NCBI GenBank assembly: GCA_020723805.1
Contig: DYID01000014.1
Span: 1,159-65,158, forward strand
Length of the DNA stretch: 64,000 nucleotides
Direction of reading: 5' to 3'
DNA from: Anaerolinea sp.
GTDB lineage: Bacteria; Chloroflexota; Anaerolineae; Anaerolineales; Villigracilaceae
This document shows positions 1 through 64,000 of the stretch, in pieces; position 1 is the first letter of the stretch, and each line of letters begins with the position of its first letter. Made by a program: the position numbers and the translations under genes. Under the pieces are notes generated by a model. That model ran no database searches. It was given only the letters and a program-made list of their open reading frames with translations, and was not told the DNA's origin.

Positions 1-1659
1 AAGGTCACCACACCCGAACAGCGCGAAGCCGTCGAAGCGTACAAGGCGCAAGCCGCGCGTCAATCGGACATCGAACGCGAAGCCGCCGACAAGGAAAAGA
101 CGGGCGTATTCACGGGCGGCTATGCCATCAACCCGGTCAACGGCGCACGCATCCCCATCTGGATTGCCGACTACGTGCTGATGAGTTACGGCACGGGCGC
201 CATCATGGCGGTCCCTGCACACGACGAACGTGACTTCGCTTTTGCCAAAAAGTACAACCTGCCCATCGTCGAGGTGATCCGCCCCGAAGGTCAGGGAGAA
301 GCGGGCGAACTGAAAGAGGCATACACGGGACCCGGCGTCATGGTCAATTCGGGTCCGTTCAACGGGACGAAGGTCAACACCGAAAAGGGACGCAAGAACC
401 CCGGCATCAGCGCAGTGATTGACTGGCTGGAGCAGCAGGGCATCGGCAAAGAGGCAGTCAACTACCGTTACCGCGACTGGCTGATTTCACGTCAACGCTA
501 TTGGGGCGCGCCCATCCCCATGATCTACTGCGAAAAGGACGGCTGGAATCCCGTCCCCGAAGACCAACTGCCCGTACTCCTGCCCGAAGACGTGGAATGG
601 AAACCGACGGGCGAATCGCCGCTGAAATTCCATCCCACCTGGAAGAACACAACCTGTCCCGTGTGCGGCGGTCCCGCCACGCGCGAGACCGACACGATGG
701 ACACCTTCATGTGCTCCTCCTGGTATCACCTGGCGTACCTCTCGCCCTACAACGACAAGGCGCCCTTCGACGAAGCCGAATACAACTACTGGATGCCTGT
801 GGATACCTACACGGGCGGCATCGAACACGCCACCATGCACCTGCTTTACACGCGCTTCTTCCACAAAGCGCTGCGCGACATGGGCATCACCGAAGGCAAC
901 GAGCCGATGATTCAACTGCGCAATCAGGGCATGGTGCTGGCGGAAGACCACAGCAAAATGTCCAAGAGCCGCGGCAACGTCGTTGCCCCCGACCTGCTGG
1001 TGAACAAGTATGGCGCCGATACCGTACGCGCCTATCTGATGTTCTTTGCCCGCTGGGAGATGGGCGCCCCCTGGGACTCGCAAGGCATCGAAGGGACCGC
1101 CCGCTGGATGCGCCGCGTCTGGACCCTGTTCACGGATCCGACTCCGCCGAAAACGGATCCTGCCTACGACGGGCGTCACCTGCGCCGACGCGTTCACCAG
1201 ACCCTCAAGCGCGTCACGCACGACTTCGAGAACTTCGAATTCAACACCATCATCTCCTCGCTAATGGAACTGCTGAACGAGATGTACAAGGCGCGCGAAG
1301 CGGGAGCGGTTGGAACCCCCGCCTGGGAGGAAGCGACCGAAATCTACCTGAAAATGCTGGCGCCCGTCGCGCCGCACATCGCCGAGGAACTGTGGACGAA
1401 TCACTTGGGCAAGCCGTATTCGATCCATCAGCAACTGTGGCCCCAGGTGGACGAGGAAGCCGCCAAAGAGGACATGATCGAACTGCCGGTGCAGGTCAAT
1501 GGCAAAGTGCGCGACAGGATCACGGTCCCGGCGGATGCGAACGAGGAAACCATCAAATCCGCTGCGCTGGCTTCGGCAGTGGTCCAGAAGTATCTGGAGG
1601 GCAAAGAGCCGAAGAAAGTCATCGTGGCGAATAAGCGGCTGGTCAGCGTGGTGGTGTAA
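1..1659 (+). CDS. leuS: Leucyl-tRNA synthetase, C-terminal part (5' end outside window)
   Basis: Class I aminoacyl-tRNA synthetase that charges tRNA-Leu. The frame is open from base 1, so the gene begins upstream; 552 residues are present. The visible part starts in the CP1 editing domain (GTGAIMAVPAHDERD signature near residues 62-76), then the catalytic-core return, a zinc-ribbon-like CPVCGG segment, the KMSKS loop (KMSKSRGN, about bases 957-980), the anticodon-binding helical bundle and the short C-terminal domain (VNGKVRD). All are typical of bacterial LeuRS and no frameshift is seen. It ends in front of a strong hairpin terminator and has no operon partner downstream on this strand. Confidence 0.98.
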   Translation, partial: KVTTPEQREAVEAYKAQAARQSDIEREAADKEKTGVFTGGYAINPVNGARIPIWIADYVLMSYGTGAIMAVPAHDERDFAFAKKYNLPIVEVIRPEGQGEAGELKEAYTGPGVMVNSGPFNGTKVNTEKGRKNPGISAVIDWLEQQGIGKEAVNYRYRDWLISRQRYWGAPIPMIYCEKDGWNPVPEDQLPVLLPEDVEWKPTGESPLKFHPTWKNTTCPVCGGPATRETDTMDTFMCSSWYHLAYLSPYNDKAPFDEAEYNYWMPVDTYTGGIEHATMHLLYTRFFHKALRDMGITEGNEPMIQLRNQGMVLAEDHSKMSKSRGNVVAPDLLVNKYGADTVRAYLMFFARWEMGAPWDSQGIEGTARWMRRVWTLFTDPTPPKTDPAYDGRHLRRRVHQTLKRVTHDFENFEFNTIISSLMELLNEMYKAREAGAVGTPAWEEATEIYLKMLAPVAPHIAEELWTNHLGKPYSIHQQLWPQVDEEAAKEDMIELPVQVNGKVRDRITVPADANEETIKSAALASAVVQKYLEGKEPKKVIVANKRLVSVVV

Positions 1660-1674
1660 CCGCCGTTTGCGAAA

Positions 1675-1727
1675 ACAGACCTCCCTGCGGGCAGGCGCTC
1701 GCGCAAGCGCTCGCAGGGAGGTTTTCA
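1675..1727. terminator. Bidirectional intrinsic terminator between leuS and the minus-strand kinase
   Basis: An 11-bp perfect inverted repeat (ACCTCCCTGCG at 1679-1689, CGCAGGGAGGT at 1712-1722) encloses a second inverted repeat and is followed by TTTT on the + strand. On the - strand CTGTTTTC follows the stem. It lies between the convergent ends of leuS and the gene ending at 1758, so it can serve both. Confidence 0.85.
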
Positions 1728-1757
1728 TTTGCGCCCAAAAATTCAGGCGTATCGGCT

Positions 1758-2570
1758 TTATCTTGGAAGGGTGACGGTCAGTGTCCAGCCATCATCGGTT
1801 TCCTGCGGCTCGTCCATTTGCCCGCCATGCAGTTTGACCAGCGAGGCGAGGATGAAGCCCAGCATGGCGCTGTCCATTTCGAATTTGTCGGCGGATTTCT
1901 TGCCGAAACTTTGAGCGCGGATTTTTAATTCAGCGTTGGTGTCGCTTGCTGAAAGTGAAACCGTTCCCTCGGTCAGGCGCAGTGAGGCGAAGGTGAGCAG
2001 GTGAGCAATGATTTGCCGCAGTTGTGCCTTGTCCACGTTGAAAAGGGGAGCGGTCAAATGGTTCTCGATGTTCAGCGGTTTGGATGGATTTTGGGTTTTC
2101 CAGCGGTGGGTTGCCTCTGTGATGATTTCCATGATGTCCGCCTCTTCACGCGCCAGTTGTGTCTGTCCGTTGTTCAGGCGGGCGATTTCCACCAGGTAGC
2201 CAATCAACGCCAGCATGCGTTGACCGGCGGTGAAGACGGTAGCGAGGTCTTTTTCCTGCGTCTCGTTGATGGGACCGTCAATGCCCTTGAGTACCACCTT
2301 GCTGAAGCCGATGATGGAATTGAGCGGGGTTTTCAGGTCGTGCGATGCCCAGGAGAGGAAATCATCGAGGTCGAAGCGACCCGCCTGCCCGCGGCTCCAG
2401 ATCAACGGCTCGATGACTTTGGGGTCGCCAGCCAGTTCTCCCGCCTGCTTCTCGTTCAACTTGTGAAGTTGATACAGGCGAATCGCCAGTTCCCTTTTGG
2501 CATCTTGCGGCGTGAGGTTTGCCGCCTGCAATAGTTCTGTCGGGATTTCGAGAATGGTCATGTCCATCAT
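1758..2570 (-). CDS. UPF0175-like domain fused to a degenerate sensor histidine kinase
   Basis: A 270-residue cytoplasmic protein. Residues 4-55 resemble the small UPF0175 family (IPTELLQAANL, then ELAIRLYQLHKL and AGELAG). Residues 70-140 form a HisKA dimerisation domain with an intact H-box (SHDLKTPLNSIIGF, His77). The remaining part occupies the ATPase-domain position, but the N-box lacks its asparagine (AHLLTFASLRL) and no DxGxG or GxG lid motif is visible, so ATP binding looks doubtful. There is no transmembrane segment and no adjacent response regulator. The start was chosen at the ATG after CAGGCAAGGG; an ATG nine bases later is also possible. A TATACT -10-like box lies at 2602-2607 on the - strand. 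The domain assignment for the N-terminus is by eye. Confidence 0.7.
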   Translation of the reverse strand: MMDMTILEIPTELLQAANLTPQDAKRELAIRLYQLHKLNEKQAGELAGDPKVIEPLIWSRGQAGRFDLDDFLSWASHDLKTPLNSIIGFSKVVLKGIDGPINETQEKDLATVFTAGQRMLALIGYLVEIARLNNGQTQLAREEADIMEIITEATHRWKTQNPSKPLNIENHLTAPLFNVDKAQLRQIIAHLLTFASLRLTEGTVSLSASDTNAELKIRAQSFGKKSADKFEMDSAMLGFILASLVKLHGGQMDEPQETDDGWTLTVTLPR

Positions 2571-2862
2571 GCCCTTGCCTGTTTTTCTGAATGATAAATA
2601 GAGTATAGCATAGGGCGTAAGGTGAAGAAATGTACAATGCGTCACCAAGGCATATTTGGGAGAAGAAAAACATTACAGTGTAAAGTTCGACACGAGAGAG
2701 CGTATCTAACATTGTAGTGTGGCGGGCGTTAGAAAATGTGCGCTACATCTTGCCCTCTAAGGTTAGGAGAGTGAAACTCGGATGGAATCTGCCGGTCGTT
2801 CCGCTCGTAATGTGTCCATTTTTCAAAAAATCTTATATCGAACTTACATTTATGTGCAATTC
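2571..2862. other. Intergenic region, no gene seen
   Basis: About 290 bases with no convincing coding sequence or RNA. From about 2810 it becomes distinctly AT-rich, unlike the GC-rich surroundings, and leads into the small AT-rich open frame that follows. Confidence 0.5.
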
Positions 2863-3069
2863 TCAAGTTTTTTTTCTACCAAAATGTTCTATAACAAATA
2901 ATATTGACAAAACTATGCCTGATGGTACAAGAAATAACAATAATATTCTTCCGAAATAAATAACGATATTTTGTAAGCTCATATCTTCTATAAAAAGAAA
3001 TACCCCAAGAACGAGAAATAACATGGATAAGAATATAAATGACGTAACTCGCCTTACGTGTTTCACCAT
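2863..3069 (-). CDS. Small two-helix membrane protein, hypothetical
   Basis: An open frame of 68 residues with a basic N-terminus (MVKHVRR) and two hydrophobic helices (about residues 9-26 and 35-60), ending in a basic tail (EHFGRKKT). The topology, basic ends out of the membrane and hydrophobic middle, suggests a real inner-membrane peptide. Its AT-rich DNA is unlike neighbouring genes, which may mean horizontal acquisition or a decayed gene. No family was recognised. Chance occurrence in AT-rich DNA cannot be excluded. Confidence 0.4.
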   Translation of the reverse strand: MVKHVRRVTSFIFLSMLFLVLGVFLFIEDMSLQNIVIYFGRILLLFLVPSGIVLSILFVIEHFGRKKT

Positions 3070-3110
3070 GGCAAAATTTCCCTGTTTATTTGATTAATTT
3101 GAGTCTTGCC

Positions 3111-3237
3111 TATTATTGCAGCGCAAGGTCGGCTCAAACGGTTGTGAATCCACTAATCTACACTAATCTTCACGAAAAATTAGCGATGATTGGCGCAGAT
3201 TAGTGGATGCTCCTCTCGACTTTGCGCTGTAATACTA
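3111..3237. repeat. Nested inverted-repeat element (MITE-like)
   Basis: Imperfect 18-bp outer inverted repeats (ATTGCAGCGCAAGGTCGG at 3115-3132 and CGACTTTGCGCTGTAATA at 3217-3234) enclose a perfect 10-bp inner pair (CCACTAATCT at 3150-3159, AGATTAGTGG at 3197-3206). It sits just downstream of the CAP gene ending at 3261 and could act as its terminator. The inner vocabulary resembles the repeats at 9373 and 60821. Confidence 0.65.
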
Positions 3238-3260
3238 TTGAAACCGAACAATCTAAACTC

Positions 3261-4277
3261 TTACGGTCCTCCCATATCCACCGTCCAGTAACCGCCATAG
3301 GAGCTGAACTTATTATAGACGTACCCGACGCCGATCTCGGTCACGCGCGAGTTGAGCACGGCCTCCCAGTGCGCCGGGTCGCTGCGCCATTGGTTCATCG
3401 CGTCCTGCGGCAAGCCGATGGCGATGATTTCGAGGTAATAGGGGTTGGTGTAGCCGGCGTTGCGTAGGCGGTCGCCGATCCATGAGCCGTCCGAGCCGCT
3501 GTGACGGAGGAAGTCGTTGCACGCCATATCGAGGCTGTGACCCTGGGCGGCGGCGGTCAACTGGGGGTTGACGGTCAGGGCGGGGCGCCCCACCTCGGCG
3601 CGCGCCTGATTGATGAGTTCGATCAACTGCTGGACGTATCCCTCGTTGACGGTGTAGGTGCAATTGCCAACTTGCGACACGATGGGCGTCCCTGCCATGT
3701 TTGCGGCGCCTCCCATCCCGACCACCACCTGCACCCAGAAAATGGACTCAGTTCCCATTGGCACTGTTTTGCCCTCTGCGTTCAACAGCCTGAAGTTGCC
3801 GCGATAGATTTTTTCAGCGGAGGGAGCGGTCAGTTGTACAGAGACTTCCACCGTGGCTTTGGCGGGAGTCTCCGGCACGGGGACGGAGTCGGGTGCGCCC
3901 ATGCGGTCACCGTCCACGAAGGCGACGGTGTATCCGCTCCAGGTGCAGGTGCCGGTGTTTTGCAGTTTCCAGGTCTTGGTGAAGGTCTCGCCGGCGTTGA
4001 CGCGCGTGTTATCTGGATAGGTAACGTCTTCGACGAGGATGGCGCTGTCACGGCAGGAGGCGGGGGAGGAGGCGAGGGCTGTCCCTGTGACGGCGGCTTC
4101 GGGCGTGGAGGTGGGGGGAATCCGCGTCGGCACCACCAAAGCCGGTTTGGTCGGCGGCAGAGTCGAGGTCACGAAGAGAGGCGGGGCGGGCGTCTGCGTG
4201 GGCAGAGCCTCCGTGGAAACCTTCAAGCATGAGGTTAAGGTCAGGAGGATGAGCAGGAAGAGCCGGTTCTTTTTCAT
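3261..4277 (-). CDS. Lipoprotein with N_BRCA1_IG-type Ig-like domain and C-terminal CAP domain
   Basis: A 338-residue exported protein. A signal peptide with lipobox LTSC (start MKKNRLFLL) leads to a Pro/Thr-rich linker, then an Ig-like domain (about 75-190) with the family hallmarks: VxDVTYPDNTRVNAGETF, TKTWKLQNTGTCTW and YRGNFRLLN. A CAP (CRISP/PR-1-like) domain follows (about 205-338, LIELINQARAEVGRPAL ... GHSLDMACNDFLRHSGSDGS). The cysteines in NCTYTV and DMACND could pair. Its CAP domain lacks the usual SENV stretch found in the paralogue next door. Substrate unknown. The upstream in-frame extension has no signal peptide and was not used. It is probably co-expressed with its upstream neighbour, which has the same architecture. 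Confidence 0.9.
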   Translation of the reverse strand: MKKNRLFLLILLTLTSCLKVSTEALPTQTPAPPLFVTSTLPPTKPALVVPTRIPPTSTPEAAVTGTALASSPASCRDSAILVEDVTYPDNTRVNAGETFTKTWKLQNTGTCTWSGYTVAFVDGDRMGAPDSVPVPETPAKATVEVSVQLTAPSAEKIYRGNFRLLNAEGKTVPMGTESIFWVQVVVGMGGAANMAGTPIVSQVGNCTYTVNEGYVQQLIELINQARAEVGRPALTVNPQLTAAAQGHSLDMACNDFLRHSGSDGSWIGDRLRNAGYTNPYYLEIIAIGLPQDAMNQWRSDPAHWEAVLNSRVTEIGVGYVYNKFSSYGGYWTVDMGGP

Positions 4278-4335
4278 GAAGCGTTTGGTATGACAGCGCG
4301 AGGTCCGACGCTGGAGAGCGTCTTTTACGTTGTGG

Positions 4336-5421
4336 TCATGGTTTGGCAAGCACCAAGACGTAATAGCCGTAGCCGTTGTAGAAGGCATAGCCGACGCCGA
4401 TTTCGGTATAGGTGGTGCTGAGCAGGTTCTGATTGTGGCGGGGATCGGTGGTGTCGGTCTTCCACCAGTTGATCACGCCGGCGCCATCCAGCGGCGGATT
4501 GCTGCCATAGACGTTTTCGCTGACCGATGAGGCAGCGTAGCCGGTATCTGCGACACGGGTTTGCGGGGTGGAGCCGTCGGTGCCGGTGTGGGTGAAGAAG
4601 TTGTTGCAAGCCATGTCGTTGGCATGACGCTGCGCCGCGCGGACGAGCAGGGTGTTCACGGTGTAGGCAGGCAGGTTGTTCTGGGCGCGGTAGGCGTTGA
4701 TGGCGGCGATGGCGTCGGTCAGTTTGAAGACATCGGTGGTGAAGGAACAGGAGGCAGTGCCTGCGCCGGAACCGGCTGGCGGTGTGACGCCCGCCGCAGT
4801 GGTGGGAGAGGCGCCGGCAGTGGGGGAGGGACCGGCGGTGACGGTCGCCGCGCTGGTGGGGGCGGCGGTGTTTTCCACTTTGATGATGAGCCACAAGCGG
4901 GAGTCTTCGTCAATCGAAATGATCAGCCCTTGCGGATTTTTGATGACGAAGTTGCCGCGATAGGTGCCGGGGCTGGTGGGGGCGGTCAGTTGCACAGAAA
5001 TGTCGAGGGTCTGACCGGGGTAGGTAAGACCCAGCGGCACATCCTGAGCGCCCATGCGGTTCTCGGAGTAATAGGTGAGAACATAATCGTTTGCCCAAAT
5101 GCAAGTGCCGGTGTTGCTAATGCGCCAAGTCTTGGTGAAGGTTTCACCGGCGTTGATAACGGTGTTATCGGGGATGGTGACATCTGCGACGAAGGATGCT
5201 TTGTTGGTGCAGTTGGGGTCGTTGGTGGGGCGGGCGGCGGGCGTGTCGGTGACGGGCGTTGCCGACGTTTCCGTCACTTGGGGCGGCGGCGTGAGCGAGG
5301 ATGTGGGGGGAGGCGGCGTATCGGTGGGAGCAGGCGTAGCGGTAGCGGCAGGAGTCTCTCCGCGGCAGGCGGAAAGGACGAGGGCAAGCAGCAGGATGAG
5401 AGCCGACAATTTTTTCGACAT
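4336..5421 (-). CDS. Lipoprotein with Ig-like (N_BRCA1_IG) and CAP domains, second copy
   Basis: A 361-residue paralogue of the gene downstream. It starts MSKKLSALILLLALVLSAC with lipobox LSAC and a GGAGGT ribosome site just before the ATG. Order: signal, Pro/Thr linker, Ig-like domain (about 75-185; DVTIPDNTVINAGETF, TWRISNTGTCIW, TYRGNFVI), a low-complexity Ala/Thr/Pro linker, then a CAP domain (about 240-361) with QRHANDMACNNFFTHTGTDG, SENVYG and TEIGVGYAF. The histidines and glutamate of the CAP cavity are retained, more canonical than in its neighbour. Location is predicted to be the outer face of the cytoplasmic membrane. Role unknown; possibilities are envelope binding or proteolysis-like functions seen in some CAP proteins. 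Confidence 0.9.
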   Translation of the reverse strand: MSKKLSALILLLALVLSACRGETPAATATPAPTDTPPPPTSSLTPPPQVTETSATPVTDTPAARPTNDPNCTNKASFVADVTIPDNTVINAGETFTKTWRISNTGTCIWANDYVLTYYSENRMGAQDVPLGLTYPGQTLDISVQLTAPTSPGTYRGNFVIKNPQGLIISIDEDSRLWLIIKVENTAAPTSAATVTAGPSPTAGASPTTAAGVTPPAGSGAGTASCSFTTDVFKLTDAIAAINAYRAQNNLPAYTVNTLLVRAAQRHANDMACNNFFTHTGTDGSTPQTRVADTGYAASSVSENVYGSNPPLDGAGVINWWKTDTTDPRHNQNLLSTTYTEIGVGYAFYNGYGYYVLVLAKP

Positions 5422-5557
5422 TGGAACCTCCTTGTGTCCACAGACGGTTTGCGTGTAGGCAGAAAGGTGTCTGTATTGGATCACAACGGTGATAACGAGA
5501 CGGCGCGTGCAAATGTTCCTCGTCATTATAGCATTCGAGGGGTGATACAATCGCGGC

Positions 5558-6382
5558 ATGGGCACACTCTATCTCGTCGCCACCCCCATCGGCAATCTGG
5601 AAGACATGTCGCCGCGCGCCGTGCGGATTTTGAAAGAGGCGGTTCTCATTGCGGCGGAGGATACGCGTCACACCGGCAAACTGCTCAAACATTTTGGCAT
5701 CGAGACGCCCCTCACCAGTTATTTCGAACATAACAAACTCGCCAAACTGGACTTCATCCTCGAAAAACTTGCCACAGGCGACGTGGCGCTTGTTTCGGAT
5801 GCGGGGACGCCGGCGATCAACGACCCCGGCTACGAACTCGTCCGCGCCGCGCTCGCTTCAGGCTTCGACGTGAAGCCGGTGCCCGGTCCCTCAGCCCCTC
5901 TCGCCGCTCTGACCGTCTCCGGCCTCCCCACCGACTCGTTCCTCTACCTCGGTTATCTGCCGCACAAAGCGAGTGAGCGCCGCAAACTTCTTGGACAAGT
6001 TGCCAACTTGCCCTACACGCTCCTCTTCCTCGAATCACCTTACCGCATCGTTGAATCGCTGGAAGACCTGCTCTCGGTGCTGGGCGACCGCCGCGTTTGT
6101 GTGGCGCGCGAGATGACCAAAATGTTCGAGGAATACTGGCGCGGCACGCTCAGCGGGGCGGCGGCGTATTTCAAGTCACAGCCGGCGAGGGGAGAGTTCA
6201 CGCTGGTGGTGGAGGGAAAGAAGAAGGATGAAAGCGAAAGGTGGACAGAGGAGGAGTTGCTCGCCGCCATTGAAGAGGCATTAACAAGTGAAAAATCCGC
6301 AAAGGACATCTCGACTGAGTTGGCGGAACGAAGCGGGTGGAACAAAAAGGAGATTTACGCGCGCATCAGCCGGAGGAAATGA
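5558..6382 (+). CDS. rsmI: 16S rRNA (cytidine-1402-2'-O)-methyltransferase
   Basis: SAM-dependent tetrapyrrole-methylase-fold enzyme that 2'-O-methylates C1402 of 16S rRNA. The 274 residues match the usual RsmI length. Visible motifs are LYLVATPIGNLEDMSPRA at the N-terminus, AAEDTRHTGKLL, the glycine-rich LVSDAGTPAINDPG and VKPVPGPSAPLAAL. No ribosome site is evident; a TACAAT box at 5546-5551 lies six bases before the ATG, so the transcript may be leaderless. The stop overlaps the start of the next gene by ATGA, indicating translational coupling. Divergent from the CAP lipoprotein pair. Confidence 0.96.
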   Translation: MGTLYLVATPIGNLEDMSPRAVRILKEAVLIAAEDTRHTGKLLKHFGIETPLTSYFEHNKLAKLDFILEKLATGDVALVSDAGTPAINDPGYELVRAALASGFDVKPVPGPSAPLAALTVSGLPTDSFLYLGYLPHKASERRKLLGQVANLPYTLLFLESPYRIVESLEDLLSVLGDRRVCVAREMTKMFEEYWRGTLSGAAAYFKSQPARGEFTLVVEGKKKDESERWTEEELLAAIEEALTSEKSAKDISTELAERSGWNKKEIYARISRRK

Positions 6383-7458
6383 TGGGAACGAGACGCAGGC
6401 GCGTTCGTGAGTTGGGGATTACGCCCGGTGTCTTGCCAACGGGCAGATGGAACGCCATTACAGATGTGAACGGCGTGCGGGTAGGGCAGGTGAGGCTCAT
6501 CGAGGGGGAGGATGTCCGCACGGGCGTCACCGTCATTCTTCCGCATGGCGGAAATATGTTTCAGGACAAAGTGCCGGCGGGAATTGAGGTGGGAAATGGG
6601 TTTGGGAAACTCACGGGCTTCACGCAGGTACAGGAACTGGGCGAAATCGAGACGCCGATCGCGCTGACGAATACGCTGGCGGTCCCTGTGGCGGCAGAGG
6701 CGTTGATTGATTGGACGCTCGCGCAGCAAGGCAACGAGTCAGTGCGGAGCGTGAACCCGATTGTGGGGGAGACGAACGACGGCTGGCTGAACGACATCCG
6801 CGCGCGGGCGGTGACAAAGGCGTCGGTGTTGGCGGCGATTGAATGGGCTGAATCAGGTCCGGTCGAGGAGGGATGCGTCGGCGCGGGGACGGGAACGGTC
6901 TGTTTTGGGTGGAAAGGCGGCATCGGCACAAGTTCGCGCGTCCTGCCCAAGTCGCTGGGCGGGTACACGGTGGGGGCGCTGGTACAGTCCAATTTTGGCG
7001 GCGTCCTGCAAATGGATGGGATTCCTGTAGGGAAAGCGTTGGGTCAATATTATCTGAAGGATGAGTTGGATCGCTCTGCCGACGGCTCGGTCATGATTGT
7101 GCTGGTGACGGACGCGCCGCTTTCGGACCGAAACCTGCGCCGCCTGGCAAAGCGCGGACTGGCTGGCTTGGCGCGGACGGGTGCATCCATGAGCAACGGT
7201 TCGGGGGATTATGTGATTGCGTTTTCGGCGGCTGAGGAGGCGCGGCGAACGACGGCGCGGCGAACCCGTGTATGGGCATACCCCGAAGTGGCGAATGAGC
7301 AGATGTCGCCTTTGTTTCAAGCCGCCATCGAAGCGACGGAGGAGGCGATTTACAATTCGTTGTGCATGGCGGAGACGATGACGGGGTTTCGCGGGAGGAC
7401 CGTCCGCGCCCTGCCGCTGGATGATTTGGAGCGGCTGACTCGCAGATATAAACTATAA
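6379..7458 (+). CDS. S58-family (DmpA/BapA) aminopeptidase
   Basis: An N-terminal-nucleophile hydrolase of the P1/DmpA family (359 residues), which self-cleaves and then releases N-terminal D-, L- or beta-amino acids. The cleavage site and nucleophile are visible as DGS followed by VMIVLVTDAPL, with Ser237. Upstream family motifs include GITPG, NAITDVNGVRVGQ, NDGWLND and GAGTGTVCFGWKGGIGTSSR. The start ATG at 6379 overlaps the rsmI stop (ATGA) and is preceded by GGAGGA; a second ATG follows immediately. No signal peptide, so it is probably cytoplasmic. Substrate not predictable from sequence. Confidence 0.92.
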   Translation: MMGTRRRRVRELGITPGVLPTGRWNAITDVNGVRVGQVRLIEGEDVRTGVTVILPHGGNMFQDKVPAGIEVGNGFGKLTGFTQVQELGEIETPIALTNTLAVPVAAEALIDWTLAQQGNESVRSVNPIVGETNDGWLNDIRARAVTKASVLAAIEWAESGPVEEGCVGAGTGTVCFGWKGGIGTSSRVLPKSLGGYTVGALVQSNFGGVLQMDGIPVGKALGQYYLKDELDRSADGSVMIVLVTDAPLSDRNLRRLAKRGLAGLARTGASMSNGSGDYVIAFSAAEEARRTTARRTRVWAYPEVANEQMSPLFQAAIEATEEAIYNSLCMAETMTGFRGRTVRALPLDDLERLTRRYKL

Positions 7459-7497
7459 TGGGGTGACTTGATGAGGCTGACGCCTTGTCAGATCATC
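7454..7497 (+). promoter_or_regulatory. -10-like box and 5' leader hairpin ahead of the small membrane gene
   Basis: TATAAT at 7454-7459 overlaps the preceding stop. Downstream an inverted repeat (GATGA...CTGAC at 7470-7481 with GTCAG...TCATC at 7487-7497) would fold near the 5' end of the transcript, just before the GGAGG site at about 7500. No good -35 was found at normal spacing, so this is tentative. Confidence 0.35.
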
Positions 7498-7509
7498 CCT
7501 GGAGGAAAA

Positions 7510-7833
7510 ATGTCAAAACAAGATAAGTTCGGTTTCATCTTCAGCAATGAAGACGGCGTGATGCGGGCTGCCGCGATTGCCAATGTCACATCCTGGTTGG
7601 TTCTTTTGGTGTTCGTAGCGACCTTTGTTACGAATTTCTGGCCCCTGTTCGATGGAACGGTTCCATTTTCGGAGTTGTTCAACCAGCCCACATCCCTGGT
7701 CAATGTGTTTTATATCTTGATCATGGGTGTTGTGTATTTTAGTGTCTTGCAGGGCGTTTCGCGTTTGCTTCATTTGGGTCTTGATATCTACTATTCGCTG
7801 TATCCCGATGAGGATGAAACTGAAGCGAAATAA
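7510..7833 (+). CDS. Small integral membrane protein, hypothetical
   Basis: A 107-residue protein with two clear membrane helices (about residues 27-48 and 66-87), a short hydrophilic N-terminus (MSKQDKFGFIFSNEDG) and an acidic C-terminal tail (YPDEDETEAK). GGAGG seven bases before the chosen ATG supports this start rather than the earlier in-frame ATG. It lies 17 bases before the S10 peptidase gene and is likely co-transcribed with it. No enzymatic motif; family not recognised. Confidence 0.75.
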   Translation: MSKQDKFGFIFSNEDGVMRAAAIANVTSWLVLLVFVATFVTNFWPLFDGTVPFSELFNQPTSLVNVFYILIMGVVYFSVLQGVSRLLHLGLDIYYSLYPDEDETEAK

Positions 7834-7850
7834 CAAATAAGGAGTGAAAC

Positions 7851-9347
7851 ATGGCAGAAGAAAAGCCCGCTCAGAGCAAAGCCGAAGAGAAGAAAGAAGA
7901 AAAGAAGGAAGAAAAGCCGACCCCCAAGGACAATCTCGTCGTCACCAAACATGCGGTGCGGATTGGCGGGAGGACCATCAAGTACACGGTCACAGCCGGG
8001 ACAATGGTGCTGAAAGAGGAGACCGCCGACCGCGAAAAGGAAGCGGAAGGCGAGAAGCCGCGCGCGCAGATTTTCTTCGTCGCCTACACCAAGGACGATG
8101 TCCGCGACCCGGCGAAACGCCCGCTCACGTTTTCCTTCAATGGCGGACCGGGCTCCTCGTCTGTGTGGCTGCACATGGGCGTACTGGGTCCGCGGCGGGT
8201 GCTGTTGAAAGGCGACGGTGAACTGCCGAAACCGCCGTTTAAGATGGTGGACAACGATTTCTCGATCCTCGACGAGACCGACCTGGTGTTCATTGACCCG
8301 ATGAGCACCGGCTACAGCCGCCCGGTGCAAGGGGAGAAGCCGAAGGAATGGCATGGCTTCAAGAAAGACATCGAGTCGGTGGGCGATTTCATCCGCCTCT
8401 ATACCACGCGCTACAACCGCTGGCTTTCGCCAAAGTTCCTCATCGGCGAATCCTACGGTACCACGCGCTCGGCGGGGCTTTCGGGCTATTTGCAGGAACG
8501 GCACGGCATGTACCTGAACGGCATCATGCTGGTCTCGGTGGTGCTCGATTTCACCACGATTGATTTCAACGTCAACAACGACCTGCCCTATATCCTCTTC
8601 CTGCCGGGTTACACCGCCACCGCCTGGTATCACAATGTCCTTCAACCCAAACGGACGTTGAAGGAGTGGCTCAAGGAGGCGGAAGAGTTTGCGCTCGGCG
8701 ATTATGCCAAAGCGCTGCTCAAGGGCGACGCGCTCACTAAAGAAGAACGCGCCGACATCGTGAAGCGCTTGTCCTATTACACCGGCATTTCGGAGCAGTT
8801 CATCGAGCGTTCCAATTTACGCATCAACGACCAGCACTACTTCAAGGAACTCCTGCGCGACCGCGGGCTGACGGTCGGACGCCTCGACAGCCGCCTCCTC
8901 GGTCGGGACCGTTTGGGCGTGACCGAACACGCGGAATATGACCCCCTGCTGACGAACATCCTGGGTCCATACACCGCCGCGTTCTACGATTACATCCGCC
9001 GCGAGTTGAAGTTCGAGTCGGATTTGCCGTATGAGATTTTGAGCCGCTTCGTCCATCCGTGGTCGTACAAGGAGTTCGAGAACGCCTATGTCAACGTGGG
9101 TGAGACGCTGCGCGCCGCAATGACCTACAACCCCTATCTCAAGGTCTTTGCCGCCAACGGCTACTACGACCTTGGCACGCCCTACTTTGCCACCGAATAC
9201 ACCTTCAATCACCTTGGTCTGGATGAACAGACGCGCAAGAACGTCTCGATGGAGTATTACGAGGCGGGGCACATGATGTACATCCACATGCCTTCGCTGA
9301 GGAAGATGAAAAAGGATTTGACGAAATTCATCAAGAGCGCGATGTAG
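7851..9347 (+). CDS. S10-family serine carboxypeptidase-like protein
   Basis: An alpha/beta-hydrolase of peptidase family S10 (498 residues). After a Lys/Glu-rich N-terminus (residues 3-25) the family signatures appear: FNGGPGSSSVW (oxyanion region), DETDLVFIDPMSTGYSR, then GESYGTTR with nucleophile Ser201. The C-terminal Asp (NGYYDLGTP) and His (YEAGHMMYIH) complete the triad. No signal peptide is visible, so unlike eukaryotic S10 enzymes it appears cytoplasmic or is exported by an unusual route. A ribosome site AAGGAG precedes the ATG. Substrate unknown. Confidence 0.93.
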   Translation: MAEEKPAQSKAEEKKEEKKEEKPTPKDNLVVTKHAVRIGGRTIKYTVTAGTMVLKEETADREKEAEGEKPRAQIFFVAYTKDDVRDPAKRPLTFSFNGGPGSSSVWLHMGVLGPRRVLLKGDGELPKPPFKMVDNDFSILDETDLVFIDPMSTGYSRPVQGEKPKEWHGFKKDIESVGDFIRLYTTRYNRWLSPKFLIGESYGTTRSAGLSGYLQERHGMYLNGIMLVSVVLDFTTIDFNVNNDLPYILFLPGYTATAWYHNVLQPKRTLKEWLKEAEEFALGDYAKALLKGDALTKEERADIVKRLSYYTGISEQFIERSNLRINDQHYFKELLRDRGLTVGRLDSRLLGRDRLGVTEHAEYDPLLTNILGPYTAAFYDYIRRELKFESDLPYEILSRFVHPWSYKEFENAYVNVGETLRAAMTYNPYLKVFAANGYYDLGTPYFATEYTFNHLGLDEQTRKNVSMEYYEAGHMMYIHMPSLRKMKKDLTKFIKSAM

Positions 9348-9372
9348 GATTCCCCGTCGGCTCTCGAATGTT

Positions 9373-9443
9373 TTAGCCACGGATTACACTGATTGACACG
9401 GATTGATGAACTCTCCGTGAAAATTCGTGAAATCCGTGGCTAA
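9373..9443. repeat. ACGGATTT-type inverted repeat between convergent genes
   Basis: A perfect 13-bp inverted repeat, TTAGCCACGGATT at 9373-9385 and AATCCGTGGCTAA at 9431-9443, with a loop that itself repeats the CACGGATT word. It lies between the convergent ends of the S10 gene and the large secreted protein. A T run follows on the + side, so it may double as a bidirectional terminator. Same family as 60821-60880. Confidence 0.75.
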
Positions 9444-9447
9444 GGTT

Positions 9448-12400
9448 TTAAGGCTCCCAGATGATGGTCACTACGCCGTAGATATACGGCTGACCGTTGA
9501 CGTATTCAATGCCGACCAGCAGAGTGCGGAAGTCGAAGAACTGGTCGCTGGCGGGTTTGTACAGGTTATAGAAGCGGATGTTCGGGTAGGGCCACGGGCG
9601 CGAGAGCGGGAAGACCTTGTCGAGGCTGTCGCAATAGGTCTCCATGTTCGGCGCATTCAGCACTTCCAGGTACTTGGGCTTGACCACAGCGTTGAACGTG
9701 CCGGTATCGGGGATGCCGCTCGGTCCGCCGCCCCAGTTATAGACCGTCGTGCTGGTGTAGATGTTTGCGGTGGCGGCTGGCGTGAAGTTGACGCCCGGTC
9801 CGTATGCCCACAGGTGCATGTTCACGCCGTGAACGGGACTTACAATCGGGCTGAGCAAACTTCCATCGGATTGATTCAGGCTCTGCTTGAACTGCCCGAT
9901 GAGCGGCAGGATGCGGGAGTCCGCGCAGAAGGCTTCGTGTGTGACGTATTCGGTCAGGTAATAGGAATTGACCCAGCCGGTCAACCCGTCATTCCTGCGG
10001 ACTTCGACCCACACGGCTCCATCCACGCTGAGGCTTGGTCCGGTGCGCATGACATCTTTCGCGTCTGACGCAAAATACCCGATGATGGGCTGACTGACGC
10101 CCGCCCCCGCGCGGATGTTGAGCACGTCATTCTCCGCCACGTTGACCACGGCATACGGTCCGATCAAGGTCGTGGGGGCAGCGAATCCATACGGCGCAAT
10201 CAGAACGCTGTGCCAGTACAGGCTGCCGTCGGCGCGCTGGGTGACGTAGAGGATGGCTTCCGTTTTGCCGTCCAAGCCCCAGCCGGCGACGTAGAGGGCG
10301 CGCGATTTGGCAGGGTCAAGTCCCATGATAGTGTAGGGGTTCGAGCCGCCCAGCAGCGCGGTCAGGTCCTTTGCGGCGTCGGGAACAAGCGTCCCGCCGA
10401 TGTGACTCGTCCGCAGATACTCGATGGCGGTCTCGGCGTTGTACACCGTCCCTTGCGACTGCCAGTAAGCGAAGATGAAGGTCTCGTTCATCAGGGGCGG
10501 CAATGCCTCGAAGTTGCGTGCGTTCAACGTGTTCACGATGGTTTGAGCGAAGGCGGCGGGATCGGGCAAAGGCGTGAGGGTGGCAGTGGGAGGCGGGAGA
10601 GGCGTGTCGGTGGGGGTGGGAGGAACAGGCTGTCCGCCGGAGAGAAGCGTCCAGGTGTAGCCGCCGTCCAGGGTCCGATAGAGAAGCGTGGTTTCGTTCG
10701 AGGGGGCGCGGATTGCCCAGCCGGTGGTCGGGGAGACGAAGTCCAGCCCGCGGAAATTTTCGCTGAGATTGATGTTGGGGGTGATGGTCATCCAACTGCC
10801 GCCGCCGTTGGTGGTGACGTGGAAGACGTTCGACCAGTCCCAACTGATGGCGTGGTTCATGGAGGTGATGTCGGTGTGTTCGGCGCTGCGGGCGAAGGCG
10901 GGAGAGGGTGTCCAGGTGTTGCCGCCGTCGCGGGTGGTGTAGAGGAAGAGGTCACGCATGCCCGTGTCGAGCCTCAACATCCAAGCCGGCAGAACTGCTT
11001 CGTTGGCGTTGAAGAACGTCGGCGCGGTGGTGGTGATGTAGGCGGATTCGTAGCCGGCAGGCAGCGCCAGAGGCAGCCGCGACCAAGTGACGCCGCTGTC
11101 GGTGGTTTTGTAGAAGTAGAAGTAGCCCTCGGTTGGCGTTTCGCCGCCGATCCAGCCGGTGGTCGCGCTGCTAAACGTGATGCCGTTCTTGTGTCCGCCA
11201 AGCGGCAGTGTGTTGCTCGAACCTGGCACGGTGGGATCGTTGTCGTAGGTCTTCGTCCAGGTTGCGCCGCCGTCGGTGGTTTTGTAGAGGGCGACGGATT
11301 GTTTGTTCATCGCCGCGCCGGTGATTTGGAAGACGTAGCCGGTGTTTTCATCGAGGAATTGGATGGTGCCGCCGTCGAACGGCACGCTGAACTGACTCCA
11401 TGTCGCGCCGCCGTTGGTGGTGTGATAGAGCGTGCGGGTGCGGCTGATGACCCAGCCGCTGTTGGCAGAGGGGAAGGTTGCGCCGCCGGGCTGAATGTTC
11501 GGCAGGACGTTGTACCAGGTGACGCCGCCGTCGGTGGTGCGCAGGACGGCGTCATTGCTCACTGCCCAGCCGTTGGAAGAATCGCGCATGTACAGGTTGC
11601 GGAGGATGGGATTGAAGACCGGCGTGCCGGGAACGGCGATGGAGGTGGAGGTGGGCGTAGGCGGCTGAGGGGTGAGGGTGGGCGGAATCGGCGTGAGGGT
11701 GGGAGCGGTCCCGCCGCCTTTGCGGACGATCATCGGTCCGCCCCAGCGGACGCGGTCGCCGCTGGCGGTGCCCGTGGCAAGGATGGTCAGGATGAAGCGC
11801 ACGCTTCGCCCCGCCAGAGGCGTGAGGTCCACGTCGGCGGTGTAGTTTTTACCGTCGTTCTGTTCGCGCCACTGCCAGAAGTTGAAGATGCCGCCGTTGG
11901 GGGTCATGTAATCGAGGCGGAAGGTGACGTAGCAGGCGGCGCCATAGTCGCAGCCCACGACCGTGCGGAAACGGTCACCGGGCTGGACGGTGAAGGCGGG
12001 ATAAAAGCCCTGAATGTAGCCGTTGTATTTGTTTTCGGGTGACATCAACAGAGTGGGCAGAGGTCCCATGGTGCCGTCTTCGAGGTGGGAGAAACCATCG
12101 GCGAGGACGAAGCCCCTGCGGTCGCCGGCGGTGCCGGGGCAGGGCAGCGCTCCTGCGCCGCTCTTCCACTGGGCGGAGCAGGCGTTAAGCCAGAAGTCGT
12201 AGCCCATTTCCTGCGGCGGGCTGCCTGCCACGTTGATTTCCACCCAGAAGGGTTTGGAGGCGTCTGCGCCGATGCCGAAGAGTTTGCCGCCGGCGTTGGC
12301 GAGAATCCAATAGCCGCGATAGTTGCCCGGCGCAGCAGGGGCAACCATGTTGACGGTCACGTCCACGGTTTCGCCGGGATAGACGAAGTAGGGCATGGGA

Positions 12401-13620
12401 ACGGCGGCTTGCGCGTTCATCAGTTCGCCGCTGTAATAGGTGATGCGGTAGTCTTTCGTCCAGGTGCAGGAGCCGGCGTTTTTCAGCCGCCAGGTTTTGG
12501 AGAACGCCGCGCCGGGCGCAAAGGTGGTGCCGTCGGGGACGTTGACATCGGTGATGAAGGCGGCGCGGTCACAGCCGAGAGGCACGAGCGTGGGGGGCGG
12601 AGGCGTAATCGGCGTTGGAGTGGCTGTGAGAGGCGGGAGCGGGGTGAGGGTCGGGGGAGGAAGCGGAGGTTGTCCTCCGCCGGGGCGGATGATGCGCGGC
12701 GATCCCCAGATGGCGCGGTCGCCGCGCGCCAATCCGCTGGAGAGGAGCAGGAAGACGAAGCGGACTTTTTGTCCGGCGAGGGCGCTCAGGTCGAGGCTGG
12801 CGCGGTAGAAGCGTTTGTCGTGCGCTTCTTTCCAGGACCAGAGAGTCTTTTGCACGCCGTTGGGGAGCAGGTAGTCAATGCGAAAGGTGACGTAACAGCC
12901 GGTTGCGCCGAACTCGCAGTTGACGAGGGTTTGCAGTTGGTCGCCCTGCTGAACTTGAAATTCGGGGTAGGTTGCCTGGATGTAGCCGTTGTATTTGTTT
13001 TGCGGCACGACCAGCAGACCGGGCAGGGAATCGAAGGAGTCGTCCTCGAGGTGCGGCTTGTCCACCATATAGGCAAAGCCGCGGCTGTCGCCGCTGGTGC
13101 CGGGGAAGGGCAGTGTGCCTGCGCCGCTCTTCCATTGGGCGTAGGGCGCGTTGGCGACGAAGTCATAGATGACTGCACTCGCCGCCACTACGTTGATGTC
13201 CACCCAGAAGGCGTCGTTCCCTGAAGCGCCGATGCCGAACTGCACGCCCGCAGCGTTGGCGAACTTCCACAAACTCTTATAGTGACCGGGCGTCGCCGGC
13301 GCGGTGAGGGGGACGGAAATATCGAGCATCTGTCCCGGCGCCACGTTGACGGGGATGTTGACCGAGGTCACAGCGCCCATGGAATCTCCGCCCACATACA
13401 CCAGCCGATAAGTTGTTGTCCATGTGCATGTGCCGGCGTTCATGAACCGCCAGGTCTTGGTAAATGATGCGCCCGGCGCGAAAGCCGCTCCATCTGGAAC
13501 GGTGATGTCCGAAACGAATTGTGCTTGATTGCAAAGGGCGGCGGCGTGCGCCGCTGGTATTGTTTGTGCCAGTAACATTCCCCCAAGCAAGACCATGCTC
13601 AACAGTTTTTGCTTGAACAT
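9448..13620 (-). CDS. Large secreted modular protein: two Ig-like modules, YCF48-like repeats, SH3-like domain
   Basis: A 1390-residue exported protein. It has a cleavable signal peptide (to about residue 27, AAHAA) and an AGGAGG ribosome site. Modules in order: Ig-like N_BRCA1_IG (about 30-135); an unnamed beta-rich domain (about 150-315; YDF...QWKSGAGTLPFPG, GYIQATYP); Pro/Thr linker; second Ig-like (about 350-460); second copy of the unnamed domain (about 475-640); linker; at least seven YCF48/BNR-type repeats (about 665-1035; TTDGGVTW, TTNGGATW, RTLDGGYTW); linker; an NTF2-like stretch (about 1060-1165); an SH3-like domain (about 1175-1240; LNIRAGAG, GWVNSYYL); and a C-terminal domain. 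It probably forms a cell-surface or extracellular scaffold. No catalytic motif seen. Confidence 0.9.
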   Translation of the reverse strand: MFKQKLLSMVLLGGMLLAQTIPAAHAAALCNQAQFVSDITVPDGAAFAPGASFTKTWRFMNAGTCTWTTTYRLVYVGGDSMGAVTSVNIPVNVAPGQMLDISVPLTAPATPGHYKSLWKFANAAGVQFGIGASGNDAFWVDINVVAASAVIYDFVANAPYAQWKSGAGTLPFPGTSGDSRGFAYMVDKPHLEDDSFDSLPGLLVVPQNKYNGYIQATYPEFQVQQGDQLQTLVNCEFGATGCYVTFRIDYLLPNGVQKTLWSWKEAHDKRFYRASLDLSALAGQKVRFVFLLLSSGLARGDRAIWGSPRIIRPGGGQPPLPPPTLTPLPPLTATPTPITPPPPTLVPLGCDRAAFITDVNVPDGTTFAPGAAFSKTWRLKNAGSCTWTKDYRITYYSGELMNAQAAVPMPYFVYPGETVDVTVNMVAPAAPGNYRGYWILANAGGKLFGIGADASKPFWVEINVAGSPPQEMGYDFWLNACSAQWKSGAGALPCPGTAGDRRGFVLADGFSHLEDGTMGPLPTLLMSPENKYNGYIQGFYPAFTVQPGDRFRTVVGCDYGAACYVTFRLDYMTPNGGIFNFWQWREQNDGKNYTADVDLTPLAGRSVRFILTILATGTASGDRVRWGGPMIVRKGGGTAPTLTPIPPTLTPQPPTPTSTSIAVPGTPVFNPILRNLYMRDSSNGWAVSNDAVLRTTDGGVTWYNVLPNIQPGGATFPSANSGWVISRTRTLYHTTNGGATWSQFSVPFDGGTIQFLDENTGYVFQITGAAMNKQSVALYKTTDGGATWTKTYDNDPTVPGSSNTLPLGGHKNGITFSSATTGWIGGETPTEGYFYFYKTTDSGVTWSRLPLALPAGYESAYITTTAPTFFNANEAVLPAWMLRLDTGMRDLFLYTTRDGGNTWTPSPAFARSAEHTDITSMNHAISWDWSNVFHVTTNGGGSWMTITPNINLSENFRGLDFVSPTTGWAIRAPSNETTLLYRTLDGGYTWTLLSGGQPVPPTPTDTPLPPPTATLTPLPDPAAFAQTIVNTLNARNFEALPPLMNETFIFAYWQSQGTVYNAETAIEYLRTSHIGGTLVPDAAKDLTALLGGSNPYTIMGLDPAKSRALYVAGWGLDGKTEAILYVTQRADGSLYWHSVLIAPYGFAAPTTLIGPYAVVNVAENDVLNIRAGAGVSQPIIGYFASDAKDVMRTGPSLSVDGAVWVEVRRNDGLTGWVNSYYLTEYVTHEAFCADSRILPLIGQFKQSLNQSDGSLLSPIVSPVHGVNMHLWAYGPGVNFTPAATANIYTSTTVYNWGGGPSGIPDTGTFNAVVKPKYLEVLNAPNMETYCDSLDKVFPLSRPWPYPNIRFYNLYKPASDQFFDFRTLLVGIEYVNGQPYIYGVVTIIWEP

Positions 13621-13783
13621 GGAAAACCTCCTGCGGAGACGTGAACACGTCCCGACAATTTATCATTGCACGAAGCAGATTTCCCGGCATTAAAAAAGCC
13701 GTCCTGCTGCATGACAATTTCGATGCAAAAATTCGGCGAAATCTGTTGTAAAATCCCCGCACAACTTGCATTTTGGAGCATCC

Positions 13784-14848
13784 ATGAATCTCGACGATCT
13801 TGCCTTCTTCAAACAACTCGACACCCTCAACATGTTGGGAGAAATTGACAACCTGCCCGACCAACTTGGCTTTGCGTATCAATTGGGTCTTAAACATCCG
13901 CTTCCTGAGTGGAAAGACATCCGCCAGGTGATCATCGCCGGCATGGGCGGATCTGCCATCGGCGCCGACCTGCTCGCCGCGTATAGCGCTTCACTCGCCC
14001 CGATACCTGTCTCTGTTCACCGAGACTATGGACTCCCCCTCTTTGCGCGCGGCGAAGAGACGCTGGTCATTTGCTCCTCGCACTCCGGCAACACCGAAGA
14101 GACGCTGGACGCCTTCGAAGCCGCGCGCAAAGCCGGCTGCCGAGTCATCGCCGTTTGCACGGGCGGTGAACTGGCAAAACGCGCCAGGGCGGCGGGCGTT
14201 CCCGTCTGGACGTTCGACCACGCCGGTCAGCCGCGCGCCGCGGTGGGATTTTCGTTTGGTCTGCTGTTGGCGATGTTCCAGCGTTTGGGCTTTTTGCCCG
14301 ACCAAGCCGCCGCCGTGAACGAGACGCTCGACGCAATGAGGCAGATTCAACAACACCTGCGGGCGGAGGTCCCCGCCGCGAACAATCCCGCCAAACGTTA
14401 CGCCGGTCAACTGGTGGGGCGGTGGGTGACGATCGTGGGGTCGGGGATGCTCAGTGTGGTTGCCCGCCGCTGGAAGGGACAGTTGAATGAGGTCGCCAAA
14501 GCCGCCGCCAATTTCGAGTTCATCCCCGAAGCGAACCATAACACCCTGGCAGGCACGCTCAACCCACAGGATGTACTCAACGCGCACACAATGACGATCT
14601 TCCTCCAATCCGCCTCCGACCATCCGCGCAACCGCCTGCGCCTCGAATTGACCCGTCGAGCCTACATGCTCGAAGGCTTGAACACCGATTTCATCGAGGC
14701 GCGCGGCAATCATCCGCTTGCCCACATGTGGACGCTGATTCTGTTCGGCGATTACATGGCGTACTATCTGGCGATGGCATACGGTGTGGACCCGACCCCC
14801 ATTCAGGCGCTGGTGGAATTCAAGAAAGCGATGGCAGAGGCAAAGTAG
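13784..14848 (+). CDS. Bifunctional phosphoglucose/phosphomannose isomerase
   Basis: Interconverts glucose-6-P, fructose-6-P and mannose-6-P, feeding sugar-nucleotide synthesis for the polysaccharide genes downstream. The 354 residues show two SIS folds: GMGGSAIGADLL near the N-terminus, SSHSGNTEETLDAF for phosphate binding, and the C-terminal IPEANHNTL with the catalytic Glu and His, ending RGNHPLAHM. Length fits the archaeal/Chloroflexota PGI/PMI group rather than classical Pgi. The start ATG follows GGAG by seven bases; an ATG 18 bases upstream lacks a ribosome site. A TAAAAT box at 13749-13754 may be its -10. Confidence 0.92.
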   Translation: MNLDDLAFFKQLDTLNMLGEIDNLPDQLGFAYQLGLKHPLPEWKDIRQVIIAGMGGSAIGADLLAAYSASLAPIPVSVHRDYGLPLFARGEETLVICSSHSGNTEETLDAFEAARKAGCRVIAVCTGGELAKRARAAGVPVWTFDHAGQPRAAVGFSFGLLLAMFQRLGFLPDQAAAVNETLDAMRQIQQHLRAEVPAANNPAKRYAGQLVGRWVTIVGSGMLSVVARRWKGQLNEVAKAAANFEFIPEANHNTLAGTLNPQDVLNAHTMTIFLQSASDHPRNRLRLELTRRAYMLEGLNTDFIEARGNHPLAHMWTLILFGDYMAYYLAMAYGVDPTPIQALVEFKKAMAEAK

Positions 14849-14890
14849 CGCGGCATTAATATCGCGCTGCCGCCAAAGCTCTTCAAGGCA

Positions 14891-15487
14891 TTAACTTTCC
14901 AGCGTGATGTACTTTTTGCGCGGCTTGATGCCCCCGAACCCCTCGAACATTCCCTTGATGGCTTTGATGTCCGCTTCGATATCGTCGGTGGGGTAAAAGG
15001 GCTGCGGGTGAATGCGGACGATTTTGTGCCTGCCATCCACCGCCGCCATGACGATGGGAATCCCTGCGCCTTTGGCGATGTGATAGAAACCGCGCTTCCA
15101 ATCTGCCACGTACCCGCGCGTCCCTTCCGGCGTGATGGTCAGAATGAAGCGGTCTTCCTTGTTGATGGCGGCGACCATCTGGTCCACCAGCCCGGTAGGC
15201 TTCTTGCGGTCCACCGGGTAACCGCCGCAATAGCGGAAGAACCAGCCCAGCGGCGAACGGAACAACTCCGCCTTGCCCATAAAGCGGACATCCGCCCGCA
15301 GGGTGAACGCCACGCCGAGGAACAGCACAAAGTCCCAGTTGGAGGTGTGCGGCGCGCCAATCAGGATGAATTTCGGCAGGTCGGCGAGTTTCCCGTCCAC
15401 GCGCCAGCCTGCCAGCCGCATCAGCAGGCGCGCCAGCAGGTGCAGCAGAAAACTGAGAATTGGGGTGTTGAAGATGGTGGTTTTCAT
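14891..15487 (-). CDS. 1-acyl-glycerol-3-phosphate acyltransferase-like protein
   Basis: PlsC-type membrane-associated acyltransferase (198 residues). Motif I (PHTSNWDFVLF, the HX4D catalytic pair) and the glycerophosphate-binding PEGTRG motif are both present, after one N-terminal hydrophobic stretch (FNTPILSFLLHLLARLLM). It is shorter than classical PlsC and resembles the group annotated as glycerol acyltransferase, so the acceptor could be a lipid or a glycolipid. It is divergently arranged with the sulfotransferase starting at 15519; the 31-bp space must hold both start regions. Confidence 0.85.
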   Translation of the reverse strand: MKTTIFNTPILSFLLHLLARLLMRLAGWRVDGKLADLPKFILIGAPHTSNWDFVLFLGVAFTLRADVRFMGKAELFRSPLGWFFRYCGGYPVDRKKPTGLVDQMVAAINKEDRFILTITPEGTRGYVADWKRGFYHIAKGAGIPIVMAAVDGRHKIVRIHPQPFYPTDDIEADIKAIKGMFEGFGGIKPRKKYITLES

Positions 15488-15518
15488 GGTGAGAAAGTAT
15501 GGTTAAATACTTGCTTGT

Positions 15519-16367
15519 ATGAACTTGAAATCGTTTCTCCGCTTCACAGTGTATCACAGTGAAAAGACTTTGCAGCGCCTGCGTTTCCCTTCCCAACCCG
15601 CCGACCTGCCCATCCTGTTGGGCATTTCTTTTCCCAAGAGCGGCACGCACCTGCTCGACCAAATCCTGCTTGGTTTTTCAAACGTCGCGCCGTATGCGCG
15701 GCGGCTGCACTCCTTCTATGCCGAATATGAGGGCGAAAGCGGAAGGAAGCGTTCTCCTCAACAAGCCCTCGACTGGCTCGATTCCCTCCGCCCGCGCGAT
15801 ATTGCCTCGGCTCATCTCTTTGCCCGCGCGGAGGCGGTGGAGCGGGTTTGCTCGCCCCGCTTCCTCCCGTACTTCATCTTTCGCGACCCGCGCGATGTGG
15901 TGGTTTCGCATGTCTTTTACGTCACCGATATGGAGCCGCACCACGTTCATCACGCCTACTACAAGTCCCTGCCCGATTTCGAGGCGCGGCTCAAGGTCAG
16001 CATTTTGGGGCGTCCCGATGCCGGCATCGAGTTTCCGAATATTGCCGAACGATTCGCTCCCTACCTGGGCTGGCTGGATCAGCCTGAAGTGTTGACCATG
16101 CACTTCGAAGATTTGATTCAGGACCGGGTGCGGGCATTGAACCGCCTCCTCGACCATTTCCTCACCCGCGTCCCGCTTCAGACGCCCCGCAGCCTGATCC
16201 TCGAGTCCCTTGAATCTTCCATCAACCCAGCCAAATCTCCCACCTTTCGCGCCGGGCGAACCGGCGAATGGAAGAAGTACTTCACGGAAACACACAAAAA
16301 GATTTTCAAGGACGTTGGCGGGGATTTGTTGATACGTTTGGGATACGAAAAGGACAACAACTGGTGA
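15519..16367 (+). CDS. Sulfotransferase family protein
   Basis: Predicted PAPS-dependent sulfotransferase (282 residues). The 5'-phosphosulfate-binding loop is visible as FPKSGTHLLDQ (Lys40), and the 3'-phosphate site as FRDPRDVVVS. A C-terminal GRTGEWKKYFTETHKKIF segment matches the family end. It opens the plus-strand polysaccharide locus and is followed after one base by the next gene. Likely acceptors are surface glycans or glycolipids. No ribosome site is obvious; TTAAAT lies ten bases before the ATG. A second, distant sulfotransferase closes the locus at 31025. Confidence 0.88.
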   Translation: MNLKSFLRFTVYHSEKTLQRLRFPSQPADLPILLGISFPKSGTHLLDQILLGFSNVAPYARRLHSFYAEYEGESGRKRSPQQALDWLDSLRPRDIASAHLFARAEAVERVCSPRFLPYFIFRDPRDVVVSHVFYVTDMEPHHVHHAYYKSLPDFEARLKVSILGRPDAGIEFPNIAERFAPYLGWLDQPEVLTMHFEDLIQDRVRALNRLLDHFLTRVPLQTPRSLILESLESSINPAKSPTFRAGRTGEWKKYFTETHKKIFKDVGGDLLIRLGYEKDNNW

Positions 16368-16368
16368 T

Positions 16369-18405
16369 ATGAAACGACTAACACAAACCCGCTGGTTCGA
16401 AATCCTGCTGCTGGCGCTGATTTCGGGGTTGACCTATCTCCCGCGCATCGGCGAGATGGGATACTACCGCGACGACTGGTACTTCCTCTACGACGCTTTG
16501 GTGAGCGGACCGAGAGCGCTGATCGAGGTTGCCCTGCACACCCGTCCCATCCGCGGACCGCTGTACGCGCTGTATTTTTCATGGTTTGGGTTCAACCCGT
16601 TTCCCTATCATGTTGTCATGTATCTCACCCGTTTGTTGGGTGGGATTGGGGCATGGTGGCTGTTCAACCTGCTGTGGGAGAAGCGGCGAAACGCCAATTT
16701 TTTCATGGCGGTATTGTTCGTGTTGTTTCCCGGCTTTTTGTGGTGGGTGGCGGGGTTCGAGTTTCAGCCGTATGTGCTGAGTGTGGGACTGCAAGCCTTC
16801 TCGATTGCGTTTACGCTCAAGGCGGTATCATCCCAGTCCGCGCAGAAACGTCTCGGCTGGACAATTGCCGCCCTGCTTTCGGGGTGGGCGTATCTGGCGC
16901 TGGTGGAATACGCCATCGGCATGGAAGCCCTGCGCCTGATTGGTGTGTACCTGTATGTCCGGCGGGAGACTCCCGGCGCGGCATGGACAAATACTCTGGC
17001 GGTGTTGGTGAAGAAATATGCGCCGCATCTGCTCATCCCTGGCGTGTTTCTGTTCTGGTATCAGTTCCTGTTCGATAATTGGCGCAAAGCGCAGGACGCC
17101 GGAACGCAGTTGAGCGCCTTATTTTCCTCCCCGCTTACGATGCTGTGGCGGCTGGTCGAAGTTGGGCGCAGTTGGCTGAATGTGGCGCTCTTTGCCTGGG
17201 TGGTGCCTTTTTATCAGAACTTCTACAACAACCGCCTGAAGGATATTGTCATAGGGTTAGTCTTTGCCGCACTGGCACTGGTGGCGGTCGGTTTGGCAAT
17301 CAAGTACTTGAAAGAAACAGATGAAGCCGAGAAGGAGGCGAATACCCGTCCCTGGCGCAACGAATTGCTTTGGGTGGGCTTTCTCGGAACACTGGGCGGC
17401 GTTTTGCCGGTTGTCCTTGCCAACCGCGTCGTGACATTTGAACGCATCTCCCAATACACGCTTCCCGCCTCGCTGGCTGGCGTGATCTTTTTGAGCGGTT
17501 TGCTCTATTCGGTCACTCCAAAGACGCTTCGTTCTGCGCTGTTGGCGGGAGTGCTTGGGCTGGCGGTACTCTCACATCATGGGCTTGCCGCGCAGGCAGT
17601 CAATGAGGAGCGGATCATTGCCGGGTTTTGGCGGCAGGTTACTTGGCGGGCGCCGGCAATCAGGTCCGGGACGACGCTGGTGGCGTACTATCCGGGCATC
17701 AATTATGCGGAGGGCAACGACGTGGTGTGGGGTCCAGCCAATTTCATCTACTATCCCAACTGGCAGGGACAAATGCCGGTGAACATCCCCCTGCCTGCCT
17801 CGCGCCTCGAACAGGACAGCATCCTGCAAATCATCAACGGTAACAAATCCTTCGAGCAGACCGACCTGGTGATTAAATTTGTTCACACCGAGACGAATTA
17901 CAAGAATCAACTCATCCTGACCCAACCCTCGCCAACTGCCTGTGTACATGTCCTCGATCCACGTTGGCCCGATCTTTCGGTCAACGATCCGCCTTTCGTT
18001 CATGCGGCATATCACAACTCAAAGGTCGAGAACATTGTCACCGAGGCGGATTTTCCAGCCGTGCCGTTATACGGGTTCGGTCCCGAACTTCCGCGCGAGT
18101 GGTGTTACTACTATCAAAAGGCAGACCTGGCACGTCAGCAGGGCGAGTGGGATGCAATTGCACAGTTGGGGGAGGAAGCGCAGAAACGTAATCTCACCCC
18201 GAACGACCCAATCGAGTGGATGCCCTTCCTTCAGGCATACGCCTTTCTCGGCGACCAAAAGCAAGTCAAGGGAATTTCCACCCGCCTCAACGAGGAGCCT
18301 TTTTACCGGCAACTTGCCTGTCGGAATCTCAGCGCCATGCCGGACTATGGCTACCCTCTCTCGTCTGAAATGCAGCGTTACGTGGATGAGGTGTTTTGCA
18401 AATGA
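16369..18405 (+). CDS. Multi-spanning membrane protein, GT-C-type glycosyltransferase-like
   Basis: A 678-residue integral membrane protein with about ten hydrophobic helices over residues 8-410. The first extracytoplasmic loop carries an acidic motif (GYYRDDWYFLYD) as in lipid-linked-sugar-using GT-C enzymes (GT39/ArnT/RgtA-like). A soluble C-terminal region of about 260 residues follows (GINYAEGNDVVWGPANF, repeat-like helices near the end). The start is one base after the preceding stop. It probably transfers sugar from a polyprenyl-phosphate donor outside the membrane; donor and acceptor cannot be read from the sequence. Start ATG ends up coupled to the sulfotransferase stop (TGATATG). Confidence 0.7.
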   Translation: MKRLTQTRWFEILLLALISGLTYLPRIGEMGYYRDDWYFLYDALVSGPRALIEVALHTRPIRGPLYALYFSWFGFNPFPYHVVMYLTRLLGGIGAWWLFNLLWEKRRNANFFMAVLFVLFPGFLWWVAGFEFQPYVLSVGLQAFSIAFTLKAVSSQSAQKRLGWTIAALLSGWAYLALVEYAIGMEALRLIGVYLYVRRETPGAAWTNTLAVLVKKYAPHLLIPGVFLFWYQFLFDNWRKAQDAGTQLSALFSSPLTMLWRLVEVGRSWLNVALFAWVVPFYQNFYNNRLKDIVIGLVFAALALVAVGLAIKYLKETDEAEKEANTRPWRNELLWVGFLGTLGGVLPVVLANRVVTFERISQYTLPASLAGVIFLSGLLYSVTPKTLRSALLAGVLGLAVLSHHGLAAQAVNEERIIAGFWRQVTWRAPAIRSGTTLVAYYPGINYAEGNDVVWGPANFIYYPNWQGQMPVNIPLPASRLEQDSILQIINGNKSFEQTDLVIKFVHTETNYKNQLILTQPSPTACVHVLDPRWPDLSVNDPPFVHAAYHNSKVENIVTEADFPAVPLYGFGPELPREWCYYYQKADLARQQGEWDAIAQLGEEAQKRNLTPNDPIEWMPFLQAYAFLGDQKQVKGISTRLNEEPFYRQLACRNLSAMPDYGYPLSSEMQRYVDEVFCK

Positions 18406-19679
18406 CGTATTATTCCAATTTTTTCCCTTATACATTTTTGGCTGTGATGCTTGTGGGGCTTTATTACCTGTTGGAAAACAGGCTTACCAAGCCCTGGATG
18501 CGTTGGGCATGGTGGTTGGGTAGTTTGGTCGTGGTCGTTGCAGCAGGCTGGCAGGTTGGCATTGCGCACCAATGGGCTGATTTTGGCAATGGGTATTATT
18601 TTGCCGGGCGAAAAATCCTGCGCGCCCCCAGCCAGATCTATTTCAGCGAAAATTGCAACGGCTATGTCAATTTCCCGTTGCTGGCTTATGTCTTTTCACC
18701 CTTTGGGTTCATGCCCAAGGCTGAAGCGGGGCGCATATTTTTCCTGATTAACCTTGTATCCGTTATGCCGCTTGCTTATTGGTTAATCAAGTTCGGCAAT
18801 TTGACGGGCTGGAAGCGTTGGTTTCTCCTTGCTTTTCTACTCTTTAGTGGTCCCCTGGATTACAGTATCTGGTTGGGAAATTCCACCAATCTCATTATGT
18901 TAGGCTTGATAGCGGCGCTTTGGCTCTTTAAATGGGGAAACGAATGGGGCGCGGGAATCCTGTTGGCAATCACTGGCTCGATTAAGATACCCCTTATCGT
19001 TCCGTCAGGATATTACTTTATACGTCGGCAATGGAAGGTGGTGCTGGGCGGGATGTTCGTTGTGGGACTGATTGTCATCCTTTCGCTGGTTTTGATACCT
19101 TTTTCATTGAATCGCATCTGGTTTAATAATTGCATCTTGTCTTTTGCGGGGCGTCCGGTGGCTGCCTATAATAACCAGTCGGTTACAGCAGTGTTGGCGC
19201 GCGAGCTCATTTCCGGCAGCAAGATTGATACCTGGATTCCCATTGCTTCCACACCGCGCTTTGATATGGCATCCAAAACGGCAATCATGCTGCTTTATGC
19301 GCCGCTGCTGGTTGTACTTGTGTATGCCTGGAAATCAGCCCGCACTCTCTCTGGTTACCTGCTTGAGTTTTTCATTGTGCTTGTGTGTTCGTTGTTGACC
19401 AGCCCGATTTCCTGGACGCACTATTTTATGTTTTTGTTGATTCCTGCCGTTTTTTATTTGGGCGGAGATCTGTTCTCGGCACAAAGAAAAGGTCTTAACT
19501 TGTTGTTGGGGATGAGTTTGATTTTAGTTACATTGCCGGTGGAATTAACATTGGAGTGGTTCAGAATAAGCGGACAACGCATTTTTCTGTCGCTGCATTT
19601 TATGGGCGGCTTGGCTTTTTACCTGTTTCTTCTTGCCCTCTGGATGATTAACAAAAACAATCTGATAAAGAGACAATAA
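18402..19679 (+). CDS. DUF2029/GT87-type membrane mannosyltransferase-like protein
   Basis: A 425-residue membrane protein with about ten helices, resembling DUF2029 (GT87, polyprenol-phosphate-mannose-dependent transferases). Family-like features are the first loop ADFGNGYYFAGRKIL, the VNFPLLAYVFSPFGFMP segment, LLAITGSIKIPLI and the SPISWTHYFMFLLIP motif near the C-terminus. The ATG overlaps the upstream stop (ATGA), so translation is coupled. An alternative TTG six bases earlier is unlikely. Base composition is slightly more AT-rich than the neighbours. Confidence 0.8.
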   Translation: MTYYSNFFPYTFLAVMLVGLYYLLENRLTKPWMRWAWWLGSLVVVVAAGWQVGIAHQWADFGNGYYFAGRKILRAPSQIYFSENCNGYVNFPLLAYVFSPFGFMPKAEAGRIFFLINLVSVMPLAYWLIKFGNLTGWKRWFLLAFLLFSGPLDYSIWLGNSTNLIMLGLIAALWLFKWGNEWGAGILLAITGSIKIPLIVPSGYYFIRRQWKVVLGGMFVVGLIVILSLVLIPFSLNRIWFNNCILSFAGRPVAAYNNQSVTAVLARELISGSKIDTWIPIASTPRFDMASKTAIMLLYAPLLVVLVYAWKSARTLSGYLLEFFIVLVCSLLTSPISWTHYFMFLLIPAVFYLGGDLFSAQRKGLNLLLGMSLILVTLPVELTLEWFRISGQRIFLSLHFMGGLAFYLFLLALWMINKNNLIKRQ

Positions 19680-19685
19680 TCTGTA

Positions 19686-20618
19686 ATGAACTGTTCTGTC
19701 GTCATCCGCGCCTATAACGAAGAAAAGCACATCGGACGTTTGCTGGAGGGAATTCGTCAGCAGACAGTGCGCGATGTGGAAATCGTCCTCGTCGATTCCG
19801 GCTCGACCGATGGGACGGTTTCGATTGCCGAAGCCCTGGGTGCCCGCGTGGTGCGGATTCCGCCGGCGGAGTTTACGTTTGGGCGGTCGCTCAATTTTGG
19901 GGTCCAGGCGGCGACGCGCGAGTTTGTCGTCATTGCCAGCGCCCATGTCTATCCCGTCTATCCCGACTGGCTGGAGAGTCTGCTTCGTCCGTTCTCGGAT
20001 GAGCGGGTGGCGTTGACCTACGGCAAACAGCGGGGACCCGAAACCGCCAAATTTTCGGAACAGCAAATCTTTCACCAGTGGTACCCCGATGAAAGCAATC
20101 TCGACCAGCCCACCGCGTTTTGCAACAACGCCAATGCCGCCATCCGCCGCAGTTTGTGGGAACAACATCCCTACGATGAAACGTTGACCGGGCTGGAGGA
20201 TGTGGAATGGGGCAAATGGGCGAAGGGGCAGGGATATAAAATTGCCTATGTCGCCGAGGCAGAGATCATCCACGTTCACAATGAGACGCCGCGCGGCGTG
20301 TACAACCGTTACCGCCGTGAAGCGATGGCGCTGCGACGGATTTACCCCGAAGCGCACTTCAACTTCTACGATTTTGTCCGTTTGACCCTGACCAACATCT
20401 TCAGCGACGTGTGGCACGCCGCGCGCGAACATGTGTTGTGGAAAAACCTGTCTTCGATCTTGTGGTTTCGCTTCATGCAATTTCACGGCACGCGCATGGG
20501 ACACCGCGAGACGAGCCTGGTCACGCCGCAATTGCGGGAGACGTTCTACTATCCGCGCGAAAGAACGAAAAAGGATGAAAAGAAGAGAGAAATCGAGCCG
20601 ATTCGGTATAATCGCTGA
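19686..20618 (+). CDS. Family 2 glycosyltransferase
   Basis: A 310-residue cytosolic GT-A fold enzyme. N-terminal SVVIRAYNEEKHIGRLLEGI, then VDSGSTDGTVSIAE, and a later LEDVEWGKWAKGQGY acceptor/base-region motif. It resembles rhamnosyl- or mannosyl-type transferases that extend surface polysaccharide on a lipid carrier. It lies six bases after the GT87-like gene and just before the CMP-sugar synthetase-like gene. Specificity is not inferable. Confidence 0.9.
   Translation: MNCSVVIRAYNEEKHIGRLLEGIRQQTVRDVEIVLVDSGSTDGTVSIAEALGARVVRIPPAEFTFGRSLNFGVQAATREFVVIASAHVYPVYPDWLESLLRPFSDERVALTYGKQRGPETAKFSEQQIFHQWYPDESNLDQPTAFCNNANAAIRRSLWEQHPYDETLTGLEDVEWGKWAKGQGYKIAYVAEAEIIHVHNETPRGVYNRYRREAMALRRIYPEAHFNFYDFVRLTLTNIFSDVWHAAREHVLWKNLSSILWFRFMQFHGTRMGHRETSLVTPQLRETFYYPRERTKKDEKKREIEPIRYNR
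20607..20612 (+). promoter_or_regulatory. TATAAT box nine bases before the cytidylyltransferase ATG
   Basis: A perfect TATAAT overlaps the end of the upstream glycosyltransferase gene. Start of transcription would fall at or next to the ATG at 20622, and no ribosome site is visible, so a leaderless internal transcript is suggested. No convincing -35. Confidence 0.45.
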
Positions 20619-20621
20619 CCT

Positions 20622-21296
20622 ATGACCAAACTAACCGCCCTCGTGCCTATGCGGCATCACAGCCAGCGTGTACCCGGTAAGAATTACCGCCCGCTGGCAG
20701 GCAAGCCTCTCTACCAGCACATCATCGAAACGCTTCTTGCCGTGCCGGAGATTGACCAAATCGTTGTGGATACGGACTCCGAGCCCGTGCTGAACGGACT
20801 GCGCGAACGCTTTCCGCAGGTGCAAACCATCGTCCGCCCCGAACATCTCCGCGCCGATGACATCCCCATGAACGAAATCCTCATCCACGACACGGCGCAA
20901 TTCCCCGCTGATTTCTATTTGCAAACGCACAGCACCAATCCGCTGCTCAAAGCCGAGACCATCTCGCGCGCCATCCGGCTCCTGCTGAGCAATTACCCTG
21001 ATTACGACTCTCTCTTCTCCGTTACCCGCTGGCAGACCCGCTTTTACGACAAGGACGGCAGAGCCGTCAACCACAATCCGCGTGAACTGCTCCAAACCCA
21101 GGACCTGCCGCCGCTCTATGAGGAAAATTCCTGTATCTACATTTTCACCCGCGCGAACCTGCTGAAAAACCGTCACCGCATCGGCGACCATCCGCTGATG
21201 TTCGAAATTCCCCGTCTCGAGGCGGTGGATATTGACGAAGAATCCGATTTTCAACTGGCAGATATTCTCATGCGCATGAGACTGGAAACCAAATAA
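20622..21296 (+). CDS. Acylneuraminate cytidylyltransferase-like (CMP-sugar synthetase)
   Basis: NeuA/KdsB-type nucleotidyltransferase of 224 residues that would activate an acidic sugar with CTP. The signature MRHHSQRVPGKNYRPLAGKPL near the N-terminus corresponds to the R-x-GS(R)-x-P-x-K loop. VDTDSEP, QTHSTNPLLKAETI and a late DEESDF complete the fold. No neuB, neuC or kdsA homologue lies in the window. Its stop overlaps the next ATG by one base (TAATG). Grouped with the dehydrogenase and SDR that follow, it may make and activate an unidentified acidic sugar or other acid. Confidence 0.85.
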   Translation: MTKLTALVPMRHHSQRVPGKNYRPLAGKPLYQHIIETLLAVPEIDQIVVDTDSEPVLNGLRERFPQVQTIVRPEHLRADDIPMNEILIHDTAQFPADFYLQTHSTNPLLKAETISRAIRLLLSNYPDYDSLFSVTRWQTRFYDKDGRAVNHNPRELLQTQDLPPLYEENSCIYIFTRANLLKNRHRIGDHPLMFEIPRLEAVDIDEESDFQLADILMRMRLETK

Positions 21297-22252
21297 TGCC
21301 CACCATCCTTTTCACCGCTCCCTACATGATTCCCTTTGTGGATCGCTTCAAGCCCGTCTTCGACAAATACGGCATCGAACTCATCCTCCCCGACGTGCAG
21401 GAACGCATGGAGGAAGAAGACCTGCTGAAATACGCCGGTCAATTCGATGGCGCCATCTGTGGAGACGACCGATACACAGCCCGCGTCATCGAGGCTTGCT
21501 CCCCGCGCCTTAAAGTCATCTCCAAGTGGGGGACGGGCGTCGATTCAATAGACGCCGAAGCCTGCTCCCGGCATTCGATCAGAATTGGACGCACCCCCAA
21601 CGCTTTCACCACGCCTGTCGCCGATACTGTCCTCGGTTACATGCTTGCCTTTGTCCGCCGCCAGCCGTGGATGGACAAGGCGATGAAGAGCGGCAAATGG
21701 GAAAAGATTCCAGGCAAGACCCTCAGCGAATGCACGCTCGGCGTGGTGGGCGTGGGCAACATCGGCAAAGCCGTGACGCGCCGCGCCCGCGCCTTTGGCA
21801 TGAAGGTCTATGGGACGGACATCGTCGAGGTGGACCATGTCTTCGTCACCGAAACGGGCATCGAGATGACAAGCCTCGAACGCCTTTTGGCGAATTCCGA
21901 TTTCGTCTCCCTCAACTGCGACTTGAATCCCACCTCCTATCATCTCATGAACGCTGATACCTTCGCCCTGATGAAACCCGGCGCGGTGCTCATTAACACC
22001 GCCCGCGGACCGGTCGTCGAGGAGAAAAGTTTGATTGCGGCGCTGCAGGCTGGAGGTCTGGGAGGAGCCGCGCTGGATGTCTTCGAGGTCGAGCCGCTCC
22101 CGTTGGATAGTCCGCTTTTGAAGATGGATAATGTCCTGCTTGCTCCGCATAACGCCAACTCCAGCCCTGCCGCATGGGAACGGGTGCATTGGAACACCAT
22201 CAAAAATCTGGTGGAGGGGTTGGGAATGACATTCGAGGGAGCAGAACGATGA
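21296..22252 (+). CDS. D-2-hydroxyacid dehydrogenase, phosphoglycerate dehydrogenase-like
   Basis: NAD-dependent D-isomer 2-hydroxyacid dehydrogenase (318 residues). The Rossmann motif GVVGVGNIGKAVTRRARAFG, the catalytic Arg in NTARGPVVEEK, a Glu in LDVFEVEPLP and the His in APHNANSS are present. It lacks the C-terminal ACT or ASB domains of SerA, so it is more likely a pathway enzyme for an unusual acid within this locus than the housekeeping serine enzyme. Translationally coupled to both neighbours. Confidence 0.88.
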   Translation: MPTILFTAPYMIPFVDRFKPVFDKYGIELILPDVQERMEEEDLLKYAGQFDGAICGDDRYTARVIEACSPRLKVISKWGTGVDSIDAEACSRHSIRIGRTPNAFTTPVADTVLGYMLAFVRRQPWMDKAMKSGKWEKIPGKTLSECTLGVVGVGNIGKAVTRRARAFGMKVYGTDIVEVDHVFVTETGIEMTSLERLLANSDFVSLNCDLNPTSYHLMNADTFALMKPGAVLINTARGPVVEEKSLIAALQAGGLGGAALDVFEVEPLPLDSPLLKMDNVLLAPHNANSSPAAWERVHWNTIKNLVEGLGMTFEGAER

Positions 22253-23004
22253 CGGCAAAGACAGTTCTCATCACTGGCGCGGCGGGAGGGATTGGTCGCG
22301 CCACGGTTACGCTGTTTGCGCAAAAGGGTTGGCGTGTCATCGGCGTGGACCGTTCCGATTTTGGCGATGGTTTTCCGCAGGACGGGTTGTTCATTCGGGC
22401 GGATATTTCGCGCGGCGAAGCGATGGAAGCCATCTTTGCACGGGTGAATGAATTCACCGTCACGCTGGAGGCGCTGGTCAACAACGCCGCCCTGCAAATT
22501 GCCAAGCCGTTGATTGAGACCACGGTCGAGGAATGGGATGCGGTCATGGCGTCCAATTTGCGCTCGGTGTTTTTGGGCGTCAAACTGGCGCATCCGCTGC
22601 TCAAGCGCAACGGCGGCGCGATTGTGAACGTTTCGTCGGTTCATGCCATTCAGACCTCCGCCAACATCGCCGCTTATGCCGCCTCGAAGGGCGGATTGCT
22701 CGCCCTGACGCGCGCCATGGCAATCGAGTTTGCCCCCGATAACATCCGCGTCAACGCCATCCTGCCCGGCGCAGTGGATACGCCCATGCTCCGCGCGGGG
22801 TTGAACCGCGGTCATGTGAGCGGCGGCGATGTGCAGGAACGCCTCGAAAATCTTGCCCGCAAAACTGTCAGCGGCAAGGTGGGCAAGCCCGAAGAGATTG
22901 CCCACGCGATTTACTTTCTTGCAGACAACGAGCAGTCGTCCTTCATGACCGGTCAAGCGCTGGTGGTGGATGGGGGAGCGACGGCGAGATTGAGTACGGA
23001 ATAA
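22249..23004 (+). CDS. Short-chain dehydrogenase/reductase
   Basis: Classical SDR of 251 residues: TGAAGGIG cofactor motif, VNNAALQ, catalytic Ser in NVSSVH and YAASK (Tyr and Lys), C-terminal GQALVVDGGAT. The ATG overlaps the dehydrogenase stop (ATGA), so the chosen start is firm and the longer frame upstream is not used. Its neighbours suggest oxidation or reduction of a sugar or acid intermediate for the CMP-activated product. Confidence 0.93.
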   Translation: MTAKTVLITGAAGGIGRATVTLFAQKGWRVIGVDRSDFGDGFPQDGLFIRADISRGEAMEAIFARVNEFTVTLEALVNNAALQIAKPLIETTVEEWDAVMASNLRSVFLGVKLAHPLLKRNGGAIVNVSSVHAIQTSANIAAYAASKGGLLALTRAMAIEFAPDNIRVNAILPGAVDTPMLRAGLNRGHVSGGDVQERLENLARKTVSGKVGKPEEIAHAIYFLADNEQSSFMTGQALVVDGGATARLSTE

Positions 23005-23007
23005 CCC

Positions 23008-23814
23008 ATGAAGCAAGTCATCAAATCCGTTCTTCCCACCCCTGCATTGCAGTGGATGAAAACCACCTACGATGCCCTCCTCCGCCTCCCGCAAGTGCCG
23101 GATGCCTACCTGCATCCCTGGCGGCGCAGGAGCCGCGCACGTCTGCTCGAATATCACAACCGTCACCGCGGCGAACGGTGTTTCATCATCGGCAACGGTC
23201 CCAGCCTCAAACAGACCGACCTGACCAAACTCAAAAACGAATTCACCTTCGGGATGAACCGCATCTACCTGCTCTTCCCCGAACTTGGATTCCCGACGAC
23301 ATACTTCGTCTCCATCAACGACCTGGTCATCGAGCAATGCGCCGAGGAAATCGCCGCCCTGCCCATCCCCAAGTTCATCGCCTGGCATTCCAACCGTCAC
23401 TTCCAGCGCATGCCCGATGATATGATTTTCCTCTACACAACCTACACCGGTCCAAAGTTTGCCTACGACATGACCCGCCGCATCTGGGAGGGCGCCACAG
23501 TCACCAACGTTGCCCTGCAACTTGCCTTCTACATGGGCTTTCAGCAGGTCATTCTCATCGGCGTGGATCACAACTTCACCTCGAAAGGCGAAGCCAACAA
23601 GACCGTCGTTTCCAGCGGCGACGATCCCAATCACTTCGATCCGCGCTACTTCGGCAAGGGATTCCGCTGGCAGCTGCCCGACCTCGAGACCTCCGAACTG
23701 GCGTATCGCATGGCGCGGCAGGCGTATGAAAGCGCGGGCCGTCAGGTGTTGGATGCCACCGTCGGCGGCAAACTGACCGTCTTCCCCAAGGTGCCTTATG
23801 AAACCCTTTTCTAG
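23008..23814 (+). CDS. DUF115 / MptE-like protein, putative glycosyltransferase
   Basis: A 268-residue protein with the DUF115 core: RCFIIGNGPSLKQTDL, FGMNRIYLLFP, and GVDHNFTSKGE. This fold is shared by archaeal 6-hydroxymethylpterin diphosphokinase MptE and by Maf-type enzymes that transfer nonulosonic acids to flagellin. Being three genes after a CMP-sugar synthetase-like gene, a role in transferring the CMP-activated sugar is plausible (inference). It overlaps the start of the next gene by 17 bases. Confidence 0.8.
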   Translation: MKQVIKSVLPTPALQWMKTTYDALLRLPQVPDAYLHPWRRRSRARLLEYHNRHRGERCFIIGNGPSLKQTDLTKLKNEFTFGMNRIYLLFPELGFPTTYFVSINDLVIEQCAEEIAALPIPKFIAWHSNRHFQRMPDDMIFLYTTYTGPKFAYDMTRRIWEGATVTNVALQLAFYMGFQQVILIGVDHNFTSKGEANKTVVSSGDDPNHFDPRYFGKGFRWQLPDLETSELAYRMARQAYESAGRQVLDATVGGKLTVFPKVPYETLF

Positions 23815-25315
23815 CCGGCTTTCCTGGCTTTTGGCGCTGGCTTTGCTGGTCTTTGGTTTGGGACTGCGCCTGTACGATCTGACCGACCAGCCTCTCGATT
23901 TTCACCCCACGCGTCAATTGCGAGGGGCAATTATTGCGCGCGGAATCTATTATCAGATGCTTTCCCCTGCAGAGACAGAGGCTTCACGCGCCGTCGCTTT
24001 TTGGCGTTCCTTTGAGGAATTCGAGCCGCCCATCCTCGAGACGTTGGTGGCAGGCGTCTATGTTCTGGCGGGAGGGGAGCATCTCTGGATTGCCCGTATT
24101 TTTTCGTCCCTCTTCTGGATTGTGGGCGGAATGGCGCTGTACCTCCTCGCCCGCCGAAGCGTGGGCGCAGAGGGCGCTTTGGTCGGGCTGGCGTACTATC
24201 TCATTCTGCCCTTTGCCGTCTATGCCAGCCGCTCGTTTCAACCTGACCCCGCCATGACCATGTGGATTGTGCTGACCGCCGGGGCGCTCTTTCGCTGGGC
24301 AGAATTGGCGTCTCAGCCCTCCTCCTCCCAGGCGGCTCAACAGTGGCGATGGGCGGTGCTGGCAGGGAGTTTGGGAAGCCTGGCAATCCTGACCAAAGTG
24401 GTGGCGGTGTTCATTGTTGGAGGAGCGGCAATGGCATTGGTGATTCATGCTCTCGGTCTGAAACGCCTTTGGCGGAATCCCCAAGTGTGGGTGATGGCAG
24501 TATTGATGATTGCGCCGACAGCCATTTACTACCTGACCCGTCAGGAGCGGGCTTCACAATACGTCTCGTCGTGGACGCTTTCCCTTTCCTACCTGCTCTT
24601 ACAGCCCGCCTTCTATGTGCGTTGGTTGAGCTTTTTGCAGTCCCTGATGGGCTTCACTGCCCTTGTGCTGGCTCTGACCGGTGTGTTGATTGCCCCTGCC
24701 TTGCTGCGGGCGCTCCTGTTGGGGTTATGGGGCGGTTATGCGGCGTATGGACTGTTCCTGCCCTACCAGATGTACACGCACAATTATTATCACATCCAAC
24801 TCGTGCCGATTATCAGCCTTTCGCTGGTCCCGGTGGCGCATTTGATTGTGAGACAACTGACACAGCAGCCCCGCTTCTGGCGGATGGCATTTACCGTCGT
24901 CGCGCTGGCGGCTATCGCCTTTCCTGCCTGGACGGTGCGGAGCGAACTCATCAGCAGGGATTTTCGCGACGAACCCGCCTATTGGCAGGCGATTGTTGCG
25001 AACTTGCCTGCCGACGGCAAAATCATCGCCCTGACAAAAGACTATGGCTATCGCCTGATGTATTACGGCTGGCGTCAGGTGGCGATCTGGCCCATCAGCG
25101 GCGAGCGCGAACTTGCCAGGCTGCGAGGCAACGAAAAGGAATTCGAAACCTTTTTTGCAAAACGCATCGAAGGCAAAAGTTACTTCCTGATTGCCCCTCC
25201 CCGCTTGTTGGACGACCAGCCCGACTTGAAACAAGCCCTCCAGCAGAGGTATCCCCTCATTGCACAAAGCAGCGACTTCCTGCTTTTTGACCTGGCTCAT
25301 CCCTCGAAACGATAG
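23798..25315 (+). CDS. GT39/ArnT-type membrane glycosyltransferase, copy 1
   Basis: A 505-residue polytopic membrane protein with about eleven helices. The first loop has the acidic and His-containing motif LTDQPLDFHPTRQLRGA, used for polyprenyl-phosphate-sugar binding in this family. Further family-like segments are ARIFSSLFWIVGG, ASRSFQPDPAM and the C-terminal LTKDYGYRLMYYGW. It is clearly paralogous to the gene at 26309 over its whole length (DFHPTRQL, SRSFQPDP, DYGYRL), and each is followed by a closely related GT2 gene, so the pair was duplicated in tandem. Confidence 0.85.
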   Translation: MKPFSSRLSWLLALALLVFGLGLRLYDLTDQPLDFHPTRQLRGAIIARGIYYQMLSPAETEASRAVAFWRSFEEFEPPILETLVAGVYVLAGGEHLWIARIFSSLFWIVGGMALYLLARRSVGAEGALVGLAYYLILPFAVYASRSFQPDPAMTMWIVLTAGALFRWAELASQPSSSQAAQQWRWAVLAGSLGSLAILTKVVAVFIVGGAAMALVIHALGLKRLWRNPQVWVMAVLMIAPTAIYYLTRQERASQYVSSWTLSLSYLLLQPAFYVRWLSFLQSLMGFTALVLALTGVLIAPALLRALLLGLWGGYAAYGLFLPYQMYTHNYYHIQLVPIISLSLVPVAHLIVRQLTQQPRFWRMAFTVVALAAIAFPAWTVRSELISRDFRDEPAYWQAIVANLPADGKIIALTKDYGYRLMYYGWRQVAIWPISGERELARLRGNEKEFETFFAKRIEGKSYFLIAPPRLLDDQPDLKQALQQRYPLIAQSSDFLLFDLAHPSKR

Positions 25316-25335
25316 CGGGACGTTCTGCCGCCAAA

Positions 25336-26295
25336 ATGACCCTCGTCTCCATCGTCACCCCCTCCTACAATCAGGCGCGCTACCTCGAACAGACGCTTCT
25401 TTCCGTCTTTGAGCAGGATTACCCGCGCATCGAGTACATTGTCATTGACGGCGCCTCCACCGACGGCTCGGTGGACATCATCAAACAATACGCTGACCGC
25501 CTGGCATTCTGGGTCTCCGAAAAAGACAGCGGGCAGGCGGAAGCCATCAACAAAGGACTGGCGCGCGCAAGGGGCGACATCGTGGCATGGCTCAACTCCG
25601 ACGATTTCTACCTGCCCGGCGCGGTGACGGCGGCGGTGAAAGCGTTCGAATCGCACCCCGAAGCGGGACTGATTTACGGTGACACGGTGGCTGTGGACGA
25701 ACAAGGGGAGTTCATCCACTTTCCCCGCTGCGCCCAATGGACGCTGGACGACTTGCTCACCTTTCACATCCTTGGTCAGCCCGCCGTTTTCATGCGCCGC
25801 GATGTTTTGCTCCAGGCGGGTTTCCTCGACCCATCCTTTCACTTCCTGCTCGATCATCAACTCTGGATTCGCATGGCGTCCATCGCGCCGATGGTCTATG
25901 TTCCGGAGCGCTGGGCGGCGGGACGTTTCCACGAGTCTGCCAAGAACGTGGCGCAGGCGGCAAAATTTGGGGAAGAAGCCTTTCGCATTTTGGCGTGGGC
26001 AGAAAGTGACCGGCGGGTATCCGGCGCGTTGGCGCGAGTCCGTCGTCAGTCCCGCGCCGCTGCGTACCGCATCAACGCGCGCTACCTGCTCGATGCCGGG
26101 CAAGCCCCTCAGTCCCTCCAATCCTACCTGCAGAGTTTGCTCATCCATCCGAAAACCGCCCTCGTCGAATGGAAGCGCATCCTCTTTGCATTCCTGAGCC
26201 TTTTGGGGTTGGGCGTCCTGCACAAACATTACAACCGCTGGCGCAAGGCGCGGGCGCAAAAACGCGCGCTGTCGGAATCAAAGCGGAGCGGGTAA
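25336..26295 (+). CDS. Family 2 glycosyltransferase (duplicated pair, copy 1)
   Basis: A WcaA-type GT2 enzyme of 319 residues. Motifs: SIVTPSYNQARYLEQTLLS, IDGASTDGSVDIIKQYADR, WLNSDDFYLPGAV (DxD-equivalent), and LDHQLWIRMASIAP. A C-terminal extension of about 70 residues contains one hydrophobic stretch and a basic tail (RAQKRALSESKRSG) that may anchor it to the membrane. It is nearly identical in motif order to the gene at 27953, including WVSEKD, NKG and HPEAGL. Confidence 0.92.
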   Translation: MTLVSIVTPSYNQARYLEQTLLSVFEQDYPRIEYIVIDGASTDGSVDIIKQYADRLAFWVSEKDSGQAEAINKGLARARGDIVAWLNSDDFYLPGAVTAAVKAFESHPEAGLIYGDTVAVDEQGEFIHFPRCAQWTLDDLLTFHILGQPAVFMRRDVLLQAGFLDPSFHFLLDHQLWIRMASIAPMVYVPERWAAGRFHESAKNVAQAAKFGEEAFRILAWAESDRRVSGALARVRRQSRAAAYRINARYLLDAGQAPQSLQSYLQSLLIHPKTALVEWKRILFAFLSLLGLGVLHKHYNRWRKARAQKRALSESKRSG

Positions 26296-26298
26296 AAT
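26293..26298 (+). promoter_or_regulatory. TAAAAT box ten bases before the second GT39 gene
   Basis: Overlaps the end of the GT2 coding frame (its TAA stop). No Shine-Dalgarno motif precedes the ATG at 26309, and the spacing would place transcription start at the ATG. The -35 region (TGTCGG with 17-bp spacing) is weak. Confidence 0.35.
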
Positions 26299-26308
26299 CT
26301 TCGGGCTT

Positions 26309-27817
26309 ATGGACGATAAATCGTTCCTCGCTCCAAACCGTTGGGCGCTGGCATTTGTGCTGGCGCTTTTGTTCGGTTTGGGGCTGGGCATCCGCCTCAC
26401 CGACCTAACCGACCTGCCGCTCGACTTTCACCCCACCCGCCAGTTGTTTTCTGCCATCAAAGCGCGCGGCATGTACTATCAAACTGCGCCAAACATCCCC
26501 GACTGGCAGCGCAATGTTGCCCTGCGCGCCTACGAAGCGGACGCCACCCTCGAACCGCCTCTGCTGGATACGCTCGTCGCCGCTTCCTACCGCGTCTTCG
26601 GCGAACGGCTGTGGATTGCGCGGATTTACTCCTCGCTCTTTTGGATGATCGGCGGGATTTTCCTCTTCCTGCTCGCCCGCCAATTCCTGACCCTGGACGA
26701 AGCGCTTCTTTCTCTGACCTTTTACCTGCTCCTGCCCTACGGAATTTTTGCCAGCCGATCCTTTCAACCCGACCCGCTGATGGTGATGCTGATTCTCGCC
26801 GGCTGGTGGGCGGCAGTGCGCTGGAGCCGTCAGTCAACTTGGGGGTGGGCGCTCGCGGCGGGGCTCGCCGGCGGATTTGCCATCTTCGTCAAGTTGACGG
26901 CAGTCTTCTTCGTGGCAGGCGGATTTGCCGGGGCGGTGCTGTCGCGCTTTTCGCTCCGGCAGGCATTGCGGACGCCGCAGGTGTGGGGCATGGCAGCGCT
27001 GACCGTTGCACCGGGCGCGACATATGTCATTTATGGCACTTATATCGCCGGCTATCTGGGCTCGCAATTCAGCGGACGTTTCTTTCCCGAACTGCTCATC
27101 AATCCCTTTTTCTACCTGCGCTGGGAAGGCAAAGTGGCGCTGATTTTCGGGCATCTGGGTCTCGCGCTGGCACTGCTGGGACTGCTCTTCTTCCGCACGC
27201 GGGAAAGCCGTACCTTTGCCGTCTCGTTGTGGGCAGGGTACGTTCTCTTTGGCGTCATCTCCAACTATCACATCGCCAGCCACGATTATTACAGCCTGCC
27301 GCTCGTGCCGGTGACGGCGCTCTCGCTGGGGGCTTTGGGCGGGGTGACGCTTCGGGGTCTTGCCGAACAGGCTGAAAGGTCCGAATGGAAGCGCTGGTTC
27401 GTCCGCCTCACCTTGCTGTTTATCGCCGTCATGACCTTCTGGGATGTGCGCGTCCGCATGTTGGCTGTGGATTACCGTCCGCAGGCGGTGTTTTGGGCGG
27501 AAGTGGGCGAGACGCTCGGTCATCAGCCGGGGGTCATTGCGCTCACTCAGGATTATGGGTATCGGCTCGTATATTGGGGCTGGCAGAAGGCGGAACGGTG
27601 GCCCGAAGTACGAAACGAAGTCTTCGGCAGGCGCGGCGACGACCTGGCAGAACGTTTCGAACGGCTGACAAAGGGTAAACGCTTGTTCCTTGTCACTGAC
27701 TTCGATGAACTCCAGCGGCAGGCGGGGCTGGAGGAATACCTGCGCGGGCATTATCCCGTCTATGCCGAAGGGGACGGCTTTGTCATCTTCGACTTGACGA
27801 GGCGTCTGGAAAAGTGA
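26309..27817 (+). CDS. GT39/ArnT-type membrane glycosyltransferase, copy 2
   Basis: A 502-residue polytopic membrane protein, paralogous to the 23798 gene: LTDLPLDFHPTRQLFSA in the first loop, ARIYSSLFWMIGG, ASRSFQPDPLM, and LTQDYGYRLVYWGW near the end. About eleven helices and a short soluble C-terminal part. It likely transfers a sugar from a polyprenyl-phosphate donor at the outer face of the membrane. The two copies have diverged enough to suggest different donors or acceptors. Confidence 0.85.
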   Translation: MDDKSFLAPNRWALAFVLALLFGLGLGIRLTDLTDLPLDFHPTRQLFSAIKARGMYYQTAPNIPDWQRNVALRAYEADATLEPPLLDTLVAASYRVFGERLWIARIYSSLFWMIGGIFLFLLARQFLTLDEALLSLTFYLLLPYGIFASRSFQPDPLMVMLILAGWWAAVRWSRQSTWGWALAAGLAGGFAIFVKLTAVFFVAGGFAGAVLSRFSLRQALRTPQVWGMAALTVAPGATYVIYGTYIAGYLGSQFSGRFFPELLINPFFYLRWEGKVALIFGHLGLALALLGLLFFRTRESRTFAVSLWAGYVLFGVISNYHIASHDYYSLPLVPVTALSLGALGGVTLRGLAEQAERSEWKRWFVRLTLLFIAVMTFWDVRVRMLAVDYRPQAVFWAEVGETLGHQPGVIALTQDYGYRLVYWGWQKAERWPEVRNEVFGRRGDDLAERFERLTKGKRLFLVTDFDELQRQAGLEEYLRGHYPVYAEGDGFVIFDLTRRLEK

Positions 27818-27937
27818 AAATCCCGGCGCGTTGGCAAGTCTGAAGAACTTTTATAAATTGAGCAGGCGGCTTCAGCCCCGCTCAAGCCTTGTCTGCCATA
27901 ACTCGTTGTTTCGCAAAGATGCAATTTGTCCTCATGG

Positions 27938-27943
27938 TATGAT
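27938..27943 (+). promoter_or_regulatory. TATGAT box nine bases before the next GT2 gene
   Basis: Located in a 135-base non-coding gap. No ribosome site precedes the ATG at 27953 and no clear -35 exists, fitting a leaderless start seen for several genes here. Confidence 0.4.
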
Positions 27944-27952
27944 TTGACCGTC

Positions 27953-28732
27953 ATGAATCAACCCCTTGTTTCCATCGTCACCCCTTCCTTCAATCAGGCG
28001 CGTTTCCTCGAAGCGACCATCCGTTCCGTGCTGGAGCAGGATTACCCCAACCTTGAGTACATCATCGTGGACGGCGGCTCGACCGACGGCTCGGTGGAGG
28101 TCATTCGAAAGTATGCCGACCGCCTTGCCTGGTGGGTCTCCGAAAAAGACCAGGGACAGACCGACGCCCTCAATAAGGGATTTGCGCGGGCGCATGGCGA
28201 GATCCTCGCCTGGCTCAACTCCGACGATACCTACGAGCCCGGCGCGGTCTCTGCGGCGGTGCGCTATTTTCAGGCACACCCCGAAGCCGGGTTGGTGTAT
28301 GGCGACGCGCATTTCATTGACGAAGAAGGGCGCATCATCGGCAAATTCGCCGCCCGCCAGACCGATTACGCGCGCCTGCGCCGCGGCTACGTCCACATCC
28401 CACAGCAGGCGGCGTTCTTCCGCGCCGACTTGTGGCGCGAGGTCGGTCCGCTCGATCCGTCCTTCTACTTCGCCATGGACTACGACCTGTGGGTGCGCAT
28501 CGCCGCCCGCGCGCCAATTCACTACACCCCGCAATTGTGGGCGAACTTCCGCCTGCATTCGAGCGGCAAGACCATCACCGCCGACGACCGCTGCTGGCCC
28601 GAGATGATTCGCATCCACCGCAGGGACGGGGGCGGCTGGTTCGCGCCCATCGTGGCGAAGTATTACGTGCGGAAAGTCGTCGCACCCCTGCTCAACTGGC
28701 GACGCAGACTCCAGATGCGGCGATATCAATGA
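27953..28732 (+). CDS. Family 2 glycosyltransferase (duplicated pair, copy 2)
   Basis: A 259-residue GT2 enzyme: [65 protein letters not shown]. It lacks the C-terminal membrane-anchor-like extension of its paralogue at 25336. The chosen ATG begins directly at the conserved beta-strand; the frame extends nine codons further but without a ribosome site. It follows the second GT39 copy, repeating the same two-gene order. Confidence 0.92.
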
Positions 28733-28790
28733 GACTGTAGTAACGACTTCAGTCGTTTCTGGTGATGATTGAAATCGTCACTACGGATTT
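28733..28790. repeat. Twin-palindrome intergenic element
   Basis: Starts and ends with inverted GTAGTAACGA / TCGTCACTAC. Contains two short palindromic words, ACGACTTCAGTCGT and GTGATGATTGAAATCGTCAC. The architecture (two palindromes joined by a short TTTC-type spacer) matches the elements at 34317, 44519 and 46015, although the words differ. Confidence 0.65.
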
Positions 28791-28804
28791 TGTCAGGTGA
28801 CCTC

Positions 28805-29521
28805 GTGAAAAAACGTCTCCTTGCCCCTCCCTCTGCCGACGACCTGATTCAACTCCTGCAAGCCTGGCGCTTCTGGGTGTTGAGCGGGCTGGTCGGTGCG
28901 CTCCTTGGCGGGCTGATTTATCTCCTCTTCCCGCCCGATTTCCGCGCCCGCGCCACCATCGTTGTGGATTTCAATATGGAGCAGGCGTGGTCCCTGGATT
29001 CGGACCGCGAACTGTTCTACTACCTCGAGCGCGAAGCCCGCAAACTCGAAGAGGTTGCCTGGGCAGACGCCACGCTTGCCAAGGTTGCGGAAGAAGCGGG
29101 CAATGTAACCGTCGCCGAATTGCGCGGCGGCATCCTCGAACTTAGCGAACCCGCCGATGGCGGCTGGCACTTCCACGCCAACGCCCCCGACCCTGCCCGC
29201 GCCGAACGGCTGGCGTCGCTTTGGGCAGAAGCCTTCACCGTGCAAGTCCGCCAGGGCATCCAAACCGCCGTCGCGCTCGACGCCGCCCGCAAGGCGCTCG
29301 AAGCGAACCCGACCGACGAGGCACTGCTTGCGCGCGTCCGCGAACTCGAAGCGCAATCGCTCGGCATCACGCCCGAACTGCAAATCTCGCCCCAGCAGCT
29401 CACCGACCTCAACCCTCAGCGGCGCGTCCGCCTTGCCAACTATCTTTTTGCCGGGGCGGTCATTCTGATGACGCTCGGCGCGTTATTCATCCTCCTCTTC
29501 GGAACGGATAAGCGTGCGTAA
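28805..29521 (+). CDS. Wzz-like chain-length/polysaccharide co-polymerase-type protein
   Basis: A 238-residue protein with an N-terminal membrane helix (WVLSGLVGALLGGLIYLLFPP, about 24-44), an extracytoplasmic alpha-rich domain, and a C-terminal helix (LFAGAVILMTLGALFILLF). This two-helix topology and the FRARATIVVDF start of the loop are those of Wzz/PCP proteins that set glycan chain length. A GTG start preceded by AGGTGA is chosen, because the longer TTG frame would begin inside the repeat element. It overlaps the ligase-like gene by eight bases. Confidence 0.8.
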   Translation: MKKRLLAPPSADDLIQLLQAWRFWVLSGLVGALLGGLIYLLFPPDFRARATIVVDFNMEQAWSLDSDRELFYYLEREARKLEEVAWADATLAKVAEEAGNVTVAELRGGILELSEPADGGWHFHANAPDPARAERLASLWAEAFTVQVRQGIQTAVALDAARKALEANPTDEALLARVRELEAQSLGITPELQISPQQLTDLNPQRRVRLANYLFAGAVILMTLGALFILLFGTDKRA

Positions 29522-31028
29522 GCCGACCCTCGACTCCCTCGCCCGCTTCCTATGGGCGCTGACGCTCGTGACCCTGCCGGTCACCAGTTTCCGCTTCCTG
29601 CCGTTCATGGGCGCGGGGACGTTCGTCCGCCCGCTGGCGCTTTATCCGTTGGGACTTCTTCTCCCCATCCTGCTCTACCAAATCTGGACGCGGCGCATCG
29701 TCCGACCCTGGAGCGGCTCGCTGACCATTCTGCTTGCCTTCACGCTGACAGCGCTCCTCGCCACCGCCTTTGGCTCGCTGCTTGCCCCCCTCGAATTGCG
29801 CGGACAAACCTACTTCGACCGCGCCCTGCGCGCCTGGGTGACACTGGTCATCGGTTTCTCCTTTTTCCTCGCCGCCGTGTGGATGAACCGCGGTGAAGAC
29901 GACCTCAAGTTCTCGCTGAAATGGCTGCTGGCGGGACTGGTCCTGCACATCGTTTGGGGAGGGATTCAAGCGGTGGGACTGCAACTCGGTCTGCGCCGCG
30001 AGTTGAACGAGATACAAACCCTGTTCTCGATTCGCGGACTTCCCCGCAACCGGCGCATTGCCGGGTTTGCCTACGAACCTTCGTGGCTGGCGGGTCAACT
30101 GGCGGCGCTCTACTTGCCCTGGTTGTTTGCATCCCTGTTGGCGAAGGTTCGTTTGACGAAATTCAAATGGCTGGAGCCTGTGCTTCTAATTGGTGCATTG
30201 ATTACGCTTTTGCTCACCTACTCGCGCGGCGGGTTGTTCATCACGGCGGTTGCGGTGTTGCTGACTTTTATCGTAGCAGGGGCTGATGTGAGGAAGGATA
30301 TCTCAGCGTGGTATCGGGCAGGTTTCAGCCGAGGCGGAGGTAAAAGCAAATGGGGGAGGATTCAGGCGGCGGGGAGTCGGGCTGCGGTCAGTCTCATCCT
30401 GATTGGGGCAGTGGTCGGCGCGGGCGTCTTCCTCGCAGACAAAGGGTACATCTCCGCGTTGTGGAATTCGTCGGCTGAGAGTCTGTGGGATTACGTCATT
30501 GACGCGTATCTCGGTCCGCGAGTGGCGTATGTGGCGGCGGCGTGGGAGGCGTTCCAGTCGCATCCGCTCACGGGCGTGGGGCTGGGCGCGAGCGGCTTCC
30601 GCATGTACGCCAACATGCCCGACTGGGCGCTGCAAGGTGTGCCGGAGATTGCACAGCAGTTGAGCCCCTCGGCGGGTTTGTATCCCAACCCAAAGAATTT
30701 ATACGTGCGTTTGCTGGCGGAGATGGGACTGCCCGGCTTTCTGTTGTACGTGACCTTCCTCTTCAACCTGCTGGCATACGCGCTCAAGGGGCTGCGGCAG
30801 GCGGAGCCGTTCTGGCGGTTTGCCGGTGCGGCGGGCTTCTTCAGCGTGATTGCGATTGCCGCGCAGGGCATCTCGCAGGATTCGTTTGCCATGCCGGAGA
30901 TGTGGATCAACCTGGGCATTCTCGCTGGTCTGGTTTCGTTTGGGTTAGAATCGAAAAAATCCATCACCCCATCCCCTACCCTGAAGGGCACACGTCTCCC
31001 GCAGGGAGAGGGGCAGGAGACTCAATGA
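29514..31028 (+). CDS. O-antigen ligase/polymerase-like membrane protein
   Basis: A 504-residue protein with about twelve helices and a large periplasmic-type loop containing LGPRVAYVAAAWEAFQSHPLTGVGLGASGF, as in the Wzy_C/WaaL family (H-x-x-x-G-x-G motif). GTG start. It probably polymerises or attaches the surface glycan. The last 20 or so residues (SITPSPTLKGTRLPQGEG) are encoded by a low-complexity repeat (about 30959-31022) of the type also found inside queG, so the natural C-terminus probably lay at the preceding LESKK. Confidence 0.85.
   Translation: MRKPTLDSLARFLWALTLVTLPVTSFRFLPFMGAGTFVRPLALYPLGLLLPILLYQIWTRRIVRPWSGSLTILLAFTLTALLATAFGSLLAPLELRGQTYFDRALRAWVTLVIGFSFFLAAVWMNRGEDDLKFSLKWLLAGLVLHIVWGGIQAVGLQLGLRRELNEIQTLFSIRGLPRNRRIAGFAYEPSWLAGQLAALYLPWLFASLLAKVRLTKFKWLEPVLLIGALITLLLTYSRGGLFITAVAVLLTFIVAGADVRKDISAWYRAGFSRGGGKSKWGRIQAAGSRAAVSLILIGAVVGAGVFLADKGYISALWNSSAESLWDYVIDAYLGPRVAYVAAAWEAFQSHPLTGVGLGASGFRMYANMPDWALQGVPEIAQQLSPSAGLYPNPKNLYVRLLAEMGLPGFLLYVTFLFNLLAYALKGLRQAEPFWRFAGAAGFFSVIAIAAQGISQDSFAMPEMWINLGILAGLVSFGLESKKSITPSPTLKGTRLPQGEGQETQ
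30959..31022. repeat. CCCCATCCCCTACCC...GGGAGAGGGG repeat, inside the ligase C-terminus
   Basis: A C-rich arm followed by a G-rich complementary arm around GAAGGGCACACGTCTCCC. It is read through in frame as the final tail of the ligase-like gene. A related word lies in queG (35162-35222) and between genes at 40270-40300. Confidence 0.6.
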
Positions 31029-31753
31029 TCGTACTTTCCGTTGGTATGCCGCGCGCCGGTTCGGGCTGGCATTACAATCTTATCCATGACCTCATGAAGA
31101 CGGCGGGTTACACCGACGCGCGTCTGATCCGCGAGAAGTATCGCCTGCAAAGCATTCTGACGGAGGTCAACTGCAATATCGGCGTGCTTTCGGCGCGGCG
31201 CATGGCGATGGTGGCGGTGCCTGCCCTGCTGGGCAACAATTTCGTCATCAAGGCACATGCGGGACCTTCGGTTTCCTCGCGTCTGCTTCAGCGCCTGGGC
31301 TTGCTTCGCATCACCTACATTTACCGCGACCCGCGCGATGCGATGCTCTCGGCATACGACTATGGTCAGCGCGCTCTGCAAAAGGGACGTCCCAATGCCT
31401 TTTCGCATCTCACCGATTTCGACAAGAGCCTCGCTTTCATCCTGGAGTACGTCCGCATTTGGGAGGCATGGATGCAGGAGCGGGATGTGCTGACCGCGCG
31501 TTACGAAGACCTGCTCAGGAACTACGATGCAGAAGCGGAACGTCTGCTGGGATTCCTGCGGTTGGACGGAAACAGTCCCGAGGTCCGTGCGGTGATCGAG
31601 AAGTATCGCCCCGGCGCGGCGGAGGGACAGCAGGGGCTGCATTTTTATAAGGGCAAGATCGGCAGGTTCCGCGAAGCGTACACGGCTGAACAGCAGGCGA
31701 TCCTGCGCGAGAAACTGAGACCCTATCTTTCCAAAATGGGCTACGAACTCTAA
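31025..31753 (+). CDS. Sulfotransferase family protein
   Basis: A 242-residue predicted PAPS-dependent sulfotransferase. The PSB loop is VGMPRAGSGWHYNLI at the extreme N-terminus and the 3'-phosphate motif is IYRDPRDAMLSAYD. KGKIGRFREAYTAEQ corresponds to the conserved C-terminal region. The ATG overlaps the ligase stop (ATGA), so the long upstream frame was discarded. It ends the polysaccharide locus and implies sulfated surface glycan or lipid. Confidence 0.88.
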   Translation: MIVLSVGMPRAGSGWHYNLIHDLMKTAGYTDARLIREKYRLQSILTEVNCNIGVLSARRMAMVAVPALLGNNFVIKAHAGPSVSSRLLQRLGLLRITYIYRDPRDAMLSAYDYGQRALQKGRPNAFSHLTDFDKSLAFILEYVRIWEAWMQERDVLTARYEDLLRNYDAEAERLLGFLRLDGNSPEVRAVIEKYRPGAAEGQQGLHFYKGKIGRFREAYTAEQQAILREKLRPYLSKMGYEL

Positions 31754-31797
31754 TCCATCTGTAACGCCGCGCCAGAGATACCTGCATGGTTTTCGGG

Positions 31798-31803
31798 TAT
31801 GAT
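31798..31803 (+). promoter_or_regulatory. TATGAT box six bases before the sensor kinase ATG
   Basis: Lies in the 56-base gap after the sulfotransferase; no ribosome site is visible before the ATG at 31810. Suggests a new, leaderless transcription unit. -35 weak. Confidence 0.4.
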
Positions 31804-31809
31804 TGACTC

Positions 31810-33540
31810 ATGCAAAGGTACGACACCCCTTACGCCGCCGACTGGTTTGCCGCTTCGCTGCGCTGGCTGATGCTGGTGGGGCTCATGCTTTCGCTGGCGC
31901 TGCGCGGGCAAATTGGCGCCCCGCCCTTTTGGGTGTTGGCGGCGCTGTTTGTCTGGAATACTGCCATGAGCGTGCTGGCGGGGTTGAGCATGCGCCTGCC
32001 ATATCATCGTCACATTGTGCTGGGAGTTGATTTTTTGCTCTCCGCCTTGTTCTTTGTAACGCAAAGCCTCCAGCCGGGCGGCGCATCCATGTGGACGGCG
32101 GCGCTGCCCATCTTTGCGGGGGCAATTTACTTTGAACTGTGGGGGGCGTTTCTCGCGGCGCTGGCGTTTGCTATTTTGCAGTTTTTCGTTTTGCAGTTTT
32201 CCGTTTCGACCGAAATCTTTTTCACGCTGACGGCGGGCGTAATCGGTGCATTGATTGGACGCTTTGGGATGCGCAGCCTGCGGACATCACGCAAGGTGCG
32301 GGTGGATGCGGAAGAACGCCGCCGCCGCGCCGAGACCGAACGCCTGCGCGCCATCTACGAACTGACCTCCTCGCTGACGGCGACTCTCAGTTACAAACGC
32401 GTCCTCGACGCCGCCCTCGACCTGGGCTACAACGCCCTCAACCCCATCGTTGACCCGGACGAGGAGCGCGACGAGCGGCTGGTCAGCGCGGCGTTTTTGA
32501 TTCGAGGCGATGAACTGCGCGTAGGGTCGGCGCGCCGCTTTACCAACGCCGATTTACGCGCCACCCTGCACGGCAAGGAAGGCATCCTCAAGCGGGTGCT
32601 GGACGAGGGCGAGGCGGTGTTGGTTCAGGATGTGGGGTACGACCCGGAACTGGGGCGCATCGTGGCTTTGCGCTCGTGCTCCTCCGCATACTGTCTTCCT
32701 CTGCGGAGCGGCTTCAACGTCTATGGGGCGATGCTGTTTGCCCACCCCGACCCCAATTACTTTACAAAGGAACGCCGCGAACTGCTCGACATCATCGGCA
32801 GGCAGGCGGTGATTGCGGTGCAGAATGCCAGCCTGTATCAGGACCTGGTCGAGGAAAAGGAGCGCATGGTGGAGGTCCAGGAAGAGACGCGCAAGAAACT
32901 GGCGCGCGACCTGCACGACGGTCCCACCCAGTCGGTGGCGGCGATGGCGATGCGCATCAACCTCGTCCGCCGCATGATGGCGAAGAACCCGCAGGAGGCG
33001 CTGGAGGAACTGCAAAAGATCGAGGAACTGGCGCACCGCACCACGAAGGAAATCCGTCACATGCTCTTCACCCTGCGCCCGCTCATCCTCGAGTCGCAGG
33101 GGTTGAATGCCGCGCTTCAGGCGATGGCGGAGAAGATGCGCGAGACCTTCACGCAGAACGTGGTCATCAACGTGGATGAGAGCGTGGTGCAAAACATGGA
33201 GATGGGCAAGCAGGGCGTGATTTTCTACATCATCGAGGAGGCGGTCAACAACGCCCGCAAGCACGCCAGTGCGGCGCACATTTGGGTACGCTTGCGTCCC
33301 TTCGAGAAGGAAATCGCCCTGCTGGAAATCGAGGACGACGGCGTCGGCTTCGATGTGGCGGCGGTGAACAAATCCTACGATAAGCGCGGCAGTCTGGGCA
33401 TGGTCAACCTGCGCGAACGCACCGAACTGGTGAACGGACTACTGAACATTGATTCCGCCCCTGGCAAAGGCACGCGGATTCAGGTCTATATCCCGCTTTC
33501 GGAGGAAGCCGCCGACCGCCTGCATCACGCGAAGGGGTGA
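31810..33540 (+). CDS. NarL-type sensor histidine kinase with GAF domain
   Basis: A 576-residue membrane-bound kinase. Five or six N-terminal helices (about 15-150), a short coiled coil (RVDAEERRRRAETERLRAIYEL), a GAF domain (about 185-345), a HisKA_3 dimerisation domain with phospho-acceptor His369 (ARDLHDGPTQSV) and a HATPase domain (about 450-570) with N-box EEAVNNARKHA, DDGVGFD and GSLGMVNLRERTE. This is the LiaS/DesK/NarX class, which normally partners a NarL-family regulator. None is encoded nearby, so it is an orphan in this window. Confidence 0.94.
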   Translation: MQRYDTPYAADWFAASLRWLMLVGLMLSLALRGQIGAPPFWVLAALFVWNTAMSVLAGLSMRLPYHRHIVLGVDFLLSALFFVTQSLQPGGASMWTAALPIFAGAIYFELWGAFLAALAFAILQFFVLQFSVSTEIFFTLTAGVIGALIGRFGMRSLRTSRKVRVDAEERRRRAETERLRAIYELTSSLTATLSYKRVLDAALDLGYNALNPIVDPDEERDERLVSAAFLIRGDELRVGSARRFTNADLRATLHGKEGILKRVLDEGEAVLVQDVGYDPELGRIVALRSCSSAYCLPLRSGFNVYGAMLFAHPDPNYFTKERRELLDIIGRQAVIAVQNASLYQDLVEEKERMVEVQEETRKKLARDLHDGPTQSVAAMAMRINLVRRMMAKNPQEALEELQKIEELAHRTTKEIRHMLFTLRPLILESQGLNAALQAMAEKMRETFTQNVVINVDESVVQNMEMGKQGVIFYIIEEAVNNARKHASAAHIWVRLRPFEKEIALLEIEDDGVGFDVAAVNKSYDKRGSLGMVNLRERTELVNGLLNIDSAPGKGTRIQVYIPLSEEAADRLHHAKG

Positions 33541-33628
33541 TCTCACGAAAGCGCCTATTTGGCGGTCTCTACCGCCTGTGCTGCGCTAGAGCGCGTGCAC
33601 TACGCGGCTTTTTATGCGGCACAGATAA

Positions 33629-34261
33629 TCAACCAAACATCTCTTGCAATATTCCCCTTGCTTTCATCACCGCCCTGGCTCGATGGCTGAGGCGGTTTTT
33701 TTCATCCATGCTGAGTTCTGCCATGGTCTTGCCCAATTCGGGCAGGAGGAAGATGGGGTCGTAGCCGAATCCGCCCGTGCCGCGTTCTTCGGGGATGATC
33801 TCGCCTTCGCAAAAACCATGGGTAATTTGTAATTTGGAATCGGGTGTTGCGATGGCAATGGTGGCGTGGAAGCGGGCAGTCCATGGGCGGGGGAAGGCGG
33901 CGAGTTTGTTGAGCAGATATTTGCGCCGCTCTCCGTCTGAGAGTTTCCCCCCTCCGGCTCCCCCCAAATTCTGTGAATTTAGGGGGAGAGCACCGTAACG
34001 GGCGGAGTATAAGCCGGGCTCGCCGCCGAGCGCGTCCACTTCGAGACCGGAGTCGTCGGCGAGGGAGATGAGATTGCTCGCCTGTGCAAAGGCAATTGCT
34101 TTTTTGGCGGCGTTTTTGGCATAGGTGACGCCGTCTTCGACGACATCGAGGTCGAGTCCGATTTTGGCAGGCGTAACGAGTTCGATGCCCAGGTCGGCGA
34201 GGAGTTCTTGAAATTCGGCGAGTTTGCCGGGGTTGTTGGTGGCGATGAGGAGTTTACTCAT
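33629..34261 (-). CDS. rdgB: XTP/dITP diphosphatase (RdgB/HAM1)
   Basis: House-cleaning pyrophosphatase that removes ITP, dITP and XTP. The 210 residues begin at MSKLLIATNNPGKLAEF, include SLADDSGLEVDALGG, GFGYDPIFLLPE and the C-terminal KNRLSHRARA. The family normally has a short loop after YSARYG. Here an extra glycine-rich stretch (ALPLNSQNLGGAGGGKL) is encoded by a palindromic repeat. A second short insert (KLQITHG) reads an ATTACAAATTACC word. Upstream, an octamer repeat array precedes the ATG, and no strong ribosome site is seen. Confidence 0.93.
   Translation of the reverse strand: MSKLLIATNNPGKLAEFQELLADLGIELVTPAKIGLDLDVVEDGVTYAKNAAKKAIAFAQASNLISLADDSGLEVDALGGEPGLYSARYGALPLNSQNLGGAGGGKLSDGERRKYLLNKLAAFPRPWTARFHATIAIATPDSKLQITHGFCEGEIIPEERGTGGFGYDPIFLLPELGKTMAELSMDEKNRLSHRARAVMKARGILQEMFG
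33938..33992. repeat. Palindromic repeat inserted in frame within rdgB
   Basis: CCCCCCAAATTCTGTGAATTTAGGGGG-type inverted word flanked by CCCCTCCGGCTCC. It is translated as part of RdgB and lengthens the loop after YSARYG. Sequence character is that of intergenic repeats rather than of coding DNA. Confidence 0.6.
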
Positions 34262-34262
34262 G

Positions 34263-34294
34263 GTAGGTGGTAACTGGTAATTGGTGAATTGTCC
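34263..34294. repeat. GGTAAT octamer array upstream of rdgB
   Basis: Degenerate tandem words GGTAGGTG GTAACTG GTAATTG GTGAATTG immediately before the rdgB start on the - strand. Same family as the arrays in the acetyl-CoA pathway operon. Confidence 0.6.
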
Positions 34295-34316
34295 ATTTGC
34301 TGATTTGTTTTCTTGA

Positions 34317-34400
34317 TTTACCTTACGCATTTCCTTCGTAGCGCGACATTTATGTTGCCTGAAAACGCGGGATGAATCTCGCGCTACCGCTTAACATCAG
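34317..34400. repeat. MITE-like twin-palindrome element
   Basis: Contains TTACGCA near the left end and TTAACATCAG at the right, a GTAGCGCGACATTTATGTTGC palindrome-like word and CGCGGGATGAATCTCGCG, joined by CTGAAAA. It lies between queG and rdgB on the same strand. Confidence 0.65.
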
Positions 34401-35458
34401 TTCTTGATTATTTGCTCCATTGCCCATTTTGCATGTTCGCGTATCATCGGTTCTTCGTCGTTGAGAGCGGTTTGCAAGACAGGGAGGGTTTGCAAGTCGC
34501 CGGTGTTGCCGAGGACGACGGCGATGTTGCGCAGGTAGCCGCGCCGCTTGGCGCGTTTGATGGGACTCCGCTTGAAGCGTTGGTTGAAGGCTTGGGATGT
34601 GAGAGTCAGTTCCTCGGTCGGGGAGGGAAGCGGGGCATTCGGCTGGAAGGCAGGGTCGCCCTCAGACGCGAATCGATTCCACGGGCAGACCATCTGACAG
34701 ATGTCGCATCCGAATGCCCAATTCCCGATTTTTTCGCGCAGGTCGAGCGGGATGTCCTCTTTGAGTTCGATGGTCAGGTAGGAGATGCACTTGCGCGCGT
34801 CGAGGGTGCGGTCGGGCAGGATGCATTGGGTGGGGCAGGCTTGGATGCAGCGCGTGCAGGTGCCGCAATGGTCGGTGACGAAGGGCGGGTCGGGTTCGAG
34901 TTCGAGGTCGAGCAGGATTTCGGAGAGGAGAAAGTAGGAGCCGTGCCGGGGATGGATGAGGCAGGTGTTTTTGCCGATCCAGCCGAGACCGGCGCGCTGG
35001 GCGAGGTCACGCTCGAGGATGGGACCGCTGTCGGTGTACCAGCGGTTCTTTATCGGACCTCCGACCTGCGCCTCGATGAATTGGACCAGTTCCTGCATCC
35101 GGGCGGGGAGGACGTCGTGATAGTCGAGCCCGCGGGCGTAGGCGGCGACTCTCACGCCGACCTCACCCCCGTCCCCTTCGCGAAGCACCCCATCGGGGCT
35201 CCTGAAAGGAGAGGGGGGAGAGTACGGCGTGGCAAGAACCAAAATGGATTTGCATTCGGGGAGGATGTGGCGCGGGTCGGCGCGACGCAGGCGGGAGCGT
35301 TCGCTGGCGAGGTAGTTCATTGTGCCATGACGCCCCTGGGCGAGCCAGTTTTCGAATGTTGCGTAGTGCGGGGGTGGTTCAGGAGTCGTCACGCCAGTCA
35401 GGATGAATCCCAACTGGCGTGCTTTGTCTTTGATGGCTTCTTTCAGGTCGTGCGTCAC
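34397..35458 (-). CDS. queG: Epoxyqueuosine reductase
   Basis: Cobalamin- and Fe-S-dependent enzyme that reduces epoxyqueuosine to queuosine in tRNA. 353 residues: N-terminal QueG domain (GFILTGVTTPEPP), RYTDSGPILERDLA-like core (YTDSGPILERDLAQRAGLGWIGKN), two [4Fe-4S] motifs (CGTCTRCIQACPTQC and CDICQMVCPWN) and a C-terminal HEAT-like repeat (LPVLQTALNDEEPMIREHAKWA). Between ATPYSPP and AAYARGLDYHDVL there is an extra stretch of about 20 residues (FRSPDGVLREGDGGEVG) encoded by a C-rich/G-rich repeat. Its corrinoid requirement fits an organism with corrinoid metabolism. Confidence 0.95.
   Translation of the reverse strand: MTHDLKEAIKDKARQLGFILTGVTTPEPPPHYATFENWLAQGRHGTMNYLASERSRLRRADPRHILPECKSILVLATPYSPPSPFRSPDGVLREGDGGEVGVRVAAYARGLDYHDVLPARMQELVQFIEAQVGGPIKNRWYTDSGPILERDLAQRAGLGWIGKNTCLIHPRHGSYFLLSEILLDLELEPDPPFVTDHCGTCTRCIQACPTQCILPDRTLDARKCISYLTIELKEDIPLDLREKIGNWAFGCDICQMVCPWNRFASEGDPAFQPNAPLPSPTEELTLTSQAFNQRFKRSPIKRAKRRGYLRNIAVVLGNTGDLQTLPVLQTALNDEEPMIREHAKWAMEQIIKN
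35162..35222. repeat. C-rich/G-rich palindromic repeat inside queG
   Basis: CCTCACCCCCGTCCCCTT, a palindromic centre AGCACCCCATCGGGGCT and GGAGAGGGGGGAGAG. Read in frame as extra residues in QueG; related to the repeat in the ligase C-terminus. Confidence 0.6.
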
Positions 35459-35462
35459 GAAG

Positions 35463-36086
35463 TTATTGGACGATGATTTTGACGTAGATAATCTCCGGGA
35501 AGGTTCGTCCCTGCGGATTTTTCATCGCCCAGGCGCTGAGGTATTCACCCACCTGGGTGGGGGCTTTGAACTGCACGGAGACCTCCACCTCCTCACCCGG
35601 CTGGACGACCTCGGTCAGCGGGATGAATTGACCGGACATCTGGGTCGAGTAGCCGGCGTAGGCGAGGACGTAGCCCGCTCCCCAAGGACAGGTGCCGGTG
35701 TTTTTGACGCGCCAGGTTTTGGTGAATTCCTGTCCGGGTGACATGGTCGTGTTGTCGGGGACGGTCACATCTGCCACGAAAGTGAGGCTGTCGCAGAGGG
35801 GGATTGCGGTGCCTTGCGCGTCGGTGATGACCGCGATCACCGGCGATGTGGCGGTGGAGGTGGCAGTCGCTTCCGGCTCAGGAGTGGCGGTATCGGTGGG
35901 GGTGGGCGGCGGGGGAGTGGGGGTGAACGCCGCGGCGGTGAGGGTGAAGCGCGCCTCCACCGTGCTGGCGGCGGAGGTGCGCACGGCGGCTATGTCTGGG
36001 GTCGGTTCGGCGGGGGTGGGTGAGGCTCCGCAGGCGGAGAGAAGTAAGGCGGCAAAGAGCAGGAACGCAAGGAGTTTGAGTTTCAT
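35463..36086 (-). CDS. Lipoprotein with a single Ig-like (N_BRCA1_IG) domain
   Basis: 207 residues. The signal peptide MKLKLLAFLLFAALLLSAC has lipobox LSAC; a long Thr/Pro-rich linker (about 25-85) follows and a C-terminal Ig-like domain (about 95-207) with FVADVTVPDNTTMSPGQEF, TKTWRVKNTGTCPW and ISVQFKAPTQVGEYLSAWAMKN-like strands. It is the simplest member of the set here: anchor, stalk and one Ig module. It sits in a three-gene run of such lipoproteins. Role unknown, probably binding or display at the cell surface. Confidence 0.9.
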   Translation of the reverse strand: MKLKLLAFLLFAALLLSACGASPTPAEPTPDIAAVRTSAASTVEARFTLTAAAFTPTPPPPTPTDTATPEPEATATSTATSPVIAVITDAQGTAIPLCDSLTFVADVTVPDNTTMSPGQEFTKTWRVKNTGTCPWGAGYVLAYAGYSTQMSGQFIPLTEVVQPGEEVEVSVQFKAPTQVGEYLSAWAMKNPQGRTFPEIIYVKIIVQ

Positions 36087-36096
36087 GGCTGTCTCT

Positions 36097-36849
36097 TTAT
36101 TTGCAACTGGGACCTTTTTCTTTGACTTCGATATAGACAGAGAGGATGGTGCCAAAGTAATAACCGTTGTCGGTGCGCATTCTCCAGTGTCCTTCGTATT
36201 TGCCGGGCGCGCAGGGGGCGGTCAGGTTGACGCCGATGTCCTTGACGGAGCCGCCGGGGACGAAGTCGCTGCTCTTTTTGAATTCGAAGTTGTAGGGGTC
36301 GAGGTTGGGGGTGCTGCCGCCGATATAGACGAGCGCATATCCCTCATCCCAGGTGCAGGTGCCGGTGTTGCGGACTCTCCAGATTTTTTGAAAGTCTTCC
36401 CCGCCTTTGAGAACGGTCCCGTCGGGGATGGTGATGTCGGCTTCAAAGGCGCTGTTGTTGCAGGCATCGCCCAGCGCCTGCGTGGCGGCGGGAGCCGCCG
36501 GCGACGCCAGTTGGGTAAAGGCTGGCAGGGGGGTGATGATGGAACCGGGCGTGGTGTTGAAGGAGATCGTCGGCAAAGGAGTGACGCCGCTGGTATCCAG
36601 CGTGGGCAGGGCAAAGGTGGGCAGAGACTGAGGGGTGTTGGTGGGGGCGGGGGTATTGGTGGGTACAGCGAGCGCGGTCTGGGTGAATTGGGCGGAGAAT
36701 TGAGCAATGGTGGTACCGACAATCGCCGTGTTGATGGCGTTGATGTCCACCGTGGGGGTGGGTTCTGCGCCGAGATTGCAGGATGTGAGAATGAGTGCGG
36801 CGGTCAGCAATGTGAGCAGGGTCAGCCGCGGGGATTTGCGAAAGAACAT
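36097..36849 (-). CDS. Lipoprotein with a single Ig-like (N_BRCA1_IG) domain
   Basis: 250 residues. Start chosen at MFFRKSPRL, eight bases after GGAGG. Lipobox LTSC, a Thr/Pro-rich spacer (about 50-120), then the Ig-like domain (about 130-245) with FEADITIPDGTVLKGGEDF, KIWRVRNTGTCTWDEGYAL and APCAPGKYEGHWRMRTDNG. The cysteines in CNNSAF, CTW and APCAPG could form disulfides. The gap to the next lipoprotein gene is ten bases, so they form an operon. Confidence 0.9.
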   Translation of the reverse strand: MFFRKSPRLTLLTLLTAALILTSCNLGAEPTPTVDINAINTAIVGTTIAQFSAQFTQTALAVPTNTPAPTNTPQSLPTFALPTLDTSGVTPLPTISFNTTPGSIITPLPAFTQLASPAAPAATQALGDACNNSAFEADITIPDGTVLKGGEDFQKIWRVRNTGTCTWDEGYALVYIGGSTPNLDPYNFEFKKSSDFVPGGSVKDIGVNLTAPCAPGKYEGHWRMRTDNGYYFGTILSVYIEVKEKGPSCK

Positions 36850-36958
36850 AAGAGTTGCCTCCATTCAAAGATTGGACAATTTTGTACGAATGGGGAACGG
36901 CGGTTTATGCGCGTTCCCCATCTCATTATACTGCAAGGCGTTCAGGCGCTTTGAAAGT

Positions 36959-37022
36959 CATTGGAAGGGCGTCTAACGCCGCTCTCCGTGCGCCAGAGAG
37001 CGCTTTCTACGCTCTCTAAAAG
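36959..37022. repeat. Short inverted-repeat region between lipoprotein genes
   Basis: GGGCGTCTAACGCCGCTCT followed by GAGAGCGCTTTCTACGCTCTC, an imperfect hairpin. A similarly worded stretch lies at 60702-60752. Located downstream of the 37032 gene on the - strand. Confidence 0.45.
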
Positions 37023-37031
37023 GGATGCCTG

Positions 37032-38378
37032 CTATGGTCCTCCCGGTGTATTGGTGGGCGTTTCAGTGGGGGTTTCGGTGGGTGTGTCGGTGGCGGTCGG
37101 TGTCGGCGTGAAAGATGCCGTCGGTGTGAGGGTGGGAGTGAAGGTGACGGTGGGGGTGAAGGTCACAGTGGGGGTGAGGGTTTGGGTGGGCGTGGCAGTG
37201 ACCGTCGGGGAAAGAGTCGCGGTGGGGGTGGAGGTGGGAGGCTGGGCGCTCAAGCGGGCAATCCGCGGCGTGACCCACAGTCCGTAGTCCTCGTGCGAAG
37301 AGCCGTTGGCGAGGATGGTCAGGACGAATTTGACCTTTTGCCCGTTCAGGAAACTCAGGTCAATGTCAATCGGGTAGTATTTTCCTTCATACACTTCGTT
37401 CCACTGTCCCAGCGGCTGAAGCGGGTCTTTGCCGATCTGGTATTCGAGTTTGAAGATCATGTTGCAGTCGTTGGCTTTGTTCAAACAGCCAATCAGCGCC
37501 TGGAAGCGGTCTCCCGATTGGATGGTGATGGCGGAGTATTTGCCCGTGATGTAGCCGTTGTTGACCATTTGCGGGTGGGTGAGCAGACCAATGCCGCGCA
37601 CCTTGCCGTCTTCCATTTGCGGGGCGTCGAGGCGGACGGCGAAGCCATCCGGCGAACCTTGGGTGCCGGGGCAGGGCAGTTCTTTGTCTTTGGTGCGCCA
37701 AACGGCGTCGCACAGGTTGGTCGCAAAGTCATAGCCGGTGACAACGTAGCCGCCGACCTTCACGTCCACGTAGATGGTGGCTTCGCCGCTGGAGCCAAAG
37801 CCGAACAGGACGCCGGAGGCATTGCGGAGTTTCCATTCGCCGCGGTAGCGGCCTTCCTTGTTGGGGGCGGTCAACGGGATGGAGACATCCACGCTTCTGC
37901 CCGGACCGACGCTTGCCGGCAAAGAAACGGCATTTTTCGCCCCGAATTTTTCTCCACTGACGAAGACCAAGTCATAATCGGTGGTCCAGGTGCAGGTGCC
38001 GATGTTTTTGATGCGCCAGGTTTTGGTGAAAGTCTGCCCGCGTCCGACGGTGGAGCCGTCGGGGTAGGTCACGTCGGTGACGAACGCCGCCGCGTCGCAT
38101 TTGGTCACGACGACCGTTTGCAGAGGCGGCACCGGCGTGAAGGTGGGGAAGGGCGTAGGGCTGGCGATGGGCAGGAGCAGGGTGGGTGTGGGGGTGGGAC
38201 CTGCCGTTTGGGTGGCAACCGCCTGCGTGGACATGGCGTTGAGCGTTTGAGCGGCGGCGGTGTATAAAGTGTCTACCGACGAGGGCGGGGTGGATACGGG
38301 GGTAAGCAAACTGCACGCCAGCGTAAAGAGCAGCGCTGCCGTCAGGATGGATAGAATGCGAAAGCGGTTAAATACCAT
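37032..38378 (-). CDS. Exported lipoprotein: Ig-like domain, unnamed beta-rich domain, Thr/Pro tail
   Basis: 448 residues. Start MVFNRFRIL follows GGAGG; lipobox LACS. Thr/Pro-rich spacer, Ig-like domain (about 95-205; [38 protein letters not shown]), then the same unnamed domain of about 165 residues that occurs twice in the 9448 gene ([55 protein letters not shown]). It ends in a long run of degenerate TPTxT repeats (about 385-448) and a bare GGP end. The C-terminal tail could span the cell wall or carry glycosylation. Confidence 0.88.
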
Positions 38379-38443
38379 GCGAGCCTCCGATGAGATTAGA
38401 CCATGCCTAAAGACGTTTGGGGAGGCTGCCGGGTTCCAGCGTT

Positions 38444-38821
38444 TCAATCCATATCTTGGCGCAGGTCGCCGATGTCCACGGTGTGCAGGCGTTCGGGTTG
38501 TTCGAGCAGAACGTCCACCAGGTTGATGGGCAGGTCGCTCATGAGCGGCGCGAGAGGAACGGAGGCGGGGACGGTGATTTTGGCGGGTCGCGGCGGAGGC
38601 TGGAGGCGGGGTTTGAGTTCATCTTCGGCGCGGCGGCGGATGATGCGGGGGTCGTCAGAGAGGTAGCCCACATACGCTCCCATCACGGAATAGACCTCGC
38701 GCTTGGGAGTCACCCAGCCAATCCATTCGCCGCTGCGGTTGAAGAGATGAGGAAAGATGAGGAAGGCTTCTGCCTCCCCGTTGGAGGTGTAGATGGGAAT
38801 GATGCGCCGTTGGTTTGGCAT
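38444..38821 (-). CDS. Small conserved hypothetical protein, beta-hairpin N-terminal domain
   Basis: 125 residues, soluble. The N-terminal 55 residues have a repeating hairpin pattern (IPIYTSNGEAEAFLIFP, LFNRSGEWIGWV, REVYSVMGAYVGYL) resembling the '4-fold beta flower' type domain. The remainder is basic and proline-rich (PRLQPPPRPAKI). AAGGGG precedes the ATG. It follows the GtrA gene closely. Function unknown. Confidence 0.7.
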   Translation of the reverse strand: MPNQRRIIPIYTSNGEAEAFLIFPHLFNRSGEWIGWVTPKREVYSVMGAYVGYLSDDPRIIRRRAEDELKPRLQPPPRPAKITVPASVPLAPLMSDLPINLVDVLLEQPERLHTVDIGDLRQDMD

Positions 38822-38839
38822 CTTCAGCCCCTTTCGTTC

Positions 38840-39292
38840 TCAGTCAATGTCGTTGTAAGTCCAATAACGGTTGACGAAGAAATTCCACAGCATGACAACG
38901 CCGATGGCAAAGAGGAGCGTGGCGTTTTTTGCCAGCGCGTCGGCGGCATCGTAGGAAATGTGCGCCAGGCTTTCGAACAGTTTTGCCAGAGGCGGTTCGA
39001 GGTATTTGAGAATGGGAATGCGGATGCCGATGCCGATGGCGTTGACGACAAAAAACATCCCCAGTTGGCGGTGAAGGGGTTTGGAGCGCGAGTCGGGGTA
39101 CGTCCAATAGCGGTTGCCGATGAAGTTATTGATCACCGCGCAGACGAATGAGATGCTCCCGCCCAGCACGAGGGGCAGGTGAAAGACCTGGGTCATCAGG
39201 TTCATCACGCCGATGTCCACTGCCGAGCCGATGGCGCCAACGACGGCGAATTTGACGAAGCGGATGTGTTCGCGTTTGTCCAGCACGATCAT
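38840..39292 (-). CDS. GtrA-family membrane protein
   Basis: A 150-residue protein with four membrane helices: [62 protein letters not shown] and [19 protein letters not shown]. The NRYWTY repeats are typical of GtrA, thought to flip polyprenyl-phosphate-linked sugars. The ATG overlaps the upstream decarboxylase-like gene by four bases, linking it to sugar-nucleotide-based surface decoration. Confidence 0.9.
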
Positions 39293-40248
39293 ACGAGCCC
39301 CAGTTTTTCCTTGAAGTAGGGAATGGTGCGGCGGATGCCTTCCTCGAGGCTGACCTTCGGTTCCCAGTGCAGGATTTGGCGGGCGCGGCTGATATCCGGC
39401 TGACGCTGCTGCGGGTCGCGGACGCTGCGCGCATCGCGGACGAAGGTGATGCCGGCGCGGTTGCCCACAATGCGGTTGATGGTCTCGGCGAAGTGCAGGA
39501 TGCTCATCTCATTGGGGTTGCCAATGTTGACCGGCAGGTGCTCGTTGGAGTAGAGCAGTTTGACGATGCCTTCAATCAAATCGTCCACGTAGCAGAAGGA
39601 GCGGGTCTGGCTGCCGTCGCCATAGACGGTGAGGGGCTGACCGAGCAGCGCCTGTTTGAGCAGGTTGGGGAGGGCGCGCCCGTCTTCGAGGTCCATGCGC
39701 GGACCGTAGGTGTTGAAGATGCGCACGATGCGCGTGTCCACGCCGTGATAGCGGTGATACGCCATGGTCAATGATTCGGCAAAGCGTTTGGCTTCGTCGT
39801 AGACCGCCCGCGGACCGACCGGGTCCACGTTGCCGGTGTAGTCTTCGCGCTGAGGGTGGACGAGCGGGTCGCCGTAGATTTCGCTGGTGGATGCGAGCAG
39901 GAATCTGGCGTTGTGCGCCTTTGCCACGCCCAGGCAGTTGTGTGTGCCGAGCGCGCCTGCCTTCATGGTTTGGATGGGCAGGTTGAAGTAGCCAGCCGGC
40001 GACTGAGGGTTGGGGCTGGCGGGCGAAGCGAAGTGCAGCACGGCATCCACCTTGCCTTTGACGAAGATATAGTTCGAAACGTCGTGCCGCTGGAAGGAAA
40101 AGCGCTCGTTTCCCTGCAGGTGGGCAAGGTTTTCGGGGTTGCCGGTGATGAAGTTATCCAGCCCAACGACTTCATGTCCTTCGGCAAGCAGTCGGTCGCA
40201 AAGGTGGGAGCCGAGAAAGCCAGCCGCACCGGTGATCAAGATTCTCAT
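39289..40248 (-). CDS. UDP-glucuronate decarboxylase-like NAD-dependent epimerase/dehydratase
   Basis: Extended SDR of 319 residues related to UDP-xylose synthase. [15 protein letters not shown] binds [32 protein letters not shown] and [10 protein letters not shown] (catalytic Tyr/Lys) are the hallmarks of UXS-type enzymes, which differ from epimerases by the long SPASP loop. The C-terminal [10 protein letters not shown] segment also matches. Product is most likely UDP-xylose or a related sugar nucleotide for the polysaccharide genes. Confidence 0.88.
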
Positions 40249-40296
40249 GGATGATTTCCTCTTTTTTTTATCCCTCGCCCCGAGGGGGAGGGGAAT

Positions 40297-41877
40297 TTAC
40301 TTCCAGTCAATTCGTGTGACCAGCCCGTCGCCGGTCACCTGATACGCCTGCCCGCTGCCGCTGTCCACCAGCCAGAGGTTGCCCTGGTAGATGACGGCGA
40401 TGAAGTCGCCGCTTTGCCCTTCGATTTCTGCCGGCGCCCAGACGGGAGTCTGCGGCTGGAGACCGGGCGCGTCGTTCGCAGGGAAGAGGGTCCGCCGGTT
40501 CGAGCCGTCGCGGTCCATCACCACCAGGCGGTAACGGCTGGTCTCGCTCTGCTCCGGGAAGATGGCTTGCAGGTAGGCAATTTGATAACGCTTTTCTCCG
40601 GCGCCGGTTTGCAGGCGGGAGGAGGCGGGGTAGGCAAACATGCCGGTGTTTTGGATGATTTCCACGCCGGCGTCGTTGGCAAAGGAGACGGCGCTGATGC
40701 CGAAGAACGGCGAATCTTCTGCGCTGATGAGGCTGGGCGGCGGCGCATGATGGGTGTAGAACAACGTGTTGCCGTCTGCGCCCCAGGCGAGGGAGGGAAG
40801 CCATGCCCAGTCGCTGCGGGTGTTGTAGGGTGTGATGTCAATCAGCGGTTTGATGTATTTGCCGTCAATGTCCACCAGCCCGATGCCATCCGGACGCGCA
40901 TAGGCTAGACGCCCATCCGGCGAAAAGGAGTACACGCTGCCCCACCAGCCATACACACCGCCGCTGCTGGCATCCAGTATCCTTGCTTTTGCGCCGGTGG
41001 TGATGCTGTAACGCTGAAGGTCGTTGTTTGCCTGCCAGCCGGGCGCGGTGCTGCGCGGCTCGACGGTGGAATAGGCAATCGAGTTGGTGCCGGGAATCCA
41101 CTGGGCGTAGTGAACGACGTTGGCGATGCCGGTGCTGAACGGTTTGCCGCCGTTGGTGCGCACTGCCCAAAGGGTGTTGATTTCTTCGCCGGCGGGTTTG
41201 TTGGATTTGCGGGTAAAGACAAGATAATCGCCCTTGGGCGAGAGGAAGAAGATGCGTCCGTCCAGGTCGCCGGTGGTGACGATGGGGGTGCGGTTGGAGG
41301 TGACAGTGTCTATCAGCCAAGCGTTGCCGCCCGCCAGATAAGCGATTTTGCCGGGAATGGGCAAAGGCGCGAAAGACGCCTGTGCCCCAACCATGACGAT
41401 TTCCGGCACGCTCTCTTTGAGGGTGACAACCTTGACGATGGAGCGGCTGATTTCCTCTCCGTTTTCCAGCACGATGCGGTAGGTAAGTTCCTGCAAGCCG
41501 TTCGCACCCTCCTGAACGAGGCGGGTTTCACCTTCGGGCAGTGTCTCGTTGCGGACCATTTGCCGCTCGAAGGGGATGACCTGCTCTTCGGTTTCGAACT
41601 TTTCTTCCACGCGCGTGAGGGTGATGGAGTCGCCGTTCTTTAGCACGGTGTAGAGCGGCGGTTCCGCCTTGTCGAGGCTGCCGAGGACAATTCCCGCCGC
41701 CTGCAATGCCTGCGAGACGGTGCTGCCGGCCGGCAGGGTGAGGGTTTGGGTTGCGCCGTCGGCGGTGAGGCGGATGGTGATGTCTTCGCCGGTGAGTTGG
41801 GGGGAGCGGCAGGCTGTCAGCGGCAGGAATGCCAGGAGAAGCAGGAGCAGGAATCGGCGGGGGGCGAAGCGGCGCAT
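40297..41877 (-). CDS. Lipoprotein with ubiquitin-like/G5 N-terminus and beta-propeller
   Basis: 526 residues. Signal peptide with lipobox LTAC (Cys23). Residues 30-95 match the ubiquitin-like DUF348 found in YabE/resuscitation-type proteins (ITIRLTADGATQTLTLPAG). Residues 95-170 form a G5 domain (FETEEQVIPFERQM, GETRLVQEGANGLQELTYRI). The rest is a TolB/WD40-like propeller (FFLSPKGDYLVFTRKS, YSFSPDGRLAYARPDG). DUF348 plus G5 usually binds peptidoglycan or glycan, so this is a cell-wall-associated lipoprotein. The propeller ligand is unknown. Confidence 0.85.
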   Translation of the reverse strand: MRRFAPRRFLLLLLLAFLPLTACRSPQLTGEDITIRLTADGATQTLTLPAGSTVSQALQAAGIVLGSLDKAEPPLYTVLKNGDSITLTRVEEKFETEEQVIPFERQMVRNETLPEGETRLVQEGANGLQELTYRIVLENGEEISRSIVKVVTLKESVPEIVMVGAQASFAPLPIPGKIAYLAGGNAWLIDTVTSNRTPIVTTGDLDGRIFFLSPKGDYLVFTRKSNKPAGEEINTLWAVRTNGGKPFSTGIANVVHYAQWIPGTNSIAYSTVEPRSTAPGWQANNDLQRYSITTGAKARILDASSGGVYGWWGSVYSFSPDGRLAYARPDGIGLVDIDGKYIKPLIDITPYNTRSDWAWLPSLAWGADGNTLFYTHHAPPPSLISAEDSPFFGISAVSFANDAGVEIIQNTGMFAYPASSRLQTGAGEKRYQIAYLQAIFPEQSETSRYRLVVMDRDGSNRRTLFPANDAPGLQPQTPVWAPAEIEGQSGDFIAVIYQGNLWLVDSGSGQAYQVTGDGLVTRIDWK

Positions 41878-41901
41878 TTCGTCTGGGGTATAATCCGTGC
41901 G

Positions 41902-42483
41902 CTATCGGATGCGTCCGGTCACGGTCATGATGCCGTCAGCGATGGTGATGGTCTGAATGCGCAAGCCGGTGGCGACCGGTCCCACTGCGCCGGTATATGC
42001 CTCTTGAATCATGGCAGAGATGGCTTCGGTGAGTCCTTCGGGTGCGGGAAGGGGACCGAAGTCGGCGGAGACGATTTCGATTTTCGGTTTGCCGTTTTCG
42101 TCCACGCTCACGGCAATGACGATGCCGATGTTGGCGGTGAAGATGCCCTGCTGGGTTTTGCCGAAGACCTGCATCTGCCCGTCACGCAGATAGACTTGCG
42201 GATCGGTGATGAGCGGCTTTTTGTCCTGCTGCAGGCTGGGGTCGCTTTGCAGACGCTGTGTCAGGATGGAGGTGATTTGCGCTTCGGTGATTTGGATGGT
42301 CACTTCGCCGCTGACTGCGCCCGTCTCGAAGGCGCGGCGGATTTCATCTTCCAGACTTTTCGCCGCTTCGGTCGAGACAGGGATGACGGGTCGGTCCGAG
42401 TAATCGGGTCCGCCCACGCTGACAGTGCAGGCGAGGGAAGCCAGCACGAGGATTGCAAGGAATAACGATAATCTCTTTTTCAT
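41902..42483 (-). CDS. Lipoprotein, DUF2140/LmeA-like
   Basis: 193 residues. Start MKKRLSLFLAILVLASLAC gives a lipobox (LASLAC); a GTG four codons upstream is an alternative. After a linker, an amphipathic beta-rich domain begins (VTIQITEAQITSIL) with EVYLRDG/QMQVFGKT-like strands and ends VTITIADGIMTVTGRIR-like. It resembles secreted lipid-binding-type proteins of the LmeA/DUF2140 group. Assignment is tentative. It is followed by the G5 lipoprotein on the same strand. Confidence 0.7.
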   Translation of the reverse strand: MKKRLSLFLAILVLASLACTVSVGGPDYSDRPVIPVSTEAAKSLEDEIRRAFETGAVSGEVTIQITEAQITSILTQRLQSDPSLQQDKKPLITDPQVYLRDGQMQVFGKTQQGIFTANIGIVIAVSVDENGKPKIEIVSADFGPLPAPEGLTEAISAMIQEAYTGAVGPVATGLRIQTITIADGIMTVTGRIR

Positions 42484-42598
42484 TTGGTCACTCACTTTAC
42501 ATTGTGGTGCGAGATTTATCTCGCGTTTTCAGGCGACATGAACCCCTTTGCGGGGACGATGTGTCGCGGCACGAATAAACTGCGTAACATCAGTTAGT
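42484..42598. repeat. MITE-like twin-palindrome element between lipoprotein and scpB
   Basis: Left end CACTCACTTTAC and right end CTGCGTAACATCAGTTA are degenerate forms of the terminal repeat TTAACTCACCTTACGCAGT. The core has GCGAGATTTATCTCGCG, the spacer TTTTCAGG, then GCGACATG...ATGTGTCGC with a CCCCTTTGCGGGGA hairpin nested in it. Confidence 0.7.
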
Positions 42599-42634
42599 CG
42601 TCCAAAACAAGGGTTTAAGCGGAGCAATTATAGC

Positions 42635-43216
42635 ATGAGCGAATTTGAACAAACCGACGGTCTGAATTCTGAAACCGAATTGCCATTGGCTGTTCAACTG
42701 GAGGCAATTCTCTTTGTGGCGGCGGAGCCGGTCTCGCCCGCTCAACTGGCGACGGCGCTGGATGTGGCTCCCTCCGTCATCGAGCGCGGACTCAACGAAC
42801 TGGACGCCTCGCTCCAGACCCGCGGCTTGCGCCTGCAGCGACATGCCGGGCGCGTGCAACTGACCACCGCGCCGCAACTGGCTGGACTCATCGAACGGTT
42901 TCTCGGTCTCGAAGCAACCAGCCACCTCAGCCGCGCCGCGCTGGAGACACTGGCGATCATCGCCTATCAACAGCCGATTACGCGCCCGCAGATTGACGCC
43001 ATCCGCGGCGTGAACAGTGACAGCATGTTGAAGAGTTTGTTGAACAAGGGGTTGATTCTCGAATCGGGACGCGCCGACGGTCCGGGACGCCCGATTCTCT
43101 ATTCGACCACGCCGGAATTCCTCCAGCATTTCGGTCTGAATTCGATTTTGGAACTGCCGCCGCTTGCCAAGGCGGAGGAAGAGACGGCGGAAACCGGGGA
43201 ATTGCTGAAGGGCTGA
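42635..43216 (+). CDS. scpB: Segregation and condensation protein B
   Basis: A 193-residue kleisin-interacting winged-helix protein of the SMC-ScpAB condensin. VQLEAILFVAAEPVSPAQLA, RHAGRVQLTTAP and LSRAALETLAIIAYQQPITRPQIDAIRGVNSD are diagnostic. Start taken at MSEFEQT after GGAG; the longer upstream frame runs through the repeat element. ScpA is not adjacent. A strong terminator follows. Confidence 0.96.
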   Translation: MSEFEQTDGLNSETELPLAVQLEAILFVAAEPVSPAQLATALDVAPSVIERGLNELDASLQTRGLRLQRHAGRVQLTTAPQLAGLIERFLGLEATSHLSRAALETLAIIAYQQPITRPQIDAIRGVNSDSMLKSLLNKGLILESGRADGPGRPILYSTTPEFLQHFGLNSILELPPLAKAEEETAETGELLKG

Positions 43217-43222
43217 GAAAGC

Positions 43223-43260
43223 AAGCGGGACAGGTCACATGCCTGTTCCGCTTGTTTGTT
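43223..43260 (+). terminator. Intrinsic terminator of scpB
   Basis: Stem AAGCGGGACAGG at 43223-43234 pairs with CCTGTTCCGCTT at 43242-43253 (one G-T pair), loop of seven bases, followed by GTTTGTT. Confidence 0.85.
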
Positions 43261-43446
43261 AACTGATGTTACAGTGTTGCTCTTCAAAAACTATGCCAAT
43301 CACGAAGATTCCGTAGCGCAACACATTGTCCCCGCAAGGGGGGGCGCTTTTGGGCTGCGACTTGAAAGTCGCGTTACGCATGTTACGCACCGTCCCGAAG
43401 GTTTGGCTGGAAAATAGGCACAATTTGCGAGAGCCTTCGGGACGTT
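43259..43446. repeat. Composite repeat region downstream of the flavoprotein gene
   Basis: A degenerate MITE-like element (GTTAACTGATGTTAC at the left, TTACGCATGTTACGCACC at the right, core GTAGCGCAACACATTGTCCCCGC) adjoins a perfect 11-bp inverted repeat CGTCCCGAAGG / CCTTCGGGACG (43392-43402 and 43434-43444). The latter may terminate the minus-strand operon. Confidence 0.55.
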
Positions 43447-43490
43447 TCAAGTGGGGAAGCAATGCTTACGGAGGAAACTGAAGTCCACTC

Positions 43491-44396
43491 TTACAGTTGC
43501 GGCAGCAGGTATTCATAGGCGCTGAGAGCGGCTTTGGCGCCCTCGCCGACGGCAATCAGCACCTGCTCGGCGTAGTTGTTGGTCACATCGCCCGCGGCAA
43601 AGAGACCGGGGACACTGGTGCGGCAGGCGTTATCCACGATGACGCGCTCCTTATCGTCGAGTTCGACCAGCCCTTTGACCATGGCAGTGTTGGGGGCAAG
43701 CGCCTTTTCCACGAACATGCCGTCGGCTTCGAGTTCCTTCAGTTTTCCTGCCTTGTCTCTCAGTACCAGTTTTCGGGCGAATGTATCTCCTTTGACTTCG
43801 ACGATTTCGCAGTCTTTCAGGATGTTCACATTGCCCGCCTGCTGGAGTTTATGACCCAGCGGCGTGTTCAGCAATTTGTCGCTGGCGCAGACCATGGTCA
43901 CGCTGCGGGCGATGGTGGCGAGTTCGCCGGCAGAACGAAGCGCCAGGTCTTCGTCGCCGATGACGACCACCGATTTGTCAATGAACAGCGGGGCGTAGGA
44001 CAGGGCGGAATAGCACAAGCCGCGCATGGTGAATTCCTTTTCACCCGGCACTTCCATGCGCACCTGACGCGCCCCCGTGGCAAGGATGACCGCCTTCGCC
44101 TCCAGCGCCGCTCCGCCTCGCGTCGTGACGATGAAATGGTCGCCCTTCTTTTCGATCTTTTCCACCGCCTCGATGTGGCGCGCGAAGTCGAGATATTCCA
44201 GTTCGTTGCGGAACTTGTTGACGATTTCCAAGCCGCGAATGACCTGGTAATCCTCCACCCAGGGCAGGGCAAGGCGGAAGTTGGTCTTGCCGCCCAGGTC
44301 TTTCGAGATAAGCAGGACGTTCAGCCGTTTGCGGATGGCATACACGGCGGCTGTCAGACCTGCGGGTCCGCCGCCGACGATAATCAGATCGTACAT
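43491..44396 (-). CDS. Thioredoxin-reductase-like flavoprotein lacking the CxxC pair
   Basis: FAD/NAD(P)-dependent oxidoreductase of 301 residues with TrxR-like topology: LIIVGGGPAGLTAAVYA for FAD, VILATGARQVRMEVPG, and C-terminal FAAGDVTNNYAEQVLIAVGEGAKAA. At the position of the redox-active CATC the sequence is SALS (Ser130, Ser133), so thioredoxin cannot be reduced in the classical way. The NAD(P) motif is also changed (IGDEDLALRSAGEL). It may be a ferredoxin/NAD(P)H-linked reductase. AAGGAG precedes the start. Last gene of the acetyl-CoA pathway operon after a gap of about 220 bases with repeats. Confidence 0.85.
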   Translation of the reverse strand: MYDLIIVGGGPAGLTAAVYAIRKRLNVLLISKDLGGKTNFRLALPWVEDYQVIRGLEIVNKFRNELEYLDFARHIEAVEKIEKKGDHFIVTTRGGAALEAKAVILATGARQVRMEVPGEKEFTMRGLCYSALSYAPLFIDKSVVVIGDEDLALRSAGELATIARSVTMVCASDKLLNTPLGHKLQQAGNVNILKDCEIVEVKGDTFARKLVLRDKAGKLKELEADGMFVEKALAPNTAMVKGLVELDDKERVIVDNACRTSVPGLFAAGDVTNNYAEQVLIAVGEGAKAALSAYEYLLPQL

Positions 44397-44434
44397 CGCT
44401 ACTCCTTTCCTAACTTGGACAAGCCGAAAGAGCC

Positions 44435-44508
44435 TTAACCACAGAGCGCACGGTGCGCACAGAGTTTTTTATAGTTTTTCTCCGTGTTCTTTGTGACCTC
44501 TGTGGTAA
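44435..44508. repeat. ACCACAGAG inverted repeat
   Basis: TTAACCACAGAG at 44435-44446 is complementary to CTCTGTGGTAA at 44498-44508, enclosing TTTTTTATAG and CCGTGTTCTTTGTG. Located in the leader between malic enzyme and the flavoprotein gene. Confidence 0.6.
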
Positions 44509-44518
44509 AAAAAAGAAC

Positions 44519-44614
44519 TTAACTCACTCACCCTACGCGGTGGCGCGAGATTTATCTCGCGTTTTCGGGCGACATAAATGTCGCGCTACAAGAAAACTGC
44601 GTAAGGTGAGTTAA
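44519..44614. repeat. MITE-like element with terminal inverted repeats and twin palindromes
   Basis: The clearest example, about 96 bp. Left end TTAACTCACTCACCCTACGC and right end ACTGCGTAAGGTGAGTTAA are inverted copies of TTAACTCACCTTACGCAGT with a few differences. Inside are GCGCGAGATTTATCTCGCG and GCGACATAAATGTCGC, joined by TTTTCGGG. It begins immediately at the stop codon of the malic enzyme gene. Confidence 0.8.
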
Positions 44615-44615
44615 C

Positions 44616-46001
44616 TCAATAAGCCGACTTGACGGTTTCGAGGTCCACATCGTGCGGGTCGTCGCCGGGCGGAGGTTCGGCGATGAAGCCTTCCTCCATC
44701 AGGCGTTTGGTCATGTCGCGCGAGCGTTTGATGATCTTCGAGGCGCGCTGGAATTCCTCTTCGTAGGTGGTCTCGACGCGCGCCAGTCCCTGTTCGATGG
44801 CTTTCATTGCCACGGCGGCGGCTTCGCGCGGGAAGACCTCCCAGTCGTCCATGGTGGGCAGGATGAAATCGGGGGCGAGGCGGTCGCCGACGTGGTCTGC
44901 CAGCGCCTGGGCGGCGGCAAAGCACATCTCATCAGTAATCGTCTTGGCGCGGACATCCAGCGTGCCGCGGAAGATGCCGGGGAAGCCCAGCGAGTTGTTG
45001 ACCTGATTGGGGAAGTCGGAACGTCCGGTCGCCACCACCGCCGCGCCCGCCTCTTTCGCGACCCAGGGCCAGACCTCCGGAACCGGATTGGCGCAGGCAA
45101 AGACGATCGCGTCCTTTGCCATCGTTCGGATCCACTCCGGCAGGATCACGTCGGGTCCTGGCTTGGAGAGACCGATGACCACATCCACACCTTTCATCGC
45201 TTCGGGGATGTCGCCTTCGCGCCCTTCGGCGTTGGTGATCTGGCACAGTTTCCACTTGTCCTTGAATTCGGCTTTGCGCATTTCGATGTCTTTGCGGTGT
45301 TTGCCGAGGATGCCTTTGCTGTCCACCATGTAGCATTTGGCGGGGTCGGCGCCCCAGCCGAAGATGAGCCGCGAACAGGCAACGTTCGACGCGCCGCTTC
45401 CAATGAAGGCAATGCTGACTTCATTCAACTTTTTTCCCACTACCTTGAGCGCGTTGATGAGGCCCGCCAGGGTGACCGTTGCCGTTCCCTGCTGGTCGTC
45501 GTGCCAGATGGGGATTTCTGCCTTTTCGCGCAGAGTGTCGAGAATATAGAAGCACTTGGGCTGGGCGATGTCCTCCAGGTTCACGCCGCCGATGCCGGGC
45601 TGGAGCATCAGCACAGTGTTGATGATGGCGTCGGGGTCTTTGGTGTCGAGCATGATGGGGACGCCGTCCACCCCGCCGAGATATTTGTAGAGCAAAGCCT
45701 TGCCTTCCATGACGGGCAGACCCGCCTTTGGACCGATGTCGCCCAGCCCCAGCACGCGCGTCCCATCGCTGACCACGGCGACGGTGTTCCATTTGTTGGT
45801 GTATTCGTAGACCAGTTCCGGGTCTGCCTGAATCGCCTTGCAGGGCGCGGCGACGCCGGGCGTGTACCAGATGGCAAAGTCATCGAAACTGTGAACGGTG
45901 CATTTGAGCGTGGTTTCGATTTTCCCCCGATAGAACGGATGCAGTCTCATGGCATCGGCAGAGGGTTTCTTGGCTTTGGCAAGCAGTTCCTCTGTATTCA
46001 T
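44616..46001 (-). CDS. NAD(P)-dependent malic enzyme
   Basis: Oxidative decarboxylation of malate to pyruvate, or the reverse. 461 residues of the short bacterial type: [57 protein letters not shown] (metal and substrate), [12 protein letters not shown] (dinucleotide fold) and [38 protein letters not shown]-like C-terminal motif. GAGGAGGA is a strong ribosome site. Its place in this operon links pyruvate/malate interconversion to acetyl-CoA formation and CO2 fixation. Confidence 0.95.
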
Positions 46002-46014
46002 ATTTTCCTCCTCG

Positions 46015-46174
46015 TTAACTCACCTTACGCAGTTTCTTCGTAGTGCGACACATTGTCCCCGCAAGGGGGGTCATGTCGCCTGAAAACGCGAGATACCCTT
46101 CGGCAGGGTTTCGACAGGCTCAACCTGCCTGCTCAGGACAGGAATCTCGCGCTGCTGCGTAACATGAGTTGTTA
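46015..46174. repeat. MITE-like element, 160 bp, with a nested second repeat
   Basis: Left end TTAACTCACCTTACGCAGT (46015-46033) and right end CTGCGTAACATGAGTTGTTAA (46154-46174). Core words TAGTGCGACACATTGTCCCC and ACGCGAGA...TCTCGCG. The second palindrome is interrupted by an unrelated hairpin-rich stretch (CCCTTCGGCAGGGTTTCGACAGG ... CCTGCCTGCTCAGGACAGG region, about 46096-46142), as if another element inserted. Confidence 0.75.
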
Positions 46175-46450
46175 ATGTCCGTCTCTTCGAAGTTTCTCCT
46201 CTCGAAGGGCGGTGATGACCGCATACAAGTCGAGTCCGCGCTTGCAGGCGTGGCGGGCAGCCTCATGGACGGAATCAGACCAGAGGGTCCGGCAATGAAG
46301 CGCCTCTTCGTCGTCGAGCAGGATCAACTGCACCAGACTCGAAAGCGGAATGTCCATGTCGTTTGCCGCGCCCAGGTCGCAATCGTTGCAGGCGTGGCAG
46401 AGGCGCAGGTCCTGCCCGCTGGCGCGTTGGACAATGGCGCGCAGGGTCAT
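46172..46450 (-). CDS. HdrC-like protein with incomplete Fe-S motifs
   Basis: 92 residues. MDIPLSSLVQLILLDDEEAL, RTLWSDSV and a final LYAVITALREEKLR align by eye with the core of heterodisulfide reductase subunit C, where two [4Fe-4S] clusters are normally bound. Here the first motif is CHACNDC (Cys18, 21, 24) without the usual fourth Cys-Pro, and the second is reduced to SDSVHEAARHACKRG. It may carry one cluster at most. It starts two bases after the GNAT stop and is next but one to metVF; in acetogens such as Moorella, hdrCBA-mvhD neighbours metVF. A remnant or adapter of that electron-transfer module is inferred. Confidence 0.6.
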   Translation of the reverse strand: MTLRAIVQRASGQDLRLCHACNDCDLGAANDMDIPLSSLVQLILLDDEEALHCRTLWSDSVHEAARHACKRGLDLYAVITALREEKLRRDGH

Positions 46451-46452
46451 GC

Positions 46453-47019
46453 CTAGAAGTCGTCCGTTTTGGCGCGGAGCGGCATGGTCATGAAAACCAC
46501 GTCGCGGGTTTCGCCGTCGGGGAAGAGGAAGTAATCGTCGAGCAGCGCCTGCGATTTGAAACCCAGCGCCTCGAAGGCTTTGACGACCTTGGTCTGTTCG
46601 GCGATGACCTCCGCCTGCAGGATGCTCAAGCCCTGCCGCCGCGCCAGGTCAATGAGTGCTTTGATCATTTTCATTCCCAGTCCGCGCCGGCGAAAGTCCT
46701 TGGCGAGGAAGAGCCGCACCTCTCCGATGTGGCGTTTGGGTCCCTCGAAGAAGTGCAGCGAAGCGCTGCCCACCACATGATCCTTGACCAGCGCCAGAAG
46801 CGGCAGAACCTTGTTGTAGTCCAGGTTCATCGCCCACTCGTGGATGAGGTCGGGATCTTTGACGTAGTGACGGAAGTAGCGCATGTCTTCATCGCTGACG
46901 GCGGCGTAAAATTCCTGCAGGCATTTTTCGTCCTCCGTCGTCATGGGGCGCAGAAGGACATACGTGCCGTCTTTGAGCGTGACCATCTCGCGGAAATTCT
47001 TGATTTGTTCAGGGAGCAT
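46453..47019 (-). CDS. GNAT-family N-acetyltransferase
   Basis: 188 residues: LRPMTTEDEKCLQEFYAAVS start, GEVRLFLAKDFRRRGLGMKMIKALIDLAR (acetyl-CoA-binding R/Q-x-x-G-x-G/A) and a final GETRDVVFMTMPLR. GGAGGG precedes the ATG. It lies between metVF and the HdrC-like gene in an operon devoted to acetyl-CoA formation. A role in protein or metabolite acetylation that senses acetyl-CoA is possible but unproven. Confidence 0.88.
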   Translation of the reverse strand: MLPEQIKNFREMVTLKDGTYVLLRPMTTEDEKCLQEFYAAVSDEDMRYFRHYVKDPDLIHEWAMNLDYNKVLPLLALVKDHVVGSASLHFFEGPKRHIGEVRLFLAKDFRRRGLGMKMIKALIDLARRQGLSILQAEVIAEQTKVVKAFEALGFKSQALLDDYFLFPDGETRDVVFMTMPLRAKTDDF

Positions 47020-47072
47020 GTTCCCTCCGAGGGAGTGACGGGTTGCAAGTTTCAGGTGATTGATTCCTGTTA

Positions 47073-47142
47073 GTGTGGTAATTGGTAAATGGTAAATGGC
47101 GATTGCGAATTACCAATTACCAATTACCAATTACCAATTACT
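47073..47142. repeat. GGTAAT/ATTACC octamer array after metVF
   Basis: GGTAATTG GTAAATG GTAAATG words on the left, then four tandem ATTACCA octamers on the right. The two arms are complementary and can form a long hairpin. It starts a few bases after the stop of metVF on the - strand. Confidence 0.85.
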
Positions 47143-47147
47143 TCATA

Positions 47148-48635
47148 TCATGCAGGCACTTTCTCAAGATCAGGATGGTGAAAGTCCTTCGGCAAAACGC
47201 CTCCTTCCGTGACAATGCGCGGGACGATTTCCTCCCAGCCCACCGCCATGATGTGCAGTCCGTTCACGCCCTGACCTCGGAACTTTTTGATTTGCTCGAT
47301 GAGTTCGAGCGCAATCTGCACGCCCTCCTCCTGGGCGTTGCCGGCTTTGTCGGCGGCTTCCATGCGCTTCATCAGCGGTTCGGGGATGAAGACGCCCGGC
47401 ACCTCATCGTTCATGTACTTCGCCATCTTGAAGGTCTTGAGCGGCGTGATGCCGATGAGGATATAGACCTTGTCGAGGATGTTGCGCTTGGCGAGTTCGT
47501 TCAGCCAGATTTCCATGTGCGCCACGTCATAGACCAGATTGGTCTGGAAGAACTGCGCGCCCGCGTTGACCTTCTTATGCTCGCGCAGCGCCTGGAATTT
47601 CGGCTCGGAGGCGAACGGGGAAGCGGCAGCGCCGAGGAAGTAGCGCGGCGGCGTCTTGATTTCGCGCCCGTCCAGGTACCTGCCTTCGTCCCTCATGCGG
47701 CGGAGAATCCAAAGCATTTGAATCGAGTCAATGTCAATCACGTCCATGCGTCCGCGCGGAGGAGGCGCCATCTTCATCGAATCGCCGGAGATGCACAGGA
47801 TGTTGCGAATGCCCAAATCCGCCGCGCCCATCACTTCGGATTGCAAGCCGACGCGGGTGCGGTCGCGCGCCGCGATTTGCATGACGGGTTCCGCGCCGTG
47901 TTCAAGCGCCATCTTCGCGCACGCCCACGAGGCGGTGCGCGGCGTGGCGGAGGGATTGTCGGTGAAGTTGATCGCCGCGACGTAGGGCTTGAGGGTTTCG
48001 ATGTGCTGACACATCTTGTCGGTCTTGCACGAGACGGGCGGGGCGACCTCCGCTGTGACGACGAACTCGCCCGCTTTGAGCCGCCGTTCCAGTTCGGAGA
48101 CGGGCTCGGTATATTTCGGCGGGTGATACTGGTTGTCGCCCTGCCACCACTCGGGTTCGCGCAAGGGACGGAAGATTTCGTCCCACACCTTGTAGCGCAC
48201 TTCGGGCGGCTGGAACGCCAGCCCGCGAATCACCTTGCCCGTGCCAATTTCTTTGACGCGGTTCAAAATGCCGCTCCATTGCTCCGTGCCGACCTTGTCC
48301 CAATCCAGCGGCGGCAGGACTTCGAGCAGGTGTTCCTCGCGTCCGAGTTTGAACGAACGCTCGTAGATTTTGTACCAGATGCACGGGCGGGTTTCGTCCA
48401 CGTAGCAGTGTTCGCGGGTCGAGCCGCCGCATGGACCGTTACGCTCCCCCTTCGGACATTCCATCGGACAGATGAAGGCGGTCTCCTGCAGGAGGCAGTT
48501 GCCGCACATGCGGCATCCGAACAACGGACCTTTGATTGCCTTTTCGATTGCCGCCAGCACGCGTTTGTTGAACGGCTCGCGCTTGAAGGGCAGGTAGGGC
48601 GGCTGCCAGCGGCGTCCAGGGGTGAAGATGGGCAT
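47148..48635 (-). CDS. metF: Fused MetV-MetF methylenetetrahydrofolate reductase
   Basis: A 495-residue fusion. The N-terminal 190 or so residues are the MetV-type Fe-S/zinc domain (GCRMCGNCLLQETAFICPMECPKG, NGPCGGSTREHCYVDETRPCIW). The C-terminal 300 residues are the flavin-binding MetF barrel (VTAEVAPPVSC, NFTDNPSATPR, ILCISGD, FFQTNLVYD, IGITPLKTFKMAKYM). Together they reduce methylene-THF to methyl-THF in the Wood-Ljungdahl methyl branch. In acetogens these are usually two genes. Start MPIFTPG is preceded by AAGGAG, so the 16 earlier in-frame codons in the repeat were discarded. Confidence 0.93.
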   Translation of the reverse strand: MPIFTPGRRWQPPYLPFKREPFNKRVLAAIEKAIKGPLFGCRMCGNCLLQETAFICPMECPKGERNGPCGGSTREHCYVDETRPCIWYKIYERSFKLGREEHLLEVLPPLDWDKVGTEQWSGILNRVKEIGTGKVIRGLAFQPPEVRYKVWDEIFRPLREPEWWQGDNQYHPPKYTEPVSELERRLKAGEFVVTAEVAPPVSCKTDKMCQHIETLKPYVAAINFTDNPSATPRTASWACAKMALEHGAEPVMQIAARDRTRVGLQSEVMGAADLGIRNILCISGDSMKMAPPPRGRMDVIDIDSIQMLWILRRMRDEGRYLDGREIKTPPRYFLGAAASPFASEPKFQALREHKKVNAGAQFFQTNLVYDVAHMEIWLNELAKRNILDKVYILIGITPLKTFKMAKYMNDEVPGVFIPEPLMKRMEAADKAGNAQEEGVQIALELIEQIKKFRGQGVNGLHIMAVGWEEIVPRIVTEGGVLPKDFHHPDLEKVPA

Positions 48636-48650
48636 GGGGGCTCCTTCGGC

Positions 48651-48704
48651 GGAGATTGGTAAATGGTGATTGGTAATTACCAATTACTAAATTACTAATC
48701 TCCA
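48651..48704. repeat. GGTAAT/ATTACC array between acsE and metVF
   Basis: GGAGATTGGTAAATGGTGA and TTGGTAATTACCAATTACTA, an inverted pair. It begins within about five bases after the acsE stop (TAG) and continues toward the metVF ribosome site. Confidence 0.85.
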
Positions 48705-48708
48705 ACCG

Positions 48709-49632
48709 CTAATTCATCAGATACGAATCGGCATAAATCACTTTGTTCAGCAAAATCTGTGTCGTCTTCCAGATGGCAACCTGTTCGGGGTCGCTCATGT
48801 CGAAGTCTTCCATCTGCGGCTCTTCGCTGTTGGCGATGCGTTCGGCAATTTTGTTATAGACGCGCGCCAGCGGCGTGGAAGTGTCCTTCGTCTCGATCCA
48901 GCGGATGACCTCGTTCTGTTTCTGGTCGAAGGGATTGGCAATCATCATCTGCAAGCCGACGCCCATCAGCATGGCGCAATAGACGCGGTTGATGAGCGGA
49001 CGATTCTCGTTGGGGACGGCGTTGGAGACGTTGCTTAAGCCAACGGAAATGTTCGGGGGAGGGTCCCAGGCATATTGCAGAGTCCGAACCGCCTCGATGA
49101 GATGGGGGCAGTATTGCTGGCATCCCGAAACGGTCAGCACGAGCGGGTCAATGATGAGGTCCTTCATCGGGAAGTCAATCTCCAACATGCGCGGGATCAA
49201 TATCTCAACCGCGATATTGACGCGCGCGTCCGCTTCAACGGGGATGCCCTCGCTCTTCATCGTCAGCGCGATGAGTTTGGCGTTGTATTTCTTCGCCAGC
49301 AGCGGCACTTTCTCCAGCCGTTCGGGTTCGGCAGAGGTGGAGTTGAGAATCGGCTGAGCCTTGGTGATTTTCTTTAGCGCCGCTTCCATGCCGTCCACGT
49401 TGGTGGTGTCAATCGAGAGCGGCACATCCACCACCGCCTCCACCGTTTCGACGATCCACGGGAAGACCTCCGCCCAATCCTTCTTGCGCGGACCGAGATT
49501 GATGTCAATCGCCTTCGCCCCCGCCTCCACCTGCCGCACCGCCAAATCCATGAAGAACTCGCGGTCGCGGTTGGCGAGCGCCTCTTTTACTTTTTCAGAG
49601 ATGATGTGGATGTTTTCTCCGATGATATACAT
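48709..49632 (-). CDS. acsE: Methyltetrahydrofolate:corrinoid/Fe-S protein methyltransferase
   Basis: TIM-barrel pterin-binding enzyme of 307 residues that transfers the methyl group of methyl-THF to the AcsCD corrinoid protein. MYIIGENIHIISEKV opens the barrel; DINLGPRKKDW, VPLSIDTTN, PILNSTSAEPER, LIIDPLVLTVSGCQQ and SVGLSNVSNAVP are the pterin and corrinoid-facing strands. Start follows GGAGGT; the longer frame upstream lies in the octamer repeat. Flanked by its substrate producer metVF and by the RACo-type activator. Confidence 0.96.
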   Translation of the reverse strand: MYIIGENIHIISEKVKEALANRDREFFMDLAVRQVEAGAKAIDINLGPRKKDWAEVFPWIVETVEAVVDVPLSIDTTNVDGMEAALKKITKAQPILNSTSAEPERLEKVPLLAKKYNAKLIALTMKSEGIPVEADARVNIAVEILIPRMLEIDFPMKDLIIDPLVLTVSGCQQYCPHLIEAVRTLQYAWDPPPNISVGLSNVSNAVPNENRPLINRVYCAMLMGVGLQMMIANPFDQKQNEVIRWIETKDTSTPLARVYNKIAERIANSEEPQMEDFDMSDPEQVAIWKTTQILLNKVIYADSYLMN

Positions 49633-49654
49633 AACGACCTCCGTTTGTAAATAT

Positions 49655-49706
49655 CCTGTGTAATCGGTAATTGGTAATTTGGTAGTTACCAATTACGAAT
49701 TACTCT
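49655..49706. repeat. GGTAAT/ATTACC array between RACo and acsE
   Basis: TAATCGGTAATTGGTAATTTGG and its inverse CCAATTACGAATTACT. The last codons and TAA stop of the RACo gene (K-S-N-S-stop) are themselves written in the repeat. Confidence 0.85.
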
Positions 49707-51636
49707 TTTCCAGCGCCTCCGCCACACTTGGGAACTTATTCAAATCCGTGTGCGGCAAAAACAATGCGGACGTGAACGCTTCGTAGAAACTGTTGTCCGC
49801 CGAAAGTTCGATATACGTCATGCGCTTCGCAATCTCGCTGATGCGTTCGCGCTTGCGCCAATCGAGCAGAGCCAGGTACGCACCCTTCACCGACGTGTTG
49901 CCGAGAAACTCGAAACGCGACCATTCCATGTCGGGCAGGAGCCCAATCTGCACCGCCTTCTCGACGTTGATGTATTTTCCGAACGACCCGCCGACCAAAA
50001 CCTTGTCCACGCTTTCGAGCGGGATGCCGACGTTTTCCGCCAGCACCGTGAATCCCGCGTAGATGGCGGCTTTGGCGCGCAGGAGGTTGTCAATGTCCAC
50101 GCGCGTCAGGACGATGTCCTCGCCCGACTCGGTTTCTTTTCCCCACGCGACGACGTACTCTCCGCCGTGCGCTCCTTCGCGGACCCTCGGACTGGGCGCG
50201 TCCAATTTGACGTTGCCTCCCTTGTCAATGACTCCCGTGAGGAACGCCTCCGAGAGCAGCGCGATGAGACCCGATCCACAAATGCCCTTCGGTTTGCCTC
50301 CGCCGATGACGCGGTAGGTCGGTTCGAGCGTGTCGCTGTTGATCCACACCTCTTCGATGGCGCCAGTGGTTGCCCTCATGCCGTTGACCACGCCCGCGCC
50401 CTCGAAGGCAGGACCCGCCGAGCAGGCGCACGTCACCAGCCAATCGCGATTGCCCAACACGGTTTCGCCGTTTGTTCCGACATCGAGGAACAGCGTCACA
50501 TTTTCCGCGCTGTCGAGACCCGACGACAACACGCCCGCTGTAATGTCTGCGCCAACGTAGGAGGCAACTCCAGGCAGGCAGTCCACCGCCGCTTCGGGGT
50601 TGACGTTCAAGCCGACCTCGCGTCCCGTCAGCGCAGGCGGATGGTTGACCGCAGGGATGAACGGAGAGAGGCGGATGCTCGCCGCGGGAATGCCAAGGAA
50701 CAGGTGCATCATCGTCGTATTGCCCGCGATGGTCGCTTTGACGATTTGGTCGGGGGTCACTTTGCCCTGCGGCAGTTTGACGCGCTTGCACGCCCTCTCC
50801 AGCAGTTCGTTGATGGTATCCAGCACGCGCTGACGGAGTTCGTCCGCGCCGCCGTTTTTGCTGGCGTAGATGATGCGGGAAATCACGTCCTCGCCGCGTG
50901 CAATTTGTCCGTTATATTCTGCAACTTGTGCTTTGACCTGACCCGTCACCAAATCCACCAGCCAGAGCGTGACGGTCGTGGTGCCGATGTCAATCGCCGC
51001 GCCCCAGAGAGGGGAGTATTCGTCTTCGTGACCGGGGCGCAAGTCTATCAGTCGGATAGTCTGATGGTCTGATGGTCGGGAGATTTCGACGATGGCGGTG
51101 ACGTTCCAGTCGCCCGCTCGAAGCGTGGAGCCGATTGTTCGGAGCAGGGGCAGGGAACAGGTCACGGTTTCGAAGCGGCGCTGGAGGCGAAATGCGGTTT
51201 GCAGGCGCGCCCAGTCGTCGGTTTGGTCGTCCATGCTGGGCGGTGTCAAAGTCAAATGAACGCGGCGAACCGTCTGCGAGAACGGATATTCGTAATCTTC
51301 TGGAACCGTGACTTCGGCGACGACGCGGTCGGTGGTGAGGCGGCGTTCGATCTTCTCCTGCGGCGGGACGTAAATCGCCGCGTCGCCCTCGACGACGGTC
51401 TGACACGCCAACGCATAGCCTTGAGCCACATCCGCTTCCGAGAGGCGCAGCGTACTGCGGCGGCGGACTTGTCCCTCCGTCACCTGCACGGCGCAGCGAC
51501 CGCAGCGTCCCTGCCCGCCGCACGGCTGACCGATGTCAATCCCCGCCAAGCGCGCGGCATCTGCCAGCAGGGTGTTCGTGGGAACGGTGACGCTGGCTTG
51601 CTTCTCGTCGTGGGTGAAGGTGAGGGAGTGATTCAT
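49693..51636 (-). CDS. acsV: Corrinoid activation protein (RACo type, ferredoxin plus ASKHA domain)
   Basis: 647 residues. An N-terminal [2Fe-2S] ferredoxin domain (PCGGQGRCGRCAV, later ACQT) is followed by a middle domain and a large ASKHA-fold ATPase (GAAIDIGTTTVTLWLVD, ATIAGNTTMMHL, FLDVGTNGETVLGN, CSAGPAFEGAG, GICGSGLIALLSE, VGGSFGKYIN). It uses ATP to reduce Co(II) corrinoid back to the Co(I) state in AcsCD. Residues of about 185-197 (SRPSDHQTIRLID) are encoded by a repeat also found at 61772, suggesting an inserted peptide just before the ASKHA domain. The symbol acsV is used by analogy with acetogens. Confidence 0.93.
   Translation of the reverse strand: MNHSLTFTHDEKQASVTVPTNTLLADAARLAGIDIGQPCGGQGRCGRCAVQVTEGQVRRRSTLRLSEADVAQGYALACQTVVEGDAAIYVPPQEKIERRLTTDRVVAEVTVPEDYEYPFSQTVRRVHLTLTPPSMDDQTDDWARLQTAFRLQRRFETVTCSLPLLRTIGSTLRAGDWNVTAIVEISRPSDHQTIRLIDLRPGHEDEYSPLWGAAIDIGTTTVTLWLVDLVTGQVKAQVAEYNGQIARGEDVISRIIYASKNGGADELRQRVLDTINELLERACKRVKLPQGKVTPDQIVKATIAGNTTMMHLFLGIPAASIRLSPFIPAVNHPPALTGREVGLNVNPEAAVDCLPGVASYVGADITAGVLSSGLDSAENVTLFLDVGTNGETVLGNRDWLVTCACSAGPAFEGAGVVNGMRATTGAIEEVWINSDTLEPTYRVIGGGKPKGICGSGLIALLSEAFLTGVIDKGGNVKLDAPSPRVREGAHGGEYVVAWGKETESGEDIVLTRVDIDNLLRAKAAIYAGFTVLAENVGIPLESVDKVLVGGSFGKYINVEKAVQIGLLPDMEWSRFEFLGNTSVKGAYLALLDWRKRERISEIAKRMTYIELSADNSFYEAFTSALFLPHTDLNKFPSVAEALEKSNS
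51046..51085. repeat. GACTATCAGACCATC repeat in frame within the RACo gene
   Basis: AGTCTATCAGTCGGATAGTCTGATGGTCTGATGGTCGGG-type stretch in tandem 10-mers. Its reverse complement is almost the same as the intergenic array at 61772-61825, so this looks like an intergenic repeat captured in frame. Confidence 0.75.
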
Positions 51637-51640
51637 GAGT

Positions 51641-51716
51641 GATCGGTAATTGGTAAATGGTGATTGGTAAATGGTAATTGCCACTTACCAATTACTATTT
51701 ACTATTTACCAAATTA
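51641..51716. repeat. GGTAAT/ATTACC array between acsC and RACo
   Basis: TAATTGGTAAATGGTGATTGGTAAATGGTAATTG and the inverse arm CTTACCAATTACTATTTACTATTTACC. The acsC stop codon (AAT TAA) falls at the edge of the array. Confidence 0.85.
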
Positions 51717-53033
51717 ATTGAGCGCCTGTTTCATAAACGCCGGCAGATCCACCGCCTCACGCGGACCGACGCGCACCTCCCAGCCTGGGAGTTCCTCTTC
51801 CACTTCGCCCGAAAGCACGGCGACATGCCCAGGCAGGACGAGCCGCTTTTTGCTGACTTTGTCCGCAACGTTGAAGCCTTTGATGGCTTTGGCGATTCGT
51901 TCCGCGTCGAATTTGCCCGCCGCCCACGCCGTCAGCACCGACATGCCCTCCGCGTCGGTGACGACCAGCCAGGCGGGCAAGCCGCTTCCTTCCACTTCGT
52001 TGGCGACGGCAAAGTAGGTGATGCTGAAGTTGGTGGTGACCAGCACGGGGCTTTCGGGTTTTGGCGAGTTGATTTCGTACACGCCAGGCTGAACCTGAAT
52101 CGGCTTTTGCGGGTCGGTGTAGAGGTTCTCGCGCAGGACGAGCAGGGGATAGATCATCTCCGGCGCGAAGGTGTCAATGACGACGAAGCCTGCATATTTC
52201 GCAATCGCCTGCGCGGCATAGACCGCCTCCTTCTCGACCCCGTTCTGCGCGGCGAAGAAGATGACGGGATACCCCAGCGGACGGAAGTTCTTGAGCGCCA
52301 GCCTGCGGACTTGCGTGGAGCGCATCAGCCAGTCGCCGAGGTTCTTTCCGCCGAGGTCGAGGACCATGTCTTCCACGCCCTTCGTTTGAATCTTTTGCGT
52401 CAGGTCGGCGAGCGCGTCGAGCGTGTCGGCTTTGACGGCGAGGACGGCTTTGTGTTTCTTCGCCACCTCCGCCAGGGATTCGTAGTTGGATTCGCTTGCG
52501 GCGTAGATCAAGGCTGTTTCCCCAGCGAGCAGGCTGAGGCTTGAGTCCAGAGCCGCCGCGTCGTTCGAGATGAGGATGAGCGGACGCTTCGTCACTTCCC
52601 GCACGGTTTTGACAGCCGCCGTCAAGTCACCATCCGCTTCGATGGCGTAGCCGTTGAGGCTGAAGTCCATGCCAACGTAGTTGACCTTGTAGGCGTCGGC
52701 TTGCGTGACCTTTTTGGCGAGGTCGGGGTCGCTGGCTTTGACGCGCAGGAACAGACCAGGCTTGTTGTAGAAGGTCTTTTCGTGGCGGTACATCACGACT
52801 TCGTTGCCGACCTTGACTTCGTTGCCGTCCGCTTTCAGGGTGACGAGGCGAATCGGCGGCGCGGCGGATTCGGCGAGCTGCTTTTTCGATTCTTCGCTGA
52901 CATACGGACACGCGCCGAGTTCGACCTGCTTGGCGGCGAGTTTCATTGCAAAGGCAAGGCAGGTGGGAAAGCCGCACTCTTTACAGTTGGTTTGAGGGAG
53001 GAGTTTGTAGATTTGGATGCCGCTGAGAGCCAT
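51714..53033 (-). CDS. acsC: Corrinoid/iron-sulfur protein large subunit
   Basis: 439 residues. An N-terminal [4Fe-4S] domain has the motif NCKECGFPTCLAFAMKLA with the final Cys in LGACPY. A TIM barrel follows (PLILISNDAAALDSS, LVLDLGGKNLGDWL, FVVIDTFAPEMIYPLL) and a C-terminal B12-binding Rossmann-like domain (SPVLVTTNFSITYFAVANEVEGS). With AcsD it carries the methyl group from AcsE to AcsB. AAGGAG precedes the ATG. Confidence 0.97.
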   Translation of the reverse strand: MALSGIQIYKLLPQTNCKECGFPTCLAFAMKLAAKQVELGACPYVSEESKKQLAESAAPPIRLVTLKADGNEVKVGNEVVMYRHEKTFYNKPGLFLRVKASDPDLAKKVTQADAYKVNYVGMDFSLNGYAIEADGDLTAAVKTVREVTKRPLILISNDAAALDSSLSLLAGETALIYAASESNYESLAEVAKKHKAVLAVKADTLDALADLTQKIQTKGVEDMVLDLGGKNLGDWLMRSTQVRRLALKNFRPLGYPVIFFAAQNGVEKEAVYAAQAIAKYAGFVVIDTFAPEMIYPLLVLRENLYTDPQKPIQVQPGVYEINSPKPESPVLVTTNFSITYFAVANEVEGSGLPAWLVVTDAEGMSVLTAWAAGKFDAERIAKAIKGFNVADKVSKKRLVLPGHVAVLSGEVEEELPGWEVRVGPREAVDLPAFMKQALN

Positions 53034-53040
53034 GTTGTCT

Positions 53041-53110
53041 CCTTTGTAAACGGTAGAGAATTTTGCCTTTCGTTTTACGCGGCAACATGAATGTTGCGAT
53101 ACTGCCTTTC
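53041..53110. repeat. Degenerate twin-palindrome element upstream of acsC
   Basis: GTTTTACGCGGCAACATGAATGTTGCGATACTGCC contains the palindrome GCAACATGAATGTTGC; AACGGTAGAG at the left suggests a decayed relative of the MITE-like elements. Confidence 0.5.
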
Positions 53111-53132
53111 ACTTAACCTCTTGCGTGAAGAG

Positions 53133-53161
53133 TCAATTACCAATCACTAATTACCAATCAC
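53133..53161. repeat. ATTACCAATC array after acsD
   Basis: CAATTACCAATCACTAATTACCAATCACGCA; the acsD stop (TGA) lies inside it. Single-armed compared with the other arrays of the operon. Confidence 0.8.
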
Positions 53162-54102
53162 GCAACCACCAATTCGCCAATCGCATCCTTGACTCGCTTC
53201 ACCGACTCAGGATGCCTCAACACCACAATATCCGCGCCCGATTCGACCAGCGCCAGCGCGGTGAGCGTCTCCCAATGAATCGCGCGGGCTTTCCAATCGC
53301 CCCACGCTTCGGGGATGCCTTCGCCGACCTTCGCCTCTTTCGTCTTCCACGCTTCGAAGCCGGGCGTGACGATCATCGGGAATTGAGTCATTGCGTCGCC
53401 TTGCAGCGCGGCGAGACGCAGGCGTTCCATCACCGAGTAGCCGTATTCCATGCCGTAGCCGAGCGCGCCCGTGGTCGGGTCCATGAGGATGCGGTCTTTG
53501 GGCATGCCCATGTCGCTGATGAGGATGTTCAACTGTTTCGAGAGGTTCACATCCATCGGCGCGCGCGCCTGCACGAGATGTCCGTTCGCCATCGCCGTCG
53601 CAACGATGGTGCGGTAGTTTTTGTCTTCGCAGATTCCCAGCACAAGCCGCTCGCCCTTCGCCGCCTCGGCAACTGCCACAAGCAGTTCGTTGTCCTTCTC
53701 CGCCTGCCCAGGACCCCAGACGATGAGCGGGAGTCCCGTTGCGCCCAATACGGATTTGACCGCTTTCACTGCATCTTCGGGACTATCTTCGACGGTCAAT
53801 GCCAGGACGAGAAGGTCTGCTCCCGCTTCTTCAGCCTTTTTCGCCCATTGAGCGGGATCTGCCATCGCCGCGCCCCAGACCTCTGCCAGCAGCGGCGACC
53901 AGTCTTCGGGCTTGCGCGACTTGATTTCAATGGCGATGGCGGGTTTGTTTGGGGTCGGCGCTTCGAAGTGCAGATAAGGCATCGTCGTCCCGCCGCCGAC
54001 GGTGACGGTTTTGGCGCGCGTGCCTCCTTCCGCGCTGGTCGCGCCGATGGTCACGGTGCGGATGCTTCCGGGCCATTTGTCTTTAGGGATTTCGATGGGC
54101 AT
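53158..54102 (-). CDS. acsD: Corrinoid/iron-sulfur protein small subunit
   Basis: 314 residues, a TIM-barrel partner of AcsC (CdhD/AcsD family). Visible segments: VTIGATSAEGGTRAKTVTVGGG start, AEEAGADLLVLALTVED, LPLIVWGPGQAEKDNELL, NLSKQLNILISDMGMPKDRILMDPTTGALGYGMEY and a final ETLTALALVESGADIVVLRHPES. All regular family blocks are present. Start MPIEIPKDKW; the 18 in-frame codons upstream are repeat-derived (tacac words). Confidence 0.97.
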   Translation of the reverse strand: MPIEIPKDKWPGSIRTVTIGATSAEGGTRAKTVTVGGGTTMPYLHFEAPTPNKPAIAIEIKSRKPEDWSPLLAEVWGAAMADPAQWAKKAEEAGADLLVLALTVEDSPEDAVKAVKSVLGATGLPLIVWGPGQAEKDNELLVAVAEAAKGERLVLGICEDKNYRTIVATAMANGHLVQARAPMDVNLSKQLNILISDMGMPKDRILMDPTTGALGYGMEYGYSVMERLRLAALQGDAMTQFPMIVTPGFEAWKTKEAKVGEGIPEAWGDWKARAIHWETLTALALVESGADIVVLRHPESVKRVKDAIGELVVA

Positions 54103-54114
54103 GTGTGCCTCCAG

Positions 54115-54229
54115 TGGGGTATACAAGTACACAGGTAGAAAAGTACACAAGTACACAGGTACACAAGGAAACAGGTTACGGTTACATGTCTACATGCGTA
54201 CCTGTCTACGTGTTTACGTTATCTACAGC
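54115..54229. repeat. AAGTACACAGGTAC array between the CBS gene and acsD
   Basis: Tandem degenerate words AAGTACACAGGTA, AAAGTACACAAGTACACAGGTACACAAGG, then the inverted form GTCTACATGCGTACCTGTCTACGTGTTTACG. It replaces the ATTACC array at this junction but has the same two-armed design. Confidence 0.75.
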
Positions 54230-54720
54230 AATCCTGCCTTCCTCCTTGCTTCATCTCGCCTCTCGATAAACTGCTCCAGCGGCGACTTGCGTTCCGCCGC
54301 GAGACCCAAATCTTTCAAATCCTTTTCATCCCTCGCCGCGATGTGACGCAGGATGTGACGATACGAAATGTACGCGGCAGGGTAGATGATGCCCGCCGAG
54401 TTGTGCATCATGTATGCAATGCGGATGCCCCTGTCCTTCATCATCTGCGCCGCGGCGGTGAGCGGGAGGTCGGGATTCAATTCTGGCACGCCTTCGCTCA
54501 TGATGTCTTCGGCTGTGAGCGTGTCGAGTTCCTCTCTGCCATACGCCGCGACCAATTCCTGTTCACCCACCACGCCGATGCTGTGACCCTCCGCATCCAG
54601 CACGCACATCGCCTCGACGTGATGCTCCAGCAGAAAGCGCGCGATGTCGCGGATGGGCGAGTTCCATTTGCAGGTCGGCACGCCGACGGTCATCAGGTCA
54701 CGGACGAGAAGCGGTTTCAT
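54223..54720 (-). CDS. CBS-domain protein
   Basis: 165 residues with a tandem CBS pair: residues 1-65 (LVRDLMTVGVPTCKWNSPI, VLDAEGHSIGVVGEQEL) and 75-130 (TAEDIMSEGVPELNPDLPLTAAAQMM, RIAYMMHNSAG). A C-terminal helix is charged (EQFIERRDEARRKAGLL). CBS pairs bind adenine nucleotides, so it may sense energy charge for CODH/ACS. It is located between acsB and acsD. The start at MKPLLVRDLM is preferred; the longer frame runs through a repeat-like stretch. Confidence 0.88.
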   Translation of the reverse strand: MKPLLVRDLMTVGVPTCKWNSPIRDIARFLLEHHVEAMCVLDAEGHSIGVVGEQELVAAYGREELDTLTAEDIMSEGVPELNPDLPLTAAAQMMKDRGIRIAYMMHNSAGIIYPAAYISYRHILRHIAARDEKDLKDLGLAAERKSPLEQFIERRDEARRKAGLL

Positions 54721-54858
54721 ATTGTTTCTCGCGGGGATAAATCCCCTGCTCAGTTCATGGAAGCCCCGGCGGGGCTCGGCACACCACTCCGAAGGGCTTT
54801 CGTGTGCTGAGGCGGGATTTTCGCGAAGCATCCTCAAAGAGGGCAACCCCTGCCGAAC
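54721..54858. other. Intercistronic hairpin-rich spacer
   Basis: Contains GGGGATAAATCCCC, GCCCCGGCGGGGC, GCACACCACTCCGAAGGGCTTTCGTGTGC and similar short palindromes. The frame of the CBS gene stays open through it, but it has neither a ribosome site nor protein-like sequence. Confidence 0.45.
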
Positions 54859-54860
54859 TT

Positions 54861-54889
54861 CAATTACCAATTACCAATTACCAATTCAC
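54861..54889. repeat. ATTACC array after acsB
   Basis: CAATTACCAATTACCAATTACC tandem octamers that start two bases from the TAG stop of acsB on the - strand. Confidence 0.85.
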
Positions 54890-57184
54890 CTAGAACATCG
54901 GCTCCATCGCCATGGCGGGATGATTGTGCGCCTCCAGCCAGGCGAGCAGTTCTTCGACGGTTGTCACACTGCGCTCATCGGCGATCTTGTCGAGCAGGTC
55001 GGGGTCGCCTTCGCGCTCGCAGACCTTTTGGAATTCCTCTTTCATGGTTTCTTTCAGCACCGATGACATCCACACCACGCGCTTGAAGCCGCCGTCGGCG
55101 GAGATGAACTTGGGGCTGATGAGGTAATACTTGCCCACGCCCATCACGCCCGGGGTTTGCAGACCGCCGCCTGCGATGCCCGCCAGAGTCGAGAAGGTCA
55201 TGCCTGCGGGGGTCATGGAGGTATCCTCGCGCGAGACGACCATCACGCCGTTTGCCTCAGGGATGAGCATGACGATGCACTCGAAACATCCGCAGGCGGT
55301 CATGGGGTTTTCCATGATGGAGTACATCGAGACTTCCTGCACCACGCCGTGCGAGCCGATCTTGGCGTAATCGTTCGTCCCCTGCCAGTAGCCTTTCTTG
55401 GGGTCGAGCAGTTTCCCAAGTTTGATGGGCTGATTGGGTCCCGTCGGGTTGATGTTGTAGGAGGCTTTGCAGTCCAGCCAGTTGTACGCGCCGCACAAGC
55501 CCAGCCGTTCGGGAGAGACCACGCAGACGTGATTCGGTGCGAACGACTGACAAAGTGTGCAGGAGTAGAACTCCTCCACCTTGTCGTCGGTAAGGTCGGC
55601 GAGGCGTTTGTTGCGGAAGTCGTAGGCGGCGCGCGCCTTCTCCAGCCATTCGGCGTGGAGCGCGGGGTCGGTGATGATGGTCACTTCCACTTTGTCCACG
55701 ATCGCGCCGAAGTCCTCGTGGAAGCGGGCGTGCAGTATCTTGCCGAAGTGTTCGAGGGTGAAGCCTTTGTCTGCCGCGGCGTTCGAGATGCGGATCCAGG
55801 CGATGTCGCGCTGACCGACGTGCTGAATCCCGCTCGCGCCGTTGACGAAGTAATGCACCTGCCGCTCCAGCACTGGCTCGAAGTCCTGCTGCATTTGCCG
55901 CCCCGCCACTTTGATGACGATGCCCAAGTCCATGTGACCCTGCGGCGGGACGTTGGAGAAATCGGGTCCGATGACTTCGATCTTGCCGTCGGTCACTTCG
56001 TCCAGCGGCGTCATGTAGAGATACTCGAAGGCGCGGCTGTACTTGCCGCCGAACTCCACGCGCAAATCCGCCTTGCGGACGACCTCGCCCTCGAAGGCGG
56101 AGCCATACGGGACGGGCACGTCCACATGCGAGACCTTGACCTTGACGCCGCGCACTTCGATACATTTCTGAACGAGACGCTCGGCGCGCTCCAGATCGTC
56201 CTTGCCTTCGATTTGATTGAACGGCATCGAGACGACATGCTCGTAGGTGGTCACGCCTGTCGGCAAAATTTCGGGGATGACCGTATCTGCGATGACGGGG
56301 AAGCCGAAGTTGATGGCGCCCGCGGCGGCGGCATATTTCAAATCGTCCACTTCGCCCAACGCCAGCACGAAGGCGAAGACGCGATCTTTGTTGTAGAGCA
56401 GGATTTCGCGCGACTGTCCAGGCTTGAGCCCGCCGAAGGTCAGGGCGGAGCGGGTGGCGAATCCCAGCGCGTAAATTGCAGAGATGGTGTCCGTGCCGAA
56501 CGGGACGGTGTAGGTGTCGTAGCCGAGTTCCACGCCCTCTTCGATGAGTTGATGGATGATGCTCCGCCCGTTGACGTTGCCTGAGAGGAAGGTCAGAATA
56601 TTGCGGCGTTGTAACTCACGCACAATCTTGACGGCGACCTCGTTCGACTTGGCGCAGCCCACAATCGCGGCAAAGCCGGGCATGCGACCGTCCACGAGTT
56701 GAATGCCCCATGAACGGAGTTGAATATCGTCAATGGGTCCATTCAGATGCCCGTCTGTTCCGCCTTCCCCTTCTTTGTTGTTTGCGTCAGGACTTGTAAA
56801 GGATGTGCCGCCCGCGAGTTTGAAGCCGGGCATGGGCTCAGGCTGAAGTCCGTAAACGAAGCGGATTGCCTCAATCGCCTCGGCGGCGAGAAGCGTTGCC
56901 ATGCCGGAATCGAGAGTCTCGCCGAGGTAGGGAGTCCATTTCGAGAAGGCGGGAATCGGATGGAGCAAGTCGCGTGCGTACTTCAACACAGGCTGAAGGT
57001 CGCCGAGTTTTTCGACCGCCTTGCCCGTCATGCCGAGGATGGTGGGGAGGTAGTAAGCCGTGTTCGGGAACGCGACGGGCGTATCTGCGCCTTTTTCCTT
57101 CAACGCCTTGTTGAGCATGATTTCGGCTTCGGTCACCAGCGCGTTCGCGCCGCGCGTGGCTCGGGTGGCAATGTATTTTGACAT
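54890..57184 (-). CDS. acsB: Acetyl-CoA synthase catalytic subunit (CO-methylating)
   Basis: 764 residues, bacterial-type AcsB with the N-terminal CODH-binding domain (residues 1 to about 310) that archaeal CdhC lacks. Ligands of the A-cluster are complete: Cys542, 545, 554 and 564 (YSCTLCQSFAPNHVC, LGLCGAYN) for the [4Fe-4S] part and the Cys631-Gly-Cys633 motif (ACGCFECI) for the distal nickel. The spacing of 89 residues between the first Cys and the CGC motif equals that in the Moorella enzyme. It joins CO, methyl and CoA to acetyl-CoA. Ribosome site GGAGA. Confidence 0.98.
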   Translation of the reverse strand: MSKYIATRATRGANALVTEAEIMLNKALKEKGADTPVAFPNTAYYLPTILGMTGKAVEKLGDLQPVLKYARDLLHPIPAFSKWTPYLGETLDSGMATLLAAEAIEAIRFVYGLQPEPMPGFKLAGGTSFTSPDANNKEGEGGTDGHLNGPIDDIQLRSWGIQLVDGRMPGFAAIVGCAKSNEVAVKIVRELQRRNILTFLSGNVNGRSIIHQLIEEGVELGYDTYTVPFGTDTISAIYALGFATRSALTFGGLKPGQSREILLYNKDRVFAFVLALGEVDDLKYAAAAGAINFGFPVIADTVIPEILPTGVTTYEHVVSMPFNQIEGKDDLERAERLVQKCIEVRGVKVKVSHVDVPVPYGSAFEGEVVRKADLRVEFGGKYSRAFEYLYMTPLDEVTDGKIEVIGPDFSNVPPQGHMDLGIVIKVAGRQMQQDFEPVLERQVHYFVNGASGIQHVGQRDIAWIRISNAAADKGFTLEHFGKILHARFHEDFGAIVDKVEVTIITDPALHAEWLEKARAAYDFRNKRLADLTDDKVEEFYSCTLCQSFAPNHVCVVSPERLGLCGAYNWLDCKASYNINPTGPNQPIKLGKLLDPKKGYWQGTNDYAKIGSHGVVQEVSMYSIMENPMTACGCFECIVMLIPEANGVMVVSREDTSMTPAGMTFSTLAGIAGGGLQTPGVMGVGKYYLISPKFISADGGFKRVVWMSSVLKETMKEEFQKVCEREGDPDLLDKIADERSVTTVEELLAWLEAHNHPAMAMEPMF

Positions 57185-57198
57185 AAGTTCTCCTCGCG

Positions 57199-57241
57199 GT
57201 TGGTAATTAGTAATTGGTAATTACCATTTACCAATTACCAC
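57199..57241. repeat. GGTAAT/ATTACC array between cooS and acsB
   Basis: TTGGTAATTAGTAATTGGTAA and the inverse TTACCATTTACCAATTACCA. It starts one base after the cooS TGA stop on the - strand and ends upstream of the acsB ribosome site. Confidence 0.85.
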
Positions 57242-59248
57242 TCATCCGTAAATGGCTTCGCGCTTCTTTTCCAGCGGCAGCGCCTCCAACTCACGCATTC
57301 GCCAATCGCCGCTGCGCCCGAACTTGTTCGGCTCCCACGCGGGCAGACCGAGCGCGGCGCGCTTCTTGTCAATGTGCGCGAGCGTGGCTTCGATCATCTT
57401 TTGCGGGTCGGGGATGAATTCGAGTTTGCCGCCGTAGAGTTTTTCCCAACCCTCGCTGATGAATTTCAGCACCAGGTCGCTGTCGCTGACTCTATCGGGC
57501 ATGCCGCTCACGGGCGATGCGCCGCCAAAGATGACGTACGCGCCCGAAGCGACGCAATACGTGGCAATCGCCAGCGCCTTTTCGCTCATCCATTCGGGCG
57601 CGAGACCGACGGCGGGGATTTGGTCAATGTCGTCGCCCAAGCCGCCCTCTTCGACCATCTGCGTCAGCACGGTCAGGATGCGGGTATTGTCCACGCACGA
57701 ACCCATGTGGAGGACGGGCGGGATGCCGACCGTTTCGCAGACTTCGCGGAGTCCGCTTCCGACCTCGGTCAAGCCTGCTTCGCCCAAAAGGAGCCCCAAC
57801 TTCCCCGCGGCAATCGCGCCGCACCCCGTCTGGACGACGAGTACGTCGTTCTTGAGCAGTTCCTTCACGACGGTGTTGTGCAGGTAATCCTGCGACGAGC
57901 GCGGATTGTTGCATCCCACAATCGCCGCCACGCCGCGGATGCGTCCCGCCATGATGGCGTCGTTCAACGGGCGGAATGACGCGCGGTACGAACCGCCGAG
58001 CATGTAGTTGATGTACTCGTGCGAGAAGCCGGGGATGACATCTTCCTTGATTTGCGGAATGTGCATCTTCGAGCGGTCGCGGTTCTTGAAGTTGTCAATC
58101 GCCGTCTTCAAAATTTGCTTGGCGATGGTCAATGCCTTGTGTTCGTCGAATTCGATGTGCGTCGCCCCCGTGATTTTGACCTTCGGCGAGGTGGTGATGA
58201 TCTTGGTGTGGAAGTTCTGCGCCAGTCCCACCAGCGCCTGCATGATGCACTGCACGTCCACTACCATCGCCTCGACCGCGCCGGTGAGTATCGCAAGTTC
58301 CTGATGCAGGAAGTTCCCCGCCGCAGGGATGCCCTGTCGCATGAGAATTTCATTTGCCGTACAGCAGATGCCCGAAAGGTTGACGCCGTTCGCCCCCGCC
58401 GCTTTGGCGTACTCGATGATTTCAGGCGTCTGCGACGCGGCGACAATCATCTCGCTCAGGCTCGGCTCGTGTCCATGCACGACGACGTTGACCATGTCTT
58501 CTTTAATCACGCCCAAATTCGCCTGTCCCAAAATCGGCGCGGGCGTGCCGAAAAGGATGTCCGAGATGTCGGTGGCAATCATCGAGCCGCCCCAGCCGTC
58601 CGCCAGCGCCGTGCGGATGGCGTGATTCAGGATATGCGCGGGGTCCTGGTCATCGCCGATATGTGTGCGATGCAGGCATTCCACTACCTCGCGGTCAATG
58701 CCGCGAGGCCAGACCTTTTGCTCGCGCCACAACTGCTGGCGTTTCTTCGGCGCGCGCGTCGCAGGGACGATCTCGCCTGTCTGCTGACCGAACTGCGAAA
58801 TGTACAGGTCGGCTAAATCGTTGGCGATTTCTTCGGGGGCGCGACCTTCAATCTTGATTCCATACTTCGAAGCCACAATCCGTAGTTTGGCAACGTCGCG
58901 GATGCTGTATCCCTCCGCCTCGCCTTTGGCGGTTGCCTTGAGCAGGAACGCCATGTCGCGCCCGTGATCGGAGTGCGCCGCCGCGCCCGCCGCGATGGAG
59001 CGCGTCAGGTTGCGCGCCTGGATGGTATCCAGCGTTGCGCCGCACACGCCTGTCTCGCCGCTCTTGGTCAGGCGGCACGGACCCATCCCGCACTGCTTAC
59101 AGCACATCCCCGCGCCGCCGATGTTGCACGGGACCATCGCGTCGGCGCGCGTAAACGCCGTGCCAATGCCGAGTTCCTCCGCGCGGAGGAGCATCTCCTG
59201 CGCGGCAGGGTCGGTCGAGTACTCCTTGATGTCACGTTTCTTGGGCAT
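57242..59248 (-). CDS. cooS: Anaerobic carbon monoxide dehydrogenase catalytic subunit
   Basis: 668 residues, Ni-Fe-S CODH (CooS/AcsA). The N-terminal D- and B-cluster cysteines are CNIGGAGMCCKQCGMGPCRL and GVCGA. C-cluster ligands all have counterparts: His in VVHGHEPSLSE, Cys in GICCTANE, VDVQC, VGCNNPR, TGCGA and GSCVDN (Cys518), and the catalytic Lys in MSEKALA. It reduces CO2 to CO for AcsB or oxidises CO. GAGGTG precedes the ATG. Second gene of the operon, after the HMA-like gene, and divergent from its maturation genes cooC. Confidence 0.98.
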   Translation of the reverse strand: MPKKRDIKEYSTDPAAQEMLLRAEELGIGTAFTRADAMVPCNIGGAGMCCKQCGMGPCRLTKSGETGVCGATLDTIQARNLTRSIAAGAAAHSDHGRDMAFLLKATAKGEAEGYSIRDVAKLRIVASKYGIKIEGRAPEEIANDLADLYISQFGQQTGEIVPATRAPKKRQQLWREQKVWPRGIDREVVECLHRTHIGDDQDPAHILNHAIRTALADGWGGSMIATDISDILFGTPAPILGQANLGVIKEDMVNVVVHGHEPSLSEMIVAASQTPEIIEYAKAAGANGVNLSGICCTANEILMRQGIPAAGNFLHQELAILTGAVEAMVVDVQCIMQALVGLAQNFHTKIITTSPKVKITGATHIEFDEHKALTIAKQILKTAIDNFKNRDRSKMHIPQIKEDVIPGFSHEYINYMLGGSYRASFRPLNDAIMAGRIRGVAAIVGCNNPRSSQDYLHNTVVKELLKNDVLVVQTGCGAIAAGKLGLLLGEAGLTEVGSGLREVCETVGIPPVLHMGSCVDNTRILTVLTQMVEEGGLGDDIDQIPAVGLAPEWMSEKALAIATYCVASGAYVIFGGASPVSGMPDRVSDSDLVLKFISEGWEKLYGGKLEFIPDPQKMIEATLAHIDKKRAALGLPAWEPNKFGRSGDWRMRELEALPLEKKREAIYG

Positions 59249-59258
59249 GTTTCACCTC

Positions 59259-59316
59259 TCGGTACCGCGACATTCATGTCGCCATGTCGCCGTGCGAGAT
59301 AACTCTCGCACTACTC
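59259..59316. repeat. Twin-palindrome spacer between HMA-like gene and cooS
   Basis: GGTACCGCGACATTCATGTCGC and GCGAGATAACTCTCGC, again two palindromes, like the cores of the MITE-like elements but without the terminal repeats. Confidence 0.55.
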
Positions 59317-59694
59317 CTCCACCTTCACCGCCCCCATCCCCGGGCAGGGCCAGAGTGGGCGTCCGCTGTATGGCACGCGCTGGGCAAACGCCACCGTGTT
59401 CTTCACCGTCTCATACACGGCGGTATGACGATAAATCCCGTCATCCTCGGCTTTGCGGATCGCGCCGCCGGGTTCGGCGGGAACCGGCAGCTCATCCAGA
59501 TAGCCCGCCTCGCGCAAACGCGCCTCGATGTCTCCCTCTTGGATTTTTTCGGGATCGAACGTCACTTGAATGGTTTGGAATGCACTGCTGGCATATACAT
59601 CAATAACCCCTTCCATTGCCAGTAATATTCGCCTCACCTCCAGGACGTGATGATCGCCATAGAGCGCAGGCGCTTCGAAGGTCTTCGTCTTCAT
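59311..59694 (-). CDS. HMA-like ferredoxin-fold protein without the metal CxxC
   Basis: 127 residues, first gene of the operon. The N-terminal 66 residues have the beta-alpha-beta-beta-alpha pattern of heavy-metal-associated domains (HHVLEVRRILLAMEGVIDVYASSAFQTIQVTFDPEKI, read as separate strands), but no CxxC in the first loop (APALYGDHHV). The only cysteine is near the end (WPCPGMG). It could be a small structural or chaperone protein for CODH/ACS assembly rather than a copper carrier. GAGGAGGT is a very strong ribosome site and fixes this start. Confidence 0.7.
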   Translation of the reverse strand: MKTKTFEAPALYGDHHVLEVRRILLAMEGVIDVYASSAFQTIQVTFDPEKIQEGDIEARLREAGYLDELPVPAEPGGAIRKAEDDGIYRHTAVYETVKNTVAFAQRVPYSGRPLWPCPGMGAVKVEE

Positions 59695-59849
59695 GCGGCA
59701 CCTCCTCAATGAATGGGATGATGACACGATGCGAAGACACCTCTAAAAGTCTAGACTCTTCCCAAATTTCATTCTAGCATTTTGGCGTACAACGAAATTA
59801 TGAATATTGTCATTAGAAAATCTGATAAATGTACCTAACACGAGTTTTA

Positions 59850-59879
59850 TTGTGCAATCCATCGGCGGATGGCTATAAT
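59850..59879 (+). promoter_or_regulatory. Promoter of the DUF3786-cooC unit
   Basis: TTGTGC (59850-59855), an 18-bp spacer and TATAAT (59874-59879). Transcription would start close to the ATG at 59894. It lies in the AT-richer divergent region that must also serve the CODH/ACS operon on the other strand. Confidence 0.6.
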
Positions 59880-59893
59880 GACAATAAGAATGA

Positions 59894-60550
59894 ATGATGA
59901 CAGACATGAACAAGGACTGGAAACTGCCCAACCCTGAAGCTACACCGTCTCAACTGACCGAACGTCTGCAAGAGATGAAGTCCACGCTTCGGGTTCAGGA
60001 CCCAAGCCTGGTCGCCGTCCGAAGCGCCTGTTCCTGGCTGACGCTGGGTCCGAACCGCGGCGAGTTGCGAATCCCGTTGTTCGGGGAGGTTTGTCTCTTC
60101 CCCTTCCCAGAGTTGACAGGCTATGACCATCATGACAACCCGCTCCCCGATTTTCAACAAGCGCTGCTGTTGTACTATCTCGTCACTGCCGACGGCATGC
60201 CTGTATCGGGACGTTGGGTCTCCTTTGCCGACCTGCCCGATGGGCGTATGTACAACGCCGCGTTTCAGAGTTACAGCGGCGATGCGATTGCAAAAAAGTT
60301 TGGGCTGAACTTGGATGCATTCAAACGGACGTGCGCCCACAAGGGCGGCAAATCTGTTGAGATTGCTTCTGCCTCTTTTGTGTTTCAAGCCCTGCCGTGT
60401 GTACCGCTGCTGGTCACCTTCTGGCTTGGCGACGAAGATTTTCCCTCCTCATGCAAAATCCTGTTCGATGAGTCGGCAAGTCATTACCTGCCCATAGATG
60501 CCTGCGCCATTTTGGGAAGCATGTTGACGCGGAAGATTATCCACGTATAG
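59894..60550 (+). CDS. DUF3786 family protein
   Basis: 218 residues, cytoplasmic. Family traits are LTLGPNRGELRIPLFGEVCLFPFPEL, LLLYYLVTADGMPVSGRWVSFADLPDGRMYNAAF (in parts), AFKRTCAHKGG and a final PIDACAILGSMLTRKI. DUF3786 genes occur in anaerobes next to corrinoid and CODH/ACS genes; a role in maturation or corrinoid handling is inferred. Three near-adjacent ATG codons make the exact start uncertain (59894 or 59906). Confidence 0.82.
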   Translation: MMTDMNKDWKLPNPEATPSQLTERLQEMKSTLRVQDPSLVAVRSACSWLTLGPNRGELRIPLFGEVCLFPFPELTGYDHHDNPLPDFQQALLLYYLVTADGMPVSGRWVSFADLPDGRMYNAAFQSYSGDAIAKKFGLNLDAFKRTCAHKGGKSVEIASASFVFQALPCVPLLVTFWLGDEDFPSSCKILFDESASHYLPIDACAILGSMLTRKIIHV

Positions 60551-60820
60551 TCCGCGTTCTCTAACGCTGACGGTGTGGATAACACAAAACCAATTTCGTC
60601 AAACAAGAGGAACTCTGTCACTATCCCGCGCAGCATGGCAAATGTAAAATGCTTATATGTGCGTTTTGAAAAATACTTCTTGACACCAGTTTCCGCGTAG
60701 GATGCGCTCTTTTGCGCTCCAGCGACTTGGAGAACGTCTTCTACGCGCTTTTTTTCGATTGATTTTCGGTTCTCCCGTTTCTGGCGGGATTATGCCTCGT
60801 GAGTAAGATTCTATGCCACG
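60551..60820. other. Intergenic region without a gene
   Basis: About 270 bases, no convincing open frame or RNA. Contains GCGCTCTTTTGCGCTCCAGC / GGAGAACGTCTTCTACGCGC (60702-60752), hairpin-like words similar to those at 36959, followed by TTTTTTTCG that may terminate the DUF3786 transcript. Confidence 0.4.
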
Positions 60821-60892
60821 AATTCACACGGATTTTCACGAATTTTTTAGACAATCCGTGTGAATTTGTGAAATCCGTGGCTAAGGTTTTTG
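60821..60892. repeat. ACGGATTT-type inverted repeat upstream of cooC
   Basis: Perfect 14-bp inverted repeat AATTCACACGGATT (60821-60834) / AATCCGTGTGAATT (60853-60866), then AAATCCGTGGCTAAGGTTTTT, which matches the right arm of the 9373 element. Could shape expression of the downstream cooC pair. Confidence 0.75.
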
Positions 60893-60953
60893 GGTTTTCC
60901 CGTTAAAAACGGTAGAGCCTGATTTTCAAAATGCTCGTGATGAGGAACCAACC

Positions 60954-61745
60954 ATGAAACTTGCAATCACAGGCAAAGGCGGCGTAGGCAAGACCACGCT
61001 CACGGCGTTGCTTGCCCAATCCTATGCCGATGGGGGGCGGCAGGTGCTGGCAGTGGACGCCGATCCCTCTCCGTGTCTGGCTGGCGCGCTGGGATTTCCT
61101 CCCGACCTGCGCGCCCGACTTCGCCCCATCGCCGAAATGGACGACCTCATCGAAGAACGCACGGGCGCAAAACCGGGAACGATCGGCGGCTTTTTCACTC
61201 TCAACCCGCGCGTGGACGATATTCCCGAACGCTTCAGCGTCGTCCATCGCGGCGTACGCCTGCTCGAAATGGGGAGCGTGGATGTGGGCGGCTCCGGCTG
61301 CATCTGCCCTGAGTCTGCGATGCTGAAAACGCTCTTCACTCACCTGCTCTTCCGTGACGATGACATCCTGCTGCTCGACATGTACGCCGGCGTCGAACAC
61401 CTCGGCAGGGCAACGGTGGATTTTGTAGATGCCATGCTGGTCGTTGCCGAACCGACGCGGCGCAGTCTCGGCACTGCCGCGCAAATCAAGAAACTGGCGA
61501 ACGACATCGGCTTGCAGCGGTTGTATCTTGTGGGGAATAAAGTGCGAAACGATGAAGAAGCCAAATTCCTCGAGACCGAAACTCCCGGATTGCCCCTGCT
61601 GGGCTGGCTCCCCGCCGATTTGAAAGTGCAGGAAGCGGACAGGCTCGGCATTCCCGTATATGACCATGTGGAAAGTTTGCGACTTGCAACGCAGCGGATT
61701 GCCGCCGCCCTCAGCGAACTCACCCGTGACGAAATCATCGAGTGA
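60954..61745 (+). CDS. cooC: CooC-type nickel-insertion ATPase, copy 1
   Basis: MinD-like P-loop ATPase of 263 residues. Deviant Walker A GKGGVGKTT with the signature Lys, VDADPS, and the nickel-binding CxC motif (GCICPE, Cys116 and Cys118) at the dimer interface. DMYAGVEHLGR and VVAEPTRRSL are family-typical. It inserts Ni into the CODH C-cluster. It is transcribed away from the CODH/ACS operon and paired with a second copy. Confidence 0.94.
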   Translation: MKLAITGKGGVGKTTLTALLAQSYADGGRQVLAVDADPSPCLAGALGFPPDLRARLRPIAEMDDLIEERTGAKPGTIGGFFTLNPRVDDIPERFSVVHRGVRLLEMGSVDVGGSGCICPESAMLKTLFTHLLFRDDDILLLDMYAGVEHLGRATVDFVDAMLVVAEPTRRSLGTAAQIKKLANDIGLQRLYLVGNKVRNDEEAKFLETETPGLPLLGWLPADLKVQEADRLGIPVYDHVESLRLATQRIAAALSELTRDEIIE

Positions 61746-61771
61746 CCCCAAAACCCTTTTGACACAAGCCA

Positions 61772-61825
61772 TCCGACCCTCCGACTATCAGACTATCAGA
61801 CTATCCGACTACCAGACTAAAGACT
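61772..61825. repeat. GACTATCAGACTATCCGACT array between the two cooC genes
   Basis: Five or six tandem degenerate 10-mers (CCGACTATCA GACTATCAGA CTATCCGACT). The same word is found in frame inside the RACo gene. The frame upstream of the second cooC is open through it, translating as SDYQTIRLSDYQT. Confidence 0.8.
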
Positions 61826-61827
61826 CT

Positions 61828-62619
61828 ATGACCACCACTATCGCACTCGCAGGCAAAGGCGGCGTGGGCAAGACCACCGTCGCCGCCATGATCATCAAAT
61901 ACCTCGCCCGGAACCAGACGGGCAGCATCCTCGCCATTGACGCCGACCCCTCTTCCAACTTGAACATGGTGCTGGGGCTCGACCTCGAATGGACGGTCGG
62001 CGACATCCGCGAAGATATGCTGGAACAGGTCAAATCGTCGCTGGCGCAGGGTGGCGCGGCAATGGGGGCTTTACCCGGCGGCGTCAACAAACGCGACTAT
62101 CTGGATTATCACATCCGCTCGGCGCTGGCGGAGGGCTCACGCTTTGACCTGATTGCCATGGGGCGCGGCGAGGGACCCGGCTGTTACTGCGCGGTCAATC
62201 ACAACCTGCGCGAGGTGATTGACGGCTTGAGCCGCCACTATGCCTATGTCGTGATTGACAACGAGGCGGGAATGGAACATCTCTCGCGCCGCACCACGCG
62301 CGATGTCCAGCACCTGCTCATCGTCAGCGACCCAACCCAGCGCGGACTGGTCGCCGCACAGCGCATTGCAGACATGCGCAAGGAACTCGACATCAACATC
62401 GAGAATGCCTATCTTATTATCAACCGCCTGCAAGGGGAAATGCCAGAGGCGCTCAAAGCCTTGACCGACAGAATGGATGTGCCTTTGCTCGGCATCATCC
62501 CTGCAAACGAGGAACTTGCCAAGTTCGAATTCTCCGGCAAGCCGCTGGTGGAATTGGGGGACGAGTCGCCGGTCTATCGGGCTGTGGAGGGGATGATGCG
62601 GCAGGTGTTGAAAGGCTGA
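61828..62619 (+). CDS. cooC: CooC-type nickel-insertion ATPase, copy 2
   Basis: 263 residues, the same length as copy 1. Walker A GKGGVGKTT, IDADPSSNLNMVLGL, CxC motif GCYCAVNHNL (Cys119 and Cys121), DNEAGMEHLSRRT and VSDPTQRGL. It differs from copy 1 in the middle region (MGALPGGVNKRDYLDYH). The two may serve CODH and ACS respectively, since AcsF in Moorella is such an ATPase. The start is the ATG right after the repeat; no strong ribosome site. Confidence 0.94.
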   Translation: MTTTIALAGKGGVGKTTVAAMIIKYLARNQTGSILAIDADPSSNLNMVLGLDLEWTVGDIREDMLEQVKSSLAQGGAAMGALPGGVNKRDYLDYHIRSALAEGSRFDLIAMGRGEGPGCYCAVNHNLREVIDGLSRHYAYVVIDNEAGMEHLSRRTTRDVQHLLIVSDPTQRGLVAAQRIADMRKELDINIENAYLIINRLQGEMPEALKALTDRMDVPLLGIIPANEELAKFEFSGKPLVELGDESPVYRAVEGMMRQVLKG

Positions 62620-62638
62620 GCCGGTTTGCGGGGGCGCG

Positions 62639-63436
62639 TCAGCCGGCGGACGTATCCGCGGCGCGCCGCACTTCCTCGTGCAGAAGACGAAGCGCCTCGC
62701 GGCGCAGTTCGGTGAAGCGCGCCGAGCCTTCGGTCTCCAGCCAGCGGCGCGGACGCGGCAGGTCCACCCGCAGTTCCGCTTTGATGCGCCCGGGGCGGGC
62801 GGTCATCACGTAGATTCGGTCCGAGAGCAGAATCGCCTCGTCCACGTCGTGGGTGACGAAGAGGACGGTCGTGCGGTCTTTTTGCCAGACTTCCAGCAAA
62901 AGTTCCTGCATCAGCATCCGCGTCTGGGCGTCCAGTGCGCCGAAGGGTTCGTCCATGAGCAGGATTTGCGGACGGTAAACCAGCGCCCGCGCAATGGCGA
63001 CGCGCTGGCGCATTCCCCCCGAAAGTTGATTGGGATACGCGGCGGCGAAATCCGCCAGCCCCACCAGTTCGAGATGGCGGCGCACCAGTTCGTCCTGCCG
63101 CGCCGCGTCCATGCCGCTCTTCTTGAGGGCGAAGCGCACGTTTTCGGCGACCGTCAGCCAAGGGAAGAGCGTGTAGGACTGAAACACCACGCCGCGATCC
63201 AGACCGGGTCCCTCGATCTCCCGCCCGTCCACGCGGATGCGCCCCTCGCTGATTTCCTCCAAGCCTGCGGCCATCATCAAAATCGTGGACTTGCCGCAGC
63301 CCGAAGGTCCCAGCAGCGAGACGAATTCGTTCGGCTGAACCGTCAGCGAGACCTCCTGCACAGCCAGCAGGCTTTCCCCTTGTTCAAGATTGAAACGTTT
63401 GGAGACGTTCTCGACGTGAAGTTTCGGAAGGCTCAT
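62639..63436 (-). CDS. ABC importer ATP-binding protein, nitrate/sulfonate/taurine type
   Basis: 265 residues: Walker A GPSGCGKST, Q-loop, signature LSGGMRQRVAIARAL, Walker B LLMDEPFGALD, and the switch His in VTHDVDEA. It is of the SsuB/TauB/NrtD group. The ATG overlaps the permease stop (ATGA). The solute-binding protein, which would hint at the substrate, must lie outside the window. Confidence 0.94.
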   Translation of the reverse strand: MSLPKLHVENVSKRFNLEQGESLLAVQEVSLTVQPNEFVSLLGPSGCGKSTILMMAAGLEEISEGRIRVDGREIEGPGLDRGVVFQSYTLFPWLTVAENVRFALKKSGMDAARQDELVRRHLELVGLADFAAAYPNQLSGGMRQRVAIARALVYRPQILLMDEPFGALDAQTRMLMQELLLEVWQKDRTTVLFVTHDVDEAILLSDRIYVMTARPGRIKAELRVDLPRPRRWLETEGSARFTELRREALRLLHEEVRRAADTSAG

Positions 63437-64000
63437 CGCGACTGCACCGCCCAGCGGAAGAGTTTTTTGTATGTCATCTTGAAGAGATAGTCGGTGAGCA
63501 AGCCCATCGCGCCGATGATGAGGATGCCGAGGATGATGGTTTCGGTTTCGAGGAAGCGCTGGGCGCGCATGATGCGGTAGCCCAAGCCGACGCTCGCCGC
63601 GACCAGTTCCGCCACGACCAGATACGTCCATGCCCAGCCGAGCGTGATGCGGAAAGTGTCCCAGATGCCCGGCATTGCCGCCCGCAGGATGACATCGCGC
63701 AGAATCTCCCACTTGCTCAGCCCGAAGGTGGAACTGACCTGAATCAACTCGCGCGGCACGGTCTTGACGTTGTCCATGATGAGCAGGACTTCCTGAAAGA
63801 ATGTGCCGATGAACAGGATGGCGAACTTCTGTGTGTCGCCCACGCCCAGCCAGAGAATCGTCAGCGGGACGAACGCCACGGCGGGCATGTAGCGCACCAG
63901 GTCAATGAACGGCTCGAACAGCCCCTCGAAGAAGTGAAAGTTGCCCATCAGAATTCCGATGGGAACGGCGAGCAGGGTGGAAATCAGCCAGCCGATGAAA
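63433..64000 (-). CDS. ABC importer permease (SsuC/TauC type), 5' end outside window
   Basis: 188 residues of the C-terminal part; the frame remains open to the window end (GWLISTLLAVPIGILMG). Several helices and the EAA loop (STFGLSKWEILRDVILRAAMPGIWDTFRITLG) are present, with a conserved VAELVAASVGLGY segment. It is the membrane partner of the ATPase gene it overlaps. Transported compound not determinable. Confidence 0.93.
   Translation of the reverse strand, partial: FIGWLISTLLAVPIGILMGNFHFFEGLFEPFIDLVRYMPAVAFVPLTILWLGVGDTQKFAILFIGTFFQEVLLIMDNVKTVPRELIQVSSTFGLSKWEILRDVILRAAMPGIWDTFRITLGWAWTYLVVAELVAASVGLGYRIMRAQRFLETETIILGILIIGAMGLLTDYLFKMTYKKLFRWAVQSR

Follow-up and report, generated by a model that had tools for sequence, protein, structure and literature searches.

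Electron supply to MetVF methylene-THF reductases, and energy conservation there, is an open question in acetogenesis. In the Hdr-type (type IV) enzyme, metVF is clustered with hdrCBA and mvhD, giving HdrCBA-MvhD-MetVF, as in Moorella and Sporomusa (PMC9430772) and in the Chloroflexi DscP3 (PMC5736913). The type II (2S) enzyme combines MetF with a MetV that has two Fe-S regions. MetV is reported to carry two [4Fe4S] sites (PMC8515935, PMC9430772), the type II enzyme is ferredoxin-dependent in vitro (PMC8515935, PMC8760232), and reduced ferredoxin serves MetVF enzymes in vitro (PMC8760232).

We analysed a 64,000-nucleotide stretch of an Anaerolinea sp. assembly (hereafter the window). It carries a long Wood-Ljungdahl operon in the order CooS, AcsB, CBS protein, AcsD, AcsC, RACo, AcsE and a fused MetVF, continuing with a GNAT gene, a 92-residue protein that we call q92, malic enzyme and a TrxR-like flavoprotein (Table 1). 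The original prediction had the positions and order of q92, GNAT and fused MetVF right; all three are on the minus strand, and 2 bp separate the GNAT stop from the q92 start. As in type IV, an HdrC-type protein is encoded with metVF, but HdrAB and MvhD are missing, MetVF is fused and the HdrC-type protein has one predicted cluster. As in type II, there are a MetV-family domain and MetF with no Hdr partners at the locus, but here they form one polypeptide, MetV is represented by the DUF5981 region only, its N-terminal cysteine region being absent, and q92 is extra. Our literature search, whose coverage was incomplete, turned up no account of an HdrC-like protein with a single cluster accompanying an MTHFR.

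Table 1. Features of the q92 operon and of q92 itself, with positions in the window.
Feature	Position	Strand	Basis or remark
TrxR-fold flavoprotein	43491..44396	-	SALS for CxxC, degenerate NADPH motif
Malic enzyme	44616..46001	-	Downstream neighbour in many q92 loci
q92, HdrC-derived, predicted one-cluster Fe-S protein, 92 aa	46172..46450	-	ORF, profile and fold matches
Cys69 of q92, predicted fourth ligand (HdrC motif-2 Cys4)	46244..46246	-	
Degenerate motif-2 positions 59, 62, 65 of q92; second cluster site lost	46256..46276	-	
Cys18-x2-Cys21-x2-Cys24 of q92, first motif, three predicted [4Fe-4S] ligands	46379..46399	-	Aligns with HdrC motif-1 Cys1-3
GNAT-family acetyltransferase	46453..47019	-	Acetyltransf_1, E 5e-15
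Fused MetV(DUF5981)-MetF methylene-THF reductase	47148..48635	-	DUF5981 E 5e-27, then MTHFR E 2e-29, in one frame; 48635 is the ATG, longest ORF reaches 48683
Pterin-binding methyltransferase (AcsE-like)	48709..49692	-	Same operon
RACo-type activator of corrinoid protein	49693..51684	-	
Corrinoid Fe-S protein subunits AcsC, AcsD	51714..54156	-	
Acetyl-CoA synthase (AcsB) and CO dehydrogenase (CooS)	54890..59248	-	

The predicted absence of HdrAB holds at this locus, where neither hdrA nor hdrB was found, but not for the genome: contig C13 (L024 2757-9324) carries a complete hdrC-hdrB-hdrA-mvhD set. The original prediction had named such a set co-occurring with metVF as an argument against itself; the set exists, but it lies beside NiFe hydrogenase genes and not beside metVF. 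The fused MetVF, a form common across the class, begins only at DUF5981 and is without the cysteine region found at the N terminus of canonical MetV (CGTC..C, QCEWE, ACGIG); a search of this genome for that region gave a single weak match (E 0.007). The idea that q92 substitutes for the missing region is weakened by an Hdr-type operon (L188) that encodes q92 alongside a complete MetV. No RnfC scored over the cut-off in this genome, making an RnfC2-type input unlikely, and a phage search gave no match. A second fused MetVF copy, 64% identical, is encoded on contig C19 beside thiolase/HMG-CoA-type (mevalonate-pathway-like) genes.

Single-sequence searches of Pfam, NCBIfam and the PDB with q92 returned no match. 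The first homologue search found ten q92-like loci in Anaerolineae MAGs, and we aligned q92 with these ten close homologues, without including any HdrC (alignment A1). In genome scans of the class the A1 profile matched both HdrC and its fusions with HdrB, with E values of about 1e-9 to 1e-13. The profile comparison proposed with the original prediction bore out the relationship: hhalign matched the q92 alignment to 14 HdrC domains with Prob 99.2% and a score of 100.4. The controls stayed at or below 24.0 for 50 column shuffles and at or below 25.9 for three other Fer4_8 proteins of the same genome (seven loci were chosen, of which three gave a usable stretch). With 11 close sequences as input, AlphaFold gave a poor model (pLDDT 67.5); adding 11 rows raised the pLDDT to 92.8, for a model without cluster. 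VIA-align of this predicted fold ranked HdrC chains in all five top places (Z 9.7-10.6), with a CODH domain following at Z 6.0, and the overlap with the HdrC fold spans 89 residues. Foldseek by itself gave a weak signal, the first HdrC appearing at E 0.02 at best. Because one row of the 22-row alignment (A3) is the HdrC of this very genome, its matches to HdrC were not counted as independent evidence. The fold match likewise supports the relation without proving it independently; the A1 profile is independent of HdrC.

The HdrC of HdrABC (7bkb_C, 5odc_C, 8rwn_C; Fer4_8 dicluster fold) resembles q92 in predicted fold, in the first motif, in the fourth cysteine of motif 2, and in the tryptophan before motif 2 with its spacing, the distance from W57 to C69 being the same in both. 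q92 differs in having one putative cluster instead of two, in stopping right after the Fe-S domain so that the C-terminal part is gone, in forming a separate clade, and in having no HdrA or HdrB partner genes at the locus; in four genomes it is an extra gene behind HdrCB. Judged by these comparisons, q92 is an HdrC-related protein, a short paralogue minus the C-terminal part and one of the two clusters.

In 2[4Fe-4S] ferredoxin-type domains both motifs contribute to each cluster: one supplies three cysteines, its partner motif its own fourth cysteine. HdrC contains a pair of CxxCxxCxxxC motifs, and q92 keeps four of these eight cysteines, the other four being replaced. Cys18, Cys21 and Cys24, the three first-motif cysteines already noticed in the original prediction, are invariant in 35 aligned sequences. 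The fourth conserved cysteine, which had been overlooked, is Cys69, kept in 34 of the 35; in the sole exception the sequence departs from the others immediately ahead of this residue, probably through a frameshift. Positions 59, 62 and 65 are D/E, mostly L, and A/S, with a cysteine in none of the 35 sequences, and Cys53 is variable. By the alignment, q92 thus retains exactly the ligands expected for one [4Fe-4S] cluster, an apparently intact site and not random decay. The loss of half of the HdrC cysteines might suggest a decaying, non-functional HdrC fragment. This reading is scarcely credible: it is refuted by the four cysteines kept across diverse sequences and by a median dN/dS of 0.10, which indicates purifying selection.

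Other short HdrC-like proteins of about 110 residues occur in other Anaerolineae families and share the short architecture and the clade of q92. Together with q92, these short relatives group separately from the HdrC and HdrCB of the class (support 98/98), which makes the q92 group a paralogue of HdrC, in a tree built from only 91 columns whose inner order is unsure. One relative (G034, 109 residues) differs from q92 in having all eight cysteines and follows MvhD-MetV-MetF-HdrCB; another (G004) is partly degraded. These short dicluster and partly degraded forms may be read as intermediates towards q92. In the Anaerolineae family f25, the single-cluster relatives have the same four-cysteine set as q92, but adjoin CooC-like ATPases and not MetVF. 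Two genomes (G021 and G129) have two copies each in tandem, and such tandem pairs beside a CooC-like ATPase lie at L089 9716-10803 and L090 1554-2518.

We then surveyed 152 genomes of the window's family, all of them assemblies, in which related genomes are not independent and several loci have short flanks. q92 was detected in 39 genomes and AcsB in 54. The two are strongly associated: q92 is present in 38 of the 54 genomes with AcsB versus one of the 98 without it (Fisher p 7e-22, kinship ignored), and that one (G772) still carries AcsE-MetVF-GNAT-q92. An MTHFR module lies upstream of q92 on the same strand in 39/39 genomes, and fused MetVF neighbours q92 in 35/39. The gene directly upstream is GNAT in 28 genomes, fused MetVF in nine and HdrCB in two. 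The metVF-GNAT-HdrC order of the original prediction is conserved as regards the MTHFR module, but GNAT does not directly precede q92 in 11/39 genomes. In one operon (L201 2712-6772, genome G703), GNAT-q92 has a different fused MetVF gene on either side. Across the class, many AcsB genes sit in open frames of unusual length (1,130-1,870 aa), which may mean that inteins or fusions are common in AcsB. In another genome of the class (G232; L107 377-5827), AcsB contains two inteins (Intein_splicing E 2e-21, LAGLIDADG_3 E 4e-32), each right before a cysteine of conserved motifs matching the A-cluster region (..CTL|CQSF.., ..MTA|CGCFEC..).

Since the whole operon is conserved, adjacency by itself cannot single out the MTHFR as the partner of q92. 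The protein might instead serve the CODH/ACS-corrinoid part of the pathway, passing electrons to RACo for activation of the corrinoid protein or assisting CODH/ACS maturation. RACo, AcsC, AcsD, AcsB and CooS share its operon, q92 is almost absent where AcsB is absent, and the f25 relatives stand beside CooC-like ATPases. We nevertheless consider this role unlikely, because throughout the family q92 follows MTHFR or MTHFR-GNAT and not RACo or CooC, and many AcsB operons are without q92. The tight coupling to GNAT, whose stop is often 2 bp from the q92 start or overlaps it, means that GNAT could be the partner. The two might form a redox-sensing regulatory pair in which the cluster gates acetylation of a pathway enzyme. 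Such a sensor is quite improbable given the 11 genomes where q92 is not directly behind GNAT, the presence of GNAT without q92 at three loci (L100, L101, L102), and the lack of a DNA-binding or known sensor domain. Both roles nevertheless count as serious alternatives to a reductase partner.

The original prediction saw in q92 a leftover of HdrABC acting as a simplified input to fused MetVF in place of Hdr, fed by the TrxR-like flavoprotein. The HdrC homology and the adjacent fused MetVF fit this, but four genomes contradict it. In G700, G702, G696 and G763, q92 comes after HdrCB, sometimes with GNAT intervening; three of these stretches extend far enough to reveal what precedes HdrCB, in each case canonical MetF, and HdrA and MvhD are visible upstream in G700 and G702. 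q92 thus coexists with HdrC and does not replace it. In G763 (L167 1182-1446), HdrCB and an intact q92 are separated by what is left of a fused MetVF, a frameshifted piece of its C-terminus; here the Hdr type appears to have replaced the fused reductase while q92 stayed. Conversely, q92 is missing from operons with fused MetVF (G382, G061, L105-L109) and from two genomes with an Hdr-type reductase (G179 and G362): it tracks neither reductase type strictly. The flavoprotein, for its part, lacks the redox-active CxxC of thioredoxin reductases. It has SALS where TrxR has CATC, both catalytic cysteines being gone, in the window and in all eight aligned operon homologues, as well as at L101, and its usual NADPH motif is degenerate. 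It adjoins malic enzyme in these operons, an arrangement that is conserved, and the flavoprotein is found also without q92. This speaks against it as the proposed electron source, and we regard the scheme of a simplified, flavoprotein-fed Hdr remnant as very improbable. What the results suggest is a weaker form of the electron-input idea, with q92 as an input or adapter.

Our preferred reading, held tentatively and at slightly less than even confidence, is that q92 acts as an accessory subunit of methylene-THF reductase, using one cluster for electron transfer or serving in docking. Cys18, Cys21, Cys24 and Cys69 would hold a single [4Fe-4S] cluster. The protein would dock on MetVF, in its fused or its Hdr-complex form, and could relay single electrons between a low-potential donor such as ferredoxin and the Fe-S and flavin centres of MetV-MetF, in a direction that we can only presume. 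The constant linkage to MTHFR and the fused MetVF that lacks one MetV cysteine region speak for a reductase role. Against it stand the f25 relatives and the many fused-MetVF operons without q92, which imply that q92 is dispensable for that enzyme. A narrower version, in which q92 is a dedicated one-cluster carrier of the MTHFR and, in Hdr-type operons, the proposed second electron partner of the bifurcating reductase, seems highly unlikely.

Encoded with methylene-THF reductase in uncultured Anaerolineae, the conserved, predicted one-cluster HdrC derivative together with a minimal fused MetVF offers a small system for testing how the reductase is supplied with electrons and whether energy is conserved there. 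As far as its sequence tells, q92 is also a case of HdrC trimmed to a single-cluster module that is not part of an Hdr complex.

Follow-up and report, generated by a model that had tools for sequence, protein, structure and literature searches.

Dispersed seven-base repeat arrays at the gene junctions of a CODH/ACS operon in a Chloroflexota genome

Operon genes and their arrays

The window, a 64,000-nucleotide stretch of an Anaerolinea sp. genome (Chloroflexota), carries a CODH/ACS operon with arrays of the word GGTAATT or its complement AATTACC at its gene junctions (Table 1). A preliminary description of this DNA had placed such arrays after seven genes of the operon, and all seven were found. 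They are real and far above chance: 14-mer matches with up to two mismatches number 205 in the window and 0 to 4 in ten first-order Markov simulations. The unit is not the octamer described there, as TRF gives a period of 7 bases (GGTAATT/AATTACC). An additional array reported before rdgB is present, but weak, and an even weaker match lies inside the Ham1/RdgB gene, at 33818. Missing from the earlier list of junctions is the array between the CBS-domain gene and acsD, which is made of a word of a second family, GTACACAA; by eye, this word is also found at the CBS-acsD junction of three other genomes (G007, G022 and G023).

Table 1. Repeat arrays and operon genes in the window (z, RNA fold score relative to shuffled sequences)
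Feature	Position	Strand	Remarks
Two-armed GGTAATT array, cooS-acsB junction	57199..57244	(-)	overlaps cooS stop; z -5.27
Single-arm array, directly 3' of acsB stop	54859..54889	(-)	GGTAATT in gene sense; z -2.71
Octamer GTACACAA array, CBS-acsD junction	54119..54176	(-)	second word family; two-armed with sequence to 54225
Single-arm array, across acsD stop	53133..53162	(-)	GGTAATT in gene sense; z -0.32
Two-armed array filling acsC-RACo junction	51639..51712	(-)	ends 2 nt before RACo ATG; no Shine-Dalgarno; z -7.64
Two-armed array across RACo stop	49659..49704	(-)	z -1.19
Two-armed array, acsE-metVF junction	48654..48692	(-)	z -5.05
Two-armed array 3' of MTHFR gene (metVF)	47074..47143	(-)	z -7.01
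Weak array before Ham1/RdgB gene	34267..34289	(-)	5 nt before called start
cooS, CO dehydrogenase catalytic subunit	57242..59248	(-)	TIGR01702
acsB	54890..57184	(-)	NF040764
CBS-domain gene	54223..54720	(-)	PF00571
acsD, delta subunit	53158..54102	(-)	
acsC, gamma subunit	51714..53033	(-)	
RACo/AcsV-type corrinoid activator	49693..51636	(-)	PF14574, PF17651, PF17650, PF00111
acsE-type methyltransferase	48709..49632	(-)	PF00809
MTHFR + DUF5981 gene (metVF)	47148..48635	(-)	

Measured from the upstream stop codon, the detected operon arrays lie at distances of -12 to +16, a wider range than the 0-15 bases first given. The stop lies within the repeat at acsD and RACo, as had been described, and is also overlapped at cooS, but the acsC array starts 1 nt after its stop. 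With arms called by mismatch thresholds, five of the seven operon arrays have two complementary arms; the arrays after acsB and after acsD are single-armed. The expectation that most arrays are two-armed and foldable holds for four of these five, whose junctions fold far better than shuffled sequences (z -5.05 to -7.64), and fails at the RACo-acsE junction, which folds no better than shuffles. The acsD single-arm junction is also no better than shuffles, the acsB array is intermediate, and the CBS-acsD junction (54103-54225) has a z of -2.48. Intrinsic terminators (a GC-rich stem followed by a T run) were considered and rejected, as the window arrays, inspected by eye, have AT-rich stems and no T run in the gene sense.

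Distribution and orientation of the arrays across genomes

The arrays are not special to the CODH/ACS operon and are dispersed through the genome, which holds 155 exact 14-mers. Genes were called with a home-made script that rewards Shine-Dalgarno (SD) motifs, which makes the positions of called starts approximate. Within a 458-kb sample of the genome, 70 of 110 arrays lie in co-directional junctions, 38 in genes, one in a convergent junction and one at an edge. Sampled arrays are 18-83 nt long (median 32) and fall into 45 length classes; no fixed ends were found in this sample, and the flanks have no consensus (at most 0.12 bit). The arrays also cluster locally: 42 of 68 lie less than 5 kb from another array (random placement, mean 19.9 and maximum 36 in 2000).

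Almost all junctions with arrays in this genome are co-directional (65 of 66; array-free baseline 169:27:27), and none of the array junctions of this genome or of a second one, G011, is divergent (0 of 82, against 51 of 346). This near-exclusivity exceeds what simple tolerance of the arrays would give. G011 does not show it, with 3 of 16 array junctions convergent, and neither do cyanobacteria, where 26 of 92 are not tandem and 14 of 92 are divergent. Co-directional placement, strong as it is in the first genome, was therefore rejected as a general law. Words other than GGTAATT do occur in divergent gaps of the window's own genome.

Arrays inside genes are mostly read in the strand that is free of stop codons: 35 of 38 in the own genome, 11 of 14 in G011, 8 of 10 in cyanobacteria and 7 of 7 in other Chloroflexota. 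The methionine synthase gene (MetH) has five arrays, situated in regions that are either absent from relatives or occupied there by other repeats. Near start codons, both Chloroflexota and cyanobacteria have the C-rich strand in the gene sense. Counted as G-rich (W) to C-rich (w), single arms on the start side number 1:21 in the own genome and G011 and 1:35 in cyanobacteria, and on the stop side 24:10 and 22:7, respectively. Words other than GGTAATT that lie no more than 60 nt from a start follow the same start-side rule (G-rich to C-rich 1:24 in the own genome, 4:11 in G011 and 0:45 in cyanobacteria), which is not seen for arrays more than 60 nt from any gene; GGTAATT in divergent cyanobacterial gaps does not obey it (three G-rich, four C-rich). 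For all words of the own genome, the stop-side strand bias (36 of 60) is not above the repeat-free baseline (41 of 76). An explanation of the start-side rule by start codons alone was rejected, given that words with no start codon or SD-like motif in the G-rich strand are still found in the C-rich orientation in 11 of 11 cases, a small number.

Known repeat systems and possible origins

The arrays resemble the STRR of filamentous cyanobacteria, described as usually 7-base intergenic units that can form hairpins and have no known function (PMC2670836). Here too the units are tandem heptamers, the copies are many, dispersed and mainly intergenic (71 of 110 in junctions), and hairpin potential is present, with z of -5.05 or below in four of the seven window arrays and -2.71, -1.19 and -0.32 in the others. 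Among the matches listed, at least 119 are GGTAATTx3 (21-mer) stretches, of which at least 98 are cyanobacterial by title, at least 13 are from Chloroflexota and at least eight from others. The differences are the host, Chloroflexota and not cyanobacteria, and the roughly one third of sampled arrays within genes, as against 10 of 121 in the cyanobacterial loci, which were chosen by the 21-mer and with a stricter array threshold and are not strictly comparable. The cyanobacterial STRR puzzle is extended to a second phylum, with the same words entering proteins and operon gaps.

Other systems share some of these features. The TAACTGA heptamers of Beggiatoaceae are reported in about 170 sets, mostly intergenic, and also in cyanobacteria (MacGregor 2015, PMC4679880). 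Some are reported to overlap upstream stops, and the 10 sets described within ORFs have the reverse orientation (PMC4679880). The unit length, the stop logic of the two orientations and the overlap of some sets with stops are shared; the TAACTGA sets are described as direct repeats with one inverted set, mostly in forward orientation a short way upstream of a start codon, whereas the arrays here are often two-armed and lie at the stop side and in gene interiors. Rickettsia palindromic elements (RPE) are described as inserting in frame into protein genes (PMC10969869), as the 38 arrays in called genes (35 stop-free) and the MetH alignment suggest here, but RPE are about 150 bp long and encode a conserved peptide, unlike the 18-83 nt arrays without fixed ends. 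Our literature search, largely outside subscription journals, found no paper on the arrays' peptide. REP/BIME-RAYT elements are short hairpin repeats reported mostly between unidirectional or convergent genes, with some in genes, and two Xanthomonas species carry different REPs at nearly the same site in recB (PMC3733652); they differ from the 7-base period without a defined end in being a defined palindrome with a GTAG or CGTC tag. In the same phylum, Chloroflexus aurantiacus has heptamer satellites, (GATAGRA)n, scattered in its genome (PMC6749651), with another word.

We favour, at a probability of roughly two in three, the reading that the arrays are dispersed words of the STRR kind that are kept where translation tolerates them, mostly passengers in the operon, with a hairpin apparently under selection at acsC-RACo. 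The comparison shows that arrays of 7- and 8-base words arise or land genome-wide, vary in length and give way to other words within a genus, through a mutational engine that we infer. Within proteins, selection would keep arrays that are read in the stop-free strand and lie in variable regions. In the gaps of an operon, arrays would be tolerated if they lie after the upstream stop and before the site where ribosomes bind for the next gene. Near starts, the C-rich strand, mostly free of start codons, would be tolerated in the gene sense. An array that overran the last codons would bring its own stop, since TAA occurs in one strand. Because tolerance would govern where arrays persist, most CODH/ACS junction arrays are probably passengers. 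General tolerance explains most arrays, although not the co-directional near-exclusivity of the own genome. This suggests a single placement rule, set by which start and stop codons each strand contains, which is testable in any genome.

The earlier proposal of a repeat that targets stop codons would call for an enzyme acting at gene 3' ends, where it would either recognise the array or make it. The stop link itself is real in the genome sampled, where 34 of the 70 arrays in junctions overlap a stop, against 15.7 expected for random placement in the same gaps, and the stops concerned are enriched in TAA (30 of 48, against 127 of 359). However, more than a third of the sampled arrays are inside genes and others lie against starts, G011 has no stop-overlap excess (1 of 13), and in cyanobacteria proximity to starts is the stronger signal (28 against 17 expected). 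Together with the variable lengths and the absence of a flank consensus, this makes targeting barely credible. The link looks like a consequence of word content: one strand of the word contains TAA, and the word can take the place of terminal codons, which together are enough to account for it. At cooS, the protein continues for 3-5 residues beyond YG in all nine relatives with a short junction, and the window gene has no such tail. The other earlier proposal, functional RNA elements between the cistrons, would have all junction hairpins selected for processing or stability and setting subunit ratios. It fits the strong folds of the four two-armed junctions, the z below -2 of 39 of 62 gaps of 46-420 nt at eight junctions of the own genome and its relatives, and a precedent in Anabaena, where transcript stability is reported to be linked to a stem-loop close to the nifH1 processing site (PMC4284476). 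Yet orthologous junctions in sister genomes are short (45 nt or less in 21 of 100) or filled with unrelated words, and arm-to-arm covariation, sought as proof of selected stems, was not found, the arms of 27 two-armed arrays being no better matched to their own partner than to arms of other arrays (permutation p 0.39 and 0.96), so that function at the operon junctions in general is unsupported. With two single-armed arrays and one two-armed junction folding at chance level in the window, and many arrays in genes, we consider this proposal improbable, and function plausible only at acsC-RACo.

A REP- or MITE-like hairpin element mobilised in trans by a Y1 (IS200-like) transposase appears to be a long shot. 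The genome has seven Y1_Tnp matches, two of them separated from an array by about 1.2 kb and a single called gene; two-armed arrays are palindromic, and the absence of arrays from divergent junctions of the own genome and G011 recalls the reported placement of REPs (PMC3733652). Against such a mover are the lack of fixed ends and flank consensus, the many single-arm arrays, the GGTAATT arrays in cyanobacterial divergent gaps and the absence of any array at the four Y1 loci read of the seven (L277-L280); target duplication was sought only among relatives too diverged to resolve it (MetH alignment). Purely mutational satellites, formed in place by slippage and local template switching with no mobile agent, would account for the 7-base period, variable copy number, unit variants and local clustering, but the 17 sisters of the genus have 0 to 55 exact 14-mers against the 155 here, a contrast that is unexpected without a copying step between sites. 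This disfavours slippage in place and leaves a purely mutational origin somewhat unlikely. A telomerase-like reverse transcriptase (RT) as maker of the word was rejected, as no RT match exists in G014 (55 exact 14-mers) or G009 (29), two sisters that bear arrays. A single RT match is present in the own genome, with an array 5' of it, after the neighbour's stop.

The acsC-RACo junction

The junction between acsC and RACo was singled out after inspection of eight junctions. A strong hairpin precedes RACo in 16 of 17 readable family genomes (the own genome and 15 of 16 others) and is mostly different in sequence; hairpins are found at 40 of 187 background junctions, or 40 of 87 among those longer than 40 nt. 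Of 47 RACo starts, each from a different genome, 45 lack an SD motif, whereas acsC has such a motif in 57 of 59 genomes. For this test, starts were placed by protein alignment and compared with a fixed set of motifs four or five letters long; another 12 RACo starts, out of 59, could not be placed and were left out. Judged from these sequences, a function in setting RACo output is plausible, and the earlier idea of subunit ratios fits at this junction. Tentatively, and at less than even odds, the hairpin may be selected as a structure whose sequence is repeatedly replaced by unrelated words, before a RACo gene that lacks an SD throughout the order; the odds are lowered because hairpins are common in gaps longer than 40 nt. 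The repeat words would then be interchangeable raw material for a regulatory hairpin, made from whatever word is at hand, which together with the conserved absence of an SD would keep the corrinoid activator scarce relative to the enzyme subunits. The lack of an SD before RACo is also relevant to the way in which the ratios of CODH/ACS subunits are determined.

Structure is apparently retained here while sequence is swapped, and searches for conserved regulatory RNAs that are based on sequence would miss such a case. A similar exchange is described for the P6b stem of the Nostoc trnL intron, which is built from seven-base words whose classes have been replaced repeatedly with a similar structure (PMC4476775), although that case concerns one intron stem and not operon junctions.

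The repeat word and where it lies

All seven arrays of GGTAATT/AATTACC that the preliminary description placed at junctions of the CODH/ACS operon, which lies on the minus strand inside the window, are present, but the repeat unit is 7 bases and not an octamer. Near-exact 14-mer matches number 205 in the window versus 0-4 across ten Markov simulations. The exact 14-mer occurs 155 times in the same genome and 0 to 55 times in 17 sister genomes of the genus, and a 16-mer was found in 13 of 301 genomes sampled from the phylum, with the highest count (102) in the window's genome. The window's genome belongs to Chloroflexota, perhaps to the order Anaerolineales. A 21-mer occurs in at least 119 stretches; among the matches listed, 98 are cyanobacterial by title, 13 are Chloroflexota and 8 are others. 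The arrays are clustered, 42 of 68 having another within 5 kb (random mean 19.9). The pattern is mostly that of a repeat of the short tandemly repeated repetitive (STRR) kind, filtered by translation.

Features located in the window and in other sequence stretches (L numbers)
Sequence	Positions	Feature
Window	54720-54890	acsB-to-CBS gene spacing
Window	61783-61819	GACTATCA octamer array, one more word family in the same genome
L097 (window's genome)	44-73	Array of the Beggiatoaceae word TAACTGA in rotated form
L281	1049-2451	Reverse transcriptase gene at the end of a contig, preceded by a small gene pair and a GGTAATT array

Placement was scored in the window plus 34 stretches around 100 of the 155 14-mer places (457,720 bases, genes called by our own script). 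Among 110 arrays, 70 lie in co-directional gaps, one in a convergent gap, none in divergent gaps, 38 inside genes and one at an edge; array-free gaps of at least 20 nt comprise 169 co-directional, 27 convergent and 27 divergent. A second Chloroflexota genome, G011, has 30 arrays (13 co-directional, 3 convergent, 0 divergent, 14 inside genes), and 98 cyanobacterial loci, at a stricter threshold, have 121 (68, 12, 14 and 10, respectively, with 17 at edges). Only the avoidance of divergent gaps thus recurs in both Chloroflexota genomes (0/82 versus 51/346, p 1e-5); it fails in cyanobacteria and is not general for other words of the window's genome.

Strand, stop codons and reading frames

We denote GGTAATT in gene sense as W and AATTACC in gene sense as w. 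As read from the sequence, each unit of tandem W contains TAA and TTG; tandem w is free of start and stop codons in all three frames. In co-directional gaps of the window's genome and G011, single arms are 24 W to 10 w when nearest a stop and 1 W to 21 w when nearest a start; the cyanobacterial ratios are 22:7 and 1:35. For the remaining 7/8-mer words, arrays at most 60 nt from a start have the C-rich strand in sense in 24/25 cases in the window's genome, 11/15 in G011 and 45/45 in cyanobacteria, while repeat-free start sides lean only mildly (G>C in 28/78 and 39/114 in the window's genome and cyanobacteria). Among 138 words, start codons occur on the C-rich strand of 11 and the G-rich strand of 79, stop codons on the C-rich strand of 33 and the G-rich strand of 80. 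The start-side rule is broken by GGTAATT in cyanobacterial divergent gaps (3 G-rich, 4 C-rich), and no strand rule was seen for arrays more than 60 nt from any gene. On the stop side, arrays of the window's genome are G-rich in 36/60, not above the baseline of 41/76; the cyanobacterial values are 103/131 versus 64/114.

The proposed link to stop codons holds in the sampled stretches. With each array placed at random in its own gap, 15.7 overlaps with a stop are expected among the 70 co-directional gaps and 34 are found, whereas overlaps with a start show no excess (9 versus 15.7). Without the arrays of the window's operon and rdgB, stop overlap is 31/62 versus 13.9. There is no excess in G011 (1/13 versus 1.5); cyanobacteria have 15/68 versus 7.4, and their arrays near starts are also in excess (28 versus 17). 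Of the stops at arrays, 30 of 48 are TAA, versus 127 of 359 other stops. The C-terminus of cooS shows how stops come to lie at arrays. It is YG plus 3-5 residues (LAAD, MAAD, VAAD, TAAD etc.) in 9/9 relatives with a short cooS-acsB junction, and ends at YG in the window and in G007, both with arrays there. With an array of another word, G001 ends in YGVVG, and among four other genomes with longer gaps the tail is kept in G032, G041 and G043 and absent in G056. By eye, the RACo tails of G001 and G007 are seemingly encoded by arrays.

Arrays inside genes of the window's genome read w only in 35/38 cases, W in 2 and both in 1, mostly giving NYQLPIT-like peptides; w only is also read in 11/14 in G011, 8/10 in cyanobacteria and 7/7 in other Chloroflexota. 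Eight host proteins were scanned, and hosts include methionine synthase (MetH, five arrays), glycyl-tRNA synthetase, a tRNA-U5 methyltransferase-family protein and photolyase. In an alignment of MetH from the window's genome and 20 relatives, the first site by eye has inserted repeats, built from many different words, in 13 of 21 rows, the window's included; 7 rows are short and G020 is ambiguous. In G014, the nearest of the MetH relatives found (92%), a different repeat occupies the position of the fifth site. The MetH stretches holding repeats are probably surface loops. Long in-frame inserts of GGGAGAGGG-type repeats were also seen around residues 680-695 in MetH of G024, G021, G017 and G007 (L268, L270, L271 and L272).

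Operon junctions and the hairpin before RACo

In the suggested comparison with related genomes, 16 relatives have these junctions either short or occupied by other words. By eye, these are GTCTGATA-like and GTACACAG octamers, the heptamers AAGGTCG, AAGGTTG and GTTGACA, and GTCATTGCGAG REP-like repeats. Across 100 operon junctions, the window's included, 21 are at most 45 nt and 17 have other genes or non-adjacent neighbors; among the 62 others, z is below -2 in 39 (RNA fold versus shuffles). The unit variants in one arm of an array do not correspond to those in the other (27 arrays, p 0.39 and 0.96). The acsB-to-CBS gene spacing is 172 nt in the window versus 650-1316 nt in the relatives' stretches L057, L058, L059, L060 and L062, several of which have by eye a small extra gene there.

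A functional intercistronic element, the other reading offered by the preliminary description, is plausible at acsC-RACo, where the window and 15/16 other family genomes have a hairpin and the RACo start lacks a Shine-Dalgarno (SD) sequence; most of the pattern is that of the STRR-kind repeat. The window's hairpin has z -8.1; the family exception is G144 (14 nt), G502 is borderline (z -2.1), and the G007 gap takes in the acsC tail, where the acsC alignment broke. At acsD-acsC, 9/17 family genomes have a hairpin, and the compact G025, G023, G027, G020 and G493 have 9-13 nt there, yet a hairpin before RACo. Pre-RACo hairpin sequences mostly differ within the family; words are shared by G128 with the window, G005 with G502 and G007 with G498. 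Co-directional gaps up to 420 nt in G025, G020 and G023 give a background of 40/187, against which 15/16 has p 1e-9 if genomes are independent, which they are not fully, for a junction singled out from eight. Against gaps >40 nt alone (40/87, compared with 15/15) the excess is much smaller.

Both junctions were compared in 59 other genomes of the order, taken from 77 with a match. At acsC-RACo, 27 have z < -2 and 14 exceed 40 nt without it; the junction is short in 13, interrupted by genes in 4 and missing in 1. The counts for acsD-acsC are 19 with z < -2, 12 longer without and 28 short. By family, the pre-RACo hairpin occurs in 8/9 genomes of f8 (7 of the 9 also have one at acsD-acsC), 3/5 of f5, 1/15 of f14 and 0/7 of f9. 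An SD precedes RACo in 2/47 relatives of the order-wide sample, versus acsC 57/59, acsD 41/42, acsB 12/12, acsE 13/13 and metVF 8/8, counts that omit starts not placeable or genes outside the stretch (RACo 12, acsD 17, acsB 47, acsE 46, metVF 51). RACo of the window likewise lacks an SD and the other five genes have one. The SD-less RACo is an order-wide trait and the pre-RACo hairpin is not. RACo is the reactivator of the corrinoid protein, and small amounts should suffice; the conserved SD-less start behind a hairpin would fit low RACo output.

In L058 and L060 (from G005 and G025), a GNAT acetyltransferase gene lies between RACo and acsE; in the window it follows metVF.
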